Part shown: piece after piece, positions 1 to 64,000 of the stretch
Layout of the letters: each line of letters begins with the position of its first letter
Position numbering within the stretch: position 1 is the first letter of the stretch
Assembly (NCBI GenBank): GCA_001897155.1
Contig: MKSF01000012.1
Span: 1 to 64,000, forward strand
Length of the DNA: 64,000 nucleotides
DNA from: Bacteroidetes bacterium 47-18
Lineage (GTDB): Bacteria; Bacteroidota; Bacteroidia; Chitinophagales; Chitinophagaceae
Direction of reading: 5' to 3'
Translations under genes and position numbers: made by a program
Notes under the pieces: model-generated
Told to the model about the DNA's origin: nothing
Seen by the model: the letters and a program-made list of their open reading frames with translations, nothing else
Databases searched by the model: none

Positions 1-642
1 CTCCCTGTGACAAATCCCTCAACTGTCAGGCTGAGCCCCGTCGAAGCCCTAATAAAATCAACTGACTATCTATATATAGGCAACAAAGTCGTTATCAGTT
101 ATCTCTTATTATAAGAGATTCCTCACATCCGTTCGGAATGACCACCACCCTCAGTTCCTTTATAGTAGAAGCGTTTTTTGACCCGCAGAGAGAACACCGT
201 TCAGCGGGGCGTATCGGTAAAAAAACTTGTTGCCTGTAAGCAGATAGCCACTTAAAATCATTATAAATCACATTTCGACAAGCTCAATATGACACCGATA
301 AGCTTAATGTGACATGAGACCCTCCCTGTGACAAATCCCTCAACTGTCAGGCTGAGCCCCATCGAAGCCCTAATAAAATCAACTGACTATCTATATATAG
401 GCAACAAAGTCGTTATCAATTATAAATTATTATAAGAGATTCCTCACATCCGTTCGGAATGACCACCACCCTCAGTTCCTTTATAGTAAAAGCGCTTTTT
501 GACCCGCAGAGAGAACACCGTTCAGCGAGGCGTATCGGTAAAAAAACTTGTTGCCTGTAAGCAGATAGCCACTTAAAATCATTATAAATCACATTTCGAC
601 AAGCTCAATATGACACCGATAAGCTTAATGTGAATGACAACC
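1..642. repeat. Two tandem copies of a 321-bp noncoding repeat
   Basis: Positions 1-321 and 322-642 are nearly identical direct repeats; they differ at a few bases, for example around 98-111 versus 419-432. Each copy starts with CTCCCTGTGACAAATCC and ends in a short palindromic-repeat segment (TCACATT-N11-AATATGA type). No convincing gene is present on either strand. The left edge is the window edge, so further copies may lie outside. Confidence 0.9.
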
Positions 643-800
643 CTCCCTGTGACAAATCCTTCAACTGTCAGGCTGAGCCCCATCGAAGCCCTATTAAAAT
701 CATTATAAATCACATTTCGACAGGCTCAATGTGACAGGGCAAACTTAATGTGATATGACACGCTCAATGTGACAGAGCAGGCTTAATGTGACTTGATAAG
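643..800. repeat. Third, internally deleted copy plus reiterated short palindromic units
   Basis: The repeat restarts at 643 but jumps from the first AAAATCA of the unit directly to the second AAAATCA, losing the central part. After the palindrome TCACATT-N11-AATGTGA (710-734) come several degenerate reiterations of GCTTAATGTGACA up to about 800. The same short unit recurs at 28885 and 51331. This lies downstream of the carboxylase gene, and no clear terminator hairpin was found here. Confidence 0.85.
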
Positions 801-858
801 CTCCAGGAGATAAGACGAGCTCAGTTTATAATCTGCCTTCCAGGTATCGCTTGCTGTA

Positions 859-2397
859 TTATAAAGGTATATTGCCATGCTTACGTTTGGGATTGACCAC
901 TACTTTCGTTTCCAGCATCCGGAACGCTTTGATCAGCTTTTCCCGGGTATCCGCAGGCAGGATCACCTCATCAATAAAGCCTCTTGCCGCGGCACCGTAA
1001 GGATTGGCAAATTTTTCGGTATATTCCAGCTCTTTCTCTTTCCATTTTTCCGCAGGATTTTCCGCCGCGGCGATCTCGCGCTTGAAAATGATCTCGGCAG
1101 CGCCCTTAGCTCCCATAACAGCGATCTCCGCCGTTGGCCAGGCATAGTTCATATCCGCGCCTATATGCTTTGAGTTCATCACATCATATGCACCGCCGTA
1201 GGCCTTGCGGGTGATGACGGTAATTTTAGGAACGGTAGCCTCGCTTAAGGCATATAATAATTTCGCGCCGTTGGTAATGATACCATTCCATTCCTGGTCC
1301 GTGCCCGGCAAAAAGCCCGGCACATCCACGAGCACCAGCAGGGGAATATTGAAGGCGTCACAAAAACGGACGAACCTGGCGGCCTTCTTGGAAGCGTCAA
1401 TGTCCAGCACGCCCGCCATGCTGGCCGGCTGGTTGGCTACGATACCGATGCTTCTGCCCGCTATCCTTGCAAAACCTACGATGATATTTTCGGCATAATC
1501 CTTATGCACTTCCAGGAAAGATCCTTCATCAGCCAGCTCTTCGATCACTTCCTTCATTTCATAGGGCTGGTTAGGATTCTCCGGTATGATGCTATCCAGC
1601 TTCTCCCGCTTTTCCTGGCCTATTTCGTAAGGATATACAGGAGCATCTTCCTCACAGTTCTGCGGCATATAGCTCAGTAATTGCTTAAGGTGCTCTATTG
1701 CAGCCAGCTCATTGGCGCAGGCAAAGTGTGTCACACCTGATTTGGAGGCATGGGTGGCAGCACCGCCCAGCTCTTCGGAGGTGACGGTCTCGTGGGTTAC
1801 CGTCTTAACAACGTTCGGGCCGGTAACGAACATATAGGAGGTGTTTTCCACCATCAGTATGAAATCGGTAATGGCAGGGGAATATACGGCTCCGCCTGCA
1901 CAGGGTCCCATAATGGCGCTCAACTGCGGGATAACGCCGCTGGCCTTTACGTTCCTGTGAAATATATCGGCATAGCCGCCCAGGGAGACCACACCCTCCT
2001 GTATCCTGGCGCCGCCGCTGTCATTCAGCCCGATAACCGGCGCACCGTTCTGCAGGGCAAGGTCCATGATCTTACAGATCTTTTCCGCATGAGTTTCCGA
2101 CAGGCTGCCCCCGAAAACCGTAAAGTCCTGCGAGAATACATATACCAGCCTTCCATGAACAGTACCGTAGCCTGTGACTACACCGTCGCCCAGGTAGACT
2201 TCACGCTCCATACCGAAATCCTTGGACCGGTGTGTGACCAGCATGCCTATTTCTTCAAAGCTCCCTTCATCCAGGAGCAGCATAATCCGCTCCCTTGCCG
2301 TCAGTTTGCCTTTGCCATGCTGGCTGTCTATTCTTTTCTGACCGCCGCCTAACTGTGCCTCTTGTATTTTTTGTTGCAGTACTGCTGTCTTGCTCAT
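859..2397 (-). CDS. Acyl-CoA carboxylase, carboxyltransferase beta subunit (propionyl/methylmalonyl type)
   Basis: A 512-residue carboxyltransferase that moves CO2 from biotin to an acyl-CoA in the cytoplasm, feeding the propionyl-CoA to methylmalonyl-CoA route or a related pathway. Family hallmarks include the GGARIQEG stretch, an N-terminal LTARERI segment, and a C-terminal YGGAYDVM...GADMNYAWP block. The length fits PccB/MmdA proteins. The Asp in GGAYDVM is the residue type associated with propionyl-CoA preference in studied PccB proteins, so substrate is inferred, not shown. An ATG nine codons upstream also exists, but the start at 2397 ([10 protein letters not shown]) matches the family better and lies just after a possible -7 element. 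The biotin carboxylase and carrier subunits are not in the window. Confidence 0.92.
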
Positions 2398-2404
2398 ATA
2401 AAAA

Positions 2405-2446
2405 ATATAGTCTAATAGGCTCAAAGATAAGCCAATTAGACTATAT
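2405..2446 (-). terminator. Rho-independent terminator with a promoter-like -7 in its loop
   Basis: Arms 2405-2421 and 2430-2446 form a long, nearly perfect stem. On the minus strand it is followed by TTTTTT, so it should terminate the upstream DUF4294-like gene. The loop reads TATCTTTG on the minus strand, a match to the Bacteroidota -7 element (TAnnTTTG) placed about 25 bases before the carboxylase start; no good -33 element was found. Confidence 0.75.
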
Positions 2447-2498
2447 TTTCATGCGCCGGAACAGAGTTTTGCCGGCGTATGCCATGGCTGCCCGTTCC

Positions 2499-3140
2499 TT
2501 ATTTGGATTTCACCTGTATCGTCTGGTGCTTGATGTAATTTCCCGCTTCTATTTCCCTGACGATCATCTCAATATCCTTATCATCCCCGAAAGGGTCATA
2601 CTGGGTCTTAAGGTCATTATCAATAAATTTAAAGGCGGTCTGGTAGAAACGGGCGTTCACGCCGCCCTTCAGCTCTTTGATGATATCATAGCAGTTCCTG
2701 CCCGTCTGCCTGTTCACGAGCTTCACCAGTATTTTTCCCTGTGTGACGGAAAGGTCCTTCAGCTCTTCCTTGAATTTTGAATTGAGCTCAATATCCAGGG
2801 ACTCGATATATTTTTTCCTTTCCTTCCTGGTAGGATGATGACCCAGGTCCTGGTCCATCTTCTTAAGCACTCCTGCCGCCAGAACGGCATAGGGATATAC
2901 CTTGAACACATTGTACCTCAGCCTGTCGATATATTGCTTCCTGGAAGGATCCAGCAGCTCTGATTTGTACACCGGGTCCAGGAAATCATACGCAAGCGTA
3001 TCTCCGTCGTATATGATGGCCGGCAGCCATATCCCTCCCTCCCTGGGCACTTCCTGTGGCTGGGTCGGGGGTTGGGCCTGCGCACCATATATCCATCCGC
3101 AACACAATAACAGCGCCCATATATATTTTACCTGTAACAT
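2499..3140 (-). CDS. Exported DUF4294-like protein
   Basis: 213 residues. An N-terminal signal peptide is visible (hydrophobic core ALLLCCGWIYG, then AQAQ). The mature part has the IIYDGDTLAYDFLDPVY stretch and a basic, helical middle (RKERKKYIESL), resembling the Bacteroidota DUF4294 family from memory. No catalytic motif is recognised and no function is assigned. It is a minus-strand gene lying between sprA and the carboxylase gene, with its own terminator downstream. Confidence 0.75.
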   Translation of the reverse strand: MLQVKYIWALLLCCGWIYGAQAQPPTQPQEVPREGGIWLPAIIYDGDTLAYDFLDPVYKSELLDPSRKQYIDRLRYNVFKVYPYAVLAAGVLKKMDQDLGHHPTRKERKKYIESLDIELNSKFKEELKDLSVTQGKILVKLVNRQTGRNCYDIIKELKGGVNARFYQTAFKFIDNDLKTQYDPFGDDKDIEMIVREIEAGNYIKHQTIQVKSK

Positions 3141-3234
3141 GATTTTAATAAGAGTAATTAAGTCTAATGAAATTAGAACTTTTTTTTATTAAAACGTTTA
3201 ACGCCCCTATAATATTATTACAAATCCCATATTA

Positions 3235-6200
3235 CTATTGGGCAAACAGGTAGATGAGCTTGATGCCGAATTTGGTATTCACCAGCGGGTAGGAGTTAAG
3301 CACATAGGGGTGGGTCTGTCTTCTTTCGTAATATCCCACTACCTGCAGGCTTTCATTCACCATGTATTCTACCCGGGGCGTGATGGTCAGCACCCACTGG
3401 CCGCGTGTCGGCTGTTCGGAATTCCCGGTAAAATAAGTGTTGGTGGTGATATCATCCCTGTAGGCCACATCCACCCTGATATTGAGGTCATTTTTGAGCT
3501 CCGTGATACCAAAGAAGGTAAAAGGCAGCTTCAGGCCTTTCATCCTGTGCCCGAAGCCTACCACGATGTCCTGGGAATTGGTCTCACTGATCTGGTAGTC
3601 GATCAGGTTCAGGCTGGTCATCCTGGAGCGGTTGTAGGCTATTTTGAACGACATACCGCTTTCCATCTGCACATCCACCCCGAGCAGCGGGGAAAATGAT
3701 TCCTGGATAGTGATATTCGGCACCTGGAAGAACGGCACAAAGTTATTGGTAACGGAGTCGATGAATGACGGGAAGCCGACCCCCAGCAGATCCTCGAATG
3801 TAAGATTGGAGGTAAAGCTGTTCATATTCATGGTGCCGGTATAGCCATGAGTAACGTTGAGGACCTTTACCGCGCCGTTGAGGAAGCCCAGTTTAGAGAA
3901 GCCGTTGTAGGTCATTCTCCAGTTAGGCAGCGGGATGAAATTCCTGAACGGATTGCTCCTTACGCCATTGGTATTCTCGCTCATGAGAGGTATCTTATCC
4001 GCCCCGCGGCCGCCGTAAGCGGCAATAAAGGCCGGTATCAGCACATCCTGGGCATACTGGGTATATCCTTTAGCGTAGTTATTGTTGTTAGGGTCCCTGG
4101 ATCCGTTGATATAGGGATTGGTCTCGCCCAGCCTGCGGGACACCTCTGTCCTGTTGCTCATGAACGTTTCATAGTTGGCTTTCCTGTTCTTAAAGAAGGA
4201 GCCCAGGCCGATGAAGGTGGAAGAGAACGAACCTGTGGTGAACGGGCTTAAATGCTCAAATTCATTATTATCATAGCTGAACTTAAAGGTCTCATTATAT
4301 TCCTTGTTGAAGTTCCGGCTTATATTCACGTCTATCCTCATGAAGTTAACAGGCTCCAGCACACCTCTTATCTCGATGTTCTGCGTAAAGGTCTGGCGCA
4401 TCTGGCGGTTAAAGATGCTGTCCCTGGTGAATTGCCCGTTAACGGCCCTTCTTTCTATCCATTGCTGGGTAGGCTGGAAGCCGAATGCAAAGTCATACCA
4501 TGGATCGTCGTTCCTGAACCCGGACCCGACCAGCCTGGAAGTATCCATAAAGCCGGGCAGCAGCGTTCCCGCATTTTCCGTAAAGTTCACAGATATCCTC
4601 TTCAGCATGGTGGCGGCCCTCAACGCGGCCCTGGTACCGTTGGACATCAGCGGCGTCACCTTTTTCTTCTTGGCTCTCCATTCTTTAAGGGCAGCCCGGT
4701 GCTTTTTCCGTTCCGCCTTTTTCAGCGCTTTCCAGGCGGTATGCAATGTTGCTGCGTCCAGCGTATCATGACCTGGCACATCCGTTTTGGCAATAATTTT
4801 CTTTTCCGGTCTCGGCGGTACTACCGCAGCTTTCTGCCGGGCCTCCTGCTTTTTCCGCTCTTCCTCTTTTTTCTTCTCCTGCTCCTTTATCTCCTGCTCT
4901 GTCAGCTTACGGTTGCCTTTGTATTGCGGAACCATATTCCTTAATTGCGATTCCATATTCGCCGCCTGTGCCGCTTTGAGATGGCGTGACCTGTTATAGA
5001 GCTGGGAAAATATCAGCTCCCCGTTCACCTGCTTGGTATGCCTGTTGGTGATGGTATGCCCCAGGTCGGAGGCCAGCATAGACGCAGCGGTCCAGTTATA
5101 GACGGTATTATAGGTCAGTGTGATGTTCGTCCAGTCAGTCAGCTTCAGCTTATTGGTAGGCACCTTATAGGTGGTATTAACCGTGTGCTCATAGAAGGTA
5201 TTCCGGCCAAAACGCGACAGGTTGCCCCACAGCGTATCCCTTTGCGCTTCATTGTTGATCCTGCCGTAAGGTTCATCAATCCGGGACTGGTTCAGCCCGT
5301 TATAGCTCACCGCCAGGGATTTGGTAAGGTCCCACCTTATATTATAGAGCCTGTCCCAGGTAAAGTTCTGGACATACAAAGGCGCCAGCTGATAAGGGTC
5401 ATTGTCAATATTCCTGACAATGGTCTCGCCAAAGATCTTATATAAGCTGTTATTGAAGCCTATGGTAGAAGGCAACGGCTTGAAGTTAAAATCCCTCGCC
5501 CAAGTGAGCCATGGGGATTTGGATTTTATAATTTTCTTAAAGGGCTCTATTGATTTTACGCCGGTTTCGTAATTATAGCCCAGGTTCAGGCGCTGCGTAG
5601 TGTACACATCGCTTTCCAGCAGCGGGGTCCTGTTGAACGCCTTATTATAGTTATAGCTCAGCTCAAAGTTCCTGACGCTCCAGAGCTGTGTCCTGCCGCT
5701 CTGCTGGGGGTTACCGGTTATACGGAAGTTATTCAGGCTGAAGCTGGTAACGGATGTAAAGGTCTGTGCGGCCTTTCTTACAGAGTCCCTTGCGCTGCCC
5801 GAATAGGCATCCAGCTTATCCCGCAGCTTCACATCCAGGTCATAAGGATCGTATTCAGGATTGCTGACATTCTCTATATACCCCAGGTAAACAGGCAGTT
5901 GAATACCCCATTTATTGGGCATCAGCTTGCCCAGGTTAAGGTTGGTATTTACATCAAAGTTGTAGAAGTTATCCCGGAACCTGCTGTTCACTTTCTGGTC
6001 TATGCTACCATAGCCTACAGTGTGCATGCTGCCGCCCATATGGAAAGAGCCCAGGTCGGCCAGTTGTACATTGGCCTGAGCGGATGCAGCATATCCCGGC
6101 TTTTCGTTGAAGCCGGCAGCGCGCAGCTCATCAAACCAGACTTCCACGCATTTCGGCAGTCCGTCATCCCCGGGGTTGGCGTCACTCCTTTTGGGATTGA

Positions 6201-9200
6201 GCACACCGATCATCACGTTCCGGACCTCCCCGAGGTTGGGGTTACCCATTACAATAACAGGATTACCTTTCTCATCCGTCTGCTCATATGGTATGTAGGA
6301 AGGCAGCCCCTGGCTGTTCCGTGTATTTTTAAGGTTGACGAATTTATCCAGCTCCAGGTCCAGGCGGTTCTCCTCCGGCCAGACATAGTCCGCATTCACC
6401 TCCCCGTCATTTGTTATCTTTAAGGGTATCCTGTACTCGTAATAGTTATTGATAAAGTCACTGCCGATACGGACAAAGGCATGCAGGTCATTATCCCGGA
6501 CGGCAGGCTGCCCCGGAACAGATTCCGCATGGATGAACATTCTCAGGAAGTCATGCTGGCGTATATCCATAGACACTTCCTTGAAGGCGGCACGGGCATC
6601 GCCGTCTTTCAGACCGCATATCTGGTAGGCCATAGAGCGCTCATCTTCCTGGATGGTGATACCGGTGGCGCCTGCCGGCTGCTGCTGACGCATAACCCCC
6701 GGCGGACTTTTATATCCTACCGGAACCTTGCTGCTGTTCTGCTCCACGCTGACTGATGTGACCGCGAAGGTAGTATTGAGCGTATCGGAAATAGGGATCA
6801 TTTCGCCCGGCTTGTCCAGGGAATATAAATAGGTCCTCCACTGGCTCCTGTCAAACTGCAGTTGCGCGAAGCGTACCGTAAGGCTGTCCTCAAAGTCTGT
6901 GAGGAACATCCTGAAGAAACGTATGGACCTGAAGTCGCTGATGCTTCCCACGGCCTGGTCATAGGCCCTTATAGGTATCTTGAACTGGTACCAGGTCTGT
7001 ACCTGCTGGCTTCCGTCCCTCAGCGTGACGTTGGCATCTCTCCTGTTAACGATATTATTCTGCCCCACCTGCATGGACGGGTGGGTCTTAGGCATCAGCC
7101 TGACCCTGTACTGGAAATAGCTTTCCGATTCGTTCAGGGAGTTATCCTTGTTCAGGTCCTCGGATTCGGGCACTGTGGTAATAGAGCCCACGAAACCGGT
7201 CCCGTTATCTGCCGGGGAGTTGCCCTGGGGATTATTGATATTCTCATACCGGCTGATGATACCGTTCTTTGCATTGTCATGCTCCGCGCTCCTGTAGGGT
7301 GAAAAGTTATCCGACGCCGGGTCGTTGACCATGGCCTGGTACACCTCCGGGCTTACCAGCCCCTGCAGGCGGTTTAAAAAGGATGCGTATTTATTGCGCT
7401 CCTCATCATCATTGAGGCCGTCAAACCCCACGTCCTGCACTTCCCTGCTTTCGATGCTGGATTCAAATACCCTTGTCAGTTGCTGGGAAAAGGACGGTAC
7501 GTAGCCCCACGGAGTTTCCTGCAGCTTGGTCACATCTTTTACTGGGGCCGGGATGCCATTTTCAAAGCCGAGACGGCCGTCCTTCAGCACATCTTCGGAA
7601 ACATTACCTATATTAATATAGAGGTCGCCGCCCGTGCTTGCGGAATTGTATATAAAAGGATCCAGCGCCCAGAAGGTGATGTATTCCACATTCGACTGCT
7701 CAAAGTCACTGCTGTTATTATCCAGCGCCCTCATGATACCACCAAATTTACTCCGGGGATTCGTGAAATGCCCGGTTACCGGGTCCAGGTTGTCCGTGGT
7801 GAAGTTATAAGGCCCGCGCTTATGGGGGAAATAGCTCAGGTCAAGCGTGGACAGGACGCTGTTTTGCGCCAGCACCTGCTTATCCGGGAACACCTCGCTG
7901 GTATTGATCAGTCTCCAGTAGGCCTCATAGCGGGTCTCTTCCACAAGGTGCGTTGGGGCCGAGTTCCGCTGCAGCAGGTTCTGGTCTACGGTGTACCAGG
8001 CGATCTTTGACCTGTTGAACCCGTAGGAGAGGTCGTTGATATTGCTGGATTCGGGGAAAAGCGTGGTACCCGCCGCATTTTTGGCGCCTGACGGTACACT
8101 GGCCAGGGACCATTGCGGTATGGGGAAGCGGATATCAATGCTGCTGTTGGCGCCTTCAAAGTTATCGAGCGCTATGGAGCCTTCCGGGTCCAGCACATCA
8201 ATAAAGCGGTGGTGGCCCGGGAATATGCCCGCCACTTCCGTTTTAAAATCTACGAGGGAAGGAGCCGAGGTACTGTAGAAAGGCAGCTTGTCCAGCGCCC
8301 TTGTCAGACCCATAAATTCCGACTGGTAGTTGTAGTCCAGTCCGGCGACCGTATTTTTGATGGGATCGTACCCGTATTGTACGGTAGTGGTCAGCGGCCG
8401 TTCGCTCAGCCGCATAAAGGTACCACCGAAAGACATTTTTTTATTGAGGAAGTAATCCGCACGGAGACCGATGAAGGTCTGGGGAACCAGCCCGAAGTTG
8501 GCATTGTCCTCATAGGAGATATTGATGGGCACACCGGAGTTCAGCAAGGCCGCGTTCAGGATCCTTACCCTTCCCATACTGTAATCCACCTGATAATCCA
8601 CATTTTCCGTAAGCACCTGACCACCTGCAGAAACGGTCACAGACCCCTGCGGGATATTAAAGCCCAGCGGGATTTCCGACCCGCCGGCGCCTTTGTAGCT
8701 GCCCTGGATCATAAAACGGTTGTTCTGGTTGAACTGCCTCGCGATGGTCTTGGTAGAATCATAGAGCATGTCAAACAGGAACCGGCGCTCGAGCTGCGGG
8801 GAGCCGCCCAAATGAGCGCGCATCGCATCCCCGAACGGTTCCAGCACCGGGAAGATGATCTTTCCGCTGGCAGGAATGATGGTCAATCCCTCCACGTAGT
8901 CGAACACCCCGTCAGGAACAGGATCATTCTGCTGGTTCAGGTTATCCAGGTTCAGCAGCCTGATGATAGGCTCTCCCGCCCTGGGACCTTCCGGAAGGTA
9001 TCTTTTCCTGCCGCCGCCCGGATCCAGGTACATAACGTTCAGCCTGAAGTCCTCCTTGGTCATCCGGCCGTAGCCGAGGGAGTAGACGTTCTTCATCATC
9101 AGCTTCCATATCGGCAGGCGCGGACGCGAGGCCGTACCTTTCAGCATTTTCATGAACAGCACCTTGGAGCTGGTGGAGTCGGGGGAGACGTCCGAAGAGA

Positions 9201-10674
9201 ATTCCCCTACCTGGTAAACCTGGCCGTTGTGGGTGTACCGGTAGGACACGGCGATCACATCGTCCGGGTTAACGGTTGCATTCAGGGACACAAAACCCAA
9301 CTGGGGATGAAATGTATATTCCGATTCATTAAGCTTACGCATCGTAACGCGGTGGAAGTCCTGGCTTTCCACCAACCCGAGACCCAGCACCACCTGGGAG
9401 GCAGTACCCTGCACCCTGGCAGCCGGGTTTTGCTGGATCAGCTCGTACAGCCTGTTGGAATTGTTGTCCGGCAGGTCAGAGCCGCCGTTCACCAGGAAGC
9501 TCTGGTAAGGCGCTTTCTCACCCAGGTCCATAAACGCCAGCACGTCTCTCACATTCTGGGTAGCTCCCTGCCTGTTGGTCACCCATACCTCCACCCTGTT
9601 CAGTACGACCTGGGAGTTGATGATGGGAATGCGCTCCAGCGCCCTTTCATAATTATCATGGAAGTACTGGGCCAGCAGGAAGTTCCTGTTCTCATCATAA
9701 TCATCCGCCTTGATGTCAAATTCCGTTTTCTGGCCGCCGCCCTGCACGGAAATGGATTTCCGCTGAGAGTTCTGCCTTGACAGTACCCCTGTCATCCATA
9801 AACGGCCGAACTGCAGTTGCGTCTTCACACCGTATAAGGACTGCACACCGTTGATCAGCCCGCTGTTAAGCGGGAAGTTGATATTACCGAGCTCTATCTT
9901 TTTTAGTACTTCGTCTTCCTTGCCGGTGAATTCGATCTTTTGCCTTTGCTGCTCCCCGAAGTTAGGGCGGGTGTTCTGGCTGATATTCAGCTTGAGCTTG
10001 TCTCCAACCTGTGCCAGCAGGTTGATATTCATATCTATATCAAAGTCAAAGTTCCCGTAGCTCCTGACCCGTTCCGGCAGGCTGGGATTGTCTATTTTAT
10101 TATGGTTATAGCCGAACATCAGCTCCATGCGGCCCTGCGGCTTTACCGACATGGTCTGTCCGCCGAAAAGACGGTTAAAGAGCCCTTCCTTGTACATGGT
10201 CGGCATGTCGGGATTCTTATCGAACATGCTTAAGGCAGCGAGGCGCTGCTGGAAATAGCTTTGCTCATCGCTCCTGGTCCTGTAGCTGAAGAATTCGTCT
10301 TTCGATAAGAAGTAAGGCGTCTTGATGTCCTGCTCCCCCACTTTCTCCTGCAGATAGTAGCCATCTTCTTCAGGAACATATTCCACATCCCTTTTCAGTG
10401 ACTGCGGGTCCTGCAGGTAAAGGGAGTTCTGGTCCTGCAGCACCTCTTCCGGATTGATGCTCCTGGACTGGGGAATGGGGAATTTTAAGGAGTCCTTACG
10501 GGCACTTGTGGCAGCAAGGGTATCGTCATCGCTGTAATCATAATCATAGGTATAGTAGGACGAATAGGGATCCCCGTTACCGTACGCGGAAATATACTTT
10601 GCCGACGCAACTATCAGGACGAAGATGCCTATTACTTTAGAAATAAAATAATCGTTTCTATTACTTACCAACAC
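3235..10674 (-). CDS. sprA: SprA/Sov, T9SS outer-membrane translocon
   Basis: 2479 residues, close to the size of characterised SprA (about 2400). SprA is the giant outer-membrane barrel through which T9SS cargo leaves the cell and, in gliding species, is needed for motility. The N-terminus has a hydrophobic export signal (IGIFVLIVASAKYISA). The body alternates beta-rich segments typical of the family and ends in a short aromatic strand finishing FAQ. An unusually charged Lys/Glu segment lies at about residues 1905-2015. The start codon read here is GTG (10672-10674), with a TTG next; no in-frame ATG gives a better signal peptide. It follows ruvA, an order I recall as conserved in Bacteroidota. 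The very long antisense frames inside it are shadows. Confidence 0.97.
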   Translation of the reverse strand: MLVSNRNDYFISKVIGIFVLIVASAKYISAYGNGDPYSSYYTYDYDYSDDDTLAATSARKDSLKFPIPQSRSINPEEVLQDQNSLYLQDPQSLKRDVEYVPEEDGYYLQEKVGEQDIKTPYFLSKDEFFSYRTRSDEQSYFQQRLAALSMFDKNPDMPTMYKEGLFNRLFGGQTMSVKPQGRMELMFGYNHNKIDNPSLPERVRSYGNFDFDIDMNINLLAQVGDKLKLNISQNTRPNFGEQQRQKIEFTGKEDEVLKKIELGNINFPLNSGLINGVQSLYGVKTQLQFGRLWMTGVLSRQNSQRKSISVQGGGQKTEFDIKADDYDENRNFLLAQYFHDNYERALERIPIINSQVVLNRVEVWVTNRQGATQNVRDVLAFMDLGEKAPYQSFLVNGGSDLPDNNSNRLYELIQQNPAARVQGTASQVVLGLGLVESQDFHRVTMRKLNESEYTFHPQLGFVSLNATVNPDDVIAVSYRYTHNGQVYQVGEFSSDVSPDSTSSKVLFMKMLKGTASRPRLPIWKLMMKNVYSLGYGRMTKEDFRLNVMYLDPGGGRKRYLPEGPRAGEPIIRLLNLDNLNQQNDPVPDGVFDYVEGLTIIPASGKIIFPVLEPFGDAMRAHLGGSPQLERRFLFDMLYDSTKTIARQFNQNNRFMIQGSYKGAGGSEIPLGFNIPQGSVTVSAGGQVLTENVDYQVDYSMGRVRILNAALLNSGVPINISYEDNANFGLVPQTFIGLRADYFLNKKMSFGGTFMRLSERPLTTTVQYGYDPIKNTVAGLDYNYQSEFMGLTRALDKLPFYSTSAPSLVDFKTEVAGIFPGHHRFIDVLDPEGSIALDNFEGANSSIDIRFPIPQWSLASVPSGAKNAAGTTLFPESSNINDLSYGFNRSKIAWYTVDQNLLQRNSAPTHLVEETRYEAYWRLINTSEVFPDKQVLAQNSVLSTLDLSYFPHKRGPYNFTTDNLDPVTGHFTNPRSKFGGIMRALDNNSSDFEQSNVEYITFWALDPFIYNSASTGGDLYINIGNVSEDVLKDGRLGFENGIPAPVKDVTKLQETPWGYVPSFSQQLTRVFESSIESREVQDVGFDGLNDDEERNKYASFLNRLQGLVSPEVYQAMVNDPASDNFSPYRSAEHDNAKNGIISRYENINNPQGNSPADNGTGFVGSITTVPESEDLNKDNSLNESESYFQYRVRLMPKTHPSMQVGQNNIVNRRDANVTLRDGSQQVQTWYQFKIPIRAYDQAVGSISDFRSIRFFRMFLTDFEDSLTVRFAQLQFDRSQWRTYLYSLDKPGEMIPISDTLNTTFAVTSVSVEQNSSKVPVGYKSPPGVMRQQQPAGATGITIQEDERSMAYQICGLKDGDARAAFKEVSMDIRQHDFLRMFIHAESVPGQPAVRDNDLHAFVRIGSDFINNYYEYRIPLKITNDGEVNADYVWPEENRLDLELDKFVNLKNTRNSQGLPSYIPYEQTDEKGNPVIVMGNPNLGEVRNVMIGVLNPKRSDANPGDDGLPKCVEVWFDELRAAGFNEKPGYAASAQANVQLADLGSFHMGGSMHTVGYGSIDQKVNSRFRDNFYNFDVNTNLNLGKLMPNKWGIQLPVYLGYIENVSNPEYDPYDLDVKLRDKLDAYSGSARDSVRKAAQTFTSVTSFSLNNFRITGNPQQSGRTQLWSVRNFELSYNYNKAFNRTPLLESDVYTTQRLNLGYNYETGVKSIEPFKKIIKSKSPWLTWARDFNFKPLPSTIGFNNSLYKIFGETIVRNIDNDPYQLAPLYVQNFTWDRLYNIRWDLTKSLAVSYNGLNQSRIDEPYGRINNEAQRDTLWGNLSRFGRNTFYEHTVNTTYKVPTNKLKLTDWTNITLTYNTVYNWTAASMLASDLGHTITNRHTKQVNGELIFSQLYNRSRHLKAAQAANMESQLRNMVPQYKGNRKLTEQEIKEQEKKKEEERKKQEARQKAAVVPPRPEKKIIAKTDVPGHDTLDAATLHTAWKALKKAERKKHRAALKEWRAKKKKVTPLMSNGTRAALRAATMLKRISVNFTENAGTLLPGFMDTSRLVGSGFRNDDPWYDFAFGFQPTQQWIERRAVNGQFTRDSIFNRQMRQTFTQNIEIRGVLEPVNFMRIDVNISRNFNKEYNETFKFSYDNNEFEHLSPFTTGSFSSTFIGLGSFFKNRKANYETFMSNRTEVSRRLGETNPYINGSRDPNNNNYAKGYTQYAQDVLIPAFIAAYGGRGADKIPLMSENTNGVRSNPFRNFIPLPNWRMTYNGFSKLGFLNGAVKVLNVTHGYTGTMNMNSFTSNLTFEDLLGVGFPSFIDSVTNNFVPFFQVPNITIQESFSPLLGVDVQMESGMSFKIAYNRSRMTSLNLIDYQISETNSQDIVVGFGHRMKGLKLPFTFFGITELKNDLNIRVDVAYRDDITTNTYFTGNSEQPTRGQWVLTITPRVEYMVNESLQVVGYYERRQTHPYVLNSYPLVNTKFGIKLIYLFAQ

Positions 10675-10786
10675 TCTATTAATATAAAATAAAAAAACTA
10701 GCCTTATCCAGTAAGACCGGGGTTAAACTGACCGATGCAGATTTATTGAGGAGAATTATGATCTATACGCAATTTTTTTAGGGATA

Positions 10787-10820
10787 CAAAGATATAGTAA
10801 TTATTAGTTATTGTATCAAA
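10787..10820 (-). promoter_or_regulatory. Probable sprA promoter
   Basis: On the minus strand TTTG (10817-10820) is followed after 22 bases by TATCTTTG (10787-10794). This fits the Bacteroidota promoter pattern with a slightly long spacer and would give an untranslated leader of about 105 bases before the GTG start of sprA. Confidence 0.5.
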
Positions 10821-10849
10821 TTAATATTCCTGATTATTTATCAGGGCCG

Positions 10850-11443
10850 TCAGAGATTTTTCAACGCCAGCTTTATCAGCTCTTCCACCTTCAGACCCTC
10901 CAGGGATTGCTGCTGCTCTATCTTAACAATAGCCTGCTCCGCATTGGCTTTGGAGATTCCCAGTCCTGCCAAAGCATTTAACGCATCTTCAACTATAGTA
11001 TTGTGTGATGCTTTGTTAAATTTACCGTCTGCAAGCTCATCCGCCGGCACCAGCTTGCCTCTCAGTTCGAGTATGATGCGCTGGGCGGTCTTGGCGCCGA
11101 TCCCCTTGACCCTTTCGAGGCTTTTATTATCCCCGTTGGCTACTATCCTGGAAAGCTCCGCGTAGGACAGCGAGGATATGATGACCCTGGCCGTTGCCGC
11201 TCCCACCCCGGATACTGATACCAGTTGCAGGAATACTTCTTTTTCCCTGCTATCCGAGAAGCCGTACATGACCCAGGCGTCTTCCCGTACCTGGATATGC
11301 GTAAAGAGGCGGGTCGTCTCCTGCTCCTTGATCGCTTCATAGGTAAATAATGAAATATGTACCTCGTAACCTACACCATTTACATTTATAAAGGTCTTAG
11401 CGGGTGTCAGGTATTCTATCGTCCCTTCTACAAATCCGATCAT
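10850..11443 (-). CDS. ruvA: Holliday junction branch migration protein RuvA
   Basis: 197 residues, the usual RuvA size. RuvA tetramers bind four-way junctions and load the RuvB motor in recombination repair. An OB-fold N-terminal domain (MIGFVEGTIEYL...GVGYEVHIS) is followed by two helix-hairpin-helix motifs, the second reading VKGIGAKTAQRIILELRGKL, and a C-terminal three-helix domain that contacts RuvB. An upstream ATG at 11479 would add 12 residues not seen in the family; the start at 11443 gives the canonical N-terminus. Confidence 0.97.
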   Translation of the reverse strand: MIGFVEGTIEYLTPAKTFINVNGVGYEVHISLFTYEAIKEQETTRLFTHIQVREDAWVMYGFSDSREKEVFLQLVSVSGVGAATARVIISSLSYAELSRIVANGDNKSLERVKGIGAKTAQRIILELRGKLVPADELADGKFNKASHNTIVEDALNALAGLGISKANAEQAIVKIEQQQSLEGLKVEELIKLALKNL

Positions 11444-11511
11444 ATCAAAATCGTTATAATTAAAAAACGCCGAATTCATATTCAGCGTTATTTATTAAAA
11501 ATATCTTATTG

Positions 11512-12555
11512 TTATCTTCTGTTGGACCACCAGCCGATCTCACGCCATTTCACTTTCCAGGTCAGGTTCAGCGATATGGAAGAGAACATATCGTTATCAT
11601 CCGGATTGCCTCTTAATTTACCTGCCGGATTGACATATCCCGGGATCAGCTCCCTGGATTTATCGGACATCCGCTGACTCATATATTGCTTGTTGAGACG
11701 ATCCATAAAGGCGATATCCCTGTGATTGACATCCGCATAGGCGCCGCTGGCATCATCCAGATAGTCCGTAAAGGTATATCTCATCAGGTATTCCACGCCT
11801 AAAGAAAGGCCGGTACCGATATCCCATTTAAAGCCGATACCACCGGCCACAGCATAAGAAAATACGCTGTATGGCTTGGGATATTCCTTTCCTTCCACCA
11901 CAAAACCCTGTCCTTCTGTTCTCAGCTCTCTCAGGTCTACCCACTTTTCCTGATTTGTCACCAGGTCGGTAAAGGTTCCCCTCGGGTTGAAATAGAAGCC
12001 GGTAGCTCCTAAGAGGATGTAGGGCTGAAAGCGCATTTTGGCCATTTTACCGAACTCCCAGTTGGAAAATGTCCTTAAAGGCGCCAGCTCTATCAGGAAG
12101 CTGCCTTCCCAGATAGTCGTATTGGCATCCAGGTTACGGATATAACGCTGGTAAGGATCTTCTGTAATAGATTTGGCAACAATGGCTTTATCGTAGTTCC
12201 ACTCATCGGTAGCATATACTTTGCCGTAGTTGACCCCGATCCGGAAACCCAGACCCGGGATATGGGTATATTTGGCATACATACCGCCCATTCCCCTAAT
12301 ATTCTTAAGTATATCCCCAGTATATTTCTTGCTCGTATATTTATCCATCAGTTTATAGGTACCCACATCTCCCCACATATCCGCCAATCCTATATTCCAG
12401 CCTAAAGACCAGCCTCTCTGCTCAACATACGGAATATCCCATTGACCCCAATATTTATCCTGAATCACCTGTGCTTGAGCCTTATCCGAGATAACCGTAT
12501 TGAACCCAAAAGCCATTAAACCGGTAAGAAATATGCCTTGTAATGCTTTCCTCAT
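11512..12555 (-). CDS. Exported outer-membrane beta-barrel protein
   Basis: 347 residues. A signal peptide is clear (KALQGIFLTGLMAFG, then AQAQ). The mature sequence has alternating beta-strand segments such as FQPYILLGATGFYFNP and LSLGVEYLMRYTFTDYLDD, and ends on a terminal strand SLNLTWKVKW. It resembles DUF6089-type barrels of Bacteroidota, but I cannot assign a subfamily with certainty. Start chosen at the ATG directly before the signal peptide; an upstream in-frame start at 12621 would spoil it. Confidence 0.7.
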   Translation of the reverse strand: MRKALQGIFLTGLMAFGFNTVISDKAQAQVIQDKYWGQWDIPYVEQRGWSLGWNIGLADMWGDVGTYKLMDKYTSKKYTGDILKNIRGMGGMYAKYTHIPGLGFRIGVNYGKVYATDEWNYDKAIVAKSITEDPYQRYIRNLDANTTIWEGSFLIELAPLRTFSNWEFGKMAKMRFQPYILLGATGFYFNPRGTFTDLVTNQEKWVDLRELRTEGQGFVVEGKEYPKPYSVFSYAVAGGIGFKWDIGTGLSLGVEYLMRYTFTDYLDDASGAYADVNHRDIAFMDRLNKQYMSQRMSDKSRELIPGYVNPAGKLRGNPDDNDMFSSISLNLTWKVKWREIGWWSNRR

Positions 12556-12716
12556 AATGGAACAATTGTTTTGAGGGTTGAAAGTAATAAAAAAGTTAAT
12601 AGCTTGTACTATAATATACATTTTTTTTTAGAAAATTGTATATCTAATTCATAGCATCCTGGAAAATCCGAGGCAATATATAAAGATTAATCCATAATAA
12701 CAAAATATTAATAGAT

Positions 12717-13589
12717 TTAAAATTCCAGTTGCCCTTTCAGCGTGTGATTGCCCTGTAAGCCACCCGTATGGAGCGCGAGCAGCCGGGCGGAGCCGTCAAA
12801 ATATCCCTTACTGATAAGGTCCTCTATGCCCCGGAACATTTTAGCGGTATAGACCCTGTCCGTAGGAAGCCCCTGCTGACAAAACAGCCGGTTCATATAG
12901 TCAATAAGGTCCGGCGTGTGCTTTCCGAAGCCGCCGAAGTGGTAGTCATCCGTGATCTTCCAGTTGCCCTTCCGGCATTGCAGCACCTCATTGAGGTAAG
13001 CTCCTTTTTTCATAGGGGCAAACCCGAGCACCTGCCGGTCCTCCGGGATCGTATCCCTGATACCCCGGAGCGTAGTGCCACTGCCTGCAGATAATAATAT
13101 ATGCGTATAGGACGGCAGTATATATTTACAGATCTCCGCCACTCCCTGTCTTCCCAGGAAGCCGCTGCCGCCTTCCGGTATTATATAATATCCCGGGTAA
13201 GCTTTTCTCAGCTCTTCTAAAAAAACGTCGTTTTCTTTCCGGTCATATACAGAGCGGTCCACGAACTGCAGCTCCATACCTTCAGCACTGCAGGCCAGCA
13301 AGGTGTCGTTAAGCCGGTCCGCAAACTCCCTGCCCCTTATGACAGCTATGGGGTGCAGCCCATATGCCCGTGCAGCCATAGCCGCGGCATGCAGATGATT
13401 GGAATAGGCACCCCCAAAGGTAATGAACCCTTTAAGCGAATGGGTCTGTATATATTGTATATATGATTTTAATTTATACCATTTGTTCCCGGACACTACC
13501 GGGTGGATCTCATCCAGCCGTAAGACGTCCACCGGCCTGCCCGCCAGTTCCACCGTCATAACGGACGGCTCCCGGAAATCAATAGCCAT
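12717..13589 (-). CDS. PLP-dependent enzyme, D-cysteine desulfhydrase/ACC deaminase family
   Basis: About 290 residues. Fold-type II PLP enzyme: the cofactor lysine is expected in SGNKWYKLK near the N-terminus, followed by the substrate loop GGAYSNHLHA and a glycine-rich phosphate-binding stretch SAGSGTTLRG. Members of this family deaminate D-cysteine or 1-aminocyclopropane-1-carboxylate; the exact substrate cannot be read from the sequence. It is shorter than typical ACC deaminases (about 330). The start ATG at 13589 overlaps the end of era by 11 bases, so the two genes are probably co-transcribed and translationally coupled. Confidence 0.8.
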   Translation of the reverse strand: MAIDFREPSVMTVELAGRPVDVLRLDEIHPVVSGNKWYKLKSYIQYIQTHSLKGFITFGGAYSNHLHAAAMAARAYGLHPIAVIRGREFADRLNDTLLACSAEGMELQFVDRSVYDRKENDVFLEELRKAYPGYYIIPEGGSGFLGRQGVAEICKYILPSYTHILLSAGSGTTLRGIRDTIPEDRQVLGFAPMKKGAYLNEVLQCRKGNWKITDDYHFGGFGKHTPDLIDYMNRLFCQQGLPTDRVYTAKMFRGIEDLISKGYFDGSARLLALHTGGLQGNHTLKGQLEF

Positions 13590-14460
13590 ATTCTTTGAGG
13601 TAGAGCTCATTATCACGCCATTTGGGACGGACCTTTACGAACAGCTCCAGGAATACCTTCTTGTCCAGGAACTGCTCAATACTTTTACGGGCTTCTATGC
13701 CCAGCTTTTTGATCAGCGCTCCTTTTGTACCCAGCAGGATCATTTTCTGGGTCTCTCTTGTCACGATGATATCCGCCCTGATCTTTACCACGTGAGGCAG
13801 GTCTTCAAATGCCTGTATCACCACCGCGGTGTGATAGGGGATCTCCTTATCATAAAGGAAGTAGATTTTCTCCCTTATCATTTCCGATACAAAAAACCTG
13901 ACAGGCCTGTCGCTGATGTCATCTTCCGGGAAAAAGGGCGGGTTTTCCGGCAGGAATTCCAGGATCATATCAATGATCTGGTCGGTATTGATCTTTTGCA
14001 GCGCGGAGATGGCCAGTGTTTTGGTGACCTTTACCGCTTCCGTTATTTTCCGCTCCGCTTCCCTGATCTCCTCCTGGGATTTGACCGTATCAATTTTATT
14101 AAGCAGCAGGATGGCGGGCGCTTTGAGCCGCAGCCCGCGAATGATCTCTATAAATTCCTCCACCGGCTCACCCAGGTCGAACAGGAGGAGAGCTACATCC
14201 GTATCTTCCAGCGCATTCGATACCTGGCTCATCATTTTATTATGGAGCTTGTATTTGGGACTGATGATGCCCGGGGTATCTGAAAAGATGATCTGATAGT
14301 TGTCTTCTGTCAGGAAGCCCAGTATCCTGTGACGGGTGGTCTGCACCTTCGGAGATACGATCGCTATCTTCTCTCCCAGGATAGCGTTCAGCAGGGTGGA
14401 TTTACCTGCATTGGGCGCCCCGAATATATTTACAAAACCGGCTTTGAAATGCTCATTCAT
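13579..14460 (-). CDS. era: GTPase Era
   Basis: 293 residues. Era is an essential GTPase that binds the 3' end of 16S rRNA during 30S maturation. Visible motifs are the P-loop GAPNAGKST (about residues 14-22), DTPG (about 60), and NKID (about 124), followed by a C-terminal KH domain with KLGIEARKSIEQFL and KVFLELFVKVRPKWR. The reading frame stays open upstream to 14538, but that extension would run through the divergent tRNA promoter; the ATG at 14460 gives the standard N-terminus. Confidence 0.97.
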   Translation of the reverse strand: MNEHFKAGFVNIFGAPNAGKSTLLNAILGEKIAIVSPKVQTTRHRILGFLTEDNYQIIFSDTPGIISPKYKLHNKMMSQVSNALEDTDVALLLFDLGEPVEEFIEIIRGLRLKAPAILLLNKIDTVKSQEEIREAERKITEAVKVTKTLAISALQKINTDQIIDMILEFLPENPPFFPEDDISDRPVRFFVSEMIREKIYFLYDKEIPYHTAVVIQAFEDLPHVVKIRADIIVTRETQKMILLGTKGALIKKLGIEARKSIEQFLDKKVFLELFVKVRPKWRDNELYLKEYGY

Positions 14461-14467
14461 ATTGGTG

Positions 14468-14475
14468 CAAAGGTA
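14468..14475 (-). promoter_or_regulatory. Possible -7 element of era
   Basis: TACCTTTG on the minus strand ends only seven bases before the era ATG. If used, the transcript would start at or next to the start codon, giving a leaderless or nearly leaderless mRNA. No matching TTTG is found at the expected -33 position, so the call is tentative. Confidence 0.4.
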
Positions 14476-14499
14476 TGAAGAAAAAAAAACAAGATTTTT

Positions 14500-14531
14500 T
14501 TTGGCAGAACGAAATATTACTCCTACTTTTG
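14500..14531 (+). promoter_or_regulatory. Promoter of the initiator tRNA
   Basis: TTTG (14500-14503), a 20-base spacer and TACTTTTG (14524-14531) match the Bacteroidota consensus exactly. Transcription would begin a few bases before the mature tRNA 5' end at 14541. Confidence 0.8.
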
Positions 14532-14540
14532 CATCCACAG

Positions 14541-14612
<72 letters not shown>

Positions 14613-14620
14613 CAAAAACG

Positions 14621-14654
14621 GAAAGTCATCAGATCTGATGACTTTCTTTTTTTT
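14621..14654 (+). terminator. Terminator of the tRNA gene
   Basis: A perfect 26-base palindrome (14621-14646) with a central AGATCT is followed by eight T residues. It lies nine bases after the tRNA. Confidence 0.93.
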
Positions 14655-15000
14655 CCGAAAACCCTGTGAATATGAAGACCCGGGCGCAAACAGCATTCAC
14701 CTGCGGAGCCCAAACGTTCTTATTTCCGCGATCACAGACAATTCCTCCAGGGAGCATACAGGGCTCAAATGCCAGCAGTTATTCCCAGGAACGGATAACA
14801 GATACCTGCTTTTCCCTTAGCGGCACCATTATTATATTATATGCTTTTCGCCTTCTGCCTGAAGCCGGTTCATAATAAGCTGTATCATTGATGGATATCC
14901 GGCAGGATATCGCTTTTGACAAAGATCGTCCCTGATCTATTTTGATACGCTTCAGGATATTGGCTGACAAGAATGATTTAACGGTATTGTATTGCTCCTA
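14655..15000. other. Intergenic stretch without recognised feature
   Basis: About 345 bases between the tRNA terminator and the 3' end of the next minus-strand gene. Short open frames exist on both strands but none has a convincing start, composition or motif. No repeat or RNA structure was recognised. Confidence 0.5.
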
Positions 15001-16419
15001 TCATTTCATCCTTATAAATTCCACATCAAGTGCTTTGTCATATTGTGTCGCTGGCATTCTCAATGTAATAGTCCTCCTGTCTTTATTGTATGTGATAGTT
15101 GAGGTATATCCTTTGTCTGTCCTGGTTAAAATGTCTTTTGCTTCATCATAGTAGAAAAAGGCATTCGGGCCATTTTCTACAAGTTCACCATTCTGATAAC
15201 CGTGCATTCTGTATTTTTCTTCATCCCGCTTTATAACTATATAATTGTTTTCCGAACGGGATTCTTTGGCATATTCTGCCGGAATCCATTTTCCTTCAAA
15301 CCTGGCGCCGCCTGATGACGATTTTTCTCCGGGCGTATTATCCTGTTTTCCGATAAGACTTAAAAATTGGGGATTGAGATACTCCCGCACATCTGAAAAA
15401 GGTACAAATACCGTAGTGGCGTCGCTGGCAAAGGATGCTATTTCATAAATATTATATTGAAATCCTATGCCCTTGTCCGTAACGAAAAAATTCTTGCTCA
15501 CACCTATATAATCATAATTGTAGTAAGCGTCTTTCAGGGATTGATCGGGCTTTAAGCCTAACTGCTTCCGCAGGTTTTTATTGATGGCATCCGCGACATC
15601 AGATAAAGTATAAGGCCGGAATACGTCTAAGAGCTTCAGCCGCCTGCCCGTATTCAGATCATAGCTGTAATAAAACCAATAGTATAAAGCATGCGCTCCT
15701 CCATCCTCCCATAAAAAGCGTTCCAGGCTGAGCAAATTATCTGAAACAAAATGCAGCGATAAGTCACCTGATCCCTCACTTGCTTTTACATCATCCAACA
15801 TTTTCTGAAATGCCGGGGAATCCATGCTTCCTCTTATGATATCCAGCTCCACAATGGTATCCACCTGTGGAATGGTATCCGCTTCCATATCATAATCCGC
15901 GCTCATACCATAATGATAGCCAGGATATTCTTTAGTAACGATTTTCTGCTTTAATCCGAAAGTGAGCTTCGCGTTCTTATCCTCTTTTATACCGGCCTTA
16001 AAACGGACAGAATCGGGTAAGGGCCGAGGATTGGACTCTGTTGACAACTGCAGACCTTTCCAGCCTTCCATTTGTGTGGCATCGCCATTGATAGTGAGAT
16101 TAAGAAATCCTACAGTGTCCTTTTTTCCGATATTAAAAGTCAGCCTCACCTGCTTGCTTCCCTTGGCAGTGCTTCCTGAAATGCCACCCAGATATCCTCC
16201 GGATTCCGGCAGCACAATATTCCCTGAATATACACTATAAGCCAGAGAATCATATTCTGTAGCTTCTACTACCGTCCTTTTCAGGAATAAAACAGCAGTA
16301 TCCTTTTCATATACAAGCTCAAAGGTTTTCAGGAAAGGGGTTGTGTAATCTCCTTTTGAGCCGCAGGAGCCTATAATTATCGCTGCAATAAGCAACAGCT
16401 TGCAGAAAGGTCTGTACAT
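15001..16419 (-). CDS. Lipoprotein with RsiV/DUF3298-like domain and a C-terminal FEGKW module
   Basis: 472 residues. The N-terminus is a lipoprotein signal ending IIIGSC, so Cys is the lipidated residue. The middle (about 170-350) has the two-part pattern of DUF3298/RsiV-like domains: SYDLNTGRRLKLLDVF followed by FFVTDKGIGFQYNIYEIA and VFVPFSDVREYL. The last about 95 residues start with RFEGKW and closely resemble the whole mature part of the small lipoprotein at 21059-21415. The role is unknown; the family often binds wall fragments or lysozyme, which is only a hint here. Confidence 0.75.
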   Translation of the reverse strand: MYRPFCKLLLIAAIIIGSCGSKGDYTTPFLKTFELVYEKDTAVLFLKRTVVEATEYDSLAYSVYSGNIVLPESGGYLGGISGSTAKGSKQVRLTFNIGKKDTVGFLNLTINGDATQMEGWKGLQLSTESNPRPLPDSVRFKAGIKEDKNAKLTFGLKQKIVTKEYPGYHYGMSADYDMEADTIPQVDTIVELDIIRGSMDSPAFQKMLDDVKASEGSGDLSLHFVSDNLLSLERFLWEDGGAHALYYWFYYSYDLNTGRRLKLLDVFRPYTLSDVADAINKNLRKQLGLKPDQSLKDAYYNYDYIGVSKNFFVTDKGIGFQYNIYEIASFASDATTVFVPFSDVREYLNPQFLSLIGKQDNTPGEKSSSGGARFEGKWIPAEYAKESRSENNYIVIKRDEEKYRMHGYQNGELVENGPNAFFYYDEAKDILTRTDKGYTSTITYNKDRRTITLRMPATQYDKALDVEFIRMK

Positions 16420-16445
16420 ACCTGTTTTTTTAAAATCATCTTGAA

Positions 16446-16694
16446 TTAATATATAGTCTTTTCCGGAACCAGTACTTCAGAAAGATCGGGGCATTTGTAT
16501 TCTTTAGTTTCCGTACTTTTAGCTAATTTCTGTTTATAATCACCTGCGTCTGAAACACTTTGCCTGGTAAAGCTTTTCGTCCACTTATGTTTACAATACT
16601 TACATTTCTTTCTGTTTGAAGTTAGTCCATAATTAGCTGGATTCTTGTTTATCTTATAGTGTTCTGGTACTCGGCACTCCAGACAATGATATGT
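16446..16694 (-). other. Open frame continuing the upstream gene in another phase; zinc-ribbon-like
   Basis: 82 codons without a stop and without a start codon, lying immediately after and overlapping the 3' end of the gene at 16649-17824 in a different frame. The translation has two CxxC pairs: YHCLECRVPEHYK near its start and RKKCKYCKHKWTKSF about 20 residues later, a typical zinc-ribbon arrangement. Adding one A to the run in TTTAAACAT (16691-16699) would fuse it to the upstream protein after NRKKLFK. The best reading is that this is the original C-terminus, detached by a one-base deletion or by a sequence error. Confidence 0.5.
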
Positions 16695-17824
16695 TTAAAT
16701 AATTTTTTACGATTTTTAGCGTAAAAATCATCACTTACCTGCCTGTTGAAATTATACTTTTGTCCATCCCACTTCCAAACCGGATATTGGAAACCCGGAC
16801 CAGGAATTAACAAATCTGGGAATACAGTACTGGATTTCAGACATTCCGGCGGCAAGCCCGGGAAATCAAAATTTTGCCAATACTTATTGTTATAATCAGG
16901 CATTAAAAGCATGATAGAATTACCCGTACGACCAGAGGTGAACGGATTACCATAACTGATAAAAATTTCTTCCCTGCCATCTTTGTCAAAATCAGTATTA
17001 TAGATATAAGCATCGAATGGAAATTCATTATCGTCATCATAACCGGAAACAAACATACTGTCACTATTCGGATCTAATTTGAAGACTGTAAGTTTAAAAA
17101 TTTCTACCTTTTGTATAAAATTCAAAGTCGTTACTGTATTAGCAAATAACCTGTCCACAGCAGCCTGATATTCGTGAACAAGCCGGATAGAGTCAGTAGC
17201 TTTTTGCTTTGTCAAGCGTTCTTCTTCCGCCTGTCTTTCTTTTTCCTTCCTTATCCGCTCTTCCTGCTGCCTCTTCTCTTCTTCCTGTTTCCTGAAGGCT
17301 GCTACCTCCTGAACCATGTGATTATGTACCCTGGCTATCGCTTCGGAATACGCGCTTTTATCAAGCCGTCTATATTCTTTCGCCGGGAACAGGATAAGTT
17401 CGATAAAATATGCGCTTTGCCTGGTTTTAGCAGCAAAAGTGCCATACAGGACAGGATAGCTGAACAAGCCGTTGAGAATAGTAAAAGTGTACTCCCCCTT
17501 CACCAGTGTACCGGAGGAGTCTATTATCCCGTCTCCGGTAAGCGTGAGTGTATTAACAGAAGCATCAATAGCATTGGAACCGAATGTTATCACGTAAGAT
17601 TTATTGAGCGCGCCAAATCTTGACAAAAACAAGGTCACTTTATCCCTTTCTTTCTTATTTTGTATAACCAGTCCCACATCACCCGCAGCTTTGATGCCGC
17701 CGTCCAGCAGTATGATATCACCCTGCCATTTACCCCTGAAAACATCCTCAACCTGGGCGGATAAGGATAAAGAAATTCCTGATAGCATCAAAGTGAGCAG
17801 GATAAATTGTAATGTCTTCTTCAT
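16649..17824 (-). CDS. Exported protein with coiled coil and FG-GAP/VCBS-like C-terminal part, probably frameshifted
   Basis: 391 residues as read. A signal peptide is present (ILLTLMLSGISLSLSAQ). Residues 26-150 form a beta-rich domain opening with FRGKWQGDI; about 175-215 is a strongly charged coiled coil (KQEEEKRQQEERIRKEKE); the later part contains TDFDKDGREEIFISYG, like the calcium-binding FG-GAP/VCBS repeat. The last residues (HIIVWSAEYQNTIR) look out of frame, because a different frame continues with a zinc ribbon to 16446. No known function. Confidence 0.65.
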   Translation of the reverse strand: MKKTLQFILLTLMLSGISLSLSAQVEDVFRGKWQGDIILLDGGIKAAGDVGLVIQNKKERDKVTLFLSRFGALNKSYVITFGSNAIDASVNTLTLTGDGIIDSSGTLVKGEYTFTILNGLFSYPVLYGTFAAKTRQSAYFIELILFPAKEYRRLDKSAYSEAIARVHNHMVQEVAAFRKQEEEKRQQEERIRKEKERQAEEERLTKQKATDSIRLVHEYQAAVDRLFANTVTTLNFIQKVEIFKLTVFKLDPNSDSMFVSGYDDDNEFPFDAYIYNTDFDKDGREEIFISYGNPFTSGRTGNSIMLLMPDYNNKYWQNFDFPGLPPECLKSSTVFPDLLIPGPGFQYPVWKWDGQKYNFNRQVSDDFYAKNRKKLFKHIIVWSAEYQNTIR

Positions 17825-17918
17825 AAATTCCGATTGATAAGAAGCATATGACCGCTTCCCTATTGTTTTATAATGCCGTTATTCAATTTTACGCTGCAAT
17901 CAGCATTCGACAAAAAAA

Positions 17919-18599
17919 TCAATTCCCGCAATTACGGACCTCAATACTCACCGGTATAGAAATAGTTTCAATACCGTCTATTGTCTGAGTGACATAATAT
18001 GTAGATGAAACCTTCAGGGCTGGTGTGAATTTGCTTCCTGCACCAAGCTGATTAGTCAACCGGTCATTACTGTACCATTTCAGATTTTTACCTTCTGCTT
18101 CGATATACACTTCCTCTCCCGAACAGAATTCCGTTTTACTTATCACGTCCAGCTTATACAGCTCAATATCTCCTTTGTTACAGCCTGGAGTCTCCCATAA
18201 CCCGGATAATCGCTTCTTTGCCTTGTCATAATTTAATTCAGCTTCTTTGATACACCAATGCCACGCCCCCGTTTTTTCTGATCTTATGCTGCCTTCTTTA
18301 TATTGCAGGATATTATTTTTGAATTCACCGCTAAAATCCATAATTCCAAAATATTCGGAGCTATTATCTACCCTGATTTCAGACCGGCCATATACGGATC
18401 TGCCATCTGCATCAATCTTGATCATAAAAGGAAATTTATGGTTCGGAGTTGATGTCTCCTGGTATAATACGCCCTGCCAGTAACCTACTAAGTCATTCCG
18501 GATTATAGTTTCGTCTTTCTTGGTACAGGAAGAGAACACTCCCAGTGAAATGAAAAATGATACGATCGTGAAAAGTGACAATAAAGATTTCTTTTGCAT
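17919..18599 (-). CDS. Lipoprotein with C-terminal Ig-like domain
   Basis: 226 residues. Lipobox FSSC after a hydrophobic signal. The N-terminal half (LVGYWQGVLYQE...LSGLWETPGC) looks like a lipocalin-like or DUF-type beta barrel found in small Bacteroidota lipoproteins. The last 75 residues (from FCSGEEVYIEAEG to IPVSIEV) match the pattern of the Ig-like domains that often follow FC-G in Bacteroidota surface proteins. Function unknown. Confidence 0.7.
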   Translation of the reverse strand: MQKKSLLSLFTIVSFFISLGVFSSCTKKDETIIRNDLVGYWQGVLYQETSTPNHKFPFMIKIDADGRSVYGRSEIRVDNSSEYFGIMDFSGEFKNNILQYKEGSIRSEKTGAWHWCIKEAELNYDKAKKRLSGLWETPGCNKGDIELYKLDVISKTEFCSGEEVYIEAEGKNLKWYSNDRLTNQLGAGSKFTPALKVSSTYYVTQTIDGIETISIPVSIEVRNCGN

Positions 18600-18747
18600 G
18601 CTGTGTTTGATTTTAGCTTATTTATAAAGACATTGACTTACCAAAATTAAAATAATATCACCCTTTCAGGGTTCTTCCAAAAGAATACCGCGAAACGGTG
18701 ATATTATGCTTATCCCGGACGCTGCATTACATAAAATGTATTTCTCA

Positions 18748-18774
18748 GATTTGCGCTACAGTGTAGCGCAAATC
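18748..18774 (-). terminator. Hairpin after the small lipoprotein gene
   Basis: A perfect 12-bp stem (18748-18759 with 18763-18774, loop three bases) starts one base after the stop codon of the 18776-18991 gene. There is no T tract directly behind it, so it may be a terminator of weak type or an mRNA 3'-end stabiliser. Confidence 0.5.
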
Positions 18775-18775
18775 C

Positions 18776-18991
18776 TTATCTACTTACCACCTTACAGTCA
18801 GTGACATTGCCTATTTCATATTTCTTACAATCAGCTTTGGCTTCTTTCTTACCAGATCGCTCATACACCTGCACGGTGGTTTCATCTCCGTTTACCTTGC
18901 ATTTGCAGCTATAATTGCCTTCTTTAGAGCAGGAGCACAGGATAAAACCCAATCCGGCAATCATTATCACACTTTTGAATACTGATTTCAT
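18776..18991 (-). CDS. Small Cys-containing lipoprotein
   Basis: 71 residues. Lipobox LCSC follows a hydrophobic signal (MIAGLGFI). The mature part of about 50 residues carries four further cysteines (YSCKCKV, ADCKKY, TDCKVV) and is rich in Lys, suggesting a small disulfide-bonded fold. No family recognised. Confidence 0.65.
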   Translation of the reverse strand: MKSVFKSVIMIAGLGFILCSCSKEGNYSCKCKVNGDETTVQVYERSGKKEAKADCKKYEIGNVTDCKVVSR

Positions 18992-19113
18992 ATTGTCTTA
19001 TTATTTTATGGTTATTAATTTTGTCCCGACCTGTGTACCTCCCGGCCAAGGGCAGAAAAGATAAAAACAGCACACAATGACACAAATTTTTTAGATTTCA
19101 AAAAAGCAGGCGC

Positions 19114-19887
19114 TTACCTCACAATGGTTATCTTCTGCACCACCTCATTGTCTCCGCTTCGGATCTTCAGAAAGTAATTTCCCGGAGGATAATTCAGCTG
19201 CAAGGTTGTTCTGGCACTGTGTATGCTTTGAGCAGCAACCGTCCTGCCGGTAATATCCACTAAGACCATACCGGTTCTTTCCTTTGGCTGTTCTTTAAAT
19301 TCGATAGTCAGCTCATTGACTGCCGGATTGGGATAGATACTGAACCTATTGCCTGCCGGATCCTGAATACCGGAAGGGTCATTCCGTTTTACAATAGTAA
19401 AAGTTTTGGAAGCCGGGAATGACCACTGGCCTTTAGTGTCCTTTACTCTCATAAATAGTGTAACATCGCCCGCTACTACTTCCGTATAAGGAAAGTTGAT
19501 AACAAAACTGCCGTCTACCGCCGGTGTCGGCATAGCTTTATAAATGCCTGTACCGAAATCGCCCGGCTGATTATTAAAGAATTCTGCAGATTCTACCATA
19601 TTGAGAGCGATATCATCCAGTATTTCTATGATGCGGTAGGAGGTATGGCTCCACGTCCCGTCACTGTCAAGCGTGCGGAAGTACAGGGTATGATAGCCTT
19701 TTGATAAACCTGCTGTATTCACCTCAAAATTAAAAGTACTGTCCCGGACAGGCGTAAGATTTACTATGGTGCCGTTACCAAAACCGTTATCGGTATCAAT
19801 GGCATATTCAACTGCTGTTATGTTTTGGGCAGATACCGGACAAAATCCCGCTAAGCCCAATGCAGCAGCAAAAAATATTCTTTTCAT
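19114..19887 (-). CDS. T9SS cargo protein with C-terminal sorting domain
   Basis: 257 residues. Signal peptide ends VSAQ. Two beta-sandwich-like segments begin ITAVEYAIDTDNGFGNG and FFNNQPGDFGTG. The last about 75 residues are a type A T9SS sorting domain: FSIYPNPAVNELTIEF, then MVLVDITGRTV, then GNYFLKIRSGDNEVVQKI. It should be exported by Sec, crossed through the T9SS and cleaved or anchored at the surface. It lies 31 bases behind the beta-helix gene and probably forms one operon with it. Confidence 0.85.
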   Translation of the reverse strand: MKRIFFAAALGLAGFCPVSAQNITAVEYAIDTDNGFGNGTIVNLTPVRDSTFNFEVNTAGLSKGYHTLYFRTLDSDGTWSHTSYRIIEILDDIALNMVESAEFFNNQPGDFGTGIYKAMPTPAVDGSFVINFPYTEVVAGDVTLFMRVKDTKGQWSFPASKTFTIVKRNDPSGIQDPAGNRFSIYPNPAVNELTIEFKEQPKERTGMVLVDITGRTVAAQSIHSARTTLQLNYPPGNYFLKIRSGDNEVVQKITIVR

Positions 19888-19918
19888 TTTTAGTTCCTTT
19901 TATTGTGCAACAATGGAT

Positions 19919-20995
19919 TTATTCAACCGTTCTGGCCTTGATGGTAATATTAAGCCCGGTGCCTGGTGTGGCTACACCGGAAGTACTTACTTCGTAAATG
20001 ACCGGAACAGGAGCCAGCCCGGAAGGCGTATACCTGTTGCTGACCGCTGCTCCGCCATATGCGCCTCTGTCCACACCGCCATAGCCGCTGCCGCTGGCGG
20101 CAGAGTTGTTGGCTAAGCGGTATTTGCCGTCGGGCGAAGCTGTAGTAGCCGTATTCCAGATAGTGCTGATGTTGGTAAGCACCAGATTATTATTTGCCGT
20201 GCCAAAATGCACTATCGAAGATGTTCCGATATTGTGTGATACGGCAGCATTGGGCGTGGTGCTGAAATTGGTGATACCATTGATTTTTACGGAAGCATTG
20301 TTGTTAACCAAAATATTATTTCTGAAAGAAGCTGCGTAGAATTGGAGCGAATAACCGGAGGTAGGAACAGCAGCCAAATCAAAAATGTTGTTATTACATT
20401 CTAAAAACGTATAAGAAGGGTTGTCTTGGATTACCAGCGGCCGTTGAACGATATTGTTGTTAAAACGAACATTGGTGGGAAAACCGGAAATGCTGGCAGA
20501 AAGAGCCGTTCCTGTAGAAGAACCGGTGTTCTCAAAAAAATTCTGAATGATGGTGACATTAGATAATCCCCAGGTAAGATTAATACCAGCCCTGATCTTG
20601 TTCCTCTTTATAACAATATTGTTAGTATTAATACTGATACCGGATACGGAATTGACACTGACGCCAATTAACTGGGAATTTTCCGAACCAGCATTAAAAG
20701 CAATCCAACTTATATTGGTAGCCAGTCCGTTATTGGAAGTTTTGGGATTATCTGCCAAAAAGTAACCCGGGCCAATTATTATTAACGGCTTTGTAATAGT
20801 AACACTGTTATACTCTACAGTAGAACCCTCCACGTGCAGCGTATCTCCTGCCAATACATTGGGGTCTGCGACAGCCTGGTTAATTTGCGCAAAATCGGCT
20901 TGGTAGCCCTGGTTGTTTACACGCCATATTTTAGCTTCTGCCCGTGTGGTCGCCAATGCTGCCATAGCGGATGTGATGATTATTGCTTTCTTCAT
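19919..20995 (-). CDS. Exported right-handed parallel beta-helix protein
   Basis: 358 residues. Short signal (AIIITSAMAALATTRAEA). The start of the mature protein, IWRVNNQGYQADFAQINQAV, and many asparagine-rich rungs (NNIVIKRNKI, VRFNNNIVQR, FLECNNNIFDL) are typical of pectin-lyase-like beta-helices. No catalytic residues of pectate lyases can be picked out, so a structural or adhesive role is equally possible. It is the first gene of a pair with the T9SS cargo gene at 19114 and has no sorting domain of its own. Confidence 0.75.
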   Translation of the reverse strand: MKKAIIITSAMAALATTRAEAKIWRVNNQGYQADFAQINQAVADPNVLAGDTLHVEGSTVEYNSVTITKPLIIIGPGYFLADNPKTSNNGLATNISWIAFNAGSENSQLIGVSVNSVSGISINTNNIVIKRNKIRAGINLTWGLSNVTIIQNFFENTGSSTGTALSASISGFPTNVRFNNNIVQRPLVIQDNPSYTFLECNNNIFDLAAVPTSGYSLQFYAASFRNNILVNNNASVKINGITNFSTTPNAAVSHNIGTSSIVHFGTANNNLVLTNISTIWNTATTASPDGKYRLANNSAASGSGYGGVDRGAYGGAAVSNRYTPSGLAPVPVIYEVSTSGVATPGTGLNITIKARTVE

Positions 20996-21058
20996 TTTTA
21001 CGGATAATTTTTTGTATGATAATATGTTTTTAATAAGATTTTGAAGCGGATTACAGCA

Positions 21059-21415
21059 TCATTTTATTCTTTCAAATTCTATGGATTGATTCCCCCATCC
21101 GACACCGCCGCCGCGGGGTCCCATTTTAATGGTCTTTTTCTTACTGTTGTATTCGATGTCCATTATTTCCCGTCCTGTTTCCATTGTCAGCACATCCCTG
21201 TCTTTATCATAAAGGAAAGACATGCTGTTCCCTTCTTCTTCGCTTCCCTCCCGGTAAGCAGATATCTTATATACTTTTCCTTCTTTTTCAATTTTCATAT
21301 TGCCTATGCCATAGCTGTTGGCAGCCGGCTTCCATTTACCCTCAAATTTGGAACCGCCGCCGCCACAGGAAGCCAGGCTCAAAAGGAGTAATGCTGTCAG
21401 AATAATGTTGCGCAT
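21059..21415 (-). CDS. Small lipoprotein made of the FEGKW module
   Basis: 118 residues from the ATG at 21415 (another ATG two codons earlier is possible). Lipobox LASC. The mature part begins GGGGSKFEGKWKPA and resembles the C-terminal module of the lipoprotein at 15001: FEGKW, then a KIEKEGKVYKISAY strand, FLYDKDRDVLTMETG and YNSKKKTIKM. This looks like a small lipocalin-like beta sheet. Function unknown. Confidence 0.7.
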   Translation of the reverse strand: MRNIILTALLLLSLASCGGGGSKFEGKWKPAANSYGIGNMKIEKEGKVYKISAYREGSEEEGNSMSFLYDKDRDVLTMETGREIMDIEYNSKKKTIKMGPRGGGVGWGNQSIEFERIK

Positions 21416-21443
21416 AATCATAGTTATTGTTGTTTTATAGTTT

Positions 21444-21854
21444 TTATTTTTTACTGATAATTTTTAAATACATAAGTTTTCTTAGTGCCATCAGGAATAA
21501 TTCCCTTGCCATACCATATATGAACGGCGTGAAATAAGTAACAATGAGAATTATCACAAATCGCATAAAGACACCGGGACCACCGAAAGGGGATACATCC
21601 ATAAATAATGAAAAGAGTGCGATAAGGCCGCCAATAGGCCACAACAATGCGATAACGGCGTTAAAGCTGTTGGATATCCACACAAGAACAGGAAACTCCG
21701 GCAGGGATCTCTCCTCCGAGCCCTCATTTTTACTGTTAGAGAGTGCAGTCAATGCTACCATATAGATTTTGTAAGGCATAGTAAACAGCTTAACGATAAG
21801 CTCGTTAATAATAGCTTTAATGACTTTACTGATGTTGATGTTTTGATTGTCCAT
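21444..21854 (-). CDS. Small membrane protein of unknown function
   Basis: 136 residues with two hydrophobic spans, about 66-88 (VIALLWPIGGLIALFSLFM) and 97-118 (FVIILIVTYFTPFIYGMA). Basic ends suggest both termini are cytoplasmic. No family recognised. It is 28 bases upstream of the small lipoprotein gene in the same direction. Confidence 0.6.
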   Translation of the reverse strand: MDNQNINISKVIKAIINELIVKLFTMPYKIYMVALTALSNSKNEGSEERSLPEFPVLVWISNSFNAVIALLWPIGGLIALFSLFMDVSPFGGPGVFMRFVIILIVTYFTPFIYGMARELFLMALRKLMYLKIISKK

Positions 21855-22502
21855 TTTTAATTGTTTTATCCTGGTTATAAACTTATTTGCTTAAAATGTA
21901 GCTCCGGAGCGAATGCCGGTCCGGAAGAGCAGATCATCAGCGGATACAGATATGTAATTGTACTTCGGCTGCCTGCTAAAGAGGTATTATCCGCAACAGC
22001 AACGCTTACACAGGTTTGGGAAGTTTTCTATGTTTATAGAAATTCCTTCAAGGAATGAGCCTGCGCTGCTGTTAAATTTCAATCACAAACCAAAAGTAAA
22101 ACCAGATGAATCAATATGGCACAAGTAGGGATATCTTTATAAAAGTAGGGATGAAAGTGAACCGGAACCTGCCAAAAGCCTGTTCCGGTTATGTAGTATT
22201 TAAAGGTTTTATCTTTTTGATCCCGATACAGACAATGATGAGCAGCCTATCGGTTCGTCACGCTCACCTTAACGGTAAGGAATATCAGTATAATAGCATC
22301 ATGAGCAAAATGAGCCGTCATTCCTGTCAGGCAGCGCTTATCAAAGGCTTTGTAAGGGTTCCTGACCACTGTGCGACAGGTCCTCAATAAGCGCAGAGAG
22401 CAATACTTTGTCATTTAACCGGCTATGTAGCCTGTGGTCATTCTATTGCTGTTCATCAATGAGAAATATCGGTGCTAATTAAGCTGCCCGGCTGATATTA
22501 TT
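21855..22502. other. 650-base intergenic stretch, no gene recognised
   Basis: A perfect 9-bp inverted repeat (AACCGGAAC at 22160 and GTTCCGGTT at 22182) is the only clear structure, without a T tract. A 94-codon plus-strand frame at 22106-22390 has no recognisable motif or promoter and may be chance or a relic. Confidence 0.45.
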
Positions 22503-23333
22503 TTATCCTGAGCAGCAGCTTCCTGATTTTTTCTGCAGGAAATGATCCCAGTAATCTTTCCCGATTTTGATTTGGTAACCGTTCACGTTACAGGATCTTC
22601 CCGCACAATCATAGCCCCGGACGGAACGGATATTGACAGCCGCGAATTTTGATATTCTGATGAAATCATCGCTCAGCAATGCTAAAAGTTCATCTATTGT
22701 ATTTCTTACCCTGAAAGCTTTTGACCCGCTTACATGAATGAGATTATAGTTCTTCTTGCCTTTGATCCGGTTATTAAATGAACTGATAAAGTGTATATCC
22801 CTGCAATATATTTTTCTTTTGATAGGGAAATGTTCGCTCTCTGCGGAGGCATCGGAAAAGTTATCCGGGCGGACTACCATCTCTACTGCCCTGACTTCTA
22901 TAGCATCCGGAGGCGGGGTCTGTAACAGTATCTTAGTCCACAGGAAACTAACGGATTTCAGTAATATCTCATTGGGTATGGTCTTGGGTATTTTTTCAAT
23001 TATGGGAATGCTAGCAAATGTGTCAGCGATAAGCCTGTTCTCAAAAGTATCTTTGCTGGTCAGGAATATCACAGGGATCCGGTAATGCTCATATATGTAT
23101 TTTCCCAGCTCCAATCCATTCTTATCGCCGTTGATCTCTATATCCAGCAGGGCTATATCGGCAGGTTCTTTCTGCAATACAGCCGCTGCTTTGTCATAAG
23201 AATCTATAGGGTTACCATCATTGGCACATACCACCTCAAAACCGGAATCAATGAAAAAGTCCTTCAGATTATTATAGGTAGTGACATTATCTTCTACAAT
23301 TAAGATTTTAGGGTTCAGTTTTTTTGTACTCAT
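22503..23333 (-). CDS. Response regulator, receiver plus LytTR DNA-binding domain
   Basis: 276 residues. Receiver domain at 8-125: acidic pocket VEDN, phospho-acceptor in IALLDIEING (D61 region), LTSKD with the conserved Lys. A LytTR-type domain follows (IYCRDIHFISS...NLIHVSGSKAFRVRNTIDELLALL...FIRISKFAAVNIRSV). It is expected to bind DNA when phosphorylated by the kinase encoded just upstream; the two genes overlap by 26 bases. The C-terminus SGSCCSG is unusual. Targets are unknown. Confidence 0.88.
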   Translation of the reverse strand: MSTKKLNPKILIVEDNVTTYNNLKDFFIDSGFEVVCANDGNPIDSYDKAAAVLQKEPADIALLDIEINGDKNGLELGKYIYEHYRIPVIFLTSKDTFENRLIADTFASIPIIEKIPKTIPNEILLKSVSFLWTKILLQTPPPDAIEVRAVEMVVRPDNFSDASAESEHFPIKRKIYCRDIHFISSFNNRIKGKKNYNLIHVSGSKAFRVRNTIDELLALLSDDFIRISKFAAVNIRSVRGYDCAGRSCNVNGYQIKIGKDYWDHFLQKKSGSCCSG

Positions 23334-25584
23334 TGTGTCTTAATTTTCGTTCCAGGAAAAAATGATAGCCATTATCATTATATTCAGAAGTTTTAGCCTG
23401 TATCGTACGGACAATATCTTCAATGAGCTCTGAGCCTAATCCACGCTCTCCCTCCAAAGGCTTTCCCGCTCCGTTATCCTGATAATGCAGCGTCAGCATA
23501 TGCTTATCATCTACCGTTACAGCAATACGGATAATATTTCCCCGGTCCACGTCATCATCATTAAAAGCGTATTTGCAGGAATTCTGCACCAGTTCGGAAA
23601 TGAGTAATACAAGGTTAATACCTACGTTGTAGCCAACGGTAACAGGAGCGTCCACATTGATCTTTAAGAAACCGTCATCATAATTGTAAAAATTTTTCAG
23701 ATAAGAACAGGTGTTCTCAATGTGCTTTTGTAAATCCACATCATATCCTGTCATTATTTTATTTTTCAGTCCCTGCTTTTTATATGTTTCATGGAACTGG
23801 TGGATGATATCCACTCTATTTTTTAAAGATTCTACCGCCTCGCCCGGCTCGGAAGACGTAATCGCTTTGTCTATAAAGCTGCTGATGGATTTCAGGTTGT
23901 TTTCTATCAGGTGATTAAGCTGGACCTGTAAGGATTCAATGGTAGCTTTATCCCTCTCTGCCCGTTTTTTGTTTTTCTGCACCACCCTGAGATATATGAT
24001 CAGCAGTATGGTTAGCACAGCGATAATTACAGTAATGATTATGGCAAACCACAGCCTTGATTCCATTAATCTTTTTTCGCTTTCCTGCTTTGCCAGTTCG
24101 GCCTGTATCAGCTTTTTATTGGCGACAGCGTCAATAGCTTCCAGCTCCCGGTAAAAGAGATTAGACGAATCCACGTCACTTACCAAGCTGCTCCTGAGAA
24201 GCAGCGAGTCAGGAATACCGGTATCTTTTGATGAGGAATTTTCAAAAAAGGCATGTAGCTTTTCAAAGTATCCCGGATCCTTTATAGTGTTAATAAGATA
24301 AGGGAGGCCGGAATCCATTTCCGGATAATCCTGGTGTGTTATCAGCAGATCTCTCAATATAATATTCTTCTCGGTATAAAACTTCCTGAAAAGATATTGA
24401 TAGTAAGCAAACAATGCCGGACGTTTCTCCTGGTTGTCATTGCTTTTATAATATACAAGCGCCAGCGTCCTGTAATAATCTTTGGTATAGATATTATATT
24501 CTCTTTCCGCAATTAATTTCTTCACCTTTTTCAAAAGGTCCAAAGCTTTTTCCTTTTCTTTCAGAAAGGCATAATACTTCGATCTTGTAATGTATAAAAT
24601 TATATTGCCCTGCGTGTAATCATTATCCCTGAAAATCTCTTCGGATTCTTTTATGATAGCATCAACCGCATTAAGGTCATCTTTAAGCAGAAGAGCATTT
24701 GCCAGATCTAATCCTGTGAGGGCGTACTGTACCTGATTTTTATGTTCCTTATACAGATTTCTGGCGTAGGTATAGTTAGTAATGGATTGACCGTAATCTC
24801 CATACAGATAATAATACATGCCTATCAGGGCTCTGCAATAGGCAGACTTCACTTTGCTGTTCCTTTCCGCATAGTAACTTACAGATTCCAGCAGATTGCG
24901 AAGCAATCCGGGGTCAGGCGGCAATGCCTTTAATGCGGATACGGTGTATTGCAACTTGCAGTCATTCCCAAGAAGATGTTCTTTTTTTTCCTGAAATACC
25001 TTAAGGGCTTTCTCCAGGTAAGGCAGCGCCTTGGTATCCAGGTCTATCGTAGCATAATAAAATCCATATACATAATTCACCTTGGCTACCTGAAGCTCAT
25101 CATTATTTTTCACAGCATATTGCATCACCTCTTCCAAAGCAGGTATCAGGCTTGTAAAATACTCTCCGTCGAGGTAATCCTTGGCTAACGAGTAATATGC
25201 TTCAAAAGTGAGATCATTGTCTTTTAATTCTTTAGACAATGCGATGCTGCGTTTTACGTATGGAATGACTTTTTTATAGTCCCTCTTTTTTCTTTCACAC
25301 CTGGCCAGGGCCAGGTTAGCCTTGTATTCGAAAAGCTTATTTCCCGACTTCTGGGCTATACGTAACATCTGTTCCGCATATTTTCTGCTTTCTTCGGGTT
25401 GTGTTTTAAAGTAAGCGTTATGAAGGTCAATACAAATATTAAAACGCAAGGTATCAGAATGAGCATTGCTTAGTGCTGCTTTCAGGCTGTCTGTATTTTC
25501 CTGGCCCCAGGATTTGTATGTTGTACAAAACAATAAAGATCCGACAAGCAATATTATTAAAAGTCTATCGTAGGTGTGTCCCAA
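23308..25584 (-). CDS. TPR-containing sensor histidine kinase (HisKA_2-like)
   Basis: 758 residues. A signal-like segment (LLIILLVGSLLFC) leads to about 400 residues of helical TPR-type repeats, then a membrane span at about 500-525 (FAIIITVIIAVLTILLIIYL), a coiled coil, the phospho-acceptor region LNHLIENNLKSISSF, and an HATPase domain with ELVQNSCKYAF, DNGAGKP and GLGSELI. The sensor is therefore periplasmic with a cytoplasmic kinase. The start codon is TTG (25582-25584); no ATG gives a signal sequence. It pairs with the LytTR regulator downstream. Confidence 0.88.
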   Translation of the reverse strand: MGHTYDRLLIILLVGSLLFCTTYKSWGQENTDSLKAALSNAHSDTLRFNICIDLHNAYFKTQPEESRKYAEQMLRIAQKSGNKLFEYKANLALARCERKKRDYKKVIPYVKRSIALSKELKDNDLTFEAYYSLAKDYLDGEYFTSLIPALEEVMQYAVKNNDELQVAKVNYVYGFYYATIDLDTKALPYLEKALKVFQEKKEHLLGNDCKLQYTVSALKALPPDPGLLRNLLESVSYYAERNSKVKSAYCRALIGMYYYLYGDYGQSITNYTYARNLYKEHKNQVQYALTGLDLANALLLKDDLNAVDAIIKESEEIFRDNDYTQGNIILYITRSKYYAFLKEKEKALDLLKKVKKLIAEREYNIYTKDYYRTLALVYYKSNDNQEKRPALFAYYQYLFRKFYTEKNIILRDLLITHQDYPEMDSGLPYLINTIKDPGYFEKLHAFFENSSSKDTGIPDSLLLRSSLVSDVDSSNLFYRELEAIDAVANKKLIQAELAKQESEKRLMESRLWFAIIITVIIAVLTILLIIYLRVVQKNKKRAERDKATIESLQVQLNHLIENNLKSISSFIDKAITSSEPGEAVESLKNRVDIIHQFHETYKKQGLKNKIMTGYDVDLQKHIENTCSYLKNFYNYDDGFLKINVDAPVTVGYNVGINLVLLISELVQNSCKYAFNDDDVDRGNIIRIAVTVDDKHMLTLHYQDNGAGKPLEGERGLGSELIEDIVRTIQAKTSEYNDNGYHFFLERKLRHNEYKKTEP

Positions 25585-25917
25585 TGGTAATACAGTTAAA
25601 TATTTGTCAAAAATAAATAATATTTCATGTAAATAATAATTAACAACAATTATTATAGTATTATAACAGCTATGTGGATGCCTTCCTTTTTGCTGAACCG
25701 ATCTTCCTGGGGTAAAAATGAACGGACCCGTTATGGCCGTTATCTAATATTGTCAGAAATGCAACCAGCCATCTGGATAATGGCTGGTGTGGTGCGGGTT
25801 TATCGGTTAAATGTAAGCCTCTAACATATCTTTAATAGAAAAGTTTAGATTTTCTTAATTTTTTTAACAGAGCTCAGCCTCAAAAGTCCTCATTACTGGC
25901 AACAGGCCGGAATCAGG
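25585..25917. other. Intergenic stretch with one hairpin
   Basis: AT-rich near the kinase start. A 9-bp stem (25764-25772 with 25780-25788) could end transcription of the ibrB-like gene but lacks a good T tract on that strand. No gene recognised. Confidence 0.45.
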
Positions 25918-26520
25918 CTACACGTCCCAAAATTTGGAAAATTCCTCATCCTGGAAGGCTTCCGCCAGCCCGGTGATCTGCCTGAGCCTTAAGACCTCAT
26001 CGGGATCCATCCCCAATTCCTCTCCTATACGTTTATTGGACCAGTCATTTCTTTTAAGAAAAGCTACCAGCCTGGCGGAAAGCTCTACCTGGTGGGTGCC
26101 CCGGGCCATATTGTGCCGGACGGTAGCAGCAACGCGGTTTTCCAGCGTCTTATCCAGCTTCGCAACAGGTATATAATCTTTCAGCCCGCTCCTGATCTCC
26201 GGAGACAGCCTGCACACCGCGGTACGATGAAAGCCATCGACCACCACCCAGCTATCCTTTTGCTTTTCAGATGCCACGACCACGGGCATCGTCATCCCGT
26301 CTTTTTTGATGGACAGCTCCAGCAGCTTCATTTCCGGGGGCGCCACTTTATTGGGATTATAATCGTTGCCTTCCACCTGCTCTATCGGCACCAGTTGTAC
26401 GTTCAGCGCCGGGTGTGCCAGGCCGATAAATTCATAAAGCTGCTGGGTAATGCTATTGAATATCCTGACCTTCTCGTCAAAGGCAGCGTTTTGATGCGCT
26501 TCAATTATTTTTGTTATCAT
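25918..26520 (-). CDS. ParB/sulfiredoxin-like protein, IbrB type
   Basis: 200 residues. Contains the ParB-like nuclease fold: VQLVPIEQVEGNDYNPN, then MPVVVASEK and VVVDGFHRTAVCRL, with the conserved G-x-H-R. A helix-turn-helix-like tail follows (WSNKRIGEELGMDPDEVLRLRQI). It lies six bases behind a PAPS-reductase-like gene, the same pairing as IbrA/IbrB, described as regulators of immunoglobulin-binding genes in E. coli; related pairs occur on mobile elements. The biochemical role is not settled. Confidence 0.8.
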   Translation of the reverse strand: MITKIIEAHQNAAFDEKVRIFNSITQQLYEFIGLAHPALNVQLVPIEQVEGNDYNPNKVAPPEMKLLELSIKKDGMTMPVVVASEKQKDSWVVVDGFHRTAVCRLSPEIRSGLKDYIPVAKLDKTLENRVAATVRHNMARGTHQVELSARLVAFLKRNDWSNKRIGEELGMDPDEVLRLRQITGLAEAFQDEEFSKFWDV

Positions 26521-26526
26521 AAGTGA

Positions 26527-27723
26527 TCAATAACGATGGTTTCTCAACAAAATATTTAATTGCCTGCTCATCTCCCCCTTAGTCTGGGAGAATGACAGGC
26601 CTTTGCACCAATAGTCATTTTTAAGCAACACCTTACAAATCCTCCTCCAGGACGGCGCTTTGCGTGCCGCTTCCAGTCTCGGGTCCGCCGTTTGCGGGAT
26701 GTCCTGCAGGTAGCCGTACTTTTTCCAGTAATCAAGGAATTTCCTGATCTTGGCATTGTAATGGTCCCTTAAATACGGCGGCATCGTACTTAAAAGGAAT
26801 TTGGTATAGCTTTTATAGGTGTGCCCTTCCGGGAGATTGACCTTATAGTTCCCGAATACGGTACGGCTATTTTCACTGTAGCGGTTGCCGAAGTTGGCAC
26901 CTTCCACACGGTTAACTATTTTACTCCAGGTTTCCGGCTCCAGGATCTTATAAAGATACAGCCCTTTCCGCTGGTCATCTCCGTAAGGCTGGCAGAGCCG
27001 CATCTGGGAAAGCCGCAGACCGGCCAGATACATCAGGTCATAAATCCTGTTGTAATCAAATTTATATCTGCCGTTTGCAATCCATATATCTCTTGCCTTC
27101 CAGTCGTATATGGGGTAAAAATTATAAAGGCCATCCGCTATTTGTGTGCTCCACTGCTTACGCTGATAGCGTTGCTTGGTAAAATTATTGATCGTTCTGT
27201 AGCGGTTAAAGCTTTCATCGGTCCGGATCCCTACCAGGCAGGCGGCGGCTTCCCCGTTGGCAAACCATTTGCCAAACTCCACCACAAATTCTTCAAATTC
27301 CATTCCTTTCTTAAAGAACGGGAAGAAGCTGCTATCCTTAATAACAGCCGGGTGATCAGGATATTCCCTGACCCAGGCATCCCGCTTGCTTTCATCCCAG
27401 CAGATCCAGTGGGACTGATACTGGCTGACAGCATTGCGTAAGTTGAGGGGCAGGCATATCCAGTACGCTTTTACCTCAGGTAAGGAAGCCATCCTTGAAA
27501 TGTATTCAATCGTGGCAGTATATTGCGCTTCCAGGTCTATTATCAGCACATTCACCGGCAGCCTGTTATGCCGCCGTGCCACTTCAATGGCCATATTGAC
27601 CAGAACACCGCTGTCCTTACCCCCGCTGAAGGAAACATAGACCTTTTCAAAATGCGTATAAATAAAATCCAGGCGTTCTAGAGTCGCTTCAAAAACTGTA
27701 ATTTCCTGGTAACGCCTTGACAT
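26527..27723 (-). CDS. PAPS-reductase-like protein (DUF3440), IbrA type
   Basis: 398 residues from the ATG at 27723; an upstream TTG is less likely. The PP-loop ATP-pyrophosphatase motif SGGKDSG lies near residue 35, followed by LIIDLEAQY and the region CLVGIRTDESFNR, all as in the PAPS reductase/DndC superfamily, and a DUF3440-type C-terminal half (RLSQMRLCQPYGDDQRKGL). The superfamily activates substrates as adenylates; DndC uses it in DNA phosphorothioation. No other Dnd genes are nearby. First gene of the two-gene operon with the ParB-like protein. Confidence 0.82.
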   Translation of the reverse strand: MSRRYQEITVFEATLERLDFIYTHFEKVYVSFSGGKDSGVLVNMAIEVARRHNRLPVNVLIIDLEAQYTATIEYISRMASLPEVKAYWICLPLNLRNAVSQYQSHWICWDESKRDAWVREYPDHPAVIKDSSFFPFFKKGMEFEEFVVEFGKWFANGEAAACLVGIRTDESFNRYRTINNFTKQRYQRKQWSTQIADGLYNFYPIYDWKARDIWIANGRYKFDYNRIYDLMYLAGLRLSQMRLCQPYGDDQRKGLYLYKILEPETWSKIVNRVEGANFGNRYSENSRTVFGNYKVNLPEGHTYKSYTKFLLSTMPPYLRDHYNAKIRKFLDYWKKYGYLQDIPQTADPRLEAARKAPSWRRICKVLLKNDYWCKGLSFSQTKGEMSRQLNILLRNHRY

Positions 27724-28099
27724 AGTTTCATATTTTTTCAATATCAATTCAAGGTTGTTTAATAAGAGATACTTTCAATAGCGCCTTTACATCACTTTCT
27801 TTTATCACGTGAAAATATTACGGACAAGCCAGGGCTATATGCATAGCTTCCCGGCAATTTTAACTACAATTTATGATTTTTTCAATTAATTGTAATTCAT
27901 ATTTGAAAAAATGGGTGTTTTTCACGTAAGAAAAAGGGTGTTTTTCCGGGTATGGAAATATTACGTTCACAGGGGCCATTTTGATCTAAAGACCGGCTCC
28001 GGATATACGCTCATGCCATTTTTTAATAAAAGTTTATAAGGTCAATCAGAAAGTTTCCCTTAATTTCGGCTCTCTTTAACCAAAAAAAATTGCTAAGAC
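27724..28099. promoter_or_regulatory. Divergent intergenic region with reiterated motifs
   Basis: Holds GAAAATATTACG (27811-27822) and GGAAATATTACG (27954-27965), and an exact repeat GGGTGTTTTTC at 27913 and 27936, with TTTTTCACGTAAGAAAAA between them. These may be operator sites for the ibrA-like gene or the divergent T9SS cargo gene. No clear Bacteroidota promoter was picked out. Confidence 0.4.
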
Positions 28100-28861
28100 A
28101 TGAAAAAACTCTCTACGCTTCTCTTTGCGGCTTTCAGCACATTGGTGCTTGCAGACACGGCAAACGCCCAGATCAGGAACATCGACATGGAAATTTCCGT
28201 AACAGAACCCGCTTCAGGAACTGTCATCCAGCCTAATGCCAATTTTGTGTTCAAGATCATTTTAAAGAATAACGGCCCGGACAATTTTGTAACCGGCGAT
28301 ACTATTTTTTACCAGGCCTCTTTTTCCAGCCAGGTACAAATAGCGTTACTCAACAGGAATATCAATATGGGAGAAACGGCAGAAATTCCCATTACTCTGA
28401 CCAATTCCAATAAAAGCGGGCAGGACCAGACAGCCAACATCTGTGTAAAATTCTTTGACCCGAATTCAGAAGTTACCATCAACCAGCAGCCACCTAACCT
28501 GACCTACCAGGATACTGACACTTCCAACAACCTGGCATGTGTTACCAATATTACCCTGAAAACAGCTCCTCAGTCCATTGAAGGCCTGGAAACTGTCGGC
28601 AATGCGCTGAACCTGTATCCTAATCCTGCATCCGACAGGGTATCCTTTAACTACACAGCAGCCAGGTCCAACGAGGAAGTAAGCGTTGTGGTAACGGACG
28701 TCCTGGGACGCGAAGTGCTGGTGCAATCCCTGGGTACCACACAGGCAGGCCTTGAAAAAACCTATACCGTAGATGTAGCTTCACTGAAAGCCGGCAATTA
28801 TATGATGATCATCAGGAGTGGCCAGGAGCAGGCTACAGGCCGTATCATCATCACTAAATAA
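28100..28861 (+). CDS. T9SS cargo protein with C-terminal sorting domain
   Basis: 253 residues. Signal peptide LLFAAFSTLVLADTANAQ. The mature part is a CARDB-like beta domain (EISVTEPASGTV, then FVFKIILKNNGPD), ending near residue 165. The C-terminal sorting domain reads LNLYPNPASDRVSFNY, VVVTDVLGREVL and GNYMMIIRSGQEQATGRIIITK. Single gene, convergent with the antiporter gene and closed by a shared terminator. Confidence 0.85.
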   Translation: MKKLSTLLFAAFSTLVLADTANAQIRNIDMEISVTEPASGTVIQPNANFVFKIILKNNGPDNFVTGDTIFYQASFSSQVQIALLNRNINMGETAEIPITLTNSNKSGQDQTANICVKFFDPNSEVTINQQPPNLTYQDTDTSNNLACVTNITLKTAPQSIEGLETVGNALNLYPNPASDRVSFNYTAARSNEEVSVVVTDVLGREVLVQSLGTTQAGLEKTYTVDVASLKAGNYMMIIRSGQEQATGRIIITK

Positions 28862-28884
28862 TGTGAGCCTCTTATATTATGCCA

Positions 28885-28912
28885 TGTCACATTGAGCCTG
28901 TCGAAATGTGAT
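28885..28912. repeat. Dispersed palindromic repeat copy
   Basis: Inverted form of the short repeat seen at 268, 589, 710 and 51331: TCACATT-N11-AATGTGA arms around a TTGAGCCTGTCGA-type centre. It lies between convergent genes. Confidence 0.75.
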
Positions 28913-28931
28913 CTGTGATATATAAAAATAG

Positions 28932-28987
28932 AACAACCCTGTCATATTGAGCTGAGTCGAAATATTGACAGGGTTGTTTGCTTTTTT
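28932..28987. terminator. Bidirectional terminator with repeat unit as loop
   Basis: Perfect arms AACAACCCTGTCA (28932-28944) and TGACAGGGTTGTT (28967-28979) enclose a degenerate copy of the dispersed palindromic repeat; T-rich sequence follows on the plus strand. It sits between the convergent genes ending at 28861 and 29013. Confidence 0.8.
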
Positions 28988-29012
28988 AACAGCCTTACAA
29001 AGCGGGAAGCCG

Positions 29013-30266
29013 CTATGCTTCCTCATTGACCTTTTGCGCATTGGCCACTTTGCCGATTGTGAGGCCCTGCACAATAATCGAAAATACCACCACGATATAG
29101 GTAATGCTCACAATCTGGTCCTTGAAATGACCGGGCGCCATAGAGAGGGCCAGCGCAATGGACACGCCTCCCCGCAGTCCGCCCCACACCAGTATCTTGA
29201 TGGTCTCCGCGTTGAACCGCTTCCTGAACGGGATGATCCTGGACGGCAGCCATATAGATAATAGCCTGGCAAACAGCACCACGCCTATAGCAATAACGCC
29301 ACCCAGCCAGTATTCCCGTACCGTAGTGATCACAATCAGCTCAAAGCCGATCAGGAGAAATAATATGGCGTTCATGATCTCATCTACCAGCTCCCAGAAC
29401 TTATGCAGGTAATCCTTGGTCTGCACCGTCATTTTCGAGGCTTTCTTATCAAAATTGCCCAGGTACAGGCCGGCAGCCACCATAGTCAGCGGGCCCGAAA
29501 TATGCAGCATGTGCGCTATCAGGTAGCCTCCCATGACCACGGAAAGGGTTATCAGCACGGACACCTTATAATCGTCGATCTTTTTAAGCGCGCCTGCCGC
29601 CGTAATACCCAGCAATACCCCCAGCAGCAGACCGCCGCCGGCTTCCTGCAGGACCAGCTTTGAAATATTCCAGGCAGTAAGCTCGAAGCCTTCTCCCTCC
29701 GCCATTTTCAGTATAATAACGAATACCACAACGGCAATCCCGTCATTGAACAGCGATTCTCCCGCAACCTTGGTCTCCAGCGATTTGGACACCCTTGCCT
29801 TTTGCAGGATGCTCAGGACCGCAATAGGGTCTGTCGGCGAGATCAGGGCGCCAAACAGCATACAATAAATAAACGGCATCTCTATTCCTATCAGGGGCAG
29901 CACATAATACATGACCAGGCCCACCACGAAGGTAGAGATCACCACGCTGACCGTGGCAAAGGTCATAATAGGCGCTTTCTGCTCTTTAAGATCGTTAAAG
30001 TTGATATGTATGGCGCCGGCAAAAAGCAGGAAGTTCAGCATAGCACCCATCAGCACCTCGGTAAAGTCTATATCTTCCATAACGGTTTTCAGCGCTATCA
30101 TCTCCTTTGCCAGGAAAGAATTCCCGAAGATCACGAGGACGACAGATACCAGCATCGCGATGATCATAATGCCGATGGTGGACGGGAGCTTCAGGAAGCG
30201 GTGATTAAGATAAGCAAAACAAGAGGCCAAAACAATAAGGATCGAAAAAGAGTAGTATAGTTCCAT
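29013..30266 (-). CDS. Na+/H+ antiporter, CPA1 family
   Basis: 417 residues with about 12 hydrophobic spans. CPA1 hallmarks are ISPTDPIAVLSIL and AGESLFNDGIAVVVF, with the conserved Asp of the transport site in ND. It would exchange cytoplasmic Na+ (or K+) for protons across the inner membrane, for pH and salt balance. It follows the O-antigen-ligase-like gene by 12 bases and probably shares its transcript. Confidence 0.92.
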   Translation of the reverse strand: MELYYSFSILIVLASCFAYLNHRFLKLPSTIGIMIIAMLVSVVLVIFGNSFLAKEMIALKTVMEDIDFTEVLMGAMLNFLLFAGAIHINFNDLKEQKAPIMTFATVSVVISTFVVGLVMYYVLPLIGIEMPFIYCMLFGALISPTDPIAVLSILQKARVSKSLETKVAGESLFNDGIAVVVFVIILKMAEGEGFELTAWNISKLVLQEAGGGLLLGVLLGITAAGALKKIDDYKVSVLITLSVVMGGYLIAHMLHISGPLTMVAAGLYLGNFDKKASKMTVQTKDYLHKFWELVDEIMNAILFLLIGFELIVITTVREYWLGGVIAIGVVLFARLLSIWLPSRIIPFRKRFNAETIKILVWGGLRGGVSIALALSMAPGHFKDQIVSITYIVVVFSIIVQGLTIGKVANAQKVNEEA

Positions 30267-30278
30267 ATAAAAAATAAT

Positions 30279-31541
30279 TTACACATTAGAGCCGGTATCT
30301 TCCACTTCATTACCGTCGGATATCATCCACAATAAAGTAAAGAAAAGAAATATCAGTATGCCGAACTGGATCTCCAGGTGGGCATCTACCATAAAGTACA
30401 GCAGCATCATCAGCATATTGATCCTGATATACAGCCTGTGCCTGTAGGAAAGCAGCAGGGGGGCTATGATAAGACCCACGATGCAGATAAGCCCTGCCGG
30501 AATGCCGATGGCCATGGCCGAAGAAAGCACCTGCATATGAGGCACCCTTAAGATTCCTTCCTCCGGGATAGCAGGAAATTTTTCCCTGTAGGTAGCTGCC
30601 ATTCTATCTCTCAGGTCGCCTGTGCCTACTCCCAGCCAGTAATGCTCCTTAATATTATCCCATGCAGCTTCATAAGACAATATCCTGTTGTTATCACTGT
30701 AATTATATTGTACGGCAGCCGACTGGTCTTTGACCCTGGTTATCTCGTGCTGCATGAAGACCACCTTATCCGCCAGGCGGGGGGAAAGCTGCACCGCAAG
30801 CACCGGCACCAGCAGGCCCGCTGCAACAACGGCCAGCGCCCATACGCGCTTCCGCTGCCAGGCCTTTACCAGCAGCAAGGTCCCTATGCCTGTATAGGCG
30901 CACAATAAGCCTGTCCTGGCGCTTAAGAGGTGTAAATAGGCAAAGAAGAGCACGGACAGGAACAGGAGCATTCCCTGTTCCGTCCGGACAAGGAGCCGGC
31001 CCTTTTCAAACAGCAGGTACAGGTTAAAGATGACCGTCAGGGAGAGCAGGAAACTAAACCTTATATGGTCGCCGTACCTGGTAGTATGCAGCATATAGGC
31101 CGCATGGCCGCTTTCCACATCGCCCAGGTACACTATAAGGCTATGGACCACCGTGATAAAGGCGAAAATATTGACGGCGTATATCACCCGCTTCAGCACC
31201 TTCATCTTGGAAAGGCCGCCCACTGCAAACCCCAGCGGCAGCACCAGGAAGCTGAGCTTGGTGACCGTATCCTGCTGCCAGGCGTTTATATTATCGCTCC
31301 ACAGGACGCTCACCGCCGATACCAGCAGCAGCAGCAGGGCGATCCTGTTGAACGCCACGGCCCAGTAGCGCTTCAGGGTCGCCCTGATGCCAAACTGGTA
31401 GAAAGCGGCCGCCACCAGCAGGATGCTCCCGATGGAAACAAATGCCCGCGATACGAAAAAGCCCAGTATTGTGATCATGCACAATAGGGAAAAAAGCCAG
31501 TCAAAAGTGTTTACTGAAAGGTGCTGTTGATTATTATCCAC
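30279..31541 (-). CDS. O-antigen ligase/polymerase-like membrane protein
   Basis: 420 residues, about 11-12 membrane spans. A large periplasmic loop carries YWLGVGTGDLRDRM and HMQVLSSAMAIGIPAG, the pattern of the Wzy_C/O-antigen ligase family, which transfers or polymerises lipid-linked glycans in the periplasm. The exact glycan is unknown; no other polysaccharide genes are adjacent. Start codon GTG (31539-31541). Confidence 0.82.
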   Translation of the reverse strand: MDNNQQHLSVNTFDWLFSLLCMITILGFFVSRAFVSIGSILLVAAAFYQFGIRATLKRYWAVAFNRIALLLLLVSAVSVLWSDNINAWQQDTVTKLSFLVLPLGFAVGGLSKMKVLKRVIYAVNIFAFITVVHSLIVYLGDVESGHAAYMLHTTRYGDHIRFSFLLSLTVIFNLYLLFEKGRLLVRTEQGMLLFLSVLFFAYLHLLSARTGLLCAYTGIGTLLLVKAWQRKRVWALAVVAAGLLVPVLAVQLSPRLADKVVFMQHEITRVKDQSAAVQYNYSDNNRILSYEAAWDNIKEHYWLGVGTGDLRDRMAATYREKFPAIPEEGILRVPHMQVLSSAMAIGIPAGLICIVGLIIAPLLLSYRHRLYIRINMLMMLLYFMVDAHLEIQFGILIFLFFTLLWMISDGNEVEDTGSNV

Positions 31542-31551
31542 TGTTAACAGA

Positions 31552-31585
31552 TATAAAAAAGCTATCTAAGGAGTTTAGATAGCTT
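31552..31585 (-). terminator. Terminator after the beta-barrel gene at 31610
   Basis: Arms AAGCTATCTAA (31559-31569) and TTTAGATAGCTT (31574-31585), followed on the minus strand by a run of T residues. Confidence 0.82.
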
Positions 31586-31609
31586 CATAAAACATTATGA
31601 AAATGCAAT

Positions 31610-32374
31610 TTAGAAAAATAAACCCAATCTCAGGGCAAAATTGTTCAATCTTACGTTACCGTCCTTGAAGGTCCCGCTCTGTCCGAAGTTGTATTTTACC
31701 GTATTCGTGACATCCGGCGCAAACCCGTTATTAAAGAATATGCCCACATAGCCGCAAAGCTGATCGCTTAAAGGATATTCCATACCGACACCGATATTCA
31801 TCTGGAACAATAAAGGCGTAATGGTAAGCGCCCCTTTAAGCTTCACGTTCTCATCTGCGTGACGGTTCAGTTGCGTGCCGTTGTATGAATCAATGCTGTA
31901 AGCGACCTTTTTGCTGATATTGAAGGCCGGCGTAATGCCCAACTGCCCGAAGAAGCGGACACCGGAGATCAGGTTGGTCCTCATTTTCAGCCCCAGGGGT
32001 ATCTCCAGGTATTGCAGCGTGTAGCTGAAATCGGTGGCAGTAACAAAGCCCCCGGCAGAATCAGCAGGAGCGGCATCTCTCTGGGTAGTGATCTTACCGC
32101 CTCCCATATTTACCTGCAGGCCGGTAACAAATGAATAGTTTTCGGCAAACCTGTACTCGGCCATCAGGCCGTAAGTAAAGCCCACCTTGCTGCCCCCGTT
32201 ACGGGTAAGATGCTCATTATCATCACTTTTATTGGCGGTAGGCCGCATCCAGGACATCGTAGGCGCTACAAACACCCCGAATCTCAGCTTCTTGGTATCA
32301 ATATCCTGTGCCTGCGTCATGGAAGCGCTGCCCATAATGCCCAGCATTGTAAAGACGGTAATCAGTTTTTTCAT
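31610..32374 (-). CDS. Outer-membrane beta-barrel protein, PorT/OmpA-barrel like
   Basis: 254 residues. Signal peptide ends TQAQ. Strand-rich mature part (LRFGVFVAPTMSWM, YGLMAEYRFAENYSFVTGLQVN, YLEIPLGLKMRTN, GMEYPLSDQLCGYVGIFF) and a terminal strand LNNFALRLGLFF with a final Phe, the usual insertion signal for outer-membrane barrels. It resembles the porin/PorT family annotation in Bacteroidota but need not be the T9SS component PorT. A -7 element TATTTTTG lies at 32411-32418 on this strand. Confidence 0.78.
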   Translation of the reverse strand: MKKLITVFTMLGIMGSASMTQAQDIDTKKLRFGVFVAPTMSWMRPTANKSDDNEHLTRNGGSKVGFTYGLMAEYRFAENYSFVTGLQVNMGGGKITTQRDAAPADSAGGFVTATDFSYTLQYLEIPLGLKMRTNLISGVRFFGQLGITPAFNISKKVAYSIDSYNGTQLNRHADENVKLKGALTITPLLFQMNIGVGMEYPLSDQLCGYVGIFFNNGFAPDVTNTVKYNFGQSGTFKDGNVRLNNFALRLGLFF

Positions 32375-32435
32375 ATTTCCTATACTTAGATTATAATAAC
32401 CTCAATATTACAAAAATAGGGCCAAAATACCTGAA

Positions 32436-34130
32436 TTACGGATGAATAATTACCTTTTTATTAATATGACCGTATTTTGTCTGGATCCCGATCACGAACA
32501 TACCCGGCGACAGGTCGAACCCCTGCAGCGAATACAGGTGCTGCCCTTTCTTAACAGGCCGGACCGTGCTAAACATTCTTTTGCCGCTCATATCGTAAAT
32601 AGTAAAGGCGGCATCATCAATGGCGTCATTGCTGTACAGTACAATATCGATCTTATCTGCCGCGGCAGGATAGGCGACATAAAAGCTCGGTATCATATTG
32701 TTTATATGTTCCATCCCGGTAGTGGTATCCACTATGATCCTGAAATTATCAACAGACCATTTCCAGGCCGAGGCCTCGGAGGCATCCCTCTCATTCATAT
32801 ATACCAGCGCCAGGTACACCGGCTCATTCCGGATAGCGGTGTTGTTAAGATAAAGACCGGTCTCCTTCCAGCCATTGTCCGTAAAAACATCCCTGATGGT
32901 CCACAGTTCCGTCCAGCGGGAGGTTGTTATATTCACGGAGAAATGATTGGTGTACATCAGCTTTCGTACCACATTATAGCCTGTTCCCATTTTCCGTTCG
33001 GAAAAAAGGATATAGGGAGCCTTGCCCATGAAATCGAACTTGAGATAAGAAACCAGCCAGTCTTCATTCGCCACAGCCGTGTTGTTATCCGAATTGCCGG
33101 TCATGGAGATAAATTTGTTGCCACTCTCCTCTTCACAATGCCATCTCCTGGAACCGTCCTTTACCGAATACTGCTGAAAGATGCCCATCAGGTCCCACTG
33201 GTCACAGTAATCGAAACGCTCATCCACGTTGGTAAGCACAGGCAGGGTCACATAAAACGTCCAGCGGGTGGAATCGTAGATACCGTCGGACATGTCGTTG
33301 AAGAACATAGACCTGATCAGGGTGGAATCAAACAGCACATAGTAGCTGTGCAGCGGTGTAAGCGTCACATTATGGATAAGCAGCGAATCCCCCCATCCCC
33401 TGATCTCGAGGTCAGGGTGCTGCAGGTTATAGGAAGTGGCTGTATTGCTGGTAGCATCCACCAGCGTGATCGTTCCGCTATCCCCGGCAATGATATGCTG
33501 ATCGAACTGCAATACCAGTTTATCTATGCTGGGGTGCGTTCTGCCCCTTGGAGTAAAGTGGCTTATAGAAAGGTCTTCCGGGGGCAGGTTCATAGGTATG
33601 CAATAGATACTGTCGATATTGATCCTGGCATCTGACTGGTCCACTTTGGATATCCTGAAACGCACGTTCCCGAAAATGTGCTCGTGTATCTGGTAGCGGG
33701 TGGGCGTATTGTTGGGAGCAATCGTAAATGTATCCGCACCAACCCAGGAAGCCCCGTTATCCTGTGAGTAGGCTACTGCCAGCCTGCCGCCCGCGTCGTT
33801 GCCATACATGGCGGCCATAAAGCCGAAGTATTCAAACCCGAAAGGATAATCCTCCTTCATTTCCAGGTAGCCGTTCGCTCCCGTAGCGTCATTCAGTCTC
33901 CGTATCCTGGCAGAGTGATTATCTATTTTAAAATCCGCGGCATCAGGCACTCCCAGGTAGACACCCGGCAATATCCAGGAAACCCCGTTAAGGGAAAAGC
34001 CCGAGGTGTTATTGTAGGCTTTCGCTGAGGGTACGGTCACTGCGGTTTCAAAAGTAACCACATCATAGGACTGGCTAAATGCCGCAATTCCCGAAACAAC
34101 AGCGATTAGCAGCATAAAGATTTTTTTCAT
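32436..34130 (-). CDS. T9SS cargo protein with Ig-like domain, paralogue of 36034 gene
   Basis: 564 residues. Signal peptide ends AAFSQ. An N-terminal beta-sandwich (VTFETA...SWILPGVYLGVP, GYLEMKEDYPFGFEYFGF) is followed by an SbsA/Big_5-like Ig domain (LSISHFTPRGRTHPSIDKL), another adhesin-like domain, and a C-terminal T9SS sorting domain (FTIYDMSGKRMFSTV, LSPGMFVIGIQTKYG). The domain order and many residues match the 36034-37752 gene, so the two arose by duplication. Surface adhesin or matrix role is inferred. Confidence 0.83.
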   Translation of the reverse strand: MKKIFMLLIAVVSGIAAFSQSYDVVTFETAVTVPSAKAYNNTSGFSLNGVSWILPGVYLGVPDAADFKIDNHSARIRRLNDATGANGYLEMKEDYPFGFEYFGFMAAMYGNDAGGRLAVAYSQDNGASWVGADTFTIAPNNTPTRYQIHEHIFGNVRFRISKVDQSDARINIDSIYCIPMNLPPEDLSISHFTPRGRTHPSIDKLVLQFDQHIIAGDSGTITLVDATSNTATSYNLQHPDLEIRGWGDSLLIHNVTLTPLHSYYVLFDSTLIRSMFFNDMSDGIYDSTRWTFYVTLPVLTNVDERFDYCDQWDLMGIFQQYSVKDGSRRWHCEEESGNKFISMTGNSDNNTAVANEDWLVSYLKFDFMGKAPYILFSERKMGTGYNVVRKLMYTNHFSVNITTSRWTELWTIRDVFTDNGWKETGLYLNNTAIRNEPVYLALVYMNERDASEASAWKWSVDNFRIIVDTTTGMEHINNMIPSFYVAYPAAADKIDIVLYSNDAIDDAAFTIYDMSGKRMFSTVRPVKKGQHLYSLQGFDLSPGMFVIGIQTKYGHINKKVIIHP

Positions 34131-34344
34131 AGATATCTATTTTTTAGTAAATACTATACATCTTTCCGTATAAAGATAAGGATTTCTGTTAAAATTAGGA
34201 TAACATATCTTAATAACAAGAGCTATCCCACATCGTCCGGGAAGGTCCGGCACACTATGGTACCCTTATAATAAAAGCAGTCTCTGAGCCACAAGAAGCA
34301 CTACCCGGCCAAGCGCGCAAATGATATACCCCTTATCACAGTGC

Positions 34345-34378
34345 AGAAGAAAAGCCGGTAAATATATTTACCGGCTTT
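34345..34378 (-). terminator. Terminator after the small lipoprotein gene
   Basis: A perfect palindrome, AAAGCCGGTAAA (34351-34362) with TTTACCGGCTTT (34367-34378), followed by CTTCT and T-rich sequence on the minus strand. Confidence 0.75.
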
Positions 34379-34421
34379 GAGCTGTTCTATCTTATAAAAG
34401 TCACTACAATGTATAAGCTGT

Positions 34422-34829
34422 TTAATGTATCTCAAAAATATGACGGGCCTCCGCTGTTTTACCTTCGCTGTTCTCTGCCTGCACCACCAATTCCAACTGC
34501 TGGTGCGACTGCAGAACAGGAGGTACGAAATAAGTATCCAGGACAATGGTCTTAGCTCCATGCACATGCTTTTTCTCCTTCCACAGCGTATCCTGCTGCG
34601 GCTTGGCTATTATCCAGTACAGGGCCTCGTGCATTTCCTTACTGTCTGTAACGACCACATTGATCCCTACCGTATCTCCCGCTTCGTAATGGTCGCCGGA
34701 CGGCTGTTTAATCACGATCTGCGGGATTGGATCATCCGTTTTCCCTCCCGGAGAAGGGTTCTTTTTTTTAGTACAGGCACTCAGTACCAATAACAGCATA
34801 GCGGCTGTGAATAGCAATTTATTTTTCAT
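34422..34829 (-). CDS. Lipoprotein, DUF4625-like Ig fold
   Basis: 135 residues. Lipobox LSAC, then a Lys-rich linker. The mature domain starts IPQIVIKQPSGDHYEAGDTV and ends RHIFEIH, the layout of a single Ig-like sheet as in DUF4625 lipoproteins of Bacteroidota (recalled, not searched). Two His-rich turns (HGAK and SHQQ) might bind metal, but this is speculation. It follows the T9SS gene at 34882 by about 50 bases in the same direction. Confidence 0.7.
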   Translation of the reverse strand: MKNKLLFTAAMLLLVLSACTKKKNPSPGGKTDDPIPQIVIKQPSGDHYEAGDTVGINVVVTDSKEMHEALYWIIAKPQQDTLWKEKKHVHGAKTIVLDTYFVPPVLQSHQQLELVVQAENSEGKTAEARHIFEIH

Positions 34830-34881
34830 AAGCTCACTTTAATAATAATTCAGAATATCAATCATTTAAAAAATCACCCTG

Positions 34882-35832
34882 TTACAGCTTATTGACTTTA
34901 ATGCCCACCGCACCGGCTTCACTTACCAGGGAAAGGACATAGGTGCCCGCGCCCAATCCTTCAAGGGATACCTTCTGCGCATGGGAACCGGCATCAAAAG
35001 CCTGCTGCGGGATCACCCTTATCGTTCTGCCACTCATATCCATAAGGCGGAACTCCACTGCCGACCGGTTGTTGAGATAAAAAGGAATGCTGACCTCATC
35101 ACCGGCAGGATGGGGATAAGGGGCCATTACACGAAGACCGTTCTGTGTAACGGAACCGATCCCTACGTTTTCCATTTCAACGATGGGATACAGTGCTAAG
35201 TGCGTGGCAACAGGCGCCGCCGTGGTATGGTCTGCATAAAAATCTTTCCAGTCAATAGATGATCCGTGACCATGAGCCTGGTACACATTACGGTAAGGCA
35301 CATTGGCTATATCGGCTGCCGACCTGCTGCCGTGGGGTGCATAATACAGGCCTACGGTGTCCCCGTCCAGGCCGTCGTGTCCGTAATCTCCAAGGTCCAT
35401 GGTCACAAAGAACGCATCTTCCATACGTACCTTATTCGCGAACATAATTACCGTGGCATCTCCCAGGTTCGCATTACCCAGCTCCAGGACACCAGACTGC
35501 AAGCCGGAAGTACCGGAGGGCCTGCCGGAGATCGGATCTTCTCCCCACAGGCGGAAAGTGATCTGCAGACCCGGGTCAGTGACGGTACCAGTGGAAGTAG
35601 CGAGGTAAGCCACGACACCGGACACCTTCACAGCATCTTCGATATAGTATTTCTCCCCGAACTGCTGCTGCTCTTCGGAATTGTGCCCTGCAACGAACCC
35701 CCATTCACCGGGACCGGTATACCGGCCGGCTTCCAGGATCACGCCACCGGCATGATTTTTAAGCGTATCGTTATTGGCCCTGAGCTGGGACACACATCCG
35801 CAAAGTCCTAACAGTAGAAATAAATGCTTCAT
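34882..35832 (-). CDS. T9SS cargo protein under a palindromic operator pair
   Basis: 316 residues. Signal peptide LFLLLGLCGCVSQLRA. The body is one beta-rich domain (GVVAYLATSTGTVTDPGLQ, FRLWGEDPISGRP) with several His-containing loops (YQAHGHGSS, FYADHTTAA). A degenerate sorting domain closes it: RVMAPYPHPAGDEVSIPF, FRLMDMSGRTIRV and GAGTYVLSLVSEAGA. Two copies of GCAACAATGTTGC lie 35-85 bases upstream, suggesting control by a Fur/Zur-type metal regulator together with the lipoprotein gene that follows. Confidence 0.8.
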   Translation of the reverse strand: MKHLFLLLGLCGCVSQLRANNDTLKNHAGGVILEAGRYTGPGEWGFVAGHNSEEQQQFGEKYYIEDAVKVSGVVAYLATSTGTVTDPGLQITFRLWGEDPISGRPSGTSGLQSGVLELGNANLGDATVIMFANKVRMEDAFFVTMDLGDYGHDGLDGDTVGLYYAPHGSRSAADIANVPYRNVYQAHGHGSSIDWKDFYADHTTAAPVATHLALYPIVEMENVGIGSVTQNGLRVMAPYPHPAGDEVSIPFYLNNRSAVEFRLMDMSGRTIRVIPQQAFDAGSHAQKVSLEGLGAGTYVLSLVSEAGAVGIKVNKL

Positions 35833-35866
35833 GCTAAAAAATTTTTATGGTTTACAAATAATTACC

Positions 35867-35923
35867 GCAACAATGTTGCAAATATAGCGCAATGATTTAT
35901 TAATGCAACAATGTTGCAAATAT
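35867..35923 (-). promoter_or_regulatory. Pair of palindromic operator sites
   Basis: The 19-base sequence GCAACAATGTTGCAAATAT occurs exactly at 35867-35885 and again at 35905-35923. Each contains a 6-1-6 dyad (7-1-7 in the second copy, TGCAACA-A-TGTTGCA), the geometry of Fur-family sites. They precede the 34882-35832 gene. Confidence 0.7.
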
Positions 35924-35964
35924 TTTTTTTCTTTTAAATTACAGGTCCTCCTGCTGCCGTAAGA

Positions 35965-35998
35965 CAAAAAAAATACCATCCTGTTTCCAGGATGGTAT
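35965..35998 (-). terminator. Terminator of the 36034-37752 gene
   Basis: Arms ATACCATCCTG (35973-35983) and CAGGATGGTAT (35988-35998), followed on the minus strand by eight T residues. Confidence 0.93.
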
Positions 35999-36033
35999 AA
36001 ATATAGCGATTATTAAATTGTATGAATCCGGTA

Positions 36034-37752
36034 TTATTCAGCGATGAATTTCACCACTTTGGAACCCTTGGAGGAATCCAGCTTAATAACGTACATACCT
36101 GCGTTCAGGTTAACATTATGGATGGTTACTATCTGGGTACCGGTCTTAAGAGCGGCAGGCTGCGTATATACTTTACGTCCGCTGATGTCGTAAATGGTCA
36201 GTTGCGCTGTCATATCCTCTACGGAAGCCACCCTTACATTCACCTCGCCGCCACGGGCAATACCCAGAACGTCCATATAGATGCTGTTCGCTTTCAGGGG
36301 ATTGATAGCAGTTCCTTTTTCAATCACTTCCATTTCGATATCATCCAGGGACCATGACCAGTTAACAGAAGTGTCGGCATCTTCTATTGACTCGTATTTA
36401 AAGGCCAGGTAAACCGGCTTAGTAACATCGATCTTGCTGGTAATATCTTTTGTCCTGCGGATGAAGGTACCTGTTGTTGCGATAGCTTCCAGGTTGCTTT
36501 CAATGGCCGTCCAGGTAGCTGTAGCAGCGTTACCGGCATAATCGGCAGAATAATAGATGCCTCTTGTCACGCCATTGCCGCCGAACCTGCGTTTCTCAGC
36601 ATAGTATAAGTTCACCTTTTCAACATCCATTCCTGAAAGATCCACCGGTATGGAAGTGATCAGGTAGTCTTCATTCTCAAAAGAAGCGGAACCTGTACCG
36701 CCATTGATGGTAACGTAAGGAGGGTTGAAGTTGGAAGTAGTATCATTGTAAGTATCACAGAACCACGTCTGCGTGCCTGCCAGGGACTCCGCCACGAAAA
36801 TACCCATTGCGCTGGCGTTACAGTTGTCAAAGTTTTCCTCGAAGTTTTGTAAGGCCAGTGCTGTAGTGGAGAATGTCCAGGTAGTGTTGTCATAGATACC
36901 GGGAGCCTTCAGGCCGCTTACATCACCTACGATGGCGGCAGAATCGTAACGTACATAGTAGCTTTTGTTAGGCTGTAACGCTACATTACTGATAGTCACC
37001 ACATTATTTACAACGCTTACGTCCTGGCTGGTCGTAACATCATATTGTACGGAGCCTGCACCTGCTTCAAACAGGGTAATGTTACCTGTACCCAGCGCCA
37101 CATCCTCGTTAAAGGTCATAGTGATCACATCAGTGGACGGATGCACCATACCTGTAGGAGAAAAGTTGGTCAGGACAAGATTGGTAGCCTGGGCTGCGGG
37201 TGTCACCCTGATATCATCAAGGTTGATCCTTACATTGGTAGATTTAACCTTGCTGAACTTAAAGCGTATAGGAGAGCTGATGTTTGGAATCAGGGTCACT
37301 TTCTGACCGGCAGAGTGTGTTCCGGTGATCGCGATCTGGCTTAAGTTGGTCCAGGTAGCTCCCTGGTTGGTTGAATACTGCACCAATACGGAGTCGCCTG
37401 TTTCCGAACCGTACATGGCCACGTAGAAGGACAAGGTATCTGCTCCCAACGGCAGGTCTTCCACCATTTCCAGGTAACCCTGGGTTCCGGTAGAATTGTT
37501 CGTTAACCTTACCCTGGCACTCTTTGCATCATTATAAAAATCAGAACCACTTACAGGTGTTCCCAAATACGTGCCCGGCATCACCCATTTCAGGTTGTTG
37601 CCCACGATAGTATCGGTAGAAGCATATGCTTTTGTAGCAGGATTTGTATTCTCAAAATCCATCACATAGGGATAGACGATCTGTGCGTCTGCCGTCGTTG
37701 CGCACAGGGTCCCTATAACCGCCGCGGATAAAACTTTAATAAAATTTCTCAT
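36034..37752 (-). CDS. T9SS cargo protein with Ig-like domain
   Basis: 572 residues from the ATG at 37752, which directly precedes the signal peptide (VLSAAVIGTLCATTADAQ); the frame is open further up but without a plausible start. Domains: N-terminal beta-sandwich (VMDFENTNPATKAYAS, WVMPGTYLGTPVSGSDF, GYLEMVEDLPLG), SbsA/Big_5-like Ig (LTNFSPTGMVHPSTDVITM), a second sandwich, and a T9SS sorting domain (LTIYDISGRKVYTQPA, NAGMYVIKLDSSKGSKVVKF). Paralogue of the 32436 gene. It has its own consensus promoter and terminator, so it is a single-gene unit. Confidence 0.87.
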   Translation of the reverse strand: MRNFIKVLSAAVIGTLCATTADAQIVYPYVMDFENTNPATKAYASTDTIVGNNLKWVMPGTYLGTPVSGSDFYNDAKSARVRLTNNSTGTQGYLEMVEDLPLGADTLSFYVAMYGSETGDSVLVQYSTNQGATWTNLSQIAITGTHSAGQKVTLIPNISSPIRFKFSKVKSTNVRINLDDIRVTPAAQATNLVLTNFSPTGMVHPSTDVITMTFNEDVALGTGNITLFEAGAGSVQYDVTTSQDVSVVNNVVTISNVALQPNKSYYVRYDSAAIVGDVSGLKAPGIYDNTTWTFSTTALALQNFEENFDNCNASAMGIFVAESLAGTQTWFCDTYNDTTSNFNPPYVTINGGTGSASFENEDYLITSIPVDLSGMDVEKVNLYYAEKRRFGGNGVTRGIYYSADYAGNAATATWTAIESNLEAIATTGTFIRRTKDITSKIDVTKPVYLAFKYESIEDADTSVNWSWSLDDIEMEVIEKGTAINPLKANSIYMDVLGIARGGEVNVRVASVEDMTAQLTIYDISGRKVYTQPAALKTGTQIVTIHNVNLNAGMYVIKLDSSKGSKVVKFIAE

Positions 37753-37829
37753 AAAATTCAATATATGTTGGTTTTTAAAATTTATTCTCATCTGCCGTCC
37801 ATAACATATTATATGGCCGAATAATGCGA

Positions 37830-37861
37830 CAAAATTAAAAATATAAAATAATAACCGCAAA
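37830..37861 (-). promoter_or_regulatory. Promoter of the 36034-37752 gene
   Basis: On the minus strand TTTG (37858-37861), 20 bases, TAATTTTG (37830-37837): an exact Bacteroidota consensus. Leader about 70 bases. Confidence 0.82.
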
Positions 37862-37903
37862 TGTCTTAACACAACGATAATCCATATTAACCTTTCATTT
37901 ATA

Positions 37904-37935
37904 TTTCAGTTTCCTGCAGATTATTTCTAATTTTG
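37904..37935 (+). promoter_or_regulatory. mutS promoter
   Basis: TTTC (37904-37907), 20-base spacer, TAATTTTG (37928-37935). One mismatch in the -33 element. The mutS ATG follows 14 bases after the -7, so the leader is very short. Confidence 0.72.
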
Positions 37936-37949
37936 AAAACCCAACGACT

Positions 37950-40592
37950 ATGGCAAAAGCAAATAAATCTACAGCGATCAAAGAAACACCCCTGATGAAG
38001 CAGCACCGGGAAATAAAGGACCGGTATCCCGATGCCGTGCTGCTGTTCAGAGTGGGCGACTTTTACGAAACATTTTCCGAAGATGCGGTGATCGCCGCCC
38101 GGGTACTGGGCATTACCCTCACCAAACGGGCCAACGGATCGGCATCCTTTATAGAGCTCGCGGGCTTTCCCCACCACTCCCTGGAAACCTACCTGCATAA
38201 GCTGGTAAAGGCCGGCTACCGGGTAGCGATCTGCGACCAGCTGGAAGATCCCAAAGCAGCCAAAGGCATTGTAAAAAGAGGCGTGACCGAGCTGGTGACC
38301 CCCGGCGTGGCCACTAACGATAAATTACTGGATAACAGGACCAACAATTTCCTGGCAGCCCTGCATATAGATGAGGACAACTGCGGCGTTACTTTTCTCG
38401 ATATTTCCACGGGAGAGTGCTTTGTGGCACAGGGCAGCGTGGAGTATATGGATAAATTATTACAGAGCTTCCAGCCTTCCGAAGTCATCCTTGCGAAAAA
38501 CAAGCTGAAGTTCTTCAAGGAGCACCTGGATCAGAAATATTATACCTTTTGCCTGGAAGAATGGATCTTCAGGCATCATTACGGCTATGAGACCCTGCTA
38601 AGGCATTTTGACACGCAGTCACTGAAAGGTTTCGGGATAGAGGAATGGGACGCTGCCGTCATTGCCGCCGGAGCCGCCCTGCATTACCTCAAAGATACCG
38701 AGCACCCCAACCTCCAGCACCTTATTTCCATACAAAGGATCACCAATACGGAGTTCCTGTGGATGGACAAGTTCACCATAAGGAACCTGGAGCTTATCAG
38801 CAGCAATACGGAAAACGGCAATACCCTGCTCAAGGCCATTGACCAGACGCTTACGCCTATGGGCGCCCGGATGCTCAAAAGATGGATCATTTTCCCGCTT
38901 ACGGATATCGGGCAGATACAGCAGCGACAGAGCTGGACCCATATTTTTATCCGCTACCAGGATATACAGCAGGCTACCCTGCAGTCGCTGAAGCAGATAG
39001 GCGATATCGAAAGGCTGGTGGCCAAGATCCCTTTGAGGAAAATAAATCCCAGGGAGATCCTGCAACTGGAGAAAAGCCTTTCCCATACAGCCTGCATCCG
39101 GCAGAGCATCCTCGAATATCCCATAGAATCCGAACAGGACAGGCAGCTCCTGGCAGACCTGGTATCCCCTATCAGCGACCTGGAAGCCATCCGGGAAAGG
39201 ATACAAAAGACCCTGAACGAAGAAGCGCCCGTGCTGGTCAGCAAAGGGAATGTCATCAGGGAAGGCATTGATGAAGAGCTTGACAAGCTCCGCAGCATAG
39301 CCTATAACGGGAAAGAATACCTAGTGCGGCTGCAGCAGAAGGAGAGCCAGGAGACCGGCATCCCGTCGCTCAAGGTAGGCTATAATAATGTTTTCGGGTA
39401 TTATCTGGAAGTGACCAACACCCATAAGGACAAGGTGCCGGAACGGTGGATACGCAAGCAGACCCTTGCCAACGCGGAAAGGTATATTACGCCCGAGCTG
39501 AAAGAATATGAGGAGCAGATACTCGGCGCCGAAGAAAAGATCAATGCCATTGAGCAAAGACTGTTCGATGAGCTGACCACCCTGCTCCAGGAAGACCTGG
39601 CCGCCATGCAGCATAATGCCAGGACACTCGCCCAGGTAGATTGCATCGTTTCATTTGCCCGGACCGCCCAGCTCCATAATTACTGCAGGCCGGAGATCGG
39701 CACGGAACAGGTGCTGGACATCAGGCAGGGCAGGCATCCAGTCATAGAGCAGCAGCTTCCGCCCGGCGAGCAGTATATCGCCAATGACGTCCGGCTGGAT
39801 AATGCAGAGCAACAGATCATCATACTTACCGGTCCGAATATGTCCGGTAAATCCGCGTTGCTGCGGCAAACCGCGCTGATCACGCTGCTGGCGCACACCG
39901 GCTCCTACGTCCCCGCCCGGTCTGCCGCCATAGGACTTACAGATAAGATATTCACGCGCGTGGGCGCCTCCGATAACCTGAGCGGGGGAGAATCGACCTT
40001 TATGGTGGAAATGAACGAAACCGCGAGCATTATCAATAATATCAGCAGCCGCAGCCTCATTATACTGGATGAGATAGGCAGGGGAACCAGCACCTATGAC
40101 GGTATCTCTATTGCCTGGAGCATCGTAGAGTATATCCATAAGCATGCCGACAAGCCCAAAACGCTGTTCGCCACGCATTACCACGAGCTGAATGAGCTGG
40201 AGAACAGCCTGGAAGGAGTAAAGAATTATCATATTTCACATAAGGAAACGGCCCAGAAAGTGATCTTCCTCAGGAAGCTGGAAAGAGGCGGCAGCCGCCA
40301 CAGCTTCGGTATACAGGTAGCCAAAATGGCCGGCATGCCGCCGGCGCTCACCAAAAGGGCGGACGAAATACTGGCGGTGCTGGAAGAGAAGCACGCTTCC
40401 GGTCCTGCCGGCGAGGCCGTCAAGCAAATCCCTATGCAGACCTACCAGCTGAATATCTTTGACAGCATCGGGGAAGACCTGAAAAAAGTAAAGGAGACCC
40501 TGTTTGCTACTGACATCAATACGCTGACACCGGTAGAGGCCCTTTTAAAGCTCAACGAGCTGAAAGACATCGTCAAAGGTTACCAGGTATAG
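37950..40592 (+). CDS. mutS: DNA mismatch repair protein MutS
   Basis: 880 residues, the expected MutS size. MutS dimers bind mismatches and use ATP to recruit MutL. The mismatch-reading motif is RVGDFYETF near residue 35 (Phe-x-Glu), the clamp and lever regions follow, and the ATPase has the P-loop TGPNMSGKSALLRQ at about 629-642, then FMVEMNETASI, LIILDEIGRGTSTYDG and FATHYHELNEL. All catalytic residues are intact. The gene is followed by a hairpin and then by the cassette-like insertion. Confidence 0.98.
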   Translation: MAKANKSTAIKETPLMKQHREIKDRYPDAVLLFRVGDFYETFSEDAVIAARVLGITLTKRANGSASFIELAGFPHHSLETYLHKLVKAGYRVAICDQLEDPKAAKGIVKRGVTELVTPGVATNDKLLDNRTNNFLAALHIDEDNCGVTFLDISTGECFVAQGSVEYMDKLLQSFQPSEVILAKNKLKFFKEHLDQKYYTFCLEEWIFRHHYGYETLLRHFDTQSLKGFGIEEWDAAVIAAGAALHYLKDTEHPNLQHLISIQRITNTEFLWMDKFTIRNLELISSNTENGNTLLKAIDQTLTPMGARMLKRWIIFPLTDIGQIQQRQSWTHIFIRYQDIQQATLQSLKQIGDIERLVAKIPLRKINPREILQLEKSLSHTACIRQSILEYPIESEQDRQLLADLVSPISDLEAIRERIQKTLNEEAPVLVSKGNVIREGIDEELDKLRSIAYNGKEYLVRLQQKESQETGIPSLKVGYNNVFGYYLEVTNTHKDKVPERWIRKQTLANAERYITPELKEYEEQILGAEEKINAIEQRLFDELTTLLQEDLAAMQHNARTLAQVDCIVSFARTAQLHNYCRPEIGTEQVLDIRQGRHPVIEQQLPPGEQYIANDVRLDNAEQQIIILTGPNMSGKSALLRQTALITLLAHTGSYVPARSAAIGLTDKIFTRVGASDNLSGGESTFMVEMNETASIINNISSRSLIILDEIGRGTSTYDGISIAWSIVEYIHKHADKPKTLFATHYHELNELENSLEGVKNYHISHKETAQKVIFLRKLERGGSRHSFGIQVAKMAGMPPALTKRADEILAVLEEKHASGPAGEAVKQIPMQTYQLNIFDSIGEDLKKVKETLFATDINTLTPVEALLKLNELKDIVKGYQV

Positions 40593-40599
40593 GATAGTG

Positions 40600-40634
40600 C
40601 ATACAGGTTGACTGTCTATAAGCCAACCTGTATG
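40600..40634 (+). terminator. Hairpin after mutS
   Basis: Perfect 11-bp arms CATACAGGTTG (40600-40610) and CAACCTGTATG (40624-40634). No T tract follows, because the cassette-like element begins exactly at 40635. It may be a terminator whose tail was displaced by the insertion, or the insertion target itself. Confidence 0.55.
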
Positions 40635-40668
40635 TTAGCGGTCAGCTTAAAAGACACCTATCACGACA

Positions 40669-41802
40669 ATGAAAACGACAGTTGAAGATAAACTTGACAG
40701 AATTGCTGACATATGGAATTATTTCATATGGGACTACAAATACTGTTCAAACAAAATTAAGTTCAACGAAGATGTAAAAACAAACTACTTTGGTGACATT
40801 CTTGGGTATTTCAAAGATACTCTCGATATTGTATTTACCAACACGAAACACTCTAACTACACAGACAAATTTTCTTTTACGATAAGTTTTTTACAAGCCA
40901 TTTATATTCAACAGGATTTCGTTCAAGAGATGTTAGAAATTTTCAAAACTGGCATTGACAAGGGTGCTTTGAAAAAAGACCCTACATATTACATAAATCG
41001 AGACCTAAGGAATGAACTCGTTGGACATCCTATTAGAAAGTTTAAAGACAACTTGATTTCATCAACACTTTTTAGTTATCAAGCAAATGAAGACGAAATT
41101 CAGTATCTAAGGTATCATAAGGATAACGATTTTAAATTCGAGAGTAAGACCTACAAAATTTTAGAAATTCAAGAAAGACACCGTCATTTCCTCGAAAAAT
41201 ATTTTGACGTAATACTTTTGAAACTTAAATTAATATTAGAAGAGTATTTGTCGGAACTTGACAAACTGGAAAATGTAATAAACAAACACGACTTTAAAAC
41301 CGTATTGAAACTTGTCGAACTTTATTTTGAAGCAATTTTTAAATCAGATTTCGTCTATGACAAATTTTCACTAAGTAAAATATATGACCGAAGAAATGAA
41401 CATATACGTTATCAAAACTTTATCAACAAGTTTTACAATGACCTGCAGACAGCAATAGTTGATAAAAGAAACTCTGTGAAGGATATTTTTGAACGAAAAG
41501 TAATTGACAAAACTTCTCTTGACAGTTTATCATTACCTCCAATAGAGATTGTATTTGCAAGTTCATACGACACATCTGAAATTGAAAAACAACAAAAGGT
41601 AACTTATCATTACGAAATCGGTAAGATTGCAACTAAAAGAAATTTGCAAGACTTTGAATTTTTTGGTGGAATGCTTAAAAGCAAATGTGAAAGCAATGAC
41701 TTGGTGTTAAGCGAACTTGAACATATGGAACATAATATCACGGACGAAATTGAATACTATACTTCATTGCGATTAATATGTGCGGAATTAAAAGAAGAAT
41801 AG
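40669..41802 (+). CDS. Orphan cassette protein, possible HEPN-type ribonuclease
   Basis: 377 residues, Lys/Ile/Tyr/Phe-rich and coded with AT-rich codons unlike its neighbours, a sign of transfer. Mostly helical. Near residue 125 the motif LRNELVGHP contains R-N-x4-H, the active-site pattern of HEPN RNases (R, polar residue, then His), preceded by a helix ending IYIQQDF. No membrane span or signal is seen, so it should be cytoplasmic. HEPN proteins often act in phage defence or toxin systems; that role is only inferred here. The translated protein matches no family I know well. Confidence 0.75.
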   Translation: MKTTVEDKLDRIADIWNYFIWDYKYCSNKIKFNEDVKTNYFGDILGYFKDTLDIVFTNTKHSNYTDKFSFTISFLQAIYIQQDFVQEMLEIFKTGIDKGALKKDPTYYINRDLRNELVGHPIRKFKDNLISSTLFSYQANEDEIQYLRYHKDNDFKFESKTYKILEIQERHRHFLEKYFDVILLKLKLILEEYLSELDKLENVINKHDFKTVLKLVELYFEAIFKSDFVYDKFSLSKIYDRRNEHIRYQNFINKFYNDLQTAIVDKRNSVKDIFERKVIDKTSLDSLSLPPIEIVFASSYDTSEIEKQQKVTYHYEIGKIATKRNLQDFEFFGGMLKSKCESNDLVLSELEHMEHNITDEIEYYTSLRLICAELKEE

Positions 41803-41810
41803 AAAGCCGA

Positions 41811-41939
41811 ACCGCTAACACGGGTTCTGCGTCAGGCGGGGTGACGTGCGAACTTGGAGTTTTTGCTTCTATTTAAGTTCAGTGCTGGTTGACAGTTTTG
41901 TGCTCCGAAACCCGCCCGGACGCAAAGCCTAAAACGCTG
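41811..41939 (+). other. attC-like recombination site
   Basis: Outer arm R'' ACCGCTAACA (41811-41820); inner arm L'' TGCGTCAGGCGGG (41828-41840); inner arm L' CCCGCCCGGACGCA (41911-41924), which pairs with L'' except for an asymmetric unpaired base, as attC extrahelical bases do; outer arm R' is split, its TG at 41938-41939 and its rest at the left end of the cassette (40635-40642). Total rebuilt length about 137 bases, within the known attC range. Confidence 0.7.
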
Positions 41940-42046
41940 TTGTCAACCGTCCGTTCACCGGATCAGCAGCCGGCTACTGTCTGTTAAACCCTCCCCACTT
42001 CCGTTCCCGGTACAGAATTTCTTTTTGTATTCCCAACTTATCAATA

Positions 42047-42054
42047 CATTTGTC
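42047..42054 (+). promoter_or_regulatory. -7 element of the symporter gene
   Basis: TACATTTG, an exact TAnnTTTG match, 23 bases before the ATG. A T-rich stretch ending in TTTTTG lies upstream (42023-42029), but the spacing is short of the usual 19-21. Confidence 0.6.
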
Positions 42055-42077
42055 CGTATTATAAAAATCTAGTTAAT

Positions 42078-43613
42078 ATGTCCGGCAGCTCCACTATTTT
42101 ACTGATCATTATTGTGGCATACTTCTTATTGCTATTAGGCATAGCCTTCTATACTTCCAGGGGAAGCAATAATGATTCTTTCTTTATAGGGAACCGCAAA
42201 AGCAACTGGATGCTGGTGGCCTTCGGTATGATCGGCACCAGCCTCAGCGGGGTGACCTTTATATCCGTACCCGGTACGGTCGGCAAGATGACAGGAGGCA
42301 TGTACCCGTTCGGGGGATTTGAATATTATATGATGGTGGTCGGCTTTTTCCTGGGCTATTTTATCGTGGCGGGCGTCCTGCTGCCGCTGTATTACCGGAT
42401 GAACCTGACCTCCATTTATACCTATCTCGGCAACCGGTTCAATACGGAAGCGCATAAGATAGGGTCTGTATTCTTCATTATTTCCAGGAGCATAGGCGCT
42501 ACGGCCCGGCTGTACCTGGTGGTGAACGTCCTGCAGATCTTCCTGCTGGAAAGCATGGGCGTTCCCTTCTGGCTGACATCCGCCATCCTGCTGCTGATGG
42601 TATTGCTTTATACCTTTGAAGGCGGCGTAAAGACCATCGTGATAACGGACACCTTACAGACAACATTCATGATCGTCAGCCTGCTGGCCTGCATCATCTT
42701 TATCCTGCAGCACCTCCAACTGGATTTCGGCAGCGCATTCGCAGAGCTGCGGGACAGGGATTATACCCGTATACTCAACCTGGATGTCAACTCCAAGACC
42801 TTCTTCCTTAAAACGATACTCGGCGGGATGTTCATCACTATCGCGATGACCGGCCTGGACCAGGAAATGATGCAGAAGAACATTTCCGTGGATAATGTAA
42901 AGAATGCCAGGAAGAATATGATCTCCTTTTCTTTCATACTCCTGGTGGTCAATCTTATCTTCCTTTTCCTGGGCGGCCTGCTGTACCTGTATGCCATTAA
43001 GAACGGGGCCGCCTATACAGCAGATGGCTTTGTCCTGGCTGATGCCGCGCACAATGTGATGGGGGATGACCTTTTCCCTTCCCTGTCCCTGCAGGGCTAC
43101 TTTCCTTTAGGTATTTCCATCATATTCATCATAGGCCTGATATCGGCCTTATTCCCCTCTGCCGACGGCGCACTGACCGCGGTGACCAGCTCTTTCTGCG
43201 TTGACCTGCTGAAGCTTCCCGAGGACAGCACCCTGACCGAAAAGCAAAAGAAGCGGAAAAGGATGCGCATACACCTGGTCTTTACCGTGTTGTTCTTTAT
43301 CCTGATCATGATCTTCAAGAGCATCAATAATAAATCCATTGTTTACCTGATCATGGAAGTGGCGGGATACACCTATGGTCCGCTGCTGGGCCTGTTTGCC
43401 TTCGGCATACTTACCAGGCGGCAGATACACAAAAAATACGCTATCGGTACCGTGACCCTGCTGGCCCCCGTGCTGACCTTTCTCATCAATTACCTGGTAA
43501 GCCGGTACAGTACCTACCAGATCGGGGTGGAGCTGATCATTATCAACGGGCTGATCACCTTCGGGCTCCTGCATGCCGTATCCGGGAAAGCGATTGTCAA
43601 ATCTCTGTCATAA
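42078..43613 (+). CDS. Sodium:solute symporter (SSS family)
   Basis: 511 residues, about 13 membrane spans. SSS features: an N-terminal unwound helix region (FGMIGTSLSGVTFISVPG), R-rich loop SRSIGATARLYL, and YTFEGGVKTIVITDTLQ near residue 180, the sodium-site signature. It would import a solute with Na+ across the inner membrane; the substrate is not readable. It lies alone, after the cassette element, on its own promoter. Confidence 0.9.
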   Translation: MSGSSTILLIIIVAYFLLLLGIAFYTSRGSNNDSFFIGNRKSNWMLVAFGMIGTSLSGVTFISVPGTVGKMTGGMYPFGGFEYYMMVVGFFLGYFIVAGVLLPLYYRMNLTSIYTYLGNRFNTEAHKIGSVFFIISRSIGATARLYLVVNVLQIFLLESMGVPFWLTSAILLLMVLLYTFEGGVKTIVITDTLQTTFMIVSLLACIIFILQHLQLDFGSAFAELRDRDYTRILNLDVNSKTFFLKTILGGMFITIAMTGLDQEMMQKNISVDNVKNARKNMISFSFILLVVNLIFLFLGGLLYLYAIKNGAAYTADGFVLADAAHNVMGDDLFPSLSLQGYFPLGISIIFIIGLISALFPSADGALTAVTSSFCVDLLKLPEDSTLTEKQKKRKRMRIHLVFTVLFFILIMIFKSINNKSIVYLIMEVAGYTYGPLLGLFAFGILTRRQIHKKYAIGTVTLLAPVLTFLINYLVSRYSTYQIGVELIIINGLITFGLLHAVSGKAIVKSLS

Positions 43614-43625
43614 CTTAGCGCATTG

Positions 43626-43657
43626 TTGAATGCAGGCCGTTTTATAAGCTATTTTTG
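43626..43657 (+). promoter_or_regulatory. Promoter of the 43701 gene
   Basis: TTG (43626-43628), 21 bases, TATTTTTG (43650-43657). Leader about 37 bases. Confidence 0.65.
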
Positions 43658-43700
43658 TATCCGTAATCTTATTTAGTTAAATAATAAATACAATAGTATA

Positions 43701-44966
43701 ATGAAAAAAGCTTTATTATCCGGCTTAATTGCAATCGCTGCAGCCTCCGGTAATCTTCACGCACAGTGTACTCCGGTAGCTACCCTGGATCAGAATTTTG
43801 AAAACTTTACCGAGTTCCCCGATAGCTGCTGGTACGGCAGCGGCACCCCCGGTGTCAATTTCTCCTTATTAGATGACAATAGTAACAATGTTGTCCGCTT
43901 TTACGGGATGTTCAGCGTCAATACACCCTTCTATCTGGTAACACCTGAGCTGAGCACTATTGACGGCAATCACTATATGACCTTCGATGCGGTTCCCAAC
44001 AGCGGGCTGGCCCTTGGCGTGAAGGTCGAGGTAGGCACACTGGACGCTCCTACCAATTATGCATCCTTCGTGGCTCATGGTCCTGAGATCATCATCAACG
44101 ACACGGTATCTTCCTACAGGTCTATCAATATACCTGCCAACAGCAGCTATAAACATATCGCTTTCAGGATCACCACTATTTCACAGCACCAGGCGGTGAA
44201 GTTTGACAATTTCAAATGGGAATTGGATCCTCCTCCGGTACAATGCAACCCGGTAAGCGCCATCAACCAAAGCTTTGATAATTTTACCGCATTCCCGGAC
44301 AGTTGCTGGACCACCAGCGCAGGTACGCCTAATTTTTATCTGAATGATACCGCTGCGGATAAAGACATTACCTTTTACTCTATGAGCTCGGTAAATACAC
44401 CGTTCTATCTCACGACTCCTGAGCTGAGCACTATCGATGGCGAGCACCATTTAAAATTCAAAGCGGCTCCGCTCGGTGTTCCGGGTGACATCAAGATCCA
44501 GGTAGGCACCCTGGCTGCTAATGATGATTACAGCTCCTTTACTGCACACGGCAACGAGATCGTCATCAACGGCGGCGCAGAGCAGGAATATACTTCCATC
44601 AAGATACCCGCTAACAGCAACTTCAAATATGTCAGCCTGAAAATTACCGCTACTGCAGCCCACCAGGCTTTATTGCTGGATGACTTTGTATGGGAAGCGG
44701 CACCGGGCACCGGCATATCCGATGCGAACAATATCATTGCCAGGCTCTATCCTAATCCTGTGAGCGGAGATGTTATCACCGTTGAGGCCGGCACAAATAT
44801 CCGGACTGCAACCATCTACAGTGTGACCGGTAAAGTGGTAAGAACGATCGACCAGCAGCCCGGCGCTACGGTAACCCTGCCTGTCGGCGATCTTACAGCC
44901 GGTATGTACATTGTACAGGTGATCACAGATAACGGCAGCAGCACTGCTAAATTCACCAAGCAATAA
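43701..44966 (+). CDS. T9SS cargo protein with duplicated domain
   Basis: 421 residues. Signal peptide ends NLHAQ. Two tandem copies of a domain of about 155 residues: the first starts CTPVATLDQNFENFTEFPDS, the second CNPVSAINQSFDNFTAFPDS, and both contain NTPFYL-TPELSTIDG and end with a KFDNFKWE or LLDDFVWE strand. The fold looks like a cleaved-adhesin or MAM-like jelly roll. The sorting domain follows (ARLYPNPVSGDVITVEA, ATIYSVTGKVVRTI, AGMYIVQVITDNGSS). Confidence 0.87.
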   Translation: MKKALLSGLIAIAAASGNLHAQCTPVATLDQNFENFTEFPDSCWYGSGTPGVNFSLLDDNSNNVVRFYGMFSVNTPFYLVTPELSTIDGNHYMTFDAVPNSGLALGVKVEVGTLDAPTNYASFVAHGPEIIINDTVSSYRSINIPANSSYKHIAFRITTISQHQAVKFDNFKWELDPPPVQCNPVSAINQSFDNFTAFPDSCWTTSAGTPNFYLNDTAADKDITFYSMSSVNTPFYLTTPELSTIDGEHHLKFKAAPLGVPGDIKIQVGTLAANDDYSSFTAHGNEIVINGGAEQEYTSIKIPANSNFKYVSLKITATAAHQALLLDDFVWEAAPGTGISDANNIIARLYPNPVSGDVITVEAGTNIRTATIYSVTGKVVRTIDQQPGATVTLPVGDLTAGMYIVQVITDNGSSTAKFTKQ

Positions 44967-44984
44967 TTTAATAATTACTTCATC

Positions 44985-45025
44985 AAAGGTTGTTCATGAT
45001 ACTGGACAACCTTTGTTATTTTCAC
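44985..45025 (+). terminator. Terminator of the 43701 gene
   Basis: AAAGGTTGT (44985-44993) pairs with ACAACCTTT (45006-45014), followed by GTTATTTTC. It ends about 20 bases before the next gene. Confidence 0.75.
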
Positions 45026-45047
45026 GATGCTATAATCCTGCTATTTT

Positions 45048-45530
45048 ATGAATACCAAGTATCACAATATCCTGCGCTACCTGCATGCTGTTATCGCGAT
45101 TGCGCTTGCCGTATTCTTCATCTCCAAGGGGCTGGATAAGTTCGGTGCGGTCAAGCTCCGGGACAAGCATATCAGGCAGGAAAATACAGCCGCGATCGTA
45201 CAAAAGATCATCGTAGAGCAGAATTATGAGGCGCCGTACGGCTATGATATTACCATGAACACTATGCGCCAGAGCGGCTTTATGAAGTTTATCGGGCTGT
45301 TCCAGATCATAGCCGGGGCATTGATGTTCCTGCCCCAGACAAGGATGGCCGGACTGCTCCTGCTGCTGCCCATTATCCTGAACATATTCCTGATGCATGT
45401 CTTCTTTGATAACCGGGCCCATGAGAATATAGAGACCGGCAGGCTGCTGGGCGTCAATATCGTATTGTTACTGTTCTACTATAAAGAGCTGGCAGCGCTG
45501 GTATGGCAGAAGAAAAAGAAATTCTATTGA
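45048..45530 (+). CDS. DoxX-like membrane protein
   Basis: 160 residues with four hydrophobic spans (AVIAIALAVFFISKGLDKF, FIGLFQIIAGALMFLP, LLLLLPIILNIFLMHVFF, VNIVLLLFYY). The G-L-D-K-F and the LFQIIAGALM spacing resemble the DoxX family of small membrane proteins. Role unknown. It is convergent with the L,D-transpeptidase gene. Confidence 0.7.
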   Translation: MNTKYHNILRYLHAVIAIALAVFFISKGLDKFGAVKLRDKHIRQENTAAIVQKIIVEQNYEAPYGYDITMNTMRQSGFMKFIGLFQIIAGALMFLPQTRMAGLLLLLPIILNIFLMHVFFDNRAHENIETGRLLGVNIVLLLFYYKELAALVWQKKKKFY

Positions 45531-45574
45531 CCTTTCACACGCTGTTACTTAATCAGGCATTGTGTGATCCGCAA

Positions 45575-45627
45575 CATCCATAAAGAAGAAGCCCCGCGAG
45601 TATCGCGGGGCTTCTTCTTTATGGATG
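45575..45627. terminator. Strong bidirectional terminator
   Basis: A perfect 25-bp stem (45575-45599 with 45603-45627) and three-base loop; GC-rich centre GCCCCGCGA, with A and T tracts outside. It separates the convergent genes ending at 45530 and 45633. Confidence 0.92.
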
Positions 45628-45632
45628 CAAAA

Positions 45633-46400
45633 CTAAAATACGTATTTTCCGTCTTTGGTGTACATTACAGGAAGCACCTTTTTATGCGCCTCAAAATAGT
45701 CATACCCGGCTTTAAGGTTCAGCCAGAACCTGTGCTTGTCCTCATCCTTACCATATTCCTTGGCAAGGAACCCGACACTGGCCTTGTTAAAGCGCGTGGG
45801 GAATATATGGATCGGGATATTGTTCTGGCCCTGGAACCTTGCATTGAGGCATAGAATATAAAGCTCCTTGATAATGTTATCCGTCATAGGAAGACAGCCC
45901 ACGGTATAGCAGGCCCCATGAATATAGATATCGCCGCCGGGCTTGTCCTTATTGCCCAGCACCATATCCGAATAGTTGGGATAGCTTACCAGCATGGACA
46001 GGTGGAAGTCACTTTTAGGATTGAAATGATTGATGAAATACAGGCCTTCCGGTACCTGCCGGTCGCCTTCCCATCTTTTGGGACCTAAAGACCCGGAAAG
46101 CGCGCATACCTTATACAGCTTGAAGAAGCTGAAGGTATCTGCGCCGGGATTTTTCACCCACACTTCCAACTCATTCTGCGCCTTGAAGGACCTGAGATAA
46201 ATATCCTTAGGAGGATACACCAGCCCTTTCTGCTCAAACTCTTTCTTTAAGACGTCATTAAACTGGCTGAAAGCCTGGGACACCCTGGGCATGCTCATCT
46301 GGTAAGCCTTGAATACGGAAATGTCCGTATTGACCTGCGCCCTTACCACTGCGGTCACTGCCAGGCAGCAAAGCACCGCAAATAAAAAAAATCTTTTCAT
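45633..46400 (-). CDS. L,D-transpeptidase (YkuD fold, YafK-like)
   Basis: 255 residues. Signal peptide LFAVLCCLAVTAVVRAQ. The catalytic motif HGACYTVGCLPM (His-Gly then x5-Gly-Cys) is intact, at about residue 165. Such enzymes cross-link or modify peptidoglycan or attach proteins to it in the periplasm. Arg after the Cys motif is not present at the usual spot, fitting the YafK subgroup better than classical LdtA types (family knowledge, not searched). Single gene between two terminators. Confidence 0.88.
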   Translation of the reverse strand: MKRFFLFAVLCCLAVTAVVRAQVNTDISVFKAYQMSMPRVSQAFSQFNDVLKKEFEQKGLVYPPKDIYLRSFKAQNELEVWVKNPGADTFSFFKLYKVCALSGSLGPKRWEGDRQVPEGLYFINHFNPKSDFHLSMLVSYPNYSDMVLGNKDKPGGDIYIHGACYTVGCLPMTDNIIKELYILCLNARFQGQNNIPIHIFPTRFNKASVGFLAKEYGKDEDKHRFWLNLKAGYDYFEAHKKVLPVMYTKDGKYVF

Positions 46401-46475
46401 TTATAAGGAGAAGCTATGTGATATTATTGTTTAGACTCTATCTGTAAAGATAACAAATTTATGAGGCATCCGGAC

Positions 46476-46518
46476 ACAAAAAAACGCACTTTTATATCTG
46501 GTTATATAAAAATGCGTT
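46476..46518 (-). terminator. Terminator of the transketolase subunit gene
   Basis: AACGCA-TTTTATAT type arms (46483-46499 and 46503-46518), followed on the minus strand by seven T residues. Confidence 0.8.
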
Positions 46519-46546
46519 AATAAATAATATAACGGGGATGTGTTGC

Positions 46547-47392
46547 TTAGTAGTCGGCTGCGTCTTCCAGGATCAGCTCAGACAAGGCCGTTTCCAGTTG
46601 CGCATCGCTCGGAGCTATACCGTGCCATTCATGCGTACCCTGCATAAAGGAAACACCATAACCCATTTCGGTATGCATCAGTATACAGATAGGCCTGCCT
46701 TTTCCTACGAAAGAGCGGGCCAGCTCCAGGGTCTCCAGGACATTCTCCATATCATTACCATTCTTCATCTCCAGCACTTCCCAGCCAAAAGCCCTGAACT
46801 TAGCGTTCAGATCACCAAGATCCATTACCTGGGCGGTAGGGCCGTCTATCTGCTGGCGGTTGACATCTATGGTAGCGATCAGGTTATCCACCTTATGATG
46901 CGCGGCAAACATGATAGCCTCCCAGTTCTGTCCTTCCTGCAGCTCTCCGTCACCGTGAAGGGAGTATACGATACGGCTGTCGTTATTCAGCTTTTTCGCT
47001 TTTGCCGCACCGGCCGCCACGCTCATACCCTGTCCCAGGGAACCGGAAGCGATCCTCACACCGGGCAGGTGCTCGTGGGTGGCAGGATGCCCCTGTAAAC
47101 GGGAATTCAGCTTCCTGAAAGTAGACAGCTCACTTACCGGGAAATAGCCGCTCCTGGCCAGCACACTGTAAAATACCGGGGAAATATGACCGTTCGACAG
47201 GAAGAAAAGATCTTCTCCTATACCATCCATATTAAAGGCAGGGTCGTGCTTCATCACCTTGAAATAAAGCGCGGTGAGCAGGTCCGTACAGCCAAGAGAA
47301 CCGCCGGGGTGCCCGCTTTGTACGCCATGTACCATTTTCACAACGTCCCTGCGTACCTGGATGGCCATGTTTTTTAATTGTTGTAGTTCCAT
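46547..47392 (-). CDS. Transketolase, N-terminal (TPP-binding) subunit
   Basis: 281 residues from the ATG at 47392; the open frame upstream to 47443 includes the promoter and is not coding. It holds the first half of transketolase only: HGVQSGHPGGSLGCTDLL, SNGHISPVFY, the thiamine diphosphate motif GDGELQEGQNWE with VDNLIATIDVNRQQIDG, and KGRPICILMHTEMGYGV. Transketolase moves two-carbon units in the pentose phosphate pathway. The C-terminal pyrimidine-binding subunit must be a separate gene, and it is not next to it here. Confidence 0.93.
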   Translation of the reverse strand: MELQQLKNMAIQVRRDVVKMVHGVQSGHPGGSLGCTDLLTALYFKVMKHDPAFNMDGIGEDLFFLSNGHISPVFYSVLARSGYFPVSELSTFRKLNSRLQGHPATHEHLPGVRIASGSLGQGMSVAAGAAKAKKLNNDSRIVYSLHGDGELQEGQNWEAIMFAAHHKVDNLIATIDVNRQQIDGPTAQVMDLGDLNAKFRAFGWEVLEMKNGNDMENVLETLELARSFVGKGRPICILMHTEMGYGVSFMQGTHEWHGIAPSDAQLETALSELILEDAADY

Positions 47393-47430
47393 TTGATAGA
47401 AGAATTGGAAAGCTATAGTATTTGTGCAGG

Positions 47431-47461
47431 CAAAATTATCCATTTATTCCTTTGCATCAAA
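47431..47461 (-). promoter_or_regulatory. Promoter of the transketolase subunit gene
   Basis: On the minus strand TTTG (47458-47461), 19 bases, TAATTTTG (47431-47438); exact consensus. Leader about 32 bases, which supports the start at 47392. Confidence 0.82.
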
Positions 47462-47492
47462 GTCCTATATAATATTGTTTTGATATTAATAT

Positions 47493-47522
47493 AAAAGGAC
47501 GCAACGAAAAATCATTGCGTCC
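47493..47522 (-). terminator. Terminator of the Nfu gene
   Basis: GGACGCAA (47497-47504) with TTGCGTCC (47515-47522), followed on the minus strand by TTTT. Confidence 0.8.
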
Positions 47523-47554
47523 GGGTTTATGATACCATTTTAATAATAAAATAC

Positions 47555-48139
47555 TTATTCAGCCTCTGCCACCACTTCCTTTACTTCCGGGATCATCCGT
47601 TTCATCATACCTTCGATGCCCGATTTCAGGGTCACCATGGAAGACGGGCACCCGGAACAGCTACCCTGTAACATGAGCTTTACCACCCCGTCATCATAGC
47701 CGCGGAAGCTGATAGCGCCGCCGTCCATTTCAACTGCGGGCTTCACATAGTTTTCCAGCATTTCCTTGATGCGGGTCACCACATCTTTATCGCTGTCATT
47801 GATAAGGATCTCATCCTCTTTCTTCTCCGGCACCAGCTCTTCTATAATGACCTGCTTGCCTTCTTCCAGGTAGGCTTTCAGGAATTGTCTCACCGTCGGG
47901 ATGATCTCCTCCCACAGCGCCTCGGGGCTTTTGGTGAGGGTCACAAAGTTACTGGCGATAAACACGCCGCGAACAAAGGGAAAGCCGAATAATTCCTGCG
48001 CCAGCGGAGAAGGTTCCGTCTGGTCCTGCTCTGTAAAATCAATGCTCTTCCCGGGATAGAGCAATTTGTTGGCCACGAATTTCATGGTTTCCGGGTTAGG
48101 GGTCATTTCCGTATATATGCTGACGATCATGCTGGACAT
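47555..48139 (-). CDS. Nfu-type iron-sulfur cluster carrier
   Basis: 194 residues. N-terminal Nfu domain (MTPNPETMKFVANKLL...FGFPFVRGVFIASNFVTLTK), then a C-terminal NifU-like domain with the cluster-binding CSGCPSS and the flanking EMDGGAISFRGYDDGVVKLML. It carries [4Fe-4S] clusters to apo-proteins in the cytoplasm. A second ATG three codons in is an alternative start. Confidence 0.95.
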   Translation of the reverse strand: MSSMIVSIYTEMTPNPETMKFVANKLLYPGKSIDFTEQDQTEPSPLAQELFGFPFVRGVFIASNFVTLTKSPEALWEEIIPTVRQFLKAYLEEGKQVIIEELVPEKKEDEILINDSDKDVVTRIKEMLENYVKPAVEMDGGAISFRGYDDGVVKLMLQGSCSGCPSSMVTLKSGIEGMMKRMIPEVKEVVAEAE

Positions 48140-48323
48140 AATGCAAATAGTTTGTTTGTTAGCGTATGATAAGCCGAATATCTTATATTATATTACAAAA
48201 CTTATGATGCAAAGATACGGATTTTTAGCCGCAACGAAGTAGATATTAGCAATAGCAGGTTAGAAAATAACGATAATGTGACAATTTTTGCTGTTAATTT
48301 TTCATAATAAAATTAACCGTCTC

Positions 48324-48354
48324 TTTGCATTTTAAACAGGACATAGTACCTTTG
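48324..48354 (+). promoter_or_regulatory. Promoter of the methionine leader operon
   Basis: TTTG (48324-48327), 19 bases, TACCTTTG (48347-48354): exact consensus. The transcript should start near 48360, giving a leader of about 200 bases. Confidence 0.88.
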
Positions 48355-48387
48355 TGCCGATCCAGCGTGATCAGACTGTCAAAAATT

Positions 48388-48429
48388 ATGAAATATATGT
48401 ATCCAGATATGCCGGTAATGATGTGGTAA
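48388..48429 (+). CDS. Methionine-rich leader peptide (13 codons)
   Basis: ATG to TAA encodes MKYMYPDMPVMMW: five of thirteen residues are Met, including two adjacent codons right before the end. It lies about 28 bases after the predicted transcription start and 53 bases before an attenuator hairpin, in front of a methionine/cysteine biosynthesis operon. No strong Shine-Dalgarno, which is normal for the phylum. The role is to measure charged tRNA-Met (inferred). Confidence 0.72.
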   Translation: MKYMYPDMPVMMW

Positions 48430-48558
48430 CAGCCGCAGGTTTCTAGATATTATACATTTCAATGTTTATAAAAAAATCAAGAACCTGCCCGATGGCAGGT
48501 TTTTTTAAATCCCGGCCGGAAAACCGGAGCGGGGTAACTGTTTAAAAACTATATAAAA
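48430..48558 (+). promoter_or_regulatory. Attenuator leader: antiterminator and terminator region
   Basis: GCAGGTT (48435-48441), six bases after the leader stop, is complementary to the 5' arm AACCTGC (48482-48488) of the terminator, so two exclusive structures can form. A ribosome that reaches the stop codon would cover GCAGGTT and leave the terminator free (off when Met is plentiful); a ribosome stalled at the early Met codons would leave it free to pair (on). The terminator is followed by a second GC-rich hairpin near 48511-48534. Confidence 0.7.
48482..48506 (+). terminator. Attenuator terminator
   Basis: AACCTGCC (48482-48489), loop CGAT, GGCAGGTT (48494-48501), then a T run to 48506. 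Rho-independent type, 52 bases before the first enzyme gene in the same transcript. Confidence 0.9.
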
Positions 48559-49737
48559 ATGTCTATTCAACTCCAGACCCTCCTGGCGAACATTCCCCTG
48601 TACGCCGGACTGACCGATGCCTATGGTGCCACGCACCTCCCTGTGTACAACACTGCCACCTACGACCTTAAACGGCAGCAGGATACCGAAAAAACCTATG
48701 ATTATTCCCGGAGCGACAACCCCACGCGCAACGCGCTGGAAAAAGTCTTTGCCCTGGCGGAAGAAGGCGCTTCCTGCACCTGTGTCAACAGCGGGCTTGC
48801 CGCAATAAAGCTCCTCATTGAAGCCGCCACCCGGGCCAACGATACCATACTGGTAGAGAAAAACTGCTACGGGGGTACTTTCCGCATGCTGAAGATCGCG
48901 CTGGAACAGTTCAATATACAGACCCTGTACGTGGATTTTACACAGGAGGACGCTGTGGAAGCCCATTTAAAAAACCATGACGTCCGGCTTGTATGGTGTG
49001 AATCACCCACCAATCCCAACCTGAAAATCATTGACCTGGTCCGCATAGCTGCCTTATGCAGGCAGTACGACGCTTTACTGGCCGTGGACAACAGCATGGC
49101 CACCTTTGCCAGCCAGCAGCCTTTACTGGCAGGCGCTGATTTTTCCATCTTTTCCTCCACCAAGTTCATATCCGGCCACGGCAGCGTCACTGCCGGCGCC
49201 GTAGTGAGTAAAACGCCTGAATGGGGTGAAAGGATCGCTTACCTGTCCAATGCCTACGGGCTGGCGCAATCGCCTTTTGACTGCTACCTGGTATCCCTCG
49301 GTCTTCCTACGCTGATACAACGTATGAAAGCACAGGAGCAGAGCGCGCTGCAGCTTGCCCGGTACCTGGAGCAGCAGGACTGGGTGGAGACCGTATTATT
49401 CCCCGGTCTCCCTTCGCACCCGCAATACGACCTGGCGACAGCGCAGTTACGGATCATACCATCCATCATATCAGTAACGCTCCGGGAGGCAGGTATGGTA
49501 AGCGGTATCGTCCGGAATCTCAGGCTCTTCGGGCAAAAAGTCTCCTTCGGGTGCGCGGACTCCCGCATAGAGCTGCCGGCTGATATGAGCCACGCATCCT
49601 TGTCTGAAGCAGAGTTGAACGCGCATGGGCTCAGCCGGAGGCTCATACGCCTGTCCGTAGGCCTGGAAGACAGCCGGGACCTGATCAGGGATTTTGAGAA
49701 TGCCGTTAAATTATGTGCCATATGCGAAGTCTGTTAA
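48559..49737 (+). CDS. Cys/Met metabolism PLP enzyme (cystathionine gamma-synthase/lyase type)
   Basis: 392 residues. Fold-type I transsulfuration enzyme: YSRSDNPTRNALE (phosphate-binding), NSGLAAIKLLI, ESPTNPNLKIID, DNSMATFASQQPL, and the PLP lysine in SSTKFISGHGSV at about residue 200, closing with RLSVGLED. Members make or break cystathionine or add sulfide to activated homoserine. The methionine leader in front argues for methionine synthesis. The following gene overlaps its end by 16 bases. Confidence 0.9.
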   Translation: MSIQLQTLLANIPLYAGLTDAYGATHLPVYNTATYDLKRQQDTEKTYDYSRSDNPTRNALEKVFALAEEGASCTCVNSGLAAIKLLIEAATRANDTILVEKNCYGGTFRMLKIALEQFNIQTLYVDFTQEDAVEAHLKNHDVRLVWCESPTNPNLKIIDLVRIAALCRQYDALLAVDNSMATFASQQPLLAGADFSIFSSTKFISGHGSVTAGAVVSKTPEWGERIAYLSNAYGLAQSPFDCYLVSLGLPTLIQRMKAQEQSALQLARYLEQQDWVETVLFPGLPSHPQYDLATAQLRIIPSIISVTLREAGMVSGIVRNLRLFGQKVSFGCADSRIELPADMSHASLSEAELNAHGLSRRLIRLSVGLEDSRDLIRDFENAVKLCAICEVC

Positions 49738-51203
49738 AGCACATCCCCGCCGGCAGCAGCATTCCCCTTAATAACCCGTTTGCAGTGTCCGTATCGCTGC
49801 CCACCTTGTCGGACGTTATCAAATATGAAGAAGGGGATGCGGCATTCCTGGAAAGCATGGAGACCGGCTACCCGCGTTTCTTCACTCACAGGTATGTAAG
49901 GCTGTACCTGCAACATATACGGGAGCAGCACCGGGTACCGGAAGACCGGCAACTGATCCCCGTCAACAGCTATAACGCCGTATGCCGGGTGGAAGAGCTG
50001 CTGGGCAGTCCGGTAGCGCATATCCGGGCAGGCAACTGGTATTGTATCGTTACCGCACAGGATGACCCGGATGCCGGCCGGATCAGGCATATCATACGGA
50101 ATTGCGGGTTCCTGATCAGCAGCAGGGCGCTGGCCGTTTACCTGCATGAGCTGCATATCCTGCCGCAGCTTTACCACGAAGATACTGCTCCTTATGACCA
50201 GGGCGAAACGATCATCAGGGAAGTGCTGGCCTCCTCTTACCAGACCCAGCCGGAGCATGTGCTGCTGACCAATTCAGGGATGAACGCGCTGTATGCCGGT
50301 ATCAGGGCGCTGTGCGAAAAAGCTGCCGGTAAGCGGCAGATCGTAAGAATGGGACACTGCTATATAGATACGCTGGAGCTGCTGGAAAGATGCGCATCGT
50401 CCGTATATGTGCATAAAGACATTCATGATCTCCAGGAACTGGAACTCTATCTGCAGCAGCATGCACAGCATATCGCGCTGGTATTCATCGAATCGGTCAG
50501 CAATCCTTTATTGCAGGTAGCGGACCTCCCGGCCCTGTACAGGCTGTGCCGGCAGTTTGATATCCCGCTGCTGGTAGATGCCACCTTCTCTTCCGGCTTT
50601 ATCACTACCGTATATCAGCACGCGGATGTAATAGTGGAAAGCCTGACCAAGTTCGCATCGGGCCACGCCGATATGCTTGCAGGCAGCATTGTTACGGTCA
50701 ACACGGATGTGCTGACCATTGCGGATTGCCTGCCTTACAGGGAAGCTCCTGCTATTTACGATACGGCACGGCTGGCACTGGAGATAAAAGATTACAGGAG
50801 CAGGCTGGAAAAGGTCTCTCATAATACGAAATTGCTGACAACCTATTTCCGGCAGTTCAGCCATATCATAGAAAGCATTTATGTGGCTTCCGGCAGCGAT
50901 GCCTACGCCCGCATCCGTAAAGATGCACTGGAGCCTGGCCTGATATCCCTGGTCTTCAGGGACGACCTGAGCCTGTATTACGACCGGCTGCCGGTCGCCA
51001 AAGGACCCAGCCTGGGCACGGATTTCACGCTCGTGATGCCTTATGTGTACCTGGCCCATTATGAAGCCTGCAAGAATGAAAAGGCCTATGCGGAGCTTTT
51101 ACAGGCCGGCCTCAATAAAAATATGATCCGTATTTCCGTCGGTACAGAACCCATTGAGGAGATTACCGGAGCTTTCGATGCAGTGCTGACAAATCCTGGC
51201 TGA
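49722..51203 (+). CDS. Second, N-terminally enlarged Cys/Met metabolism PLP enzyme
   Basis: 493 residues from the ATG at 49722. Homologous to the preceding protein, with NSGMNALYAGI, ESVSNPLLQVADL, DATFSSGFITT and the PLP lysine in ESLTKFASGHADML. It is about 100 residues longer: the N-terminal YPRFFTHRYVR motif, in place of the usual Y-x-R-x2-N-P-T, is separated from the SGM motif by an extra segment (AVCRVEELLGSPVAHIRAG). The overlap with the first gene suggests coupled translation and a hetero-oligomer or two-step pathway. Substrate unknown. Confidence 0.85.
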   Translation: MRSLLKHIPAGSSIPLNNPFAVSVSLPTLSDVIKYEEGDAAFLESMETGYPRFFTHRYVRLYLQHIREQHRVPEDRQLIPVNSYNAVCRVEELLGSPVAHIRAGNWYCIVTAQDDPDAGRIRHIIRNCGFLISSRALAVYLHELHILPQLYHEDTAPYDQGETIIREVLASSYQTQPEHVLLTNSGMNALYAGIRALCEKAAGKRQIVRMGHCYIDTLELLERCASSVYVHKDIHDLQELELYLQQHAQHIALVFIESVSNPLLQVADLPALYRLCRQFDIPLLVDATFSSGFITTVYQHADVIVESLTKFASGHADMLAGSIVTVNTDVLTIADCLPYREAPAIYDTARLALEIKDYRSRLEKVSHNTKLLTTYFRQFSHIIESIYVASGSDAYARIRKDALEPGLISLVFRDDLSLYYDRLPVAKGPSLGTDFTLVMPYVYLAHYEACKNEKAYAELLQAGLNKNMIRISVGTEPIEEITGAFDAVLTNPG

Positions 51204-51279
51204 CACGATGCAGATGCCTATATGATCGCTTTGTTGCTTACATATAGATAGTCCGTTAAAAAATGGTCGTCTAATAGTC

Positions 51280-51319
51280 AACCATCCCGTCACATGGAAT
51301 TCCATATGACAGGGTGGTT
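51280..51319. terminator. Palindromic terminator between convergent genes
   Basis: A 40-base near-perfect palindrome (AACCATCCCGTCA arm against TGACAGGGTGGTT, EcoRI-like centre GGAATTCC). It resembles the repeat-bearing terminator at 28932 in its outer arm sequence. Confidence 0.75.
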
Positions 51320-51330
51320 ATGTGTACCCG

Positions 51331-51415
51331 TCACATTTCGACAGGACTCAATGTGACAAAACAAGCTCAATATGACACGACAGAGCTAAATGTAACACGA
51401 CAAGCTCCATGCGGC
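51331..51415. repeat. Dispersed palindromic repeat array
   Basis: TCACATT-N11/12-AATGTGA (51331-51356) followed by three degenerate reiterations (CAAGCTCAATATGACA and similar). Same family as 268, 589, 710 and 28885. Confidence 0.8.
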
Positions 51416-51455
51416 AATAAAAAGAGGCCTTTCAGACAGCGTCCGCCGTTGTAGC

Positions 51456-54400
51456 TTACGCATTGCTTTTCCTGTAGGCATAGTAAAATACTACAGGCAA
51501 TATGGAAAAAGAGAGCACCAGGCATATCAGCAATCCGCCCACGATCATTATGGCCAGGGGCTTCTGGATCTCAGAGCCCATACCGGTGGATAAGGCAGCA
51601 GGCAGCAATCCCATAGCGCCCATGAGCGCTATCATCACCACGGGTCGTATCCTGCTCCTCACACCCTGCTCAATAGCTTTCATCAGTCCTGCCTTTTTCC
51701 TGAGATTGTCCCGGATGACCCCTATCAGCACAATACCGTCTATCGTTGCCACGCCGAACAGGATAATAAAGCCTATACCCGCGGAGATGCCGAAAATAGT
51801 ATTGGTGAGCCACAGGGAAATGAAGCCGCCGATGAAGGCAAACGGCAGGGTAAGCGAAGCGATGACCGTATCTTTGATATTGCCGAAATTGAAGTACAGC
51901 AGCACCAGGATAAGCGCCAGTGAGATCGGGATAACGAGCGCCAGCTGTGCGGTCGCCCTTTCCTTGCTCTCAAACTCACCCGCCCACTCCATATGGTTTT
52001 CTTTGGGCAGCTGCACTTCCCTGGCAACCGTTTTTTTTGCCTCCGTGATGGTGCTGCCCAGATCCCTGCCTTCAATGCTGAACCCCACGCCTATATACCT
52101 GCTGTTGCCTTCCCGGTAAATAAAGGCCGGGCCTGTCTGGTAACCGATAGTGGCGATCTCCTGCAGCGGTACGTTTTGCCCGTTGGCAGCAGGAATGAGG
52201 ATATTGCCTATCTCTTCCGGCGTATTACGGTAAGACTCCTGGAAACGCAGCACGACATCGAACATCCGGTCATTCTCATAAAAAGAGGTGGCCGCCTGCC
52301 CGCCTATGGTCATCGCGATAACGGCCTGCGCATCGGCGGTGGTGACACCGTATTTGGACATTTTGGAATCATGGAGCTGAATACGGAGCTCTGGCAGTCC
52401 TATGTTCTTGTACACATTGATATCGGTTATACCTCTTACTTTGCCTATCGCTCCCGCTACTTTACCGGCGTATTTCTCCAGGTCATACAGGTCATCGCCG
52501 AATATTTTTATAACCAGGGAGCTTTTCACCCCTGCAACAAATTCCTCCACATTGTCCTGTATAGGCTGGCTGAACCCGAAATTGATGCCCGGGTATTGAG
52601 AGAGCTGCTCCCGCATTTCCTGCACAATGGTCTCCTTGGAAACTTTCCGCTTCCAGGTATCCTTATCTTTCAGCTGCACATTGAATTCTATGTTGAAAAA
52701 GCCTGTAGGGTCCGTACCGTCATTGGGCCTTCCCGTCTGTGTGAAGATATAGGCTATCTCATCAAATTTACCCATCAGCATCTCTTTCATCTCGCCTGTC
52801 AGCCTGGTGGATTCCTTAAGGTTCACGCTGTTAGGCAAGGTCGCGCGGATATAGATGGCACCTTCATTCAGCCGGGGGAGGAATTCAGAACCGTAATGCA
52901 TGAATTTAACGATACATAATGCCAGTATGCCTATGAATATCCCGATAGTAGCCTTCTTATACCTGAATGCGGTGGTGTACAGGCCGTAAATGGTTTTTGT
53001 AAAGAACCGGGTCACCACATTCTCCTTTTCCTCGATATTCCTGGTAAGCAGCAGCTTACACATTGCTGGGACATAGGTCAGGCTCAGCAGCAGGGAACCC
53101 AGCAGCGCATACCCCAGCGTAAAGGCCAGCGGGCGGAACATCTTGCCCTCCACCTTCTGGAAGGAGAATATAGGCATCAGCGCCACGATAAGGATCAGTA
53201 AAGCGAAAAAGATGTAGGAAGCGACACTCCCGGCGCTCTTTTTTATGATGCCTACCTTACTGATCCGGGCGAACTTTTCCTGGCCCAGCTTATGGGCGTG
53301 ATGGGCCAGCGCCACGAAGACCGTCTCCACGATCACCAGCGTACCCTCCAGCAGCAGGCCAAAGTCCAGCGAGCCCATAGATATCAGGTTGGCGGGCAGA
53401 CCCTGTATCTTCAGCATGATGATGGCAAACAGGAAAGCGAGCGGTATCACTGAAGCCACGATAAGGGAGGATTTCAGGTTATTCAGGAATATAAATACGA
53501 TAATGGAGACCAGGATGATGCCCTCCACCAGGTTCTTGGAAACCGTGTGCACCGTATTATCCACCAGGTGGGTCCTGTCTACAATAGGAACGATCTGTAT
53601 ATTGGCTGGCAATACCCGGCTGTTCAGCTCTTCGATCTTAGCCTTCAGCTTCTCAATGACCGCAGACGGGTTCTCCCCTCTCAGCATGATCACGATGCCT
53701 TCCACCAGGTCATTCTCCTTATTATAGCCTACCTGTCCCAGCCGGGGCTTATTGGACACCACGACCTCTGCCACATTCTTTATCAGGATAGGCGTGGAGC
53801 CGTTAAGGGTAATGGTAATATTCTCAATATCATCAATGCTTTCCAGCAGACCGACACCCCGGACCACATACGCCTGATTCCCCTGCTCTATGACATCTCC
53901 TCCCACATTGATATTAGATTTGGATACTGCTTCATATACATCCAGCGGCGTGAGGCTGTAGTTCTTCAGCTCCGTGGGATTGATACGTATCTCGTATATC
54001 TTTTCCTCCCCGCCGAAGCTGATGATATCCGCGATACCCGGAACGCTCAGCAGCTCCCGCTCTATCACCCAGTCCTGTATGGCAGCGACCTCCTTAATAG
54101 GAAGGTCGCTTTTGAGTATATAGCGGAATATCTCGCCGGTAGCCCCGGACGGAGGCTCGATAGCGGCTTCCGCCCCTTCCGGCAGCGATACGCCGCCCAG
54201 CTTATTGGACACGTATTGCTGGGCATAAAAATCATCCACATTGTCTTCGAACTGCACCGTTACCACGGACAGGCCGAAAAGGGATATGGAACGGATCACC
54301 GATTTCCGGGGGATGGTATTCATGACCTTGGAGATGGGCAGGGTTACCAGCTTCTCCATTTCCTCGGCGCTCCTGCCCGGCCATTGCGTGATGATCCTGG

Positions 54401-54548
54401 CACGGGTATTGGTCACATCGGGAAAGGCTTCAATGGGAGTATGCTTAAGACTGTAGATACCCGCAATCAGCAGCCCTACCGTAGCCAGTATGATGAGATA
54501 GGCATTCTTAAGGGAAAACGCAACTATTTTCTGAACAAACTTCTGCAT
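51456..54548 (-). CDS. Heavy-metal RND efflux pump (CusA/CzcA family)
   Basis: 1030 residues, the size of CzcA/CusA. An inner-membrane proton-driven pump with 12 membrane spans and two large periplasmic loops; it would export metal ions such as Co, Zn, Cd or Cu/Ag with the adaptor and TolC-like genes next to it. The helix-4 proton-relay motif is SLDFGLLLEGTLVIVETVF, where the classical family has DFG-x2-VDG-x4-VEN: the first Asp and last Glu are kept, the middle Asp is Glu. It starts four bases after the adaptor gene, so the operon is tight. Confidence 0.93.
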   Translation of the reverse strand: MQKFVQKIVAFSLKNAYLIILATVGLLIAGIYSLKHTPIEAFPDVTNTRARIITQWPGRSAEEMEKLVTLPISKVMNTIPRKSVIRSISLFGLSVVTVQFEDNVDDFYAQQYVSNKLGGVSLPEGAEAAIEPPSGATGEIFRYILKSDLPIKEVAAIQDWVIERELLSVPGIADIISFGGEEKIYEIRINPTELKNYSLTPLDVYEAVSKSNINVGGDVIEQGNQAYVVRGVGLLESIDDIENITITLNGSTPILIKNVAEVVVSNKPRLGQVGYNKENDLVEGIVIMLRGENPSAVIEKLKAKIEELNSRVLPANIQIVPIVDRTHLVDNTVHTVSKNLVEGIILVSIIVFIFLNNLKSSLIVASVIPLAFLFAIIMLKIQGLPANLISMGSLDFGLLLEGTLVIVETVFVALAHHAHKLGQEKFARISKVGIIKKSAGSVASYIFFALLILIVALMPIFSFQKVEGKMFRPLAFTLGYALLGSLLLSLTYVPAMCKLLLTRNIEEKENVVTRFFTKTIYGLYTTAFRYKKATIGIFIGILALCIVKFMHYGSEFLPRLNEGAIYIRATLPNSVNLKESTRLTGEMKEMLMGKFDEIAYIFTQTGRPNDGTDPTGFFNIEFNVQLKDKDTWKRKVSKETIVQEMREQLSQYPGINFGFSQPIQDNVEEFVAGVKSSLVIKIFGDDLYDLEKYAGKVAGAIGKVRGITDINVYKNIGLPELRIQLHDSKMSKYGVTTADAQAVIAMTIGGQAATSFYENDRMFDVVLRFQESYRNTPEEIGNILIPAANGQNVPLQEIATIGYQTGPAFIYREGNSRYIGVGFSIEGRDLGSTITEAKKTVAREVQLPKENHMEWAGEFESKERATAQLALVIPISLALILVLLYFNFGNIKDTVIASLTLPFAFIGGFISLWLTNTIFGISAGIGFIILFGVATIDGIVLIGVIRDNLRKKAGLMKAIEQGVRSRIRPVVMIALMGAMGLLPAALSTGMGSEIQKPLAIMIVGGLLICLVLSFSILPVVFYYAYRKSNA

Positions 54549-54552
54549 GCGA

Positions 54553-55647
54553 TTACTTATTTAAGGCTTCAAAAATCAATAAGGCGTTTGTCTTCACTAC
54601 CTTATCATCGCTTGTTATACCCTCCGTGATATAGGTGTACTGCTCATTCCGCGCAACGGGCGCAATACGGTAGATCTCCATATGGCCGTCGTTCTTATAC
54701 AGCACAATGAATTGCCTGTTATTGCTGAATATCACGGCCTGGTTAGGTATGGCATAAGCAAGCCGGCCCTGCGTATTCTTATCTATGATAATATCCGCCG
54801 CCAGGCCCGGGTGCAGGTTCAGGTTATTATTTTCCAGCACCACCCGGGCTTTCAGCACATGCTCATTGTCATCAAAGACATTGTATATCTTATCTATCTT
54901 ACCGCTATAATACTGGTCAGGATACGCGATGGTCCTCACTTTCACCTCGTTGCCTTCCTGGATGTACCGGAGATTATTGGCATATATATTCACCATGACC
55001 CATACCTGCTTCAGGTTGGAGATGGAGAAGAGCGGTGCGGCCTCCTGCGTCCCGATGGTCTGGCCCGCGCTCATGCTCTTCTGGATAATATACCCGTTCT
55101 TCGGCGCAAGGATGTGAAAGGAGCCATTCCCTGCCGCGCTGTATATCTGCAGGCTCTGGCGGATCTTGTCCAGCTCTATCCTGGCTCCCTGCAGCTCGTG
55201 CTCCGTTTCCAGCACTTCCGAAGAGGCTATCATACCATCCTGCAGCAGTTCTTTTTTCTGCTGCAGCTTTTGCTGCAGCAGGTTGATCTGGTTCTGGTAA
55301 ATTTTTTGCTGCTGATCCAGCTCCGATATCTGGTTGGACTTGATCGTAGCCAGCACCTGGCCTTTACGCACATAATCTCCCAGCTCAAACCTGACCTGCT
55401 CTATGATGCCGTCTATCAGGCTCCTGTAAGCCACCATGTCATTTTCGTTGTATTCGATCTTACCGGAAAGCGTCAGTTGTTCCTTTACGGGTGTTTGAGT
55501 GATCTCAGCGATCTCCGTTGATGCTTTAAGTTGTTCGTTCAGCCGGAAAGCGCTGCCGGCCGGCTCTGAAGTAACCTCTTCCTGGGGCGCGGCACATCCG
55601 GAGAGCACCAGCAGGCATATCCCGGCTATATATAGTGTATGTTTCAT
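54553..55647 (-). CDS. RND efflux periplasmic adaptor (MFP) lipoprotein
   Basis: 364 residues. Lipobox LSGC. Order of parts: beta-barrel lead-in (VKEQLTLSGKIEYNEND), biotinyl-lipoyl halves (IIEQVRFELGDYVRKGQVLATI and ILAPKNGYIIQKSMSAGQTI) around a coiled coil (QQQKIYQNQINLLQQKLQQK), then the membrane-proximal domain. It bridges the RND pump and the outer-membrane channel. Confidence 0.92.
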   Translation of the reverse strand: MKHTLYIAGICLLVLSGCAAPQEEVTSEPAGSAFRLNEQLKASTEIAEITQTPVKEQLTLSGKIEYNENDMVAYRSLIDGIIEQVRFELGDYVRKGQVLATIKSNQISELDQQQKIYQNQINLLQQKLQQKKELLQDGMIASSEVLETEHELQGARIELDKIRQSLQIYSAAGNGSFHILAPKNGYIIQKSMSAGQTIGTQEAAPLFSISNLKQVWVMVNIYANNLRYIQEGNEVKVRTIAYPDQYYSGKIDKIYNVFDDNEHVLKARVVLENNNLNLHPGLAADIIIDKNTQGRLAYAIPNQAVIFSNNRQFIVLYKNDGHMEIYRIAPVARNEQYTYITEGITSDDKVVKTNALLIFEALNK

Positions 55648-55689
55648 TTGTAAATAATTTGTACGGGTCTGGTAAGGAGCGGAAAGCTA

Positions 55690-56949
55690 TCAGATATCTC
55701 TTCCGATAGTGTATTGCAGTTCTTCAAACACCCTGAGGTAAGAGGATTGCAGGTTCCAGATGCTTTCCTGGGCCTGCATAAAGGCCTGTGAGAAGTCCAG
55801 GAATTCTATCAGGGATATCTGCCTGGTCTGTAAATGCCTGAAATAGTTATCCATCATCTGCTGGTATGCTTCGGCAGAAGTGATCTCTGCTGTCTGCAGC
55901 TCGGATTCATACAGGCGGAGCTGCTGTATCAGCCTGTCGATAGTATGCCGGATAGCTGCAGCCCGGTCGTCTTTCAGGACCGACTGCTTCAGGACCTCGT
56001 AACGGGCCGCCCTGATATTGCCCTGGTTCCTGTTGAATACCGGCAGGTCCATATTGATACCTACTCCAACGAAATCATGCATGATATTGCCCCCGCGGTC
56101 GTAGTTGAGCTGCAGCCTTATATCCGGTTTCGCGTTCGCTTTCTCCAGTCGCAGCGATTGTTCGGCCATTGTATAGGAGAGCTCCTGCTTTTGACGGCTG
56201 ATATTATTATCCATCGCCAGATCCACGATATCCGCAGGTATTTTTTGCGACAGGCTGCTCAGCGCATCCGCAGGCAAGGGCAGTACTTTTTCGATCGTGC
56301 TGTTACGGGTAAACATCCGGAGCTCCTGCAATAATTTCAGCTTTTCATCCCGGACACGGATCAGCTCTTCCTTCAGGCGCATCAATTCAGACTGGATGCG
56401 AAGGAAATCCGCTTTTGCTATCAGTTGCTTATCAGACTGCTTTTGATAGCTGTCCCTAAGCTTGTTGAAAAAGGTGACTATCTGGACCAGCTGCTGCTCC
56501 CGGAGCTGGGCTACCTGCAGGTCTATATAGGTATTCCTGAGCTCCCATTTCAGCTCCCGCATTAGCTGCTCGAAATCCAACCGGACGTCTTCCTTTTCGT
56601 ACTGCTTCAGGGCCACCCGCTTCTTGCGTTTGCCGGCGGTTTCAATGAGCTGCTCCAGGTCCACTGATATCTGCTGGGTATTGCCGTAGTTTCCCCAGAG
56701 GTAAGGCAACTGCTCGCTGCTGCTGTTCGCCCAGAAGTTGATCTGCGCTACCGTGAGGCTGGGATTGTTCCATAATTTTTCCTGTAAGATCTGCGCATCC
56801 TTTACATCCACATCGTAACGGGCTGCAAGCAAAAGGTAATTATGCTGTAAAAACTCCTTTTCCAGCGCCTGGAGGGTGAATTCCTGAGCCCGGGACGGTA
56901 TCACGGAAAGCATCCAGGCGCCACAAATCAAAAACCAACTCCTGACCAT
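55690..56949 (-). CDS. TolC-family outer-membrane efflux channel
   Basis: 419 residues. Signal peptide ends PSRAQ. Long helical repeats typical of the TolC tunnel (LRDSYQKQSDKQLIAKADFLRIQ and RLYESELQTAEITSAEAYQQ), with LDLPVFNRNQGNIRAAR as the usual strand/loop region. First gene of the three-gene efflux unit, under the operator at 57012-57029. Confidence 0.92.
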   Translation of the reverse strand: MVRSWFLICGAWMLSVIPSRAQEFTLQALEKEFLQHNYLLLAARYDVDVKDAQILQEKLWNNPSLTVAQINFWANSSSEQLPYLWGNYGNTQQISVDLEQLIETAGKRKKRVALKQYEKEDVRLDFEQLMRELKWELRNTYIDLQVAQLREQQLVQIVTFFNKLRDSYQKQSDKQLIAKADFLRIQSELMRLKEELIRVRDEKLKLLQELRMFTRNSTIEKVLPLPADALSSLSQKIPADIVDLAMDNNISRQKQELSYTMAEQSLRLEKANAKPDIRLQLNYDRGGNIMHDFVGVGINMDLPVFNRNQGNIRAARYEVLKQSVLKDDRAAAIRHTIDRLIQQLRLYESELQTAEITSAEAYQQMMDNYFRHLQTRQISLIEFLDFSQAFMQAQESIWNLQSSYLRVFEELQYTIGRDI

Positions 56950-56971
56950 TGTTCCATTTTTAAGAATCGGT

Positions 56972-57029
56972 CAAAAGTAGCTTTCTAAGATTAGCGCAAA
57001 ATTGGAGTTGTATTAGAATTCGATTAGAA
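56972..57029 (-). promoter_or_regulatory. Efflux operon promoter with response-regulator direct repeat
   Basis: On the minus strand TACTTTTG (56972-56979) is a consensus -7, about 22 bases before the tolC-like ATG. Upstream, TTCTAAT occurs twice (57023-57029 and 57012-57018) with an 11-base period, the typical spacing of OmpR-family half-sites, right at the -33 side. Control by the regulator encoded at 58432-59100 is inferred. Confidence 0.65.
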
Positions 57030-57089
57030 AGGACGTATTTGGGAAGAATAATGTAATGATCCCGTTAAACCTGATAGGTGAAGGCACCA

Positions 57090-58427
57090 TCAGGGGAATA
57101 CGATCTCCACGCAGGTACCGTCGCCCGAGGAACGGATACCCATATCTATATGATGCAGCTTAAAGATAATGCTGGACAGGGACAGCCCTATGCCCTTCCC
57201 GGTGATCTTACTGACATTCGCACCCCTGTAGAAATTCTGTGTCACCTTGCGGATATCCTCTTCCGCGATACCGATCCCGCTGTCCGTAATGCTTACGGTA
57301 ACCTTATCATCCTTCAGGTATATTTTTACGGATACATCCCGGTAATCCGAGTATTTCAGGGCATTTTCAATGATATTGTTCACTGCCAGCTCCAGCAGCA
57401 CCATATTGCCGTTAAAGCGGAGCAGGGCCGGGTCCTTTACCTGTATATCCACGTGGATCTGCGCCTTATGGATATCCATAGCAGCGGTCACACAATTCCA
57501 GATGATCTCATCAATATGCAGCGGCTGAAATTCCAGGCGGGTCCTCGCGCCCGACAGGATCAGCATATTGTCGATAGTGCTTTCCAGGCTGTAGGTACAG
57601 GCCACCAGCTTCCTGAAGGCTTCCTGGTACTCCTGCTCGTTCCTGGGCCGGGACCCGGTTACTTCAAGCGTCCCCAGCATAGCGGTGAGCGGCGTTCTCA
57701 GCTCATGCGACACATAGTCGATAAAGTTCTTCTGTATGGTAAATGTCTGGGATATGGTATTGATAAAGGTATTGTAGGTGTCTACCAGCGCATCAAGCTC
57801 TTCGTACGACCGTTCCAGGTGAACGGGATGGGACAGGCCGGCGCTGTCCTGCTGCTTTATCTTTTCGGTAAATTCCAGTATAGGCCGGTAGGCCCATTTT
57901 CCCATATATCTCGCGAAGATAAAGATGCATAACAGGGAGACTGCAAAAACGGAGATAAGGATATACAGCAGTCCATGAAGGTGCTGACGGAAATCGTAAC
58001 TGCTTTCGCGGATCACCACCACGAAATCCCCCTGGTTATCCTTATAGTAGATGCCGAAGTAAAAATAATCGTCCAGCTCGAGGAAGTAAGAATGATCTTT
58101 CCTGATACGCTCCAGCACAGCAGCGGAGATATTAATGTCCCCGGTCATCCGGCCGTAGGCCACCTCATCCCGGCTGTTATACACCGCAATATTCTGGCGG
58201 GAAATAAGCCTGCGGAGCTCATTGGTCACATTTTCATGCTCCGTATGGCTCTGCTCATCCTGCTCCAGGTAATAGACCGCCGCCACTAATGCCGTTTTGT
58301 TCAGGTTGTTCTGCTCATTCTGCAGGGCCCAGTTCCTGAATAAAAAATAGATAATGGCAATGGTGATACTGAAGAGTATCCCGAAAAATGAAATGGTAAA
58401 AAAAGCCAGCCTGTTCCTCAGTTTCAT
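57090..58427 (-). CDS. Sensor histidine kinase of the metal-efflux system
   Basis: 445 residues. Two membrane spans (about 9-28 and 155-175) enclose a periplasmic sensor of about 125 residues; then a HAMP-like linker, the H-box FIDYVSHELRTPLTAMLG, the N-box LELAVNNIIENALKYSD, and DSGIGI and GKGIGLSLSS boxes. Matches CusS/CzcS-type kinases in layout. Four bases separate it from the regulator gene upstream. Confidence 0.93.
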   Translation of the reverse strand: MKLRNRLAFFTISFFGILFSITIAIIYFLFRNWALQNEQNNLNKTALVAAVYYLEQDEQSHTEHENVTNELRRLISRQNIAVYNSRDEVAYGRMTGDINISAAVLERIRKDHSYFLELDDYFYFGIYYKDNQGDFVVVIRESSYDFRQHLHGLLYILISVFAVSLLCIFIFARYMGKWAYRPILEFTEKIKQQDSAGLSHPVHLERSYEELDALVDTYNTFINTISQTFTIQKNFIDYVSHELRTPLTAMLGTLEVTGSRPRNEQEYQEAFRKLVACTYSLESTIDNMLILSGARTRLEFQPLHIDEIIWNCVTAAMDIHKAQIHVDIQVKDPALLRFNGNMVLLELAVNNIIENALKYSDYRDVSVKIYLKDDKVTVSITDSGIGIAEEDIRKVTQNFYRGANVSKITGKGIGLSLSSIIFKLHHIDMGIRSSGDGTCVEIVFP

Positions 58428-58431
58428 AGTA

Positions 58432-59100
58432 TCATTCCTTTATCATATAACCGATCCCTTTTACGGTATAAATATATTTACGGTCCGTTTCCAGCTTGGT
58501 CCTGAGATAGGAAATATAAACGTCCACGATATTGGTCTGACTGTCAAAGTTGATGCCCCATACGGCGTTCAATATCTGGATGCGGGACAGGGCCTTGTTC
58601 CGGTTGGCCAGCAGGTATTGGAGCAGCCTGAATTCTTTGGGCGACAATTCAATTTCCTCATTACCCTTATAGACCTTATACTGGTCCAGGTCTATAAGCA
58701 GGTCCAGGAAAGCCACGCTGTTCTTATCCGGCCGGATATCCCTGGAGCGCCTGGTAAGGGCCCTTACGCGCGAAAGAAGCTCATCAAAATGGAAGGGTTT
58801 GATCATATAATCGTCCGCACCGTAGTCCAGCGCCTTTACCTTATCGTCCACCGCATTCAGCGCGCTCAGCACCAGGACCGGTGTGTTATTCTTTTTATAG
58901 CGCAGCGTCTGGATGAATTGTATACCATCCATACCGGGCAGCATGATATCTACTATGATAAGATCCCAGGCTTCTTTAAGATAAAGATTGAGCGCATCTT
59001 CCGCAGTTGTGGCCAGTGTTGCCTGGTAATTACTCTCTTCCAGTCCCTTAAGTATGAAGTCACTGATCCTTTTATCATCCTCTATAAGTAATATCTGCAT
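58432..59100 (-). CDS. OmpR-family response regulator
   Basis: 222 residues. Receiver with LLIEDDKRI, phospho-Asp in LIIVDIMLPGMDG (D51), LSALN and DYMIKPFHFDEL; C-terminal winged helix (ELSPKEFRLLQYLL, NIVDVYISYLRTKLE, YTVKGIGYMI). First gene of a unit that continues with the kinase and, after 140 bases, the efflux genes. Confidence 0.95.
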   Translation of the reverse strand: MQILLIEDDKRISDFILKGLEESNYQATLATTAEDALNLYLKEAWDLIIVDIMLPGMDGIQFIQTLRYKKNNTPVLVLSALNAVDDKVKALDYGADDYMIKPFHFDELLSRVRALTRRSRDIRPDKNSVAFLDLLIDLDQYKVYKGNEEIELSPKEFRLLQYLLANRNKALSRIQILNAVWGINFDSQTNIVDVYISYLRTKLETDRKYIYTVKGIGYMIKE

Positions 59101-59232
59101 AATACGCTCCCGGGTTTTAATAGTATGTTATAAATAACACCTGTATAGAAAATCCGTTACAAATATCCAATTAATATAAATTAAGATTATTATTTTTGTA
59201 GGAAATTAATAAAAATTAAAATAAAAAAGAAT

Positions 59233-59823
59233 ATGAAAAAAGGCACCATTGTATTATTAGTAATCCTGGCATTAATAGGTATAGGCGGTTGTCAGACCTG
59301 CGGTGTACAGAAAACGCTGGTAGATCAGGACGAGAACGTCAAAGCTACCTGGGCAGAGGTGGAGAACCAGTACCAGCGCCGTTTCAGCCTTATAGATAAC
59401 CTGGTGGCTACCGTAAAAGGCTATGCGGCCCACGAACAGTCCACGCTGACAGCCGTGATCGAAGCAAGGGCAAAAGCTACGCAGATAACCGTGAATGCCG
59501 ATGACCTGACCCCGGAAAAGATCGAACAGTTCCAGGCGGCTCAGGGACAATTATCCCAGGCATTGGGACGGCTGATGATGGTGCAGGAACAGTATCCTGA
59601 CCTGAAGGCCGACCAGCAATTCCTGAAGCTGCAGGACGAGTTGACCGGAACGGAAAACAGGATCGCTACGGCAAGGGGCCGCTATAATGTAGCAGTTCAG
59701 GGCTATAACTCCTACCTGCGGAAATTCCCTACTAATTTACTGGGCGGGATGTTAGGGTTCCAGGTGAAAGGAACCTTCAAAGCAGAGGAAGGCGCAAGCA
59801 CAGCACCCAAAGTACAGTTCTGA
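59233..59823 (+). CDS. LemA family protein
   Basis: 196 residues. An N-terminal membrane anchor (TIVLLVILALIGIGGCQTC; the Cys could be lipidated) leads to the LemA helical domain: ATWAEVENQYQRRFSLIDNLVATVKGYAAHE and LTGTENRIATARGRYNVAVQGYN. Function in bacteria is poorly known; often next to TPM-domain proteins, as here. A -7 element TATTTTTG lies at 59191-59198 without a clear -33. Confidence 0.9.
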   Translation: MKKGTIVLLVILALIGIGGCQTCGVQKTLVDQDENVKATWAEVENQYQRRFSLIDNLVATVKGYAAHEQSTLTAVIEARAKATQITVNADDLTPEKIEQFQAAQGQLSQALGRLMMVQEQYPDLKADQQFLKLQDELTGTENRIATARGRYNVAVQGYNSYLRKFPTNLLGGMLGFQVKGTFKAEEGASTAPKVQF

Positions 59824-59838
59824 TCCAAAATTATATAA

Positions 59839-59866
59839 GGCGGTTTCCAAAAGAACCGCCTTTTTT
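59839..59866 (+). terminator. Terminator between lemA and the first TPM gene
   Basis: GGCGGTT (59839-59845) with AACCGCC (59854-59860), then TTTTTT. It may reduce rather than abolish read-through into the next gene 27 bases on. Confidence 0.85.
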
Positions 59867-59892
59867 ATAAATTACAGGAAAATCATAAAGTT

Positions 59893-60345
59893 ATGTTTTC
59901 GAAAAACGCCAAGAAAGAATGGTTGTCCAAGCGGGAGCAACAGGCCATAGTAGCAGCCATACAACAGGCGGAGCGCGCCACGTCGGGCGAGATCCGCCTG
60001 TTTATAGAAGCCGGGTGCGAAGGAGAGGCGCTGGAGAGGGCAAAGGAGATATTCTTTAAGCTGGAGATGAATGCCACCCGTTTGCGGAACGGCGTGCTGG
60101 TCTACCTGGCCTATGACGATCATAAGTTCTGCCTGCTGGGAGATGAGGGCATTTATGCCAAGACGGGCGGACAGCAATATTGGGAGAAGGAAGTGAATAT
60201 TGCCTTAGATTTTTTCAAAAAAGGAGCATATGTAGAAGGACTTCGCCAGGTCATACTGGACATCGGCAACAGCCTTTCGGAACATTTCCCTTTTGATCCC
60301 GGATGTGACAAGAACGAGCTCCCGGACGAAATAGTTTTTGGATAG
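59893..60345 (+). CDS. Soluble TPM-domain protein
   Basis: 150 residues with no signal sequence or membrane span. TPM/DUF477 fold: IVAAIQQAERATSGEIRLFIE, a RNGVLVYLAYDDHKFCLLGDEGI core and a C-terminal helix. It is a cytoplasmic relative of the next, exported protein. Enzyme activity in the family (acid phosphatase reports) is not settled. Confidence 0.8.
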   Translation: MFSKNAKKEWLSKREQQAIVAAIQQAERATSGEIRLFIEAGCEGEALERAKEIFFKLEMNATRLRNGVLVYLAYDDHKFCLLGDEGIYAKTGGQQYWEKEVNIALDFFKKGAYVEGLRQVILDIGNSLSEHFPFDPGCDKNELPDEIVFG

Positions 60346-60363
60346 ATTAAATCAAAGCAAGAG

Positions 60364-61206
60364 ATGATGCAACGCATATACAGACGGACGATATTTTTGA
60401 TAACCATGCTCCTGACGCTTTCAGCAGCCCTGGCAACAGGACAGGTCATCCCCAAAACGGATTTCCCGAAGCTGGATGAGCGTTTCCTGGTAGTGGACAG
60501 CGCGCAGGTCTTTTCCGAGGCAGGCAGGAGAGCCCTGGAGGATAAGCTGGTGGCTTATGCCCGGGCGCAGTCCACGCAGATAGCGGTGGTGACCATACGG
60601 AACCTGGGACCTTATGAAATATCCCAGTATGCTACCGAAATGGCGCATCATTATGGGATAGGCCAGAAAGGGAAGGATAACGGCATCCTGATCCTCTTTG
60701 CCCTGCAGAACAGGGAAGTGAATATTACCACCGGCTACGGTACTGAGGGACGTATCACGGATGGTATAGCCGGCACCATTATCAGGAATGATATGATCCC
60801 TTATTTTAAACAAAATAAGTATGAGGCAGGCCTGACCAAAGGTGCGGAGAGCGTCATGCGCTATCTTGACGGTGAGTACACGAATGACCGGAAAGCCGAA
60901 AGCGAGGGCACAGCGCCCGTTTTCACGCTGATCGTTATCATATTCATCGTGTTCATTGTCATGATGGTCATGGGAAAAGGCGGAAAGGGCGGCCGTGGCG
61001 GCGGACAGTATATGAGCAGAAGAGGCAGTGATTTCATTACCGGGATGATATTAGGTGAGCTGCTCCGCGGCGGCAGAAGAGGCGGCAGAAGAGGCGGCGG
61101 AGGCTGGGGCGGCGGTTCCGGGGGATTCGGGGGAGGCAGCTCAGGTGGTTTCGGCGGATTCGGAGGCGGTGGATTCGGCGGAGGCGGCGCAAGCGGTAGC
61201 TGGTAA
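60364..61206 (+). CDS. Exported TPM-domain protein with Gly-rich tail (YgcG-like)
   Basis: 280 residues. Signal sequence (TIFLITMLLTLSAALATGQ), TPM domain at about 33-170 (FLVVDSAQVFSEAGRRALE, IAVVTIRNLGPYEISQYA, GILILFALQNREVNITTGYG), a membrane span near 185-205 (FTLIVIIFIVFIVMMVMG) and a tail almost wholly of Gly, Ser, Arg and Phe. The domain would face the periplasm. Last gene of the lemA/TPM group, 18 bases after the previous one. Confidence 0.87.
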   Translation: MMQRIYRRTIFLITMLLTLSAALATGQVIPKTDFPKLDERFLVVDSAQVFSEAGRRALEDKLVAYARAQSTQIAVVTIRNLGPYEISQYATEMAHHYGIGQKGKDNGILILFALQNREVNITTGYGTEGRITDGIAGTIIRNDMIPYFKQNKYEAGLTKGAESVMRYLDGEYTNDRKAESEGTAPVFTLIVIIFIVFIVMMVMGKGGKGGRGGGQYMSRRGSDFITGMILGELLRGGRRGGRRGGGGWGGGSGGFGGGSSGGFGGFGGGGFGGGGASGSW

Positions 61207-61225
61207 ATATAACGGTATAATATAT

Positions 61226-61269
61226 ATAAATCAGCAGCCCGGTCCATACGGACCGGGCTGCTGATTTAT
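61226..61269. terminator. Strong bidirectional terminator
   Basis: A perfect 20-bp stem (61226-61245 with 61250-61269), loop four bases, between the convergent genes ending at 61206 and 61297. Confidence 0.92.
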
Positions 61270-61296
61270 AGCCAATGGCACAAATACCATGGAGAT

Positions 61297-62991
61297 TTAT
61301 TTTCCCTTGTTCAGGTGCTTAAGGTTAATGATCTCCTGCTTGGAAAGCAGTCTCCATTTACCTCTCGGTATGTTCTTCTTGGTCAGGCCGGCGTACATGA
61401 CCCTGTCCAGCTTTTCCACCACATAACCGCAGGATTCAAAGATCCTTCTCACGATCCTGTTCTTACCGCTGTGTATCTCTATGCCTATCTCGTTCTTTTT
61501 TTCCAGGTAAGCAATATGATCTACCGGAGCGATACCGTCTTCCAGCTCCACACCCGCGGCGATCTTATCAAAGTCCGTCTTGGACAGGTTCTTGTCCAGC
61601 ACCACGTGGTAGATCTTCCTGATCTCGTATTTGGGATGTGCCAGTTGTTGCGCCAGATCTCCGTCATTGGTCAGCAGCAGCAGGCCGGTCGTGTTCCTGT
61701 CCAGGCGGCCTACCGGGAAGATCCGTTCTTCTATATGGTTGCTCACCAGGTCCATTACCGTTTTCCTGTCCTTAGGATCATCCGTTGTGGTAATATATCC
61801 TTTAGGCTTGTTCATCAGCACATACACAATATTTTTCTGTATGCTGAGCTTTTTACCGTCCATCGTAACATTTGTATCCCTGGTGACCTTAAAGCCCGGC
61901 TCCTTACAGACCTCGCCCTCTACGCTTATTTTACCGGATTTTATCAAAGGTACCGCGTCTCTCCTAGAGCAGACCCCACAGTAAGCGATGTATTTATTCA
62001 GAGGCATTTCCTCTTCCTCGCCCACAGGCTTCCTGTAGTTATTATCCATGGCGTTCTCTACCTGCCATTTTTTGCCGCCGGCCGCTTCGTATGCGATCTC
62101 GTAGTCCGACTCATCATCAATGTATTTGGTCAGCCCGTAATCTTCACTTTCCTTATTCTTTTCCTTACGTCCTCTCCTTTCTTCTTTCTTTTTCTGCGCC
62201 TTTTCCTTTTTTACGGCATCGAAATCCTGGTCGATCTCGTCTTTCAGCTCTTTCAGCACGCGGTCCTTGAATGCTTCTTCCCCGAATAGTCTTTTCCGGT
62301 CCTCTTCGGTATAAAAGACCTCACGCTCCGGCTTATCCTTTTCAAAAATACGGGAAGCCGTTTTTTTAGCCGGCAGGTTCTTATCGGATCTCCTGTCGCC
62401 GTCCTTATCCCTGGAGCGTCTTTTATCCTGCCCGTCTGCGGATCCGGAAGAGCCGTAGGCTCTCCTTCCCGTATCGCCGTCCCTGTCACCAAAGGGCTTC
62501 CTGCCTTTACGGTCTGAGTCTCTCCCTTCTTTGTCAAACGGTTTCCGGTCTTTACGGTCGGGCGACCCGGCATACCTGTCATTAAAAGGCTTTTTATCCT
62601 TACGGTCGGCATCTCTCCCTTCTTTGCTGAAGGGTTTCCGGTCTTTACGGTCGGGCGACCCGGCATACCTGCCGTTAAAAGGCTTTTTATCCTTACGCTC
62701 GGCGTCTCTCCCTTCTTTGCTGAAGGGTTTCCGGTCTTTACGGTCAGGGGATGCGCCATCCTTATCCCGGTAATTCCTTTTATCTTTCCTGTCTGCTCCC
62801 CCGTCCTTTGCAAACAGCTTTTTCCTGTCCCTGGCTTTATCGAACTGGTCCTGGTATTCCCATTTATCGTCCCCGTCGCCGTATTGCTTTTTCAGTTGCT
62901 TTTCCTTTCTCGCGTCTTTAGCCTTTTCCACTTTGGGATTCTTCTTAAAGCCGAATTTTTCTTCAAAGAATGATTTTTTATCTTTAGACAT
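61297..62991 (-). CDS. RluB/RsuA-family rRNA pseudouridine synthase with long basic repeat region
   Basis: 564 residues. Only the last about 240 form the enzyme: an S4 RNA-binding domain (MPLNKYIAYCGVCSRRDAVPLI) and the catalytic domain with VGRLDRNTTGLLLLTNDG, where the Asp is the catalytic residue, and HSGKNRIVRRIFESCGY. It would convert a uridine of 23S (RluB) or 16S (RsuA) rRNA. The first about 325 residues are charged and low-complexity with three 31-residue repeats, an extension Bacteroidota enzymes commonly carry, probably for RNA contact. Confidence 0.93.
   Translation of the reverse strand: MSKDKKSFFEEKFGFKKNPKVEKAKDARKEKQLKKQYGDGDDKWEYQDQFDKARDRKKLFAKDGGADRKDKRNYRDKDGASPDRKDRKPFSKEGRDAERKDKKPFNGRYAGSPDRKDRKPFSKEGRDADRKDKKPFNDRYAGSPDRKDRKPFDKEGRDSDRKGRKPFGDRDGDTGRRAYGSSGSADGQDKRRSRDKDGDRRSDKNLPAKKTASRIFEKDKPEREVFYTEEDRKRLFGEEAFKDRVLKELKDEIDQDFDAVKKEKAQKKKEERRGRKEKNKESEDYGLTKYIDDESDYEIAYEAAGGKKWQVENAMDNNYRKPVGEEEEMPLNKYIAYCGVCSRRDAVPLIKSGKISVEGEVCKEPGFKVTRDTNVTMDGKKLSIQKNIVYVLMNKPKGYITTTDDPKDRKTVMDLVSNHIEERIFPVGRLDRNTTGLLLLTNDGDLAQQLAHPKYEIRKIYHVVLDKNLSKTDFDKIAAGVELEDGIAPVDHIAYLEKKNEIGIEIHSGKNRIVRRIFESCGYVVEKLDRVMYAGLTKKNIPRGKWRLLSKQEIINLKHLNKGK
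62473..62751 (-). repeat. Three 93-bp in-frame repeats in the pseudouridine synthase
   Basis: Units start at residues 81, 112 and 143 with SPDRKDRKPF and continue -KEGRD-RK-KKPF. The first two are nearly identical at DNA level; the third has drifted. Copy number may vary between strains. Confidence 0.88.
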
Positions 62992-63040
62992 ATAGTATGT
63001 AACTTTTTATAATTGATGAATGTGGTATTGTAAGTGTGTA

Positions 63041-64000
63041 TTAATTTTTGTTGGCCAGCTGTCCGCAGGCAGCATCAATGTCCTTACCCCTGCTGCGGCG
63101 CAGCCTGGCATTGACCCTGTGCCTGTCCAGGTAGGCCATGAACCTGTCCGTAACCGATTCTTCGGGCTTCCTGAAGTCGGCCTGGTCTATAGCGTTGTAT
63201 TCAATAATGTTCACCAGGTCGGCAGGGATCCTGCGATATACTTTGATGAGCTCGTCCGCATCCCGGAGGCTGTCGTTGAAGTCTTTAAATAGTATATATT
63301 CCAAGGTGATCTCGTTCCCGGTCTTCTGGTAGAAATAATTGAGCGCGTCTATCAGCGATTGCAGGTCATTGCTTTCATTGATCGGCATGATCTCGTTCCG
63401 CTTCTCATCATTGGCGGCGTGCAGCGATAATGCCAGCTTGAATTTTACATTATCATCGCCCAGCTTCCGAATCATTTTGGCCACTCCGGCAGTAGATACC
63501 GTAATACGGCGGGGGCTCATGCCCAGCTTATCCGGCGCTGTAATGGCGTCAATGGCCCTGAGCACATTGCTGTAGTTGAGCAAAGGCTCGCCCATGCCCA
63601 TAAATACGATATTGCTCAGGTGCCTGCCATATTGCTGCAGCGCCTGCTCATTGAGCAGCGTCACCTCATCTACTATCTCATCGAAATCCAGGTTCCTGCT
63701 GCGGGGCAGGTAGCCCGTAGCGCAGAATTTACAGCTCAGGCTGCATCCTACCTGCGAAGATACACAGGCAGTGACCCGGGTATCGGTAGGGATCAATACA
63801 CCTTCAATAAACCTTTCATCATGCAGGCGGAACCTGCTTTTAACTGTGCCGTCATTGCTGAACTGGCTGTGGTCTATGCTGACCTTGGGAATGTAGTAAG
63901 CTTCATGCAGCTTCTCCCGGAGACCTTTGCTCAGGTTGGTCATCTGCTCTATAGACCCTACATGCTTCTTCCATATCCAGTCGTGGATCTGGGCGGCCCT
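63041..64000 (-). CDS. rlmN: 23S rRNA (adenine-2503-C2)-methyltransferase RlmN, 5' end outside the window
   Basis: 319 residues are visible; the frame runs through to the window edge with family-typical sequence (RAAQIHDWIWKKH), so the start lies beyond it, and the inner ATG at 63943 is not the start. RlmN is a radical-SAM enzyme methylating A2503 of 23S rRNA and A37 of some tRNAs. The CxxxCxxC cluster motif is CSLSCKFC; other hallmarks are GMGEPLLNY, STAGVAKMI, LALSLHAAND and a C-terminal Cys (DIDAACGQL) that carries the methyl intermediate. Confidence 0.97.
   Translation of the reverse strand, partial: RAAQIHDWIWKKHVGSIEQMTNLSKGLREKLHEAYYIPKVSIDHSQFSNDGTVKSRFRLHDERFIEGVLIPTDTRVTACVSSQVGCSLSCKFCATGYLPRSRNLDFDEIVDEVTLLNEQALQQYGRHLSNIVFMGMGEPLLNYSNVLRAIDAITAPDKLGMSPRRITVSTAGVAKMIRKLGDDNVKFKLALSLHAANDEKRNEIMPINESNDLQSLIDALNYFYQKTGNEITLEYILFKDFNDSLRDADELIKVYRRIPADLVNIIEYNAIDQADFRKPEESVTDRFMAYLDRHRVNARLRRSRGKDIDAACGQLANKN

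Follow-up and report, generated by a model that had tools for sequence, protein, structure and literature searches.

A probable methionine-codon transcription attenuator ahead of a PLP enzyme operon, and its relatives in a Met/Cys leader regulon of Flavobacterium

In the window (the whole stretch of 64,000 nucleotides analysed here), two overlapping PLP enzyme genes are preceded by a Met-rich short ORF and an intrinsic terminator, which raises the question of whether the terminator is governed by translation of the Met codons. We regard positions 48362–48508 as a ribosome-mediated transcription attenuator reading charged elongator tRNA-Met, a reading to which we assign a probability of about 0.9; because no expression data exist, the methionine response remains inferred, as do ribosome stalling, termination, and antitermination. 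The conservation of the Met codons, of their spacing, and of the pairing arms, the first rank of the leader in its genome, and the existence of a wider regulon are, by contrast, direct observations. Attenuation had been put forward in the original prediction and is now well supported, without a bench test.

Leader anatomy and the genes downstream

The Bacteroidota promoter consensus is TTTG/TANNTTTG, and the forward strand of the window reads directly TTTG (48324–48327), a gap of 19 nucleotides, and TACCTTTG (48347–48354), together spanning 48324–48354. The leader ORF on the same strand, MKYMYPDMPVMMW (48388–48429, with the stop codon TAA at 48427–48429), likewise read directly, encodes five Met, the start codon included, and carries ATGATG at 48418–48423. 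Five bases past its stop lies the antiterminator 5′ arm GCAGGTT (segment 2; 48435–48441, +), which shares its partner, AACCTGCC (segment 3; 48482–48489, +), with segment 4, GGCAGGTT (48494–48501); pairing of segment 3 with segment 2 gives the antiterminator, and pairing with segment 4, across a CGAT loop between AACCTGCC and GGCAGGTT, gives the terminator. Since GGCAGGTT leads into a run of seven T (48500–48506), segment 4 and its U tract (48494–48506, +) complete an intrinsic terminator ahead of gene 1, a feature required of an attenuator. The promoter, the Met-rich ORF, the GCAGGTT arm, and the terminator had all been named in the original prediction, and direct reading finds each of them where it had been placed.

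The 2:3 and 3:4 arms of that prediction also held, but segment 1 and a protector hairpin had been overlooked. In the predicted fold, segment 1 (48389–48407, +) pairs with 48442–48461 as a 1:2 protector helix, and folding further yields a hairpin, UGUGGU-AACA-GCCGCA (48422–48437, +; arms 48422–48427 and 48432–48437), that spans the Trp codon and the beginning of segment 2; with this hairpin and the predicted 1:2 helix, the leader would take the form of a classical four-segment attenuator. The terminator has a folding energy of −14.0 kcal/mol (z −5.1) and the antiterminator fold of 48430–48493 one of −12.5 kcal/mol (z −2.8), and the fold of 48388–48470, the region of the 1:2 helix, is weak when taken alone (z −1.4).

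Gene 1 (48559–49737, +; 392 aa) encodes a cystathionine gamma-synthase/lyase-like PLP enzyme and overlaps by 25 bases with gene 2 (49713–51203, +), encoding a PLP enzyme of 496 aa. Both belong to the Pfam family Cys_Met_Meta_PP (362.7 bits for gene 1 and 116.7 bits for gene 2). Gene 1 falls under the cut-off for each of the 25 NCBIfam models listed, 47 having matched, and the nearest NCBIfam model to gene 2 is BesB, which scores 269.8 bits where the cut-off is 800. The designation of the pair as a transsulfuration operon was therefore correct as to the Cys/Met PLP family, but it rests on the family only, no NCBIfam model lying above the cut-off for gene 1.

Homologous operons and conservation of the leader

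Outside its own genome, gene 1 reached a best identity of 41% (99 genomes, that is, its own and 98 relatives), and gene 2 elsewhere in the family one of 31% (394 family genomes, at most three candidates per genome being scored); to judge from these sequence searches, no close copy of the operon was found in its own family. Of the 394 family genomes, only the window's own contains the leader pattern, up to three mismatches being allowed, and the genus is represented solely by that genome. In the absence of close relatives in genus and family, the leader alignment had to draw on other families. Gene 2 was met at E ≤ 1e-30 in 3 of 247 phylum genomes, its own among them, and a contig profile search with gene 2 alone returned no relatives; an alignment of the gene 2 proteins from these three genomes led to 46 loci in GTDB genomes, 32 of which have gene 1 adjoining gene 2. 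Thirteen of these 32 homologous operons carry a Met-rich ORF, arm, and terminator ahead of gene 1, twelve of them in Flavobacterium and one (L072) on a contig labelled Limnohabitans, which is Flavobacterium-like in that its gene 1 clusters with F. covae in the gene 1 tree. The other 19, three of which (L079, L089, and L098) offer under 280 nt upstream, have no such leader and come from Bacteroidales, Labilibaculum and kin, Ignavibacteria, Arcobacter, Malaciobacter, Sulfurospirillum, and another epsilonproteobacterium.

The nearest known leaders thus belong to another family, in which gene 1 has about 60% identity to that of the window. In the gene 1 tree, made with 36 of 42 prepared rows (six family rows were left out, wrong genes having been picked), the window is grouped with the operon genes and split from three family/order paralogues (100/100); it is nearest by path to Flavobacterium, on a long branch whose exact placement is not fixed. 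Two gene 2 relatives (L062 and L063) were rejected, there being no Met leader ahead of their operons. In L064, which covers the surroundings of L062, a Cys-rich leader, MANCCCCCKTCQSEREA, with a terminator (about 3111–3232, minus strand; also in L082, from a genome labelled Ignavibacteria) is found instead ahead of a cysK gene that diverges from this PLP operon; it scores 26.8 bits (E 0.031) with the broader model R2 described below.

When the window leader and the 13 others are compared, ATGATG is invariant (14/14) and the adjoining codons vary. Codons of the product amino acid, expected of an attenuator, are thus both enriched in the leader ORF and kept in its homologues. Counted from the first base of the last Met codon, segment 2 lies 14 nt downstream in the window, 15 nt in 11 leaders, and 16 nt in two, which carry another arm, CCAGAG; this spacing of 14–16 nt is roughly what separates the leading edge of a ribosome from its A-site codon. 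The arms read GCAGGTT/AACCTGC/GCAGGTT in the window as against GCAGAGG/CCTCTGC/GCAGAGG in Flavobacterium, so that three places have altered together and the alternative pairing of the antiterminator with the terminator 5′ arm, a further requirement of attenuation, is kept with different letters. The expectation that homologous leaders would retain the Met codons, both arms, and the stop position was borne out in full for the codons and for the most part for the arms (segments 2 and 3 pair in 84.6% of cells in the 13 non-window leaders), but failed for the stop, which precedes the arm in the window, whereas the other 13 ORFs read through it. Covariation adds nothing to the 2:3 pairing in the 13-leader alignment, there being no double change and all shuffles scoring equally high.

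A covariance model built from the 13 non-window leaders (R1) ranks the window leader first in its own genome of 3.87 Mb, with 33.1 bits and E 0.0155. The second match there (C22; 24.7 bits, E 0.77) was discarded as a terminator having no Met/Cys leader. With a detector of terminator, arm, and ORF, seven terminator-like sites were found in the window (four on the forward and three on the reverse strand); at three of them the arm recurs upstream, and the leader site alone combines such a copy with a short ORF containing at least three internal Met. No combination of terminator, arm, and Met ORF was found on the forward strand, the only one searched, of 15 block-shuffled windows, and an ORF of 7–20 aa with at least four internal Met arose in 2 of 5000 dinucleotide shuffles of 48362–48508. 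Of the 13 leaders before homologous PLP operons the detector recovers 9, and its counts must accordingly be read as minima.

Codon content and RNA structure in the wider leader family

At E ≤ 0.001, R1 finds two to four matches per genome in all 12 Flavobacterium genomes searched and, with stricter filters, at least one match in 67 of 121 Flavobacterium genomes. The best R1 matches among the matches listed gave 58 leader loci, 54 of which could be read, the others (L149, L152, L157, and L162) being too close to contig ends. The genes behind the 54 leaders were classed by short sequence signatures, sought within about 1.2 kb downstream, as the PLP operon (12), metX (10), O-acetylhomoserine sulfhydrylase (OAHS; 19), cysH-like (9), metH (1), and homoserine dehydrogenase-like (1), with two leaders remaining without a gene class. 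The mean numbers of internal Met/Cys are 4.83/0.08 for the PLP operon, 3.10/0.70 for metX (lowered by L130, scored 0/0 though its leader is MKTTMCNMIMMMWLYAAEDIIA), 3.63/2.11 for OAHS, and 1.67/3.44 for cysH; PLP and cysH leaders differ in Cys (p = 3e-5) and in Met (p = 1.5e-4) by the Mann–Whitney test, the p values being only a guide for related sequences. Codon identity tracks the downstream gene, with Met for the PLP operon and metX, mostly Cys for cysH, and both for OAHS. The element TANNTTTG begins 25–37 nt (55 in one case) ahead of the assumed leader start in 31 of the 54 Flavobacterium leaders, as against 13 of 270 control stretches; in the window, the promoter element is 41 nt from the assumed start. 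These distances suit a promoter of the leader and count in favour of attenuation. A second type of attenuator, with arms around AGTCCTTTTGG, was noticed in the Flavobacterium sulfur cluster (L069, 5879–5974, and L071, 6509–6583), its leaders being MSNTITNKMFACCCKKCCKS and MMMNRMMHMMMCCIYIPCCQK.

For RNA structure, 35 of the 54 leaders were aligned, namely the 37 whose R1 match is preceded by an ATG at a distance of exactly 21 nt, less L128 and L170. A 1:2 helix, TGCAATA:TATTGCA, links the ORF start with the stretch 3′ of segment 2 in these 35 leaders; 89.8% of its cells are paired and 11 show double changes, none of 500 shuffles reaching either value or the covariation score, and slid registers pair in at most 48.6%. 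The terminator is paired in 99.0% of cells with 10 double-change cells, again unmatched in 500 shuffles; for neither helix is the number of doubly changed pairs, or that of pair types, unusual. The antiterminator is weaker, its arm being paired in 91.0% of cells and a second helix in 66.4%, with a covariation score near that of shuffles (88 of 500 as high). Laid on the Flavobacterium 1:2 helix, the window is out of register, with four of seven pairs non-standard; the protector 1:2 pairing is thus present in the 35 Flavobacterium leaders, whereas the window has only a predicted, differently placed helix together with the hairpin.

In all of 36 leaders, that of the window among them, the protector hairpin folds across the last Met codon together with the next one, reading UGUGG...CCGCA in most, with a mean energy of −6.1 kcal/mol versus −1.7 kcal/mol for shuffles; it also folds in all 19 further leaders outside this set (55/55 in total) and lies below the fifth percentile of the leader's own shuffles in 29 of the 36 and 16 of the 19. 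Its column covariation is not above that of shuffles, the register varying among leaders, so the support for it rests on folding. In most leaders Trp comes directly after the last Met, and any slow translation could expose segment 2, so that the leader might be supposed to sense tryptophan, or the general speed of translation, rather than methionine. Ser, Pro, Gly, Cys, or Arg codons, however, replace that of Trp in several leaders, and the hairpin still folds, keeping its form through a changed partner where the codon is UCG, CCG, or GGG, as also with UGU in L129 (UGUGUCA:UGACGCA) and with AGA in L128 and L138 (GAGAA:UUCUC). This retention suggests that the Trp codon serves as RNA structure, and with a single Trp beside several Met and with sulfur genes downstream, we regard sensing of tryptophan or of translation speed in place of methionine as most improbable.

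The broader model R2, built from the 35 leaders, also places the window leader first in its own genome (42.5 bits, E 0.001), the matches L186–L191 of the same genome being terminators with no Met/Cys leader; within the window, a match at 35969–36119 on the minus strand (24.5 bits) is a gene-end terminator and not a leader. At E ≤ 0.001, R2 has matches in 33 of 395 genomes phylum-wide, in 9 of 171 genera, some of them not sulfur leaders, and in this search the window leader is missed at E 0.001; at E ≤ 0.003, it matches 24 of 294 family genomes. Most of the 18 family loci read, of 19 with L203 left out, are gene-end terminators or unclear, and three (L192, L194, and L204) are leaders for other amino acids. 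Leaders of other specificity met with R2 (L192, L234, L194, L204, L239, and L231; genes named from their first residues) include, in the phylum, a Trp leader (WWW) before a trpE-like gene, a His leader (HMHWHH) before a hisG-like gene, and Lys/Ile/Thr-rich ones before asd-like genes; R2 also met Met/Cys leaders before a sulfate-binding-protein-like gene and an OAH sulfhydrylase.

As the 42.5 bits of the window are no better than the scores of family gene-end terminators, the R2 score alone is not decisive, and since such terminators of other genomes score equally, the locus could be a plain terminator beside a chance ORF, or else a small RNA gene whose released product acts elsewhere, without any attenuation. 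The upstream neighbour, an Nfu-type Fe–S protein gene, lies on the opposite strand, so that the terminator has no forward-strand transcript to end, and a chance ORF would not account for the codons, spacing, and arms kept in homologues or for a combination missing from shuffles; we consider such an origin very unlikely.

Control of the terminator by a metabolite riboswitch for SAM or a similar ligand, the ORF being incidental, must also be weighed. In the same genome, the homoserine dehydrogenase–OAHS–metX operon bears a SAM-I riboswitch upstream (RF00162, 77 bits; L182, 7107–7205, minus strand), and SAM-II (RF01726, 64.6–70.4 bits) occurs at three Flavobacterium loci (L119, 731–791; L122, 1172–1232; L124, 1219–1278; all on the minus strand), on the strand opposite the PLP operon and directed towards a metK-like gene; related loci have such a gene lying divergently to the operon. 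At the Rfam gathering score, however, the window has no match except one tRNA, SAM riboswitches, Bacteroid-trp, and Phe_leader not being met, and the leaders in 11 loci match no Rfam family, the best score being 33.9 bits for Phe_leader against a cut-off of 55. What is conserved, moreover, are the Met/Cys codons, which track gene function, leaving the riboswitch with only a very slight chance. Beside the SAM-I element of the resident operon lie four tRNA genes, and no Met leader was seen immediately ahead of its OAHS gene; it seems that the organism governs the resident pathway through SAM and the window operon through the charging of tRNA-Met.

Predicted mechanism and comparison with known systems

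Returning to attenuation by Met codons, we assume the following course of events. When methionine is ample, the ribosome would pass MMW and reach the stop, the protector (the UGUGG:CCGCA hairpin and the 1:2 helix) would hold segment 2, and segment 3 would then pair with segment 4, ending the transcript near 48506 at a length of about 146 nt. If charged tRNA-Met runs low, the ribosome would pause while a late Met codon occupies its A site, covering UGUGG and halting just before GCAGGTT, so that segment 2 would be free for segment 3; this 2:3 pairing would block the terminator and allow both PLP enzyme genes to be transcribed. Against such a scheme stands the expectation that a shortage of methionine should also slow initiation at the leader and so favour termination, which makes attenuation by Met codons unexpected; the regulon accordingly allows one to test directly how a cell distinguishes a lack of elongator tRNA-Met from a lack of the initiator.

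We favour, with moderate confidence, a more general reading in which one RNA chassis, the hairpin with a GCAGAGG-type antiterminator, serves a Bacteroidota sulfur regulon, its specificity being set by swapping Met and Cys codons, and in which the chassis of the window moved between families with its operon and now stands beside SAM-I. If this is true, tRNA charging is sensed where many bacteria use SAM or repressors, and one cell gauges SAM as well as charged tRNA-Met. A natural series would be available in which a single RNA design carries Met, Cys, or mixed leaders, and the phylum, on whose control of sulfur amino acid genes the PMC literature yielded little, would gain such a mechanism.

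No Rfam family and, among the papers listed, no publication was found for a methionine leader peptide in Bacteroidota, subscription papers and preprints lying outside the PMC literature searched. Lopatovskaya et al. 2010 is reportedly a survey of attenuation that could hold related predictions. That survey is cited in PMC4833913, and in the parts of PMC4833913 and PMC8305728 available to us no methionine leader peptide of Bacteroidota turned up. From the accessible portion of another source, its authors in 2010 knew of no leader peptide system beyond Proteobacteria and Actinobacteria except ermC, and added one from Firmicutes (PMC2965389); leader-like short ORFs appear in B. thetaiotaomicron in the part available of PMC7366714. 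The window very probably contains a real Met-codon attenuator, one member of a Bacteroidota regulon of Met/Cys attenuators that has apparently not been described.

Among known systems, SAM riboswitches bind SAM directly, and SAM-I and SAM-II, found near methionine genes in the same organisms, have no ORF, unlike the window leader. Bacteroid-trp (RF01692; PMC2864571, in part), which lies upstream of the trp operon of F. psychrophilum (PMC6414381, in part), concerns Trp and matches neither the window leader nor the leaders of the 11 loci. Similar in specificity is metL of Streptomyces lividans, a proposed methionine leader peptide before metNIQ; as far as the accessible part of the source goes, it differs in belonging to Actinobacteria, in preceding transporter genes, and in having three Met and three Cys in 29 residues, RNA structures not being compared (PMC8079986).

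The mechanism itself is classical, and what is apparently new, not having been found in the PMC literature, is its specificity, the protector design, and the distribution. Classical leader-peptide attenuators control the amino acid operons trp, his, thr, leu, ilv, and phe. With these the window leader shares a short ORF in which codons for the regulated amino acid abound and the set of 1:2 protector (only predicted in the window), 2:3 antiterminator, and 3:4 terminator, and it departs from them in its Met (and, in relatives, Cys) codons, in a hairpin placed on the codon after the last control codon, and in its Bacteroidota promoter.
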